Source of the DNA: Caldifarciminota bacterium 4484_100
Lineage (GTDB): Bacteria; Hydrothermota; Tepidihabitantia; SM23-42
Assembly: GCA_002049785.1 (NCBI GenBank)
Contig: MUKB01000006.1
Coordinates: forward strand, 1 to 15,826
Reading direction: 5' to 3'
DNA length: 15,826 bases
The notes under the pieces were generated by a model, which worked only from the letters and a program-made list of their open reading frames with translations, did not search any database and was not told the DNA's origin. The number at the start of each line of letters is the position of its first letter. The first letter of the stretch is position 1. Shown here one piece after another: positions 1 to 15,826 of this stretch. Position numbers and translations under genes: made by a program.

Positions 1-48
1 TCAATTAGATATTGAAAAACATTAGTCACTAAGTTAAGACTTTCTGGT

Positions 49-2130
49 TCAGGAGAATTTTTTGGGCTGCCATTTTGTTATTTTAATTACTTTGTAATGT
101 CTTTTGTTTATCTCAACCTCTTCTTCACAAACCTTGCCCAGCAGTCTCTTTGCCACCGGAGCATCATAAGAGATAATACCCTTCTTTATATCGCTGTCCC
201 AGGGTCCGAGGATGGTATATACAGTAATCTTGTTATCCTCAAGTCTCTTCAGGCTAACCTGAGTTCCAATACTTACACACTCGGTATTGATATTTTCTGG
301 GTCTAAAACCCTGGCCTTCCTCAACTGTTCTTCAATTATTCTTACCTTCTGATAGAGCTGGTCCTGTTTCTCCTTTGCTGCCTTATATTCAAAATTTTCA
401 CTAAGATCACCAAATTCTCTGGCTCGACTTATCTCTTTCTTATTTTCAGGGATCTCGACCTTAAGCAGATGTTCAAGTTCCTTCTTTTTCTTTATCAACG
501 CGGATTTTGTGGTCCAGATGAATTCCTCTTCTTTCTCAAAGAACTGAGGAAAATGGTATTCAATAATCCTGAGCATATCATTTTTTTGGTGTTCAGAGAG
601 AATGCTACTTTTTTTCACTGTCTCAGCGATATGTTTTGCCTCATCGGGTTGAGCCTGACTCAGTAACTGGTCAAATTTTTCCAGCGTCAGAATTTTGTTC
701 GTTATCGCCCTCACCCCGGTTATATATTCAAGGCTTTCAAGAATTCGTGGAATGATATTTGGCTTTAGATATTTTTCGAGTTCACCCGATTGGATTCGAC
801 GCAGAAACCACTGATACTGCGCTGGATATTGCCGGGGTAGAGCGAAGATAGTAAAATATATCTCTTCAAATTTCTCCGGTCTTTTTTTAAGTTGAGATGA
901 AATTTCATTTAGCAGTTTAGTATTACCGGTCTTGAAAAAGAGGTCTTCCAGGATTTCATATTTCTCTTCAGGATAATAGATATCCAGTAGTTCCAGTAGC
1001 TTCTTTTGATGTCCAAAGTCAACGATTTCTGTAATAAGTTCAGTTAGCCTATTCTCTTTGATAATCTGCTCAATGGTGCATTGAAATCTGACCTTTTGCT
1101 TGAGTTCATCAAAGAGGAGAAGGATACTCAGGGCAAAACCCGGTTTCTGTTTATAGACTTCATCGGCCAACTTAATCAGTTCTGGTGCAATCTTTTTAAA
1201 GAATTGGGGTAACTGTTTTGCATATTCAAGGGCGAGATGGACCTTTTCTTCTCTCTTTGCGCACCGGAACTGTTCAATCAATTCATCAACCCGGGCCATC
1301 TTCGATTCAGTGTATGCATAGGTCTTTGAGCCCCGACCTGAAATTCTTATGTTTTCATCCTTTTCTAAGGATTTGCGGACCCTTTCCCACCAGCGGTTTA
1401 ACCGTTCTTTTTCAACGATACCCTGAAGATAGTTTTTAATCTGGGTAGCTGAGAGCGGTTCGGAGAAGCTTTTTAGAAGCATCTTTATCAGCTGTATCGG
1501 ATCTTCATCTGCTAACCGCTTAAGGGTTTCCGGCTCTTTAGATCGTTTATAGAGGAAATGGTTATGATTAATCGGTATCAGCAATCCGTTGGCAATATCA
1601 ATTGAAAGAAAATCTTTTCCCTTCTTCTCGAAGTCTATTATAACCTCCCGTTTTGCTGGATTCACATCCTTCACCTCACCCAGACCATACCGCTCAAAAT
1701 AGAAGTATCTTCCAACATCATATTTTATGAACTCCTCAAATTTACTCAGGGCCTTTATAATCGGTGCATCCTGGGTTAGACCTGAATATTTCAGGTATTC
1801 ATCAATATGTTCGTTCTCTTTATATTGAGCTTTAAATAACCCTACTATTCTTTTTCTAATTTCCGAATCTTCTTTTTTAACCCGGAGCATCTTTTTATAT
1901 ACATCCAGAGCCAATTCATATTGCTGGTTTGACTCATAGCTTCCTGCAAGTAGTTCAAGCAGGAGGAGTGCACGTTCATCGTCTTTCTCTGACTTCAGGG
2001 CATCGATTATCTTTAAAAAATCTTTAAGACTAACATCTTTATCGAGTATCATCTCGGTCCAGATGTCTTCCAGAAGGTGAAGGTCCTTTTTCTGAATTGC
2101 ATCAAGGGCACGATCAAGATGGTCTGCCAT
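49..2130 (-). CDS. greA: Giant GreA/GreB-type transcript cleavage factor with long N-terminal extension
   Basis: The last ~155 of 693 residues form a complete Gre factor. A coiled coil (about 540-610) carries the acidic tip GDLSENFEY (574-582), whose Asp575 and Glu578 match the catalytic acidic pair of E. coli GreA. An FKBP-like C-domain follows (about 615-690, with the APVAKRLLGK segment). Gre factors enter the RNA polymerase secondary channel and stimulate cleavage of backtracked RNA. Normal GreA is about 158 residues. The ~535 extra residues are helical and TPR-like at 1-100, then a small beta segment with YGLGEV (about 148-153), a winged-helix-like segment (about 225-275, with RWWERVRKSL), then more helices. 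Chlamydial GreA is also ~700 residues with an N-terminal extension. The ATG has no Shine-Dalgarno and sits 5 nt after a TATAAT box. The gene is divergent from dnaA. The Gre domain is certain; the role of the extension is unknown. Confidence 0.9.
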   Translation of the reverse strand: MADHLDRALDAIQKKDLHLLEDIWTEMILDKDVSLKDFLKIIDALKSEKDDERALLLLELLAGSYESNQQYELALDVYKKMLRVKKEDSEIRKRIVGLFKAQYKENEHIDEYLKYSGLTQDAPIIKALSKFEEFIKYDVGRYFYFERYGLGEVKDVNPAKREVIIDFEKKGKDFLSIDIANGLLIPINHNHFLYKRSKEPETLKRLADEDPIQLIKMLLKSFSEPLSATQIKNYLQGIVEKERLNRWWERVRKSLEKDENIRISGRGSKTYAYTESKMARVDELIEQFRCAKREEKVHLALEYAKQLPQFFKKIAPELIKLADEVYKQKPGFALSILLLFDELKQKVRFQCTIEQIIKENRLTELITEIVDFGHQKKLLELLDIYYPEEKYEILEDLFFKTGNTKLLNEISSQLKKRPEKFEEIYFTIFALPRQYPAQYQWFLRRIQSGELEKYLKPNIIPRILESLEYITGVRAITNKILTLEKFDQLLSQAQPDEAKHIAETVKKSSILSEHQKNDMLRIIEYHFPQFFEKEEEFIWTTKSALIKKKKELEHLLKVEIPENKKEISRAREFGDLSENFEYKAAKEKQDQLYQKVRIIEEQLRKARVLDPENINTECVSIGTQVSLKRLEDNKITVYTILGPWDSDIKKGIISYDAPVAKRLLGKVCEEEVEINKRHYKVIKITKWQPKKFS

Positions 2131-2163
2131 AACCCATTATAATCAAACCGGGTGAAATTTCAA
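2131..2163 (-). promoter_or_regulatory. Promoter of the large greA gene, predicted leaderless
   Basis: On the minus strand, TTGAAA (2163-2158) and a perfect TATAAT (2141-2136) are 16 nt apart. Only five bases (GGGTT) separate the -10 box from the ATG. Transcription would therefore begin at or within a base or two of the start codon, leaving no room for a ribosome binding site. Confidence 0.65.
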
Positions 2164-2368
2164 TATGAACCATAAGCCTGATTCCTGGAGAGGACGGGTT
2201 CTCAAATAGATTAGACAATCTGCGATCAGGATGGTCAGAATCCAGAAGAATTTTTAGTGCTCTATTTTGAATGAATTTAATTTTTGATAATTGGACTAAT
2301 TCATTAAAGTATTTTTTTACGGATGCAATTTTTATGCCGAGAAATTTTTGTATGAATACACTTTTTCC

Positions 2369-2396
2369 TTGACTTTCGCTCTTTTTTGAATAAACT
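2369..2396 (+). promoter_or_regulatory. Probable dnaA promoter
   Basis: TTGACT (2369-2374) and TAAACT (2391-2396) are separated by 16 nt, the same spacing as the rRNA promoters in this window. The predicted start near 2403 gives a ~115-nt leader that contains four DnaA-box-like sites, which fits autoregulation by DnaA. Confidence 0.5.
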
Positions 2397-2415
2397 TATG
2401 GCACATTTTATTTTC

Positions 2416-2512
2416 TTATACACAAAAATTTTTTTGAAAGGATGGAAATGATTAAATTACATAAGATTTTGACGAAAAGATTGTGGATAACTATGTGGAT
2501 TAATGTGGAAAA
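2416..2512. promoter_or_regulatory. DnaA-box cluster upstream of dnaA (autoregulation and/or oriC)
   Basis: Four 9-mers match or nearly match TTWTNCACA. They are TTATACACA on + (2416-2424), perfect TTATCCACA on - (2482-2490), TAATCCACA on - (2494-2502, one mismatch) and TTTTCCACA on - (2504-2512). The last three sit head to tail 12 and 10 bp apart and end seven bases before the dnaA start codon. The surroundings are strongly AT-rich. Bound DnaA would cover the ribosome-loading region as well as the leader DNA. Whether this is the origin or only an autoregulatory site cannot be settled by eye. Confidence 0.75.
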
Positions 2513-2522
2513 CTTGAGATGA
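2448..2522 (+). CDS. Possible 24-residue leader ORF coupled to dnaA
   Basis: An ATG at 2448, five nt after AAGGA, opens a 24-codon frame ending in TGA at 2520-2522. That stop overlaps the dnaA start as ATGA. The peptide begins MIKLHKILTK and is basic with several tryptophans; no family is recognised. dnaA has no convincing Shine-Dalgarno of its own, because the bases in front of it belong to a DnaA box, so re-initiation from this frame would explain how it is translated. A chance frame this short is quite possible; no conservation evidence is available here. Confidence 0.35.
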   Translation: MIKLHKILTKRLWITMWINVENLR

Positions 2523-3838
2523 ACGAAAAGGCAAAAATTACTTGGCAGAATATTCTGGGTTATGTAAAGGAGAGGATAAATCCTCAATCCTTTACGACCT
2601 GGTTCAGCAGTAGTCAGGGTGTTGAATTGAAGGATGATGTTCTTCTGGTTGAATTCCCCAACAACTTTTTTATTGACTGGATTGAGGAACATTACTATAA
2701 TATCCTTGAAGAAGCGGTCAATTCCCTTAATGGAAACAAACTCCGTCTTGCCTTTAAGGCCCAGCGCCAGCAAGCAGACCGTCCTTTGCGTAAAAAGAAG
2801 AGATTTATTATTGCCCAGGACTCATCCAAACTTCAGGAGAGGTTCAGTTTTGAGAACTTTGTGGTTGGTAAAAATAATGAGTTTGCCCATGCAGCAGCAT
2901 TAGCAGTTGCCGAGGCGCCAGGACAGGCTTATAATCCATTATTTCTATATGGTGGTGTGGGGTTGGGCAAGACCCATCTGATGCAGGCGATCGGTAACTT
3001 TGTTCGACACCAATACCAGAACCTGAATGTCTATTATACCCAGGCCGAGAATATTATGACCGAGCTCATCGAAGCGATTCAGAAGAATCAGCAGATGGCA
3101 TTCAAGAAGAAATATCGGACCAAGGATATCCTTTTGATTGACGACATTCAGTTCCTATATGGCAAAGAACGACTTCAGGAGGAGATCTTCCATACCTTTA
3201 ATTATCTCTATATCCAGGGAAAACAGATTGTTATCACCTCAGACCGACCACCCAAGGAGATTCCCACCTTAGAGGAAAGGCTCACCTCAAGATTTCAGGG
3301 AGGTCTTGTGGTCGACCTCCAGCCACCAGACTTAGAGACCAGAATAGCTATTTTACAGAAGAAGGCTGAACAGGATAATGTGCGCATACCGAATAATGTT
3401 GCCTATTATATCGCATCAAGGGTGAAGTCGAATATCCGTGAACTGGAAGGTTGTCTCACCAGGCTTCTTGCAATGGCCTCACTCTCAGGGCAGGAGATCT
3501 CAGAGCAGCTTGCCGAGGAGGTGCTCAAAGAACTTCTGGGTTATAGCGGAAGAATTACCAAAGATATGATTCTTAATGGGGTTATTGATGAATTTGGGTT
3601 CAGCGAAAATGAGCTGAAGGGTAAAAAACGGACCCAGAAACTTGCCCTTGCCCGGCAGACTTCAATGTATCTGATACGCACCTTAATGAACCTCTCCTTT
3701 GCTGAAATCGGCCAATTCTTTGGAGGAAAAGACCATACCACAGTTATCCACGCAATAGAAAAGATTGAAAACCTGAAGAAAACCGACCTCGAATACCGCC
3801 AAAAGTTGGAGAGGATAATTAACAGGATAAATGGTTGA
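2519..3838 (+). CDS. dnaA: Chromosomal replication initiator protein DnaA
   Basis: At 439 residues this is a normal-length DnaA. The order is: N-terminal domain I (about 5-70); a short linker; the AAA+ module with Walker A GGVGLGKT (145-152), Walker B LLIDDIQ (205-211), sensor I around VITSDRPP (238-245), the box VII arginine region RLTSRF (254-259) and the sensor II arginine in SNIRELEG; and DNA-binding domain IV with the signature GGKDHTTVIHA (402-412) that reads DnaA boxes. It opens the replication origin in its ATP form. The start fits the usual DnaA N-terminus but lacks a good ribosome site and overlaps a possible leader ORF. dnaN follows in the same direction after 197 nt, the common dnaA-dnaN order at bacterial origins. 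Confidence 0.98.
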   Translation: MNEKAKITWQNILGYVKERINPQSFTTWFSSSQGVELKDDVLLVEFPNNFFIDWIEEHYYNILEEAVNSLNGNKLRLAFKAQRQQADRPLRKKKRFIIAQDSSKLQERFSFENFVVGKNNEFAHAAALAVAEAPGQAYNPLFLYGGVGLGKTHLMQAIGNFVRHQYQNLNVYYTQAENIMTELIEAIQKNQQMAFKKKYRTKDILLIDDIQFLYGKERLQEEIFHTFNYLYIQGKQIVITSDRPPKEIPTLEERLTSRFQGGLVVDLQPPDLETRIAILQKKAEQDNVRIPNNVAYYIASRVKSNIRELEGCLTRLLAMASLSGQEISEQLAEEVLKELLGYSGRITKDMILNGVIDEFGFSENELKGKKRTQKLALARQTSMYLIRTLMNLSFAEIGQFFGGKDHTTVIHAIEKIENLKKTDLEYRQKLERIINRING

Positions 3839-4035
3839 TAAGATGGGGAAAAGATTTTTTAATAAATTTAAATATCAGGTTATCAAGGTCAATCCACATA
3901 ATTATCAACCGCCTTCAAGAAATTTAGGTGCCAATTTTAAGGGTTTTAAAGACTTATTAACATTTCCACCGATACAACAACAACAGCATATTATTATTTA
4001 TTTATTATTTGCTGTTGTTATTATAAGGAGGCTTT
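3839..4035 (+). promoter_or_regulatory. dnaA-dnaN intergenic region, AT-rich, with long inverted repeat
   Basis: The region is very AT-rich. It contains AACAACAGCA (3979-3988) and its exact complement TGCTGTTGTT (4010-4019) around a 21-nt loop made only of A and T (3989-4009). The right arm ends just before the dnaN ribosome site AAGGAGG (4025-4031). Two degraded DnaA-box-like sites lie near 3892-3908. It could be a cruciform or unwinding element of the origin, or an RNA hairpin controlling dnaN. A 71-codon frame from 3831 covers the area but looks like nothing real. Confidence 0.5.
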
Positions 4036-5130
4036 ATGGAATTTAAGATTGATAAGAACATCTTAGAAAAGACAATGGGTAATATAGTGAAGATCGTCCC
4101 TCCTAAAAGCACCTATACAATTCTGCAGAATATCATAATGGAAGCAAAGGATAATACCATAGCAATTCAGGGCACTGACCTCGATATCTTTGTGAAAAAG
4201 GTAATTCCGGCAGAAGTAAAGGAACCAGGTAAAGTTTTAATTCCAGGAAAGAAGATACTTGAAATTACCCGAGAAGCAAATGCTGAGGAGATAAAGTTTA
4301 AATTAAAGGAACTCAACCTCCAGATCTCAGCGGGTAATGCCCACTTCAATATCCCTTCGCTCGACTATCAGGAATTTCCTGAGGTCCCGAAATTTCCTGA
4401 AAAGAAGTGGTTTGACCTGAGTATCGGTGAGCTTCAGGAGATGGTCAACTCGACAATATTTATGGTTGCCAGAGATATTAGCCGCCGGCCAATGAATGGG
4501 GTATTAATTCAGGTGAAAGACGACGAATTGAGATTGGTAACAACTGATGGAGCAAGGCTGGCTTTGAATAAGCGAAAGAAGATTGAGAATTCTGGAGAAT
4601 TGATTGTTGCTACAAAGCTTTTCGATTTAATTACTACTAATAAACCTGAGGAGAAAATTGAGCTCTATATCGAAGAAAGGATGATGGGTGTAAAGTTTAT
4701 GGATACGACAATAATTGCACGCTTGATTGAAGGTCCATATCCAAAGTATGAAGAGGTAATACCAAAAGCCTTTGTAGGAAATTGCACAATTGAGAAGGAG
4801 ATATTAACCGGCGCATTAAAAAGGGTTTCGTTGGTCGCCAGTCCCCATATCAAAAATGTGAAATTCGATTTTCAGGAATCAAATGTGCTGCTCTCTGCTT
4901 CATCACCAGATTTTGGTGAGGCAAAGGAAAAGGTGCCCTGTGTCTATGAAGGAGAGAAACTCGGGATCTGGTTCAATGCTGGCTACCTATTAGAAATTTT
5001 ACGACACATCAGCGCCCAGGATATAATAATGCAGCTGACCTCTCAATCAAGCGCAGCCTTAGTAAGACCGAAAAGTGAAGAGGAGCTTATTTACCTCTTG
5101 ATGCCATTAAGGATTGATGGATGGGAGTGA
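4036..5130 (+). CDS. dnaN: DNA polymerase III beta subunit (sliding clamp)
   Basis: The 364-residue length is right for a bacterial clamp of three ~120-residue repeats. The family is shown by the N-terminal pattern (MEFKIDKNILEK, then LQNIIMEA), the NTIAIQGTDLDIF segment of the first repeat, the DISRRPMNGV segment of the second, and the C-terminal LLMPLRIDGWE, which closely follows the usual MPLR ending. As a ring-shaped dimer it holds the replicative polymerase on DNA and docks many repair factors. The start is set by a strong AAGGAGG eight to ten bases upstream, preceded by a large inverted repeat. The stop lies two bases before the next gene's ATG, so a secreted-protein gene is transcribed with it. 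Confidence 0.97.
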   Translation: MEFKIDKNILEKTMGNIVKIVPPKSTYTILQNIIMEAKDNTIAIQGTDLDIFVKKVIPAEVKEPGKVLIPGKKILEITREANAEEIKFKLKELNLQISAGNAHFNIPSLDYQEFPEVPKFPEKKWFDLSIGELQEMVNSTIFMVARDISRRPMNGVLIQVKDDELRLVTTDGARLALNKRKKIENSGELIVATKLFDLITTNKPEEKIELYIEERMMGVKFMDTTIIARLIEGPYPKYEEVIPKAFVGNCTIEKEILTGALKRVSLVASPHIKNVKFDFQESNVLLSASSPDFGEAKEKVPCVYEGEKLGIWFNAGYLLEILRHISAQDIIMQLTSQSSAALVRPKSEEELIYLLMPLRIDGWE

Positions 5131-5132
5131 TT

Positions 5133-5591
5133 ATGAAAAGAATACTACTTTTAATACTACTAGTTACTTCAGGAATATCCGCACGTCAACTCGGACTGGG
5201 TATTATAATCGGTAGCCCTACCGGCCTGAGCGGAAAATATTTTTTCGGACCAAAGTCTGCTATAGAGGTAAATGCTGGCTGGTCATTCTGGCGCACCGTG
5301 GGTTTACATCTCACCGGTGACTACCAATTCATATTTCCTCAAACATTTGTTACTGAAGAGGGAAAGAAGATAGAGGGGTTTGACCTATATGCCGGAATCG
5401 GTGGTAGTTTCAGGGTGAAGGAGAAAGAGAATGAAGAGACCGAATTTCATATTGGGTTGAGAATTGGTGGAGGAATAGAATATTCTTTTAGTAAGTTCGG
5501 CACCTTTTTAGAACTCTATCCGGTAGTTGATCTGGTGCCCAGTACAGATTTTGACTTTGAGGGTGGATTAGGTCTTAGGTTCTATTTTTAG
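5133..5591 (+). CDS. Small outer-membrane beta-barrel-like protein, secreted
   Basis: This 152-residue protein starts with a clear signal peptide (MKRILLLILLVTSGISA, cleavage about residue 17). The mature part alternates glycine and aromatic/hydrophobic residues as in short beta strands and ends in FYF; a C-terminal aromatic residue is typical for outer-membrane barrels handled by BamA. An in-frame ATG at 5121 lies inside dnaN, but the ATG at 5133 has GGGAG six bases before it and begins directly with the signal peptide, so it is preferred. It is almost contiguous with dnaN. No specific family is recognised. The first rRNA promoter starts four bases after its stop with no terminator between, so read-through into 23S is possible. 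Confidence 0.75.
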   Translation: MKRILLLILLVTSGISARQLGLGIIIGSPTGLSGKYFFGPKSAIEVNAGWSFWRTVGLHLTGDYQFIFPQTFVTEEGKKIEGFDLYAGIGGSFRVKEKENEETEFHIGLRIGGGIEYSFSKFGTFLELYPVVDLVPSTDFDFEGGLGLRFYF

Positions 5592-5594
5592 GTA

Positions 5595-5622
5595 TTGACA
5601 GATAATAAAATATCGATATAAT
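5595..5622 (+). promoter_or_regulatory. rRNA promoter P1
   Basis: Perfect TTGACA (5595-5600) and perfect TATAAT (5617-5622) with a 16-nt spacer, directly after the preceding stop codon. It is the distal of two promoters of the 23S-5S unit. Confidence 0.85.
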
Positions 5623-5654
5623 GATAGGCTTTTATTTTTAATGCTTTTAGCACC

Positions 5655-5682
5655 TTGACAAAAGGTGAAAATTGATTATAAT
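5655..5682 (+). promoter_or_regulatory. rRNA promoter P2
   Basis: Perfect TTGACA (5655-5660) and perfect TATAAT (5677-5682) with a 16-nt spacer, exactly 60 bp downstream of P1. A second overlapping TATAAT begins at 5682 but would need a 21-nt spacer. The predicted start near 5689 gives a ~60-nt leader before mature 23S. Confidence 0.85.
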
Positions 5683-5709
5683 ATAATAGCTGAAATTTGA
5701 ATTTAATAT

Positions 5710-5721
5710 TGTTCTTTGACA
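5710..5721 (+). promoter_or_regulatory. boxA-like antitermination element of the rRNA leader
   Basis: TGTTCTTTGACA differs from the E. coli rrn boxA TGCTCTTTAACA at two positions, and the following AATTTATCA also matches the E. coli rrn leader. boxA recruits the NusB-NusE (S10) antitermination complex. Its place in the leader of a 23S-only unit is as expected for a complete rRNA transcription unit. Confidence 0.65.
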
Positions 5722-5734
5722 ATTTATCAAGATT

Positions 5735-5743
5735 GGCGGAAGG
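5735..5743 (+). other. Left arm of 23S rRNA processing stem
   Basis: GGCGGAAGG here is the exact reverse complement of CCTTCCGCC at 9442-9450, and GAT on the outer side continues the pairing with ATC at 9451-9453 after one extra T. Together with the mature-end helix this forms the long duplex that encloses pre-23S, the usual RNase III substrate. Confidence 0.75.
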
Positions 5744-6273
5744 TCTTAGGTCCAAGTTACTAAGGGCACATGGTGGATGCCTTGGCATCTGGAGGCGATG
5801 AAGGGCGTGGTAGGCTGCGTTAAGCGTCGGGTAGGTGCGAACAACCTTTGACCCGGCGATGCCCGAATGGGAAAACCCATCCTGTTGAAAGACAGGATAT
5901 CCAGTCTTTATGGCTGGAGGCGAACCAGGGGAAGTGAAACATCTCAGTACCCTGAGGAAAAGATATTTCGAGAGTAGCGGCGAGCGAAATCGAAACAGCC
6001 CAAACCGAACTGCATGTTCAAGCGGGCAAGCGTTGTGCAGTCGGTGTAGTGGGGTTCAGTCGAACCCGATTTGCCCTGAGGGTTGTGGAGTTACAAAATC
6101 TTGGGATAGCCGAAATGTCCTGGAAAGGCATACCATAGATTGTGATAGTCAAGTAGGCGAAATCCTCAAGATCTCCATTGACTGAATTCCCAAATACCAC
6201 GAGATAGGTTATCTCGTGGGAATCTGCCCAAACCACTGGGTAAGGCTAAATACTCCCGGATGACCGATAGTGA

Positions 6274-6307
<34 letters not shown>

Positions 6308-7794
6308 TGGCGGGGAGTGAAATAGAACCTGAAACCATGTGTCTACAATCAGCAGGAATTTTGATCTCTTGGAAGTAATTCCGAGAGGCCATCAAAATGA
6401 CTGCGTGCCTTTTGCATAATGAGCCGGCGAGTTACCCTAACCTGCGAGCTTAATCCTGCTACGAAAGTATCAGGAGTAGGCATAGGGAAACCGAGTCTGA
6501 ATAGGGCGATTTAGTAGGTTGGGATACGACCCGAAACCCGGTGAGCTACCCATGGTCAGGATGAAGTTCCGGTGACACGGAATGGAGGTCCGAACCGGTG
6601 GATGTTGAAATATCCTCGGATGAACTGTGGGTAGGAGTGAAAGGCTAACCAAACCGGGTGATAGCTGGTTCTCCCCGAAATGCTTCTAGGAGCAGTCTTG
6701 GATGTTCAGTAGTAGTGGTAGAGCACTGAATAGAGGAGGACCCTTCGGGGTTCAAATCCAATCAAACTCCTAATGCTACTACTTCACAGTCCAGGAAAGA
6801 GGCAGTGGGGGATAAGCTCCATTGCCGAGAGGGGAATAACCCAGACCGCCAGCTAAGGTCCCTAAGAATTGATTAAGTGGGAAAGGATGTAAAGTGACTT
6901 AAACACCTGGGATGTTGGCTCAGAGGCAGCCATCATTTAAAGAGTGCGTAACAGCTCACCAGCCGAGCCACTTTGCGCCGAAAATATACCGGGGCTCAAA
7001 TCAATCACCGAAGCTGCGGACCTGTATCGCTTAGATACAGGTGGTAGGGGAGCGTTCCATTGTAGGCCGAAGTCTCACCGCGAGGTGGGGTCGACGAAAT
7101 GGAAGTGATTATGCCGGCATAAGTAGCGATAATCTCGGTGAAAAACCGGGACACCGTAAGCCCAAGGGTTCCTGGGGAAGGTTAATCCGCCCAGGGTTAG
7201 TCGGTGCCTTAGTCGAGGCCGAAAGGCGTAGGCGATGGGAAAGCCGTTAATATTCGGCTACCACCTTAGTTTCGTTATGAACTATGGGGGGACGCTGATG
7301 CTACGGGTGGGTCCTGTGTTGGAATACAGGATCTAAACATCTCAAGTGAGACTTCAGGCAAATCCGAAGTCTCTTAATCTTGAGATGTGATGGGGAGACC
7401 CAAAAGGGTCACAAACCCACCCTGAGAATCAGCCGAGAAAAGCCTCTATGTCAGAAACTAAGGTGACCGTACCGGAAACGGACACACGTGGGCGAGGTGA
7501 ATATCCTAAGGTGCTCGGGTGAACCCTCGTTAAGGAACTCGGCAATCTAACCCCGTACCTTCGGTAGAAGGGGTCCCCACTTCGGTGGGGCGCAGTGAAA
7601 GGGCTCTAGCGACTGTTTAACAAAAACACAGGTCTCTGCTAAGCCGTAAGGCAAAGTATAGGGACTGACACCTGCCCGGTGCCAGAAGGTTAAGGAAGGA
7701 TGTTATTCCCGGGATGAACTTCGGTTTAGCCCGGGAAGAAGCTTCTGACCGAAGCCCTGGCAAACGGCGGCCGTAACTCTAACGGTCCTAAGGT

Positions 7795-8458
7795 AGCATA
7801 AGCTGCCTGAATTCAGCTGTATGCGGGAAAATCCTTAGAGCCTTGACTACGAGGTTAAAGTTATTAACCCGTAAAAATGTCAAGGATTGGATAATCCGCA
7901 GGAAATTCTGCTGAAGCAGAAGATCCTCAGAGGCCATACGCTGAGCATTTAGTTCCTTAGGAGGTATTATGAAACTCAGTGAGGACTGGATTATAGGTTT
8001 TGTTGACGGTGAAGGATGTTTTCATATATCAGTTCTCAGGCATCCTGAAATGAATACAGGATATCAAGTTCTTCCTGAATTTACAGTTGTCCAACACGAA
8101 CGGGACAAGCAAATTCTTTATGCCTTAAAATCCTACTTCAAATGCGGTGTTGTGCGAAAAAATCGTGGTGACCGATGGTGCTATCGAATTCGTAAACTCA
8201 GCTGTCTTGAAACTCTATGCAACTTCTTCAGCAAACACCCTTTAAAGACGAAGAAGAATGTTGATTACATAAAATTCCGACGGATTATTCAAGATATGAT
8301 ACAGGGAAAACATCTTACGAAGGAAGGTTTGAAGAAGATTATTAAAACCGCTATGACAATGAATACCGCAGACAGAAAGAAACTTCTCCAAATCAAACAA
8401 AACCTGGGAATTAAATGAAGAGATGGTCCACACCATAACGAAAGTTATGGAGTATGTG
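7795..8458 (+). ncRNA. Group I self-splicing intron in 23S rRNA, E. coli position 1931
   Basis: The 23S sequence runs ...CCTAAGGT, breaks off, and resumes AGCGAAATTCC, placing the insertion after U1931. P1 reads directly: exon AGGT plus intron AGC (7791-7797) pairs with GCTGCCT (7802-7808) over an ATAA loop, with the required U-G pair at the 5' splice site. P3 is 7814-7822 with 7936-7943, bulging one T. P4 is TGCGGG (7822-7827) with TCCGCA (7895-7900). The P6 hairpin is 7906-7921 with a TGAA loop. P7 is GGCCAT (7932-7937) with ATGGTC (8423-8428). P8 is 11 bp (7946-7956 with 8407-8417) and holds the ORF in its loop. P9 is CCATAAC-GAAA-GTTATGG (8433-8450). The last base is the expected G (8458). 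The intron also starts with AGC, so GCT (7802-7804) can pair with the 3' exon as P10. Exact edges of P3/P7 are by eye. Confidence 0.93.
7969..8418 (+). CDS. LAGLIDADG homing endonuclease encoded in the 23S intron
   Basis: This 149-residue protein carries one LAGLIDADG motif (IIGFVDGEG, residues 8-16); Glu15 sits where I-CreI has its metal-binding Asp20. A single motif means it should act as a homodimer. Downstream features typical of the family are VVQHERDKQIL, a YFKCGVV turn, YRIRKL, and the FFSKHPLKTKK and HLTKEGL segments. Its expected role is to cut intron-less 23S genes at the 1931 junction so that repair copies the intron in. It has a strong AGGAGG (7959-7964) four nt before the ATG. 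The frame lies wholly inside the P8 loop except for its last codons, which form the 3' strand of P8. It appears intact, with no stop or frameshift, which suggests recent activity. Confidence 0.92.
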   Translation: MKLSEDWIIGFVDGEGCFHISVLRHPEMNTGYQVLPEFTVVQHERDKQILYALKSYFKCGVVRKNRGDRWCYRIRKLSCLETLCNFFSKHPLKTKKNVDYIKFRRIIQDMIQGKHLTKEGLKKIIKTAMTMNTADRKKLLQIKQNLGIK

Positions 8459-8756
8459 AGCGAAATTCCTTGGCGGGTAAGTTCCGTCCTGCACGAATGG
8501 TGTAACGACTAGAGCGCTGTCTCGACGAGGGGCCCGGCGAAATTGTAGTGGCGGTGAAGATGCCGCCTACCCGTGATAGGACAAAAAGACCCCGTGAACC
8601 TTTACTGCAACTTGCTATTGGATCTTTGCTGAACATGTGTAGCATAGGTGGGAGGCTTTGAAGCCTCGGCGTCAGCTGGGGTGGAGCCGCCAGTGAAATA
8701 CCACCCTTGTTCTGTCAGGGGTTCTAATCCGCTATGTGGAATAGCGGAGACAGTGG

Positions 8757-8808
<52 letters not shown>

Positions 8809-8951
8809 CCAAAGGTTCCCTCAGTCCGGTCGGTAATCGGACATTGAGTGTAAGGGCATAAGGGAGCCTGACTGTGAGGCCGACAGGCCGAGCAGACAGG
8901 AAACTGGGGCCTAATGATCCGGTGGTTCCGTGTGGAAGGGCCATCGCTCAG

Positions 8952-8987
<36 letters not shown>

Positions 8988-9013
8988 GGCTCGAGAGTTC
9001 ATATCGACGGCCC

Positions 9014-9054
<41 letters not shown>

Positions 9055-9100
9055 GACAAGGTCCCAAGGGTTGGTCTGTTCGCCCATTAAAGCGGTACGT

Positions 9101-9133
<33 letters not shown>

Positions 9134-9260
9134 ACTCTATCCATCACGGGCGTAGGAGACTTGAGAGGAGCTGTCCTTAGTACGAGAGGACCAGGATGGA
9201 CGGACCTCTGGTGTACGAGTTGTTGCGCCAGCAGCAGCGCTCGGTAGCTATGTCCGGAAG

Positions 9261-9293
<33 letters not shown>

Positions 9294-9441
9294 CACCTTA
9301 AGATAAGGTCTCCCGTTCCTTAGGTGGCAACACCAAAAGGACCTGAAGACTACCCGTAGATGACGGGTTATATAGGCCACAGGTGTAAGTGCAGCAATGC
9401 ATTGAGCCGAGTGGTACTAATCAGTCGTGCGACTTGGATTT

Positions 9442-9450
9442 CCTTCCGCC
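9442..9450 (+). other. Right arm of 23S rRNA processing stem
   Basis: CCTTCCGCC is the exact complement of 5735-5743 and starts just after the 3' end of mature 23S. It shows that 23S is released from a precursor separately from 5S, which follows 24 nt later. Confidence 0.75.
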
Positions 9451-9473
9451 ATCTTTTTAAAATTTCAAAAAAT

Positions 9474-9591
<118 letters not shown>

Positions 9592-9645
9592 TTTTTTATT
9601 TGTGGAGAAGATTTTTCAGATATTTCTCTGATTGAAAAACCGTTG

Positions 9646-9755
9646 GTCATTGAGTCATTGGAAAATCGATAGTTATTGAGTCATTAAGTCATTGGGAAAT
9701 CGATAGTCATTTAGTCATTAAGTCATTGAGTAATTATGTCATTGGTAAATCGTTC
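9646..9755. repeat. Modular repeat array, every unit starting with GTCATT or a close variant
   Basis: The stretch divides without remainder into 8-mers of the type GTCATTRA and 18-mers of the type GTCATTGG-N-AAATCGATA. The order is 8 (9646), 18 (9654), 8 (9672), 8 (9680), 18 (9688), four 8-mers (9706-9737), 18 (9738-9755). Variants include GTTATTGA and GTAATTAT. The next bases, from 9756, again start GTCATT and belong to the following REP-like element. No coding potential is seen. Confidence 0.75.
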
Positions 9756-9890
9756 GTCATTCCGAACTTGTTTCGGAATCTCAATCTTTTCAACCAGATA
9801 AACCAGAAAAACGAGAGAAACAAGAAAAACCAAAGGAACCAGAGATGCTGAAATGATACTGAGATACCTCAGCACAGGATTCAGCATGAC
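9756..9890. repeat. REP-like palindromic element with opposed ends and internal 9-bp tandem units
   Basis: The left end (9756-9782) begins GTCATTCCGAAC and folds back on itself as ATTCCGAA/TTCGGAAT, ending in ATCTC. The right end, read on the minus strand from 9890, begins GTCATGCTGAATCC and ends CAGCATCTC: a diverged copy in opposite orientation with a longer hairpin arm. Between them, read on the minus strand, are six consecutive 9-mers close to TCTGGTTTN (+ coordinates 9790-9843). Translated, such ends give the phrase IPKQVRNDE that litters spurious ORFs in repeat-rich bacterial genomes. It resembles a REP/BIME or small non-autonomous element; no transposase is nearby. Confidence 0.6.
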
Positions 9891-10083
9891 AAGATAAAAC
9901 CATTTCGAATTTAAAAAGAATGTCGTCCTGCTTTTATCATATCTTGACCCGTTATCTTTTTGTTCAACATCTTGTATCATAACATAAATATCCAAATAAA
10001 ATATAAATTAACGCCCGATATTCCATAAGATTTATCCTTCTTATCAGGCACAGATTTTGCATATAATTATTGTGGAGCTTATG
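9891..10083. other. Gene-free AT-rich stretch
   Basis: No gene, RNA or strong repeat is seen here. A TATAAT at 10062-10067 without a good -35 box lies just ahead of the next gene and would start transcription about ten bases before its ATG. Confidence 0.4.
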
Positions 10084-10626
10084 ATGAGATACTTAATAAC
10101 CATACTAATCATTACAATCCCGGCCCTGGGTGGACGATTGGGGTTTATGTTTGCAGGTGGTGGTGAGTATCAAGAGAACTATCGCTCAATTACCTTAGAA
10201 AACTCAGCTGAACTATTCTACGGAGCAAAGTTTGCGGTATCAACCCAGGCCTTACCCAATGTCTATTTAGAACCGAGTCTACTCTACTTTAATAATCCAC
10301 TGCTCAAAAACTCTGCAGGTGGTATCGGGGTGAGGCTCAATATCCAACCCCGTTTGGGAAGATTCTTTCTGGCACCCTCATTTGGGGTTGAAGGGGATAT
10401 CCTCTTTTACAATAGTGTTGATCTCGCTGACCAGGTGGCAGCAGGTCAGTTAAAAGAATACATCGAAACCTCACATCCAAAATTGATGGGAGCAGGCTTT
10501 GCCGGACTCAGCCTGTTTTTGGGCAGGTCGGTCTCCATAGACTGCAACTATCAATATCACCAGATCTCTCCCCAGTTCGGAATCGAAATGGTCTGGGCTG
10601 GAATCTCTTATTATATCAACTGGTAG
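10084..10626 (+). CDS. Outer-membrane beta-barrel-like protein, secreted
   Basis: From the ATG at 10084 this is 180 residues with a signal peptide ([17 protein letters not shown]). The mature part has glycine-rich alternating strands such as [37 protein letters not shown] and a final SYYINW, broken as in a small OMP_b-brl-type barrel. The C-terminal Trp fits outer-membrane insertion signals. GGAG lies six bases before the chosen start; ATGs at 10057 and 10081 are less well placed. Its 3' end overlaps the convergent activator gene by 11 bp. It is similar in style to the 5133-5591 protein but not clearly homologous. The ligand or role is unknown. Confidence 0.75.
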
Positions 10627-12118
10627 ATTCTTTCTTATACTGATGCAGGAGACGGGAAAGATATGAAGGCTGGATCTTGAGGATCCTGCTTGCCCGGGTC
10701 TGATTCCCCCCACACTGTTTAATGGTCTCAAGGATATAGTTAATCTTAAACCTCTTCACCGCCTCTTTCAGCCCGAGTCCAAATTGTATAGCAGGCTCAG
10801 GTGCAGGATGCGGGAGCATCAAGCAGTCAAGACCGAGTTTGGTCGAGGTCGCAAGCACAACCGCCCGTTCAATCACATTCTGGAGTTCTCGCACATTGCC
10901 GGGCCAGGGATATTCCAGAAGTTTTTCCATTGCAGGTTGACTAATCTCTTTTATGGGTTTATTCATTTCCCGGGCAAAGATTTCAAGAAAGTGTTGGGCA
11001 AGGACAGGGATATCGTCTTTTCTCTGTCTCAGGGGTGGAATTGATATAGGAAAGACATTCAACCGATAATAGAGGTCTTCACGAAACTTATTCTCTTTTA
11101 TCTTTTCCTGAAGATTCTGATTTGTCGCTGCAATGATTCTCACATCCACCTTTATTGTCTTTGTTCCACCCAGCCGTTCAAATTCCCGTTCCTGAAGAAC
11201 CCTCAGAAGTTTAATCTGAGTCTCCAGAGCTAAATCGCCAATCTCGTCGAGGAATATCGTGCCTTTATGGGCAAGTTCAAACCTGCCTTTGTGGGTTGTA
11301 GTAGCACCGGTAAATGCACCCTTTTCATAACCAAAGAGTTCACTCTCCAGTAAAGTGGCCGGGATTGCAGCACAGTTTACCGCGATAAAAGGTCCGGGTC
11401 TTTTACTCAAGCGATGGATAAAGCGGGCGATCAGTTCCTTGCCTGTGCCGTTTTCACCCTGGAGTAAGACCGTAGTATTACTTGAGGCAACTTTGGTTGC
11501 AAGTTCCAGCACCTTCTGAAACTCAGCACTCTTTGAGACGATTGCATAACGGGCATCTACCTCACTCTTTAATAGTTTTTGAACCTCTTTGACTTCTAAG
11601 TGAAGCTGGGCGTTCTGTATTACCTGGGCCGCCTGCAGGGCGATGATTATTAAAAGCTCCCGGTCTTCTTCGGTCCAGCCCTGGTCCGGGATTTTATTCA
11701 AAACCTCAATTACGCCGATCGTCTTGCCGGCAATAATTAGCGGTGCTGCTATTATCGAGCGGGTGATAAATCCGGTTTTTTCATCAATATTGGGATAAAA
11801 TTCCCGTTCTTTTTTAGTATCATTTACTATCCTCACCTTACCGGTGCGCACACAGGCACCAGCAATACCCTTATCAATCGGCACGGTAAGGTTCTTCACC
11901 TGGTTTGCAGCCTTGCCGGTGGCACTCGCAAAATAGAGTTCATTTGTGGTCTCATCAAGCAATAGTAAAGAGCTCGCCTCGGCCTTGAGCAGACGCTTGG
12001 CACTATCAATAATTATCTCAAGAATCTTGGGAAGCTCTAAGGTCGAAGACAAAGAGCTTGCCATCTGAAATAAGGTTTCAAGTTCTTCCCGGCCGATCTT
12101 CTTAATAAGATTTTCCAT
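10616..12118 (-). CDS. Sigma54-dependent transcriptional activator (GAF - AAA+ - Fis HTH)
   Basis: The 500 residues contain a GAF sensor domain (about 28-172), a short coiled linker, a sigma54-interaction AAA+ domain with Walker A GENGTGKE (221-228), the polymerase-contacting GAFTGA loop (267-272), Walker B TIFLDE (287-292) and the [10 protein letters not shown] segment (403-412), then a Fis-type helix-turn-helix (about 467-491, [11 protein letters not shown]). The intact GAFTGA means it should activate sigma54 holoenzyme by ATP hydrolysis. The GAF domain probably senses a small molecule or redox state, as in NifA/NorR/FhlA-type proteins; the signal is not evident. No sigma54 promoter was found nearby, so targets lie elsewhere. 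Start: ATG at 12118, immediately behind a strong -10 box and without a Shine-Dalgarno. Confidence 0.93.
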
Positions 12119-12152
12119 CCCCTGAGTATAGTGTAAATATCAATAATGTCAA
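12119..12152 (-). promoter_or_regulatory. Promoter of the sigma54 activator gene, predicted leaderless
   Basis: On the minus strand, perfect TTGACA (12152-12147), a 16-nt spacer and TATACT (12130-12125) are followed by six bases (CAGGGG) and the ATG. The usual start distance puts +1 on the A of the start codon. Confidence 0.7.
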
Positions 12153-12166
12153 GGGAAAGGCAAATT

Positions 12167-12193
12167 TTGGCTATAAGATTGAGCCTTTATAAT
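12167..12193 (+). promoter_or_regulatory. Possible promoter of the iron-sulfur operon
   Basis: TATAAT (12188-12193) with a weak -35 TTGGCT (12167-12172) at 15 nt. The transcript would start near 12200 and include the GGGGAG motif. No clear IscR-type operator palindrome is visible. Confidence 0.35.
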
Positions 12194-12228
12194 AAACTTT
12201 TATGTAAAAGGGGAGTCTAAATATTGTA

Positions 12229-12648
12229 ATGTCTACCAAAACAGTAGGTTTTCTCAGACCTTCTACCAAGGCCAGGTACGGGTTGAGGCTGGTGCTGGCA
12301 CTTGCCCAATCCCAAGGGAAGACCCTTCCATTAAGCAAACTCTCAAAATACCTTGGGGTTTCAAAGAAATATTTAGAAAAGATAGCCCGTATCCTTAAGG
12401 AGCAGGGTATAATTGAAGCAACCAGGGGTATTAATGGTGGTTACCGATTGATCCCAAAACCATCACATATCAACCTGCTCAACTTGCTTTCGATTCTTGA
12501 ATCAAGGTCGGTCCTGGACCAATGTTTTGTCCAGGAATGTCCAAAAATTGACCGGTGTCGTGCTGGCGATTTCTGGAGAAAACTTGAAAATGATATCGCT
12601 CGATTTCTTGACAAAACAACAATTGCGGATATTATAAAGGAGGTGTGA
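12229..12648 (+). CDS. Rrf2/IscR-family transcriptional regulator
   Basis: The 139 residues match the Rrf2 family: winged helix opening with STKARYGLRLVLALA (12-26), recognition helix VSKKYLEKIARIL (44-56), and wing TRGINGGYRL (65-74). Cys99, Cys104 and Cys110 (C-x4-C-x5-C) sit where IscR binds its [2Fe-2S] cluster, so it probably senses iron-sulfur status. It is first in an operon with a cysteine desulfurase and scaffold, the place IscR occupies in isc operons, so autoregulation is likely. There is a ten-residue extension before the usual start. The ribosome site GGGGAG is 13 nt from the ATG, unusually far; no better start codon is available downstream. Its stop overlaps the next ATG (TGATG). 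Confidence 0.88.
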   Translation: MSTKTVGFLRPSTKARYGLRLVLALAQSQGKTLPLSKLSKYLGVSKKYLEKIARILKEQGIIEATRGINGGYRLIPKPSHINLLNLLSILESRSVLDQCFVQECPKIDRCRAGDFWRKLENDIARFLDKTTIADIIKEV

Positions 12649-13799
12649 TGATCTATCTCGATTATAATGCAACTGCGCCAACAGACCCAAGGGTGATTGA
12701 GGCGATGAGGACATATTTTGCTGAACTATATGCAAACCCCTCTTCAATCCATACACCCGGACAAAAGGCAAAACAGGCGGTTGAGCATTCACGGGAGGTT
12801 CTGGCAAATTTTTTGAATGCCAGACCAGAGGAGGTCTATTTTACCTCGGGTGGGACTGAGGCGGATAACCTTGCGATAAAAGGCTTGGCATTTGCTCAGG
12901 ATAAGAGAAAAAAGATTATCTACTCGAGCATTGAGCACCATGCAGTTATGAATACCTGTAAATATATGTCGAAGTTCGGTTATGAGATTATATCGGTACC
13001 GGTGGATAGATATGGGGTGGTGGACCTCAATTTTATTGAAGAGAAGACCGATGAAGATACCCTGATTATCTCAGTAATGCATGCCAACAATGAAGTAGGA
13101 ACCATTCAGCCGATAAGAGAGATTGCCCAAATCGCCCATAAATATGGTGCAGTTTTTCATACCGATGCGGTTCAGACCGTTGGTAAAATCGATATTGATA
13201 TTATGGAACTGGAAGTTGATATGCTCTCTCTATCCGGACACAAATTTTATGGACCAAAAGGTGTTGGTGCGTTGATTGTCAAGAAGGGGATAAAATTTGA
13301 CGCGTTATTACACGGCGGGCATCATGAGAGAAATCACCGGGCCGGGACCGAGAATGTGCCAGGGATTGTGGGGCTGGCAAAGGCCTGTGAATTAGCCCAG
13401 GCTGAAATCCCGGATGAAGAAAAAAGACTGAAAGAGTTAAGAGATAGGCTCTGGCAGGGGTTAAATTCACAGATATCAGAAATCCAGCTCAATGGCCATC
13501 CAGAAAAAAGGCTTGCCAATACCCTCAATTTCAGTGTCAAGTATGTTGAAGGAGAATCATTAATTTTGAGCCTCAATGCAGAGAGTATCTGCGCCTCAAC
13601 CGGTTCTGCCTGTTCTTCTGGTTCCTTAGAACCATCCCATGTGCTACTTGCAATGGGGATTCCAGCTGAGATAGCCCATGGTTCATTGAGGTTCTCCTTA
13701 GGAAGATGGACAAAACCTGAAGAGATTGAAAAGGTCATCGATGTGCTGCCTGGGATCGTCGAGAAACTGAGGCAGATGTCTCCGCTCTATAAAAAATGA
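12648..13799 (+). CDS. iscS: Cysteine desulfurase (NifS/IscS, class I)
   Basis: This is a 383-residue PLP enzyme that removes sulfur from cysteine and passes it as persulfide to the scaffold. Visible features are the N-terminal YLDYNATAP, the TSGGTEADN turn (66-74), the EHHAV histidines (96-100), HANNEVGT (145-152), the PLP lysine Lys199 in SLSGHKFYGPKG, RAGTEN (231-236), and the catalytic Cys322 in the long class I loop STGSACSSG. ATG at 12648 has AGGAGG four nt upstream; a GTG at 12645 is too close to it. The stop overlaps the start of nadA. The nifS-next-to-nadA arrangement is known from other bacteria, where the desulfurase serves NadA; here a scaffold gene lies in the same operon, so it could serve both. 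Named iscS rather than nifS only by family similarity. Confidence 0.95.
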   Translation: MIYLDYNATAPTDPRVIEAMRTYFAELYANPSSIHTPGQKAKQAVEHSREVLANFLNARPEEVYFTSGGTEADNLAIKGLAFAQDKRKKIIYSSIEHHAVMNTCKYMSKFGYEIISVPVDRYGVVDLNFIEEKTDEDTLIISVMHANNEVGTIQPIREIAQIAHKYGAVFHTDAVQTVGKIDIDIMELEVDMLSLSGHKFYGPKGVGALIVKKGIKFDALLHGGHHERNHRAGTENVPGIVGLAKACELAQAEIPDEEKRLKELRDRLWQGLNSQISEIQLNGHPEKRLANTLNFSVKYVEGESLILSLNAESICASTGSACSSGSLEPSHVLLAMGIPAEIAHGSLRFSLGRWTKPEEIEKVIDVLPGIVEKLRQMSPLYKK

Positions 13800-14701
13800 T
13801 GATCGAAGAGATAAGAAGGTTAAAAAAAGAGTTGAACGCAGTTATTCTTGCCCATAACTATCAGGTTCCTGAAGTTCAGGATATTGCCGATTTTGTCGGT
13901 GATTCCCTGGATCTGGCAAAAAAGGGTGCAGAGACCGAAGCTTCAATCATTGTCTTCTGTGGTGTCAGGTTTATGGCTGAGAGTGCAAAAATTCTTGCTC
14001 CGGAAAAGACCGTGCTTCTACCGGTCAGGGATGCTGGCTGTGCATTGGCGGATATGGTGGATGAAGATAACCTTAAAAGATTAAAAATGGAAAATCCCGA
14101 TGCTGCTACGGTCTGTTATGTAAATACGACCGCGCGAACCAAGGCCTTGTGTGATTACTGCTGCACCTCGGCCAATGCCCTGGCAGTTGTCCAATCTATT
14201 CCAGAAAAGAAGATTATCTTTGCTCCGGACCAGAATCTTGGCCACTGGGTTAAAAGCCAGACGGATAAAGAGATAATCCTCTATCCTGGGTTCTGTTATG
14301 TTCACAAAAAGATAAAAAAAGAGACGATATTAAAGATAAAAGGTGTATATCCTGATGCTGAAGTCTTAATACATCCCGAGGTTGATCCAAAAACCCTGGA
14401 GCTTGCTGATTATGTCCTTTCGACAAACGGTATGGTAAAGCGGGTAAAGGAATCCCGGTCAAAGAGGTTTATTATCGGAACTGAATCCGGTCTAATCCAT
14501 AGGCTCAAAAAAGAGAATCCTGAGAAAGAGTTCTTCTCGGCAGGTAACGCCTTAGTGTGTATTGATATGAAGAAGATCGGGCTTGGTGATATATTATGGG
14601 CATTGACCAAAAAAGAATATGAGATAGAAGTTGAGCCTGAAATAATCGAAAAGGCAAAGGCCGCCTTACAAAAGATGGTTGAAATTCAAAGGGACACCTA
14701 A
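13796..14701 (+). CDS. nadA: Quinolinate synthase A (4Fe-4S enzyme)
   Basis: The 301-residue protein condenses iminoaspartate with dihydroxyacetone phosphate to quinolinate, the NAD precursor. It needs a [4Fe-4S] cluster with an open iron site. The three ligands characteristic of the family are present: Cys82 (RDAGCALAD), Cys167 (YPGFCYVH) and Cys255 (ALVCIDMKK). Other hallmarks are AVILAHNYQVPEVQD (15-29), GDSLDLAKK (35-43), APDQNLGHW (143-151), HPEVDP (193-198) and STNGM (209-213). Extra cysteines occur in CDYCC (119-123). ATGs at 13796 and 13799 are both possible; neither has a Shine-Dalgarno, and translation is probably coupled to the desulfurase gene it overlaps by four bases. nadB and nadC are not in the window. 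Confidence 0.95.
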   Translation: MMIEEIRRLKKELNAVILAHNYQVPEVQDIADFVGDSLDLAKKGAETEASIIVFCGVRFMAESAKILAPEKTVLLPVRDAGCALADMVDEDNLKRLKMENPDAATVCYVNTTARTKALCDYCCTSANALAVVQSIPEKKIIFAPDQNLGHWVKSQTDKEIILYPGFCYVHKKIKKETILKIKGVYPDAEVLIHPEVDPKTLELADYVLSTNGMVKRVKESRSKRFIIGTESGLIHRLKKENPEKEFFSAGNALVCIDMKKIGLGDILWALTKKEYEIEVEPEIIEKAKAALQKMVEIQRDT

Positions 14702-15106
14702 ATGGAAGAGGTCGGCAAGGTAGTGAAAAAAGAGGACGGAATAGTGGTAATCCAGATTCCCATCAGTGAACACTGCTCCCGCTGTGCAATGTCAAAGGTC
14801 TGCTTTGCCTCGGAATCGGATTTTCGAAATATCCGGGCAAGGAATTTAATTGATGCGAAGATTGGTGATACAGTAAAGTTGAATATCCCGACACACAAAA
14901 GGGTTTTTCTCTCTTTTGTTGTATTCGGCCTTCCCATCTTTACTGGAATTATCGGGATATTGATCGGCCAGGGTTCTGGAAACCTGGGAACCGCTATTGG
15001 TGCCTTAACTGGACTGGGTATAGGTCTTGCAATTGTAAAATTGGTGGACCTATTCTGGGGTAAAAAGCAACTTCCCCGGGTAATTGAAGTCTGCAAGGAG
15101 CAATGA
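14702..15106 (+). CDS. RseC/MucC-family membrane protein with Cys motif
   Basis: The 134 residues have a soluble N-terminal part with CSRCAMSKVC (C-x2-C-x5-C, from Cys25), the same cysteine spacing as E. coli RseC. Two membrane helices (about 69-88 and 94-114) follow, then a short basic tail. In E. coli, RseC is tied to sigmaE control and, with the Rsx/Rnf complex, to reduction of the SoxR cluster, so a redox or iron-sulfur link is plausible. It starts immediately after the nadA stop and runs into the IscU gene, which places it inside an iron-sulfur operon. Neither rnf/rsx nor sigmaE genes are visible. The family call is good; the function is inferred. Confidence 0.75.
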   Translation: MEEVGKVVKKEDGIVVIQIPISEHCSRCAMSKVCFASESDFRNIRARNLIDAKIGDTVKLNIPTHKRVFLSFVVFGLPIFTGIIGILIGQGSGNLGTAIGALTGLGIGLAIVKLVDLFWGKKQLPRVIEVCKEQ

Positions 15107-15447
15107 TGGAATACTCACAAAAGGTGATGGAACATTTTATGAATCCAAAGAATGTTGGAGAGATTGTAAATCCAGATGGGGTGGGAACCTGTGGAAATCC
15201 GGTATGCGGTGATTTGATGACCTTCTATATAAAGGTTGAACCAAAGACCGATGACTTAAACTCCGCCCGGATTGTTGATATTCGATTCAAGACCTTCGGC
15301 TGTGCTGCAGCGATTGCTGTGGCATCTATGGCCAGCGAGATGGTAAAGGGCAAGACATTATCCGAGATAAAAAATCTCACCAGAAATGAGGTGGCAGAAG
15401 AGCTGGATGGACTGCCTCCAATCAAACTACACTGCTCAAACCTCTAA
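15106..15447 (+). CDS. iscU: Iron-sulfur cluster scaffold IscU/NifU N-domain, C-terminally short
   Basis: The 113-residue scaffold receives sulfur from the desulfurase and iron to build [2Fe-2S]/[4Fe-4S] clusters. The three ligand cysteines are present: Cys34 in GNPVCGD (with Asp36), Cys66 in KTFGCAAAIA, and Cys110 in the final KLHCSNL. An additional Cys29 precedes the first. Typical IscU/NifU proteins continue ~15-20 residues after this point as the terminal helix (AxxAIxxAIxDY); here the stop follows HCSNL directly, and no other frame restores that helix. The ATG at 15106 is five nt from AAGGAG and is preferred over 15103. It is the last gene before the operon terminator. The identity is firm; whether the shortened form is fully functional is open. 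Confidence 0.9.
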   Translation: MEYSQKVMEHFMNPKNVGEIVNPDGVGTCGNPVCGDLMTFYIKVEPKTDDLNSARIVDIRFKTFGCAAAIAVASMASEMVKGKTLSEIKNLTRNEVAEELDGLPPIKLHCSNL

Positions 15448-15529
15448 GGAAAATGAATAGGATTTTATTTAACTGTATCAAAGCTATTTTTATTGACTTC
15501 TGTGATTCTATTTATTCAACCTTTATTAG

Positions 15530-15564
15530 TGGGGTGTGGGCAGAAAACCCACACCCCATTTTTT
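15530..15564 (+). terminator. Rho-independent terminator of the iron-sulfur operon
   Basis: TGGGGTGTGGG (15530-15540) pairs perfectly with CCCACACCCCA (15548-15558) over a 7-nt loop, followed by six T. The stem is 11 bp. It stands between two convergent genes; the T run serves the + strand only, though the hairpin could also slow transcription from the right. Confidence 0.93.
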
Positions 15565-15566
15565 AA

Positions 15567-15826
15567 CTATCTTATAAGTATTGCCTTCTTAGTGCGTGTC
15601 CAATTACCTGCATGGAAACGGACAAAGTAGATACCTGAAGCAACCGCACGACCTAAATCATCACAACCATCCCAACGCACACGATAATATCCAGGCTCAC
15701 AACTCTTTCTCACCAAACTGCACACTAAACGACCCACCGCATCATAAACCACAACCTCAACCTCCACCCGCTCAGGAACACCAAAACGCACCTCAGTACT
15801 ACGCCGAAACGGATTCGGATACCCAA
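15567..15826 (-). CDS. C-terminal end of a secreted protein with FlgD-like/sorting domain (partial)
   Basis: The reading frame ends at 15567 and is open to the window edge, so the start is outside. The visible ~86 residues contain YPNPF near the edge, then a beta-sandwich pattern: EVEVVVYDAVGRLV, PGYYRVRWDGCDDLGR, VASGIYFVRF and the final KKAILIR. This is the FlgD Ig-like or T9SS type A sorting-domain layout that ends many large secreted enzymes and surface proteins in Bacteroidetes-like and WOR-3-like bacteria. The apparent start GTG at 15791 is inside the domain and is not a real start. The identity of the upstream catalytic or binding part is unknown. Confidence 0.82.
   Translation of the reverse strand, partial: GYPNPFRRSTEVRFGVPERVEVEVVVYDAVGRLVCSLVRKSCEPGYYRVRWDGCDDLGRAVASGIYFVRFHAGNWTRTKKAILIR

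Follow-up and report, generated by a model that had tools for sequence, protein, structure and literature searches.

A group I intron of the L1931 lineage with a LAGLIDADG endonuclease gene in the 23S rRNA gene of a Caldifarciminota (WOR-3) bacterium

Mobile group I introns inserted at position 1931 of the 23S rRNA gene (L1931) and carrying endonuclease genes are known from Thermotoga, Synechococcus, Simkania, CPR bacteria, archaea and organelles. According to the available part of PMC1995217, the Thermotoga and Synechococcus introns measure 666–700 nt and include a single-motif LAGLIDADG ORF of 162–167 aa. The Synechococcus ORFs extend into the ribozyme core, and these introns have a complex P5 and no P2. 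The same text lists the Simkania 23S intron as L1931. Archaeal L1931 group I introns are filed under subtype IB4 in the accessible portion of PMC6125680. Position 1931 is also among the CPR rRNA insertion positions with LAGLIDADG_1 genes given in excerpts of PMC11270868, which further describe the endonuclease I-ShaI (one LAGLIDADG_1 domain, group I-like flanks, site 23IS7) as demonstrated to cut its target; 23IS7 is taken here to be position 1931, judged from the order of the list in that source. A maturase-like action has been described for the Thermotoga neapolitana protein (PMC3984707, in part).

The stretch of DNA analysed here, called the window, comprises 15,826 nt of contig MUKB01000006.1 from the assembled bin of Caldifarciminota bacterium 4484_100 (G000). 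Its 23S rRNA gene is interrupted by an insert which, compared by description, is like the Thermotoga and Synechococcus introns in site, in size and in its single-motif LAGLIDADG gene (PMC1995217, in part). It is 664 nt long and its 149-aa ORF ends in J8/7; the ORF reaching into the core, the complex P5 and the missing P2 are shared with Synechococcus, while the window host belongs to a different phylum from both. The published subtype of L1931 introns differs between the available parts of PMC1995217 and PMC6125680. The CPR introns at position 1931 and I-ShaI, the latter again compared by description, resemble the insert in their LAGLIDADG_1 domain, but the window host lies outside the CPR (PMC11270868, in part); the archaeal introns share site and group I core, in hosts that are archaeal (PMC6125680, in part). 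In the endonuclease tree, the putative homing endonuclease of PDB 5gkk lies in the same half as the window, the solved protein having 170 residues versus 149 in the window. We conclude, with a probability of about 0.93, that the insert is a complete L1931-lineage group I intron and is probably still mobile, its splicing and homing being predicted from sequence.

Boundaries, ribozyme fold and encoded protein

The 5′ exon ends with CCTAAGGT at 7794 and the 3′ exon starts with AGCGAAATTCC at 8459, so that the insert occupies exactly 7795–8458. The initial annotation, which had proposed a complete group I intron with unambiguous junctions, was thus exact to the base, and the uninterrupted site of a relative of the same genus (G001) can be set alongside. 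The covariance search it had suggested gave a match to RF00028 of 55.7 bits (E 5e-12; gathering cut-off 50) over the complete model (1–253). This match begins at 7749 and hence does not mark the 5′ boundary; its score lies 5.7 bits above the cut-off, perhaps because a 450-nt ORF sits in P8. In an alignment to an E. coli 23S gene copy, annotated with a shorter length of 2590, the last 5′-exon base falls 973 bases upstream of where the annotation places the 3′ end. Taking the length of E. coli 23S rRNA to be 2904, this places the insertion at position 1931, in agreement with the annotation.

The features are collected in Table 1. Pairing was counted in 39 introns, namely the window, its relative in another genome (G011) and 37 of the best 80 loci of a genome scan described below. 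Of the 41 loci in that half of the endonuclease tree to which the window belongs, these 37 are left after removal of four in which one junction is missing (L060, L076, L080, L089); the counts exclude the 39 loci of a second deep clade.

Table 1. Features of the interrupted 23S rRNA gene and its intron (window coordinates; pair statistics from 39 introns)
Feature	Position	Strand	Evidence
23S rRNA gene, intron-interrupted	5750..9441	+	RF02541 full model 1–2925, 2684.9 bits, match spans insert
Group I intron L1931, 664 nt, terminal G at 8458	7795..8458	+	RF00028, junctions, uninterrupted G001 site
P1: 7791–7797 with 7802–7808 (guide sequence); splice-site U7794 pairs G7805	7791..7808	+	95% standard pairs, 39 introns
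P10: 7802–7804 with 3′-exon 8459–8461	7802..8461	+	98% standard pairs, both-sided changes none
P3: 7812–7817 with 7940–7945	7812..7945	+	100% standard pairs, both-sided changes 5/6 pairs
P4: 7822–7826 with 7896–7900; encloses P5, P5a, P5b	7822..7900	+	100% standard pairs
P5: 7831–7834/7889–7892	within P4	+	83% standard pairs, both-sided changes 4/4
P5a: 7841–7847/7879–7885	within P4	+	98% standard pairs, both-sided changes 5/7
P5b: 7849–7858/7864–7872	within P4	+	83% standard pairs, both-sided changes 7/9
P6: 7901–7903/7924–7926	7901..7926	+	100% standard pairs
P6a: 7906–7911/7916–7921	within P6	+	93% standard pairs, both-sided changes 6/6
P7: 7932–7936 with 8424–8428	7932..8428	+	99% standard pairs, both-sided changes 2/5
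P8: 7948–7956 with 8407–8415; loop contains endonuclease gene	7948..8415	+	83% standard pairs, both-sided changes 9/9
Shine-Dalgarno AGGAGG of endonuclease gene	7959..7964	+	sequence
Single-motif LAGLIDADG homing endonuclease gene, 149 aa	7969..8418	+	PF00961 E 2.4e-27, PDB 5gkk E 4.8e-57
P9: 8433–8439 with 8444–8450, GAAA loop	8433..8450	+	94% standard pairs, both-sided changes 7/7

The related introns support a predicted P3–P9 core with P7, which we take by homology to be the guanosine-binding helix, functioning as in group I introns. The helices which the annotation had paired by eye (P1, P3, P4, P6, P7, P8, P9, with the terminal G at 8458) were all recovered, with 83–100% standard pairs. 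The U·G pair at the 5′ splice site is present in 39/39 introns, both-sided changes in P1 affect one of its seven pairs, and 26/39 introns have a non-standard pair at the outer end of P5. As a control, partners were slid by 1–3 columns, which left the helices 3–69% paired (P8, 29–58%; P9, 26–43%). Both-sided changes remained numerous in the slid P5b (5–7/9), P8 (5–8/9) and P6a (2–6/6), so that for these helices it is the share of paired cells which constitutes the evidence. P4, P6 and P10 show no both-sided changes and hardly vary, and are thus little informative. Among 14 rows, the P2 hairpin is absent from the window, G011, L049, L050, L051 and L053 and is apparently present in others, for example L055. 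A free fold of 7785–7968 reached −65.6 kcal/mol (z −5.2 against shuffles); it differs in places from the group I core and includes a helix between the exon and the Shine-Dalgarno region considered below.

Most of the insert, within the P8 loop, is occupied by an intact endonuclease ORF, a gene missing from the initial annotation, and its presence would explain the mobility of the intron. The LAGLIDADG_1 domain (PF00961) forms one stretch, and the match to PDB 5gkk scores 195 bits over residues 1–142; NCBIfam gave no family for the protein at E 0.001. Among 3513 candidates 3503 were homologues, the closest being P0001 (90%) and P0002 (82%), the latter being the sequence found in G011. Residue E15 and the GFxDxEGCF motif show no variation among 21 aligned sequences. 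The dN/dS ratio against G011 is low, about 0.08 (NG86) to 0.12 (YN00), which indicates that the gene has been kept. Its stop codon (8416–8418) lies directly 3′ of P8, in J8/7, that is, in the ribozyme core. The stop ends 40–42 nt 5′ of the 3′ splice site in 30/39 introns and elsewhere in nine. In L052 and L053 the ORF extends to the 3′ splice site and the stop ends one base inside the 3′ exon.

The insert is best explained as an ordinary mobile L1931 intron/endonuclease element, and its mechanism is likely to be the standard one; splicing, cleavage, homing and any maturase help are what we infer from these features. Once the 23S precursor has been transcribed, the intron would fold into its P3–P9 core and bind guanosine in P7. 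Cleavage would follow U7794, presented by P1 as the U·G pair, and alignment by P1 and P10 would allow the exons to be joined into an uninterrupted 23S rRNA with the expected junction CCTAAGGT-AGCGAAAT. The excised RNA, or the precursor, would be translated from the AGGAGG at 7959 into the single-motif LAGLIDADG protein, expected to act as a homodimer, to cleave this site in 23S genes that lack the intron and so to let repair copy the intron in. The endonuclease may also aid the splicing of its own intron, as reported for Thermotoga neapolitana.

A group I fold is no guarantee of splicing. In Everett et al. 1999, judging by its title, the Simkania intron listed above as L1931 is reportedly unspliced in the 23S rRNA. 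The window intron might likewise be kept in the 23S rRNA, or be excised without ligation so that the 23S rRNA works in two pieces. We consider this quite unlikely: P1 with its splice-site U·G, P7, P9 and P10 are all kept, the interrupted gene is the sole 23S match in the bin (53% complete), and the insertion site belongs to the functional core of the ribosome.

Host locus and relatives with and without the intron

The window offers an intact syntenic comparison in a little-known bacterial group, since G000 carries the intron, G001 of the same genus does not and G011 again does. In G001 (99% complete) the site is uninterrupted, and the 27 bases upstream and 30 downstream are identical to the window flanks. 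The neighbourhood dnaA-dnaN-23S is common to all three. The 23S and 5S genes follow dnaA and dnaN (window 2519–9591), and the window has no 16S gene; a 16S gene was likewise not found in the 53% complete bin. On the minus strand, window 49–2130 encodes a 693-aa protein with a GreA-like C-terminal domain and a long N-terminal part; it resembles GreA fusion proteins, with all matches below curated cut-offs.

The bin consists of 136 contigs, and one might suppose that a foreign intron-bearing 23S fragment was joined to the contig during assembly or binning. This is extremely improbable. The window exons on the two sides match G001 at 96.3% and 98.2%, which gives no indication that the contig is chimeric at the intron; these values leave out gaps, which on the 5′ side amount to 204 columns owing to 102 additional bases in G001 and the offset that follows from them. 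DnaA and DnaN encoded on the contig are 95% and 91% identical to those of G001, gene order is the same, and another genome, G011, has the same intron, 84% identical. The extra 102 bases of the G001 23S gene, which the window lacks, lie opposite window 7032.

Among 65 genomes of the class, 34 have the uninterrupted site (searched as 26 bases with up to two mismatches), three have the endonuclease gene (G000, G011 and G027) and the remaining 28 lack both, at least some of them having a 23S gene broken at scaffold gaps. The introns of G011 and G027 have the same junctions as the window. Scattered 23S rRNA pieces in five single-contig relatives (G004, G006, G007, G018, G020; L042–L048) were considered as split genes and rejected: in 7/7 fetched stretches a piece lies at most 50 bases from a run of 100 N, which indicates scaffold gaps.

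The distribution in these three genomes raises the question of how the intron came to be shared between two genera. For the G000–G011 pair, silent-site divergence calculated by formula reaches saturation in DnaA and DnaN, and identical codons were counted instead. Where the amino acid is the same, codons are identical at 62% of 115 positions in the endonuclease, compared to 44% of 353 in DnaA (Fisher p 0.001) and 46% of 262 in DnaN (p 0.005). Fourfold sites are identical at 25/44, 48/127 (p 0.034) and 31/95 (p 0.009), respectively. The highest of 131 overlapping 149-codon windows of DnaA and DnaN reaches 55%, and within the genus (G000–G001) codon identity is 58% for DnaA and 51% for DnaN. These silent sites suggest that the intron moved between the two genera after their split, in a comparison of one short gene with two by a test chosen after the data had been seen.

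Alternatively, an ancestor common to G000 and G011 already carried the intron, which was then exactly lost from G001, an account which competes with transfer and leaves the identification of the intron untouched. The greater likeness of the endonuclease silent sites speaks against it, but at the amino-acid level the endonuclease (82%) is close to DnaA (83%) and above DnaN (75%), identity in the intron's non-coding 5′ portion (90.7%) does not exceed that of the exons (91.1% and 92.8%), and both introns share the dnaA-dnaN-23S neighbourhood. We regard such vertical inheritance as somewhat doubtful, yet well worth keeping in mind.

Transfer may also be combined with a regulatory peculiarity of this sub-lineage. 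The 5′ exon at 7786–7793 is exactly complementary, over eight bases, to the Shine-Dalgarno region at 7955–7962, and this is the helix that forms when the 5′ part is folded freely. Two of the 39 introns, those of the window and G011, have an eight-base match; for the remaining 37, longest matches range from 2 to 6 bases, four being the commonest value (27/39). If translation were coupled to splicing, the precursor would keep the endonuclease gene closed, and departure of the exon would open it. That the intron homed between genera of one WOR-3 family after their split and that endonuclease translation is coupled to splicing in this sub-lineage is, taken together, an unlikely proposal.

Distribution of related introns

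A genome scan with the single endonuclease protein gave no match. With an endonuclease alignment it gave at least 578 pattern matches and at least 453 loci encoding relatives. The best 80 of these at least 453 loci fall into 18 named phyla, with eight loci having no named phylum. Both junctions are at the position-1931 site in 74/80 of them; in six (L060, L076, L080, L088, L089, L120) one junction is missing within the stretch searched. The statement in the initial annotation that group I introns are rare in bacterial rRNA no longer holds in view of these numbers, and L1931 introns appear widespread across uncultured bacteria. Its view that the intron bears on horizontal spread was sound. Its claim of a new host stands in part: in the literature searched we found no report combining WOR-3 and a group I intron, but five of the best 80 of the at least 453 loci already have the WOR-3 label. 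The window intron adds to the known L1931 class in this host group and is ordinary as a single finding. Bacterial L1931 sequences are now far more numerous than in the 2007 table (PMC1995217, in part), which makes the question of an organellar or bacterial reservoir testable.

An endonuclease tree of 87 rows sets the window, P0001 and G011 apart as a separate starred group. Five changes, four of them forced by starred branches, are needed for the five rows from Caldifarciminota (WOR-3), the shuffled mean being 4.9. An AU test rejected a single clade of nine rows (window, P0001, G011, L086 from G027, L050, P0003, L055, L056 and L061; p = 6e-5), of which P0001 and P0003 are unlabelled and were added, after the tree had been seen, as nearest to labelled rows. 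Judged from this tree, the WOR-3 endonucleases do not form one clade, with the reservation that the bins may hold foreign contigs. A clade of the window, P0001, G011 and G027, which belong to the same class, was not rejected (p 0.247), and this is no demonstration of a separate acquisition by the lineage of G027. No related endonuclease gene was found in the phage records searched, so that phages as carriers are without support in that collection.

RF00028 also scored above the cut-off in 12 of 61 genomes besides G000, 11 from the same family and one from the same order (L002–L013). In 12/12 the intron, of 258–621 nt, lies in the anticodon loop of tRNA-Asn(GUU) (ARAGORN, introns allowed; for example L004, 1477–1808); a contig-end fragment in G013 (L016) yielded no tRNA. 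Group I introns in other tRNAs are named in the available parts of PMC5733544, PMC8450103 and PMC3984707, where no bacterial one in tRNA-Asn was found, and tRNA-Asn is possibly a new host gene for bacterial group I introns. Two of these introns (L007, L008) include an ORF of 115 aa that matches HNH weakly, under the cut-off, and a third (L009) contains what by eye is a remnant.
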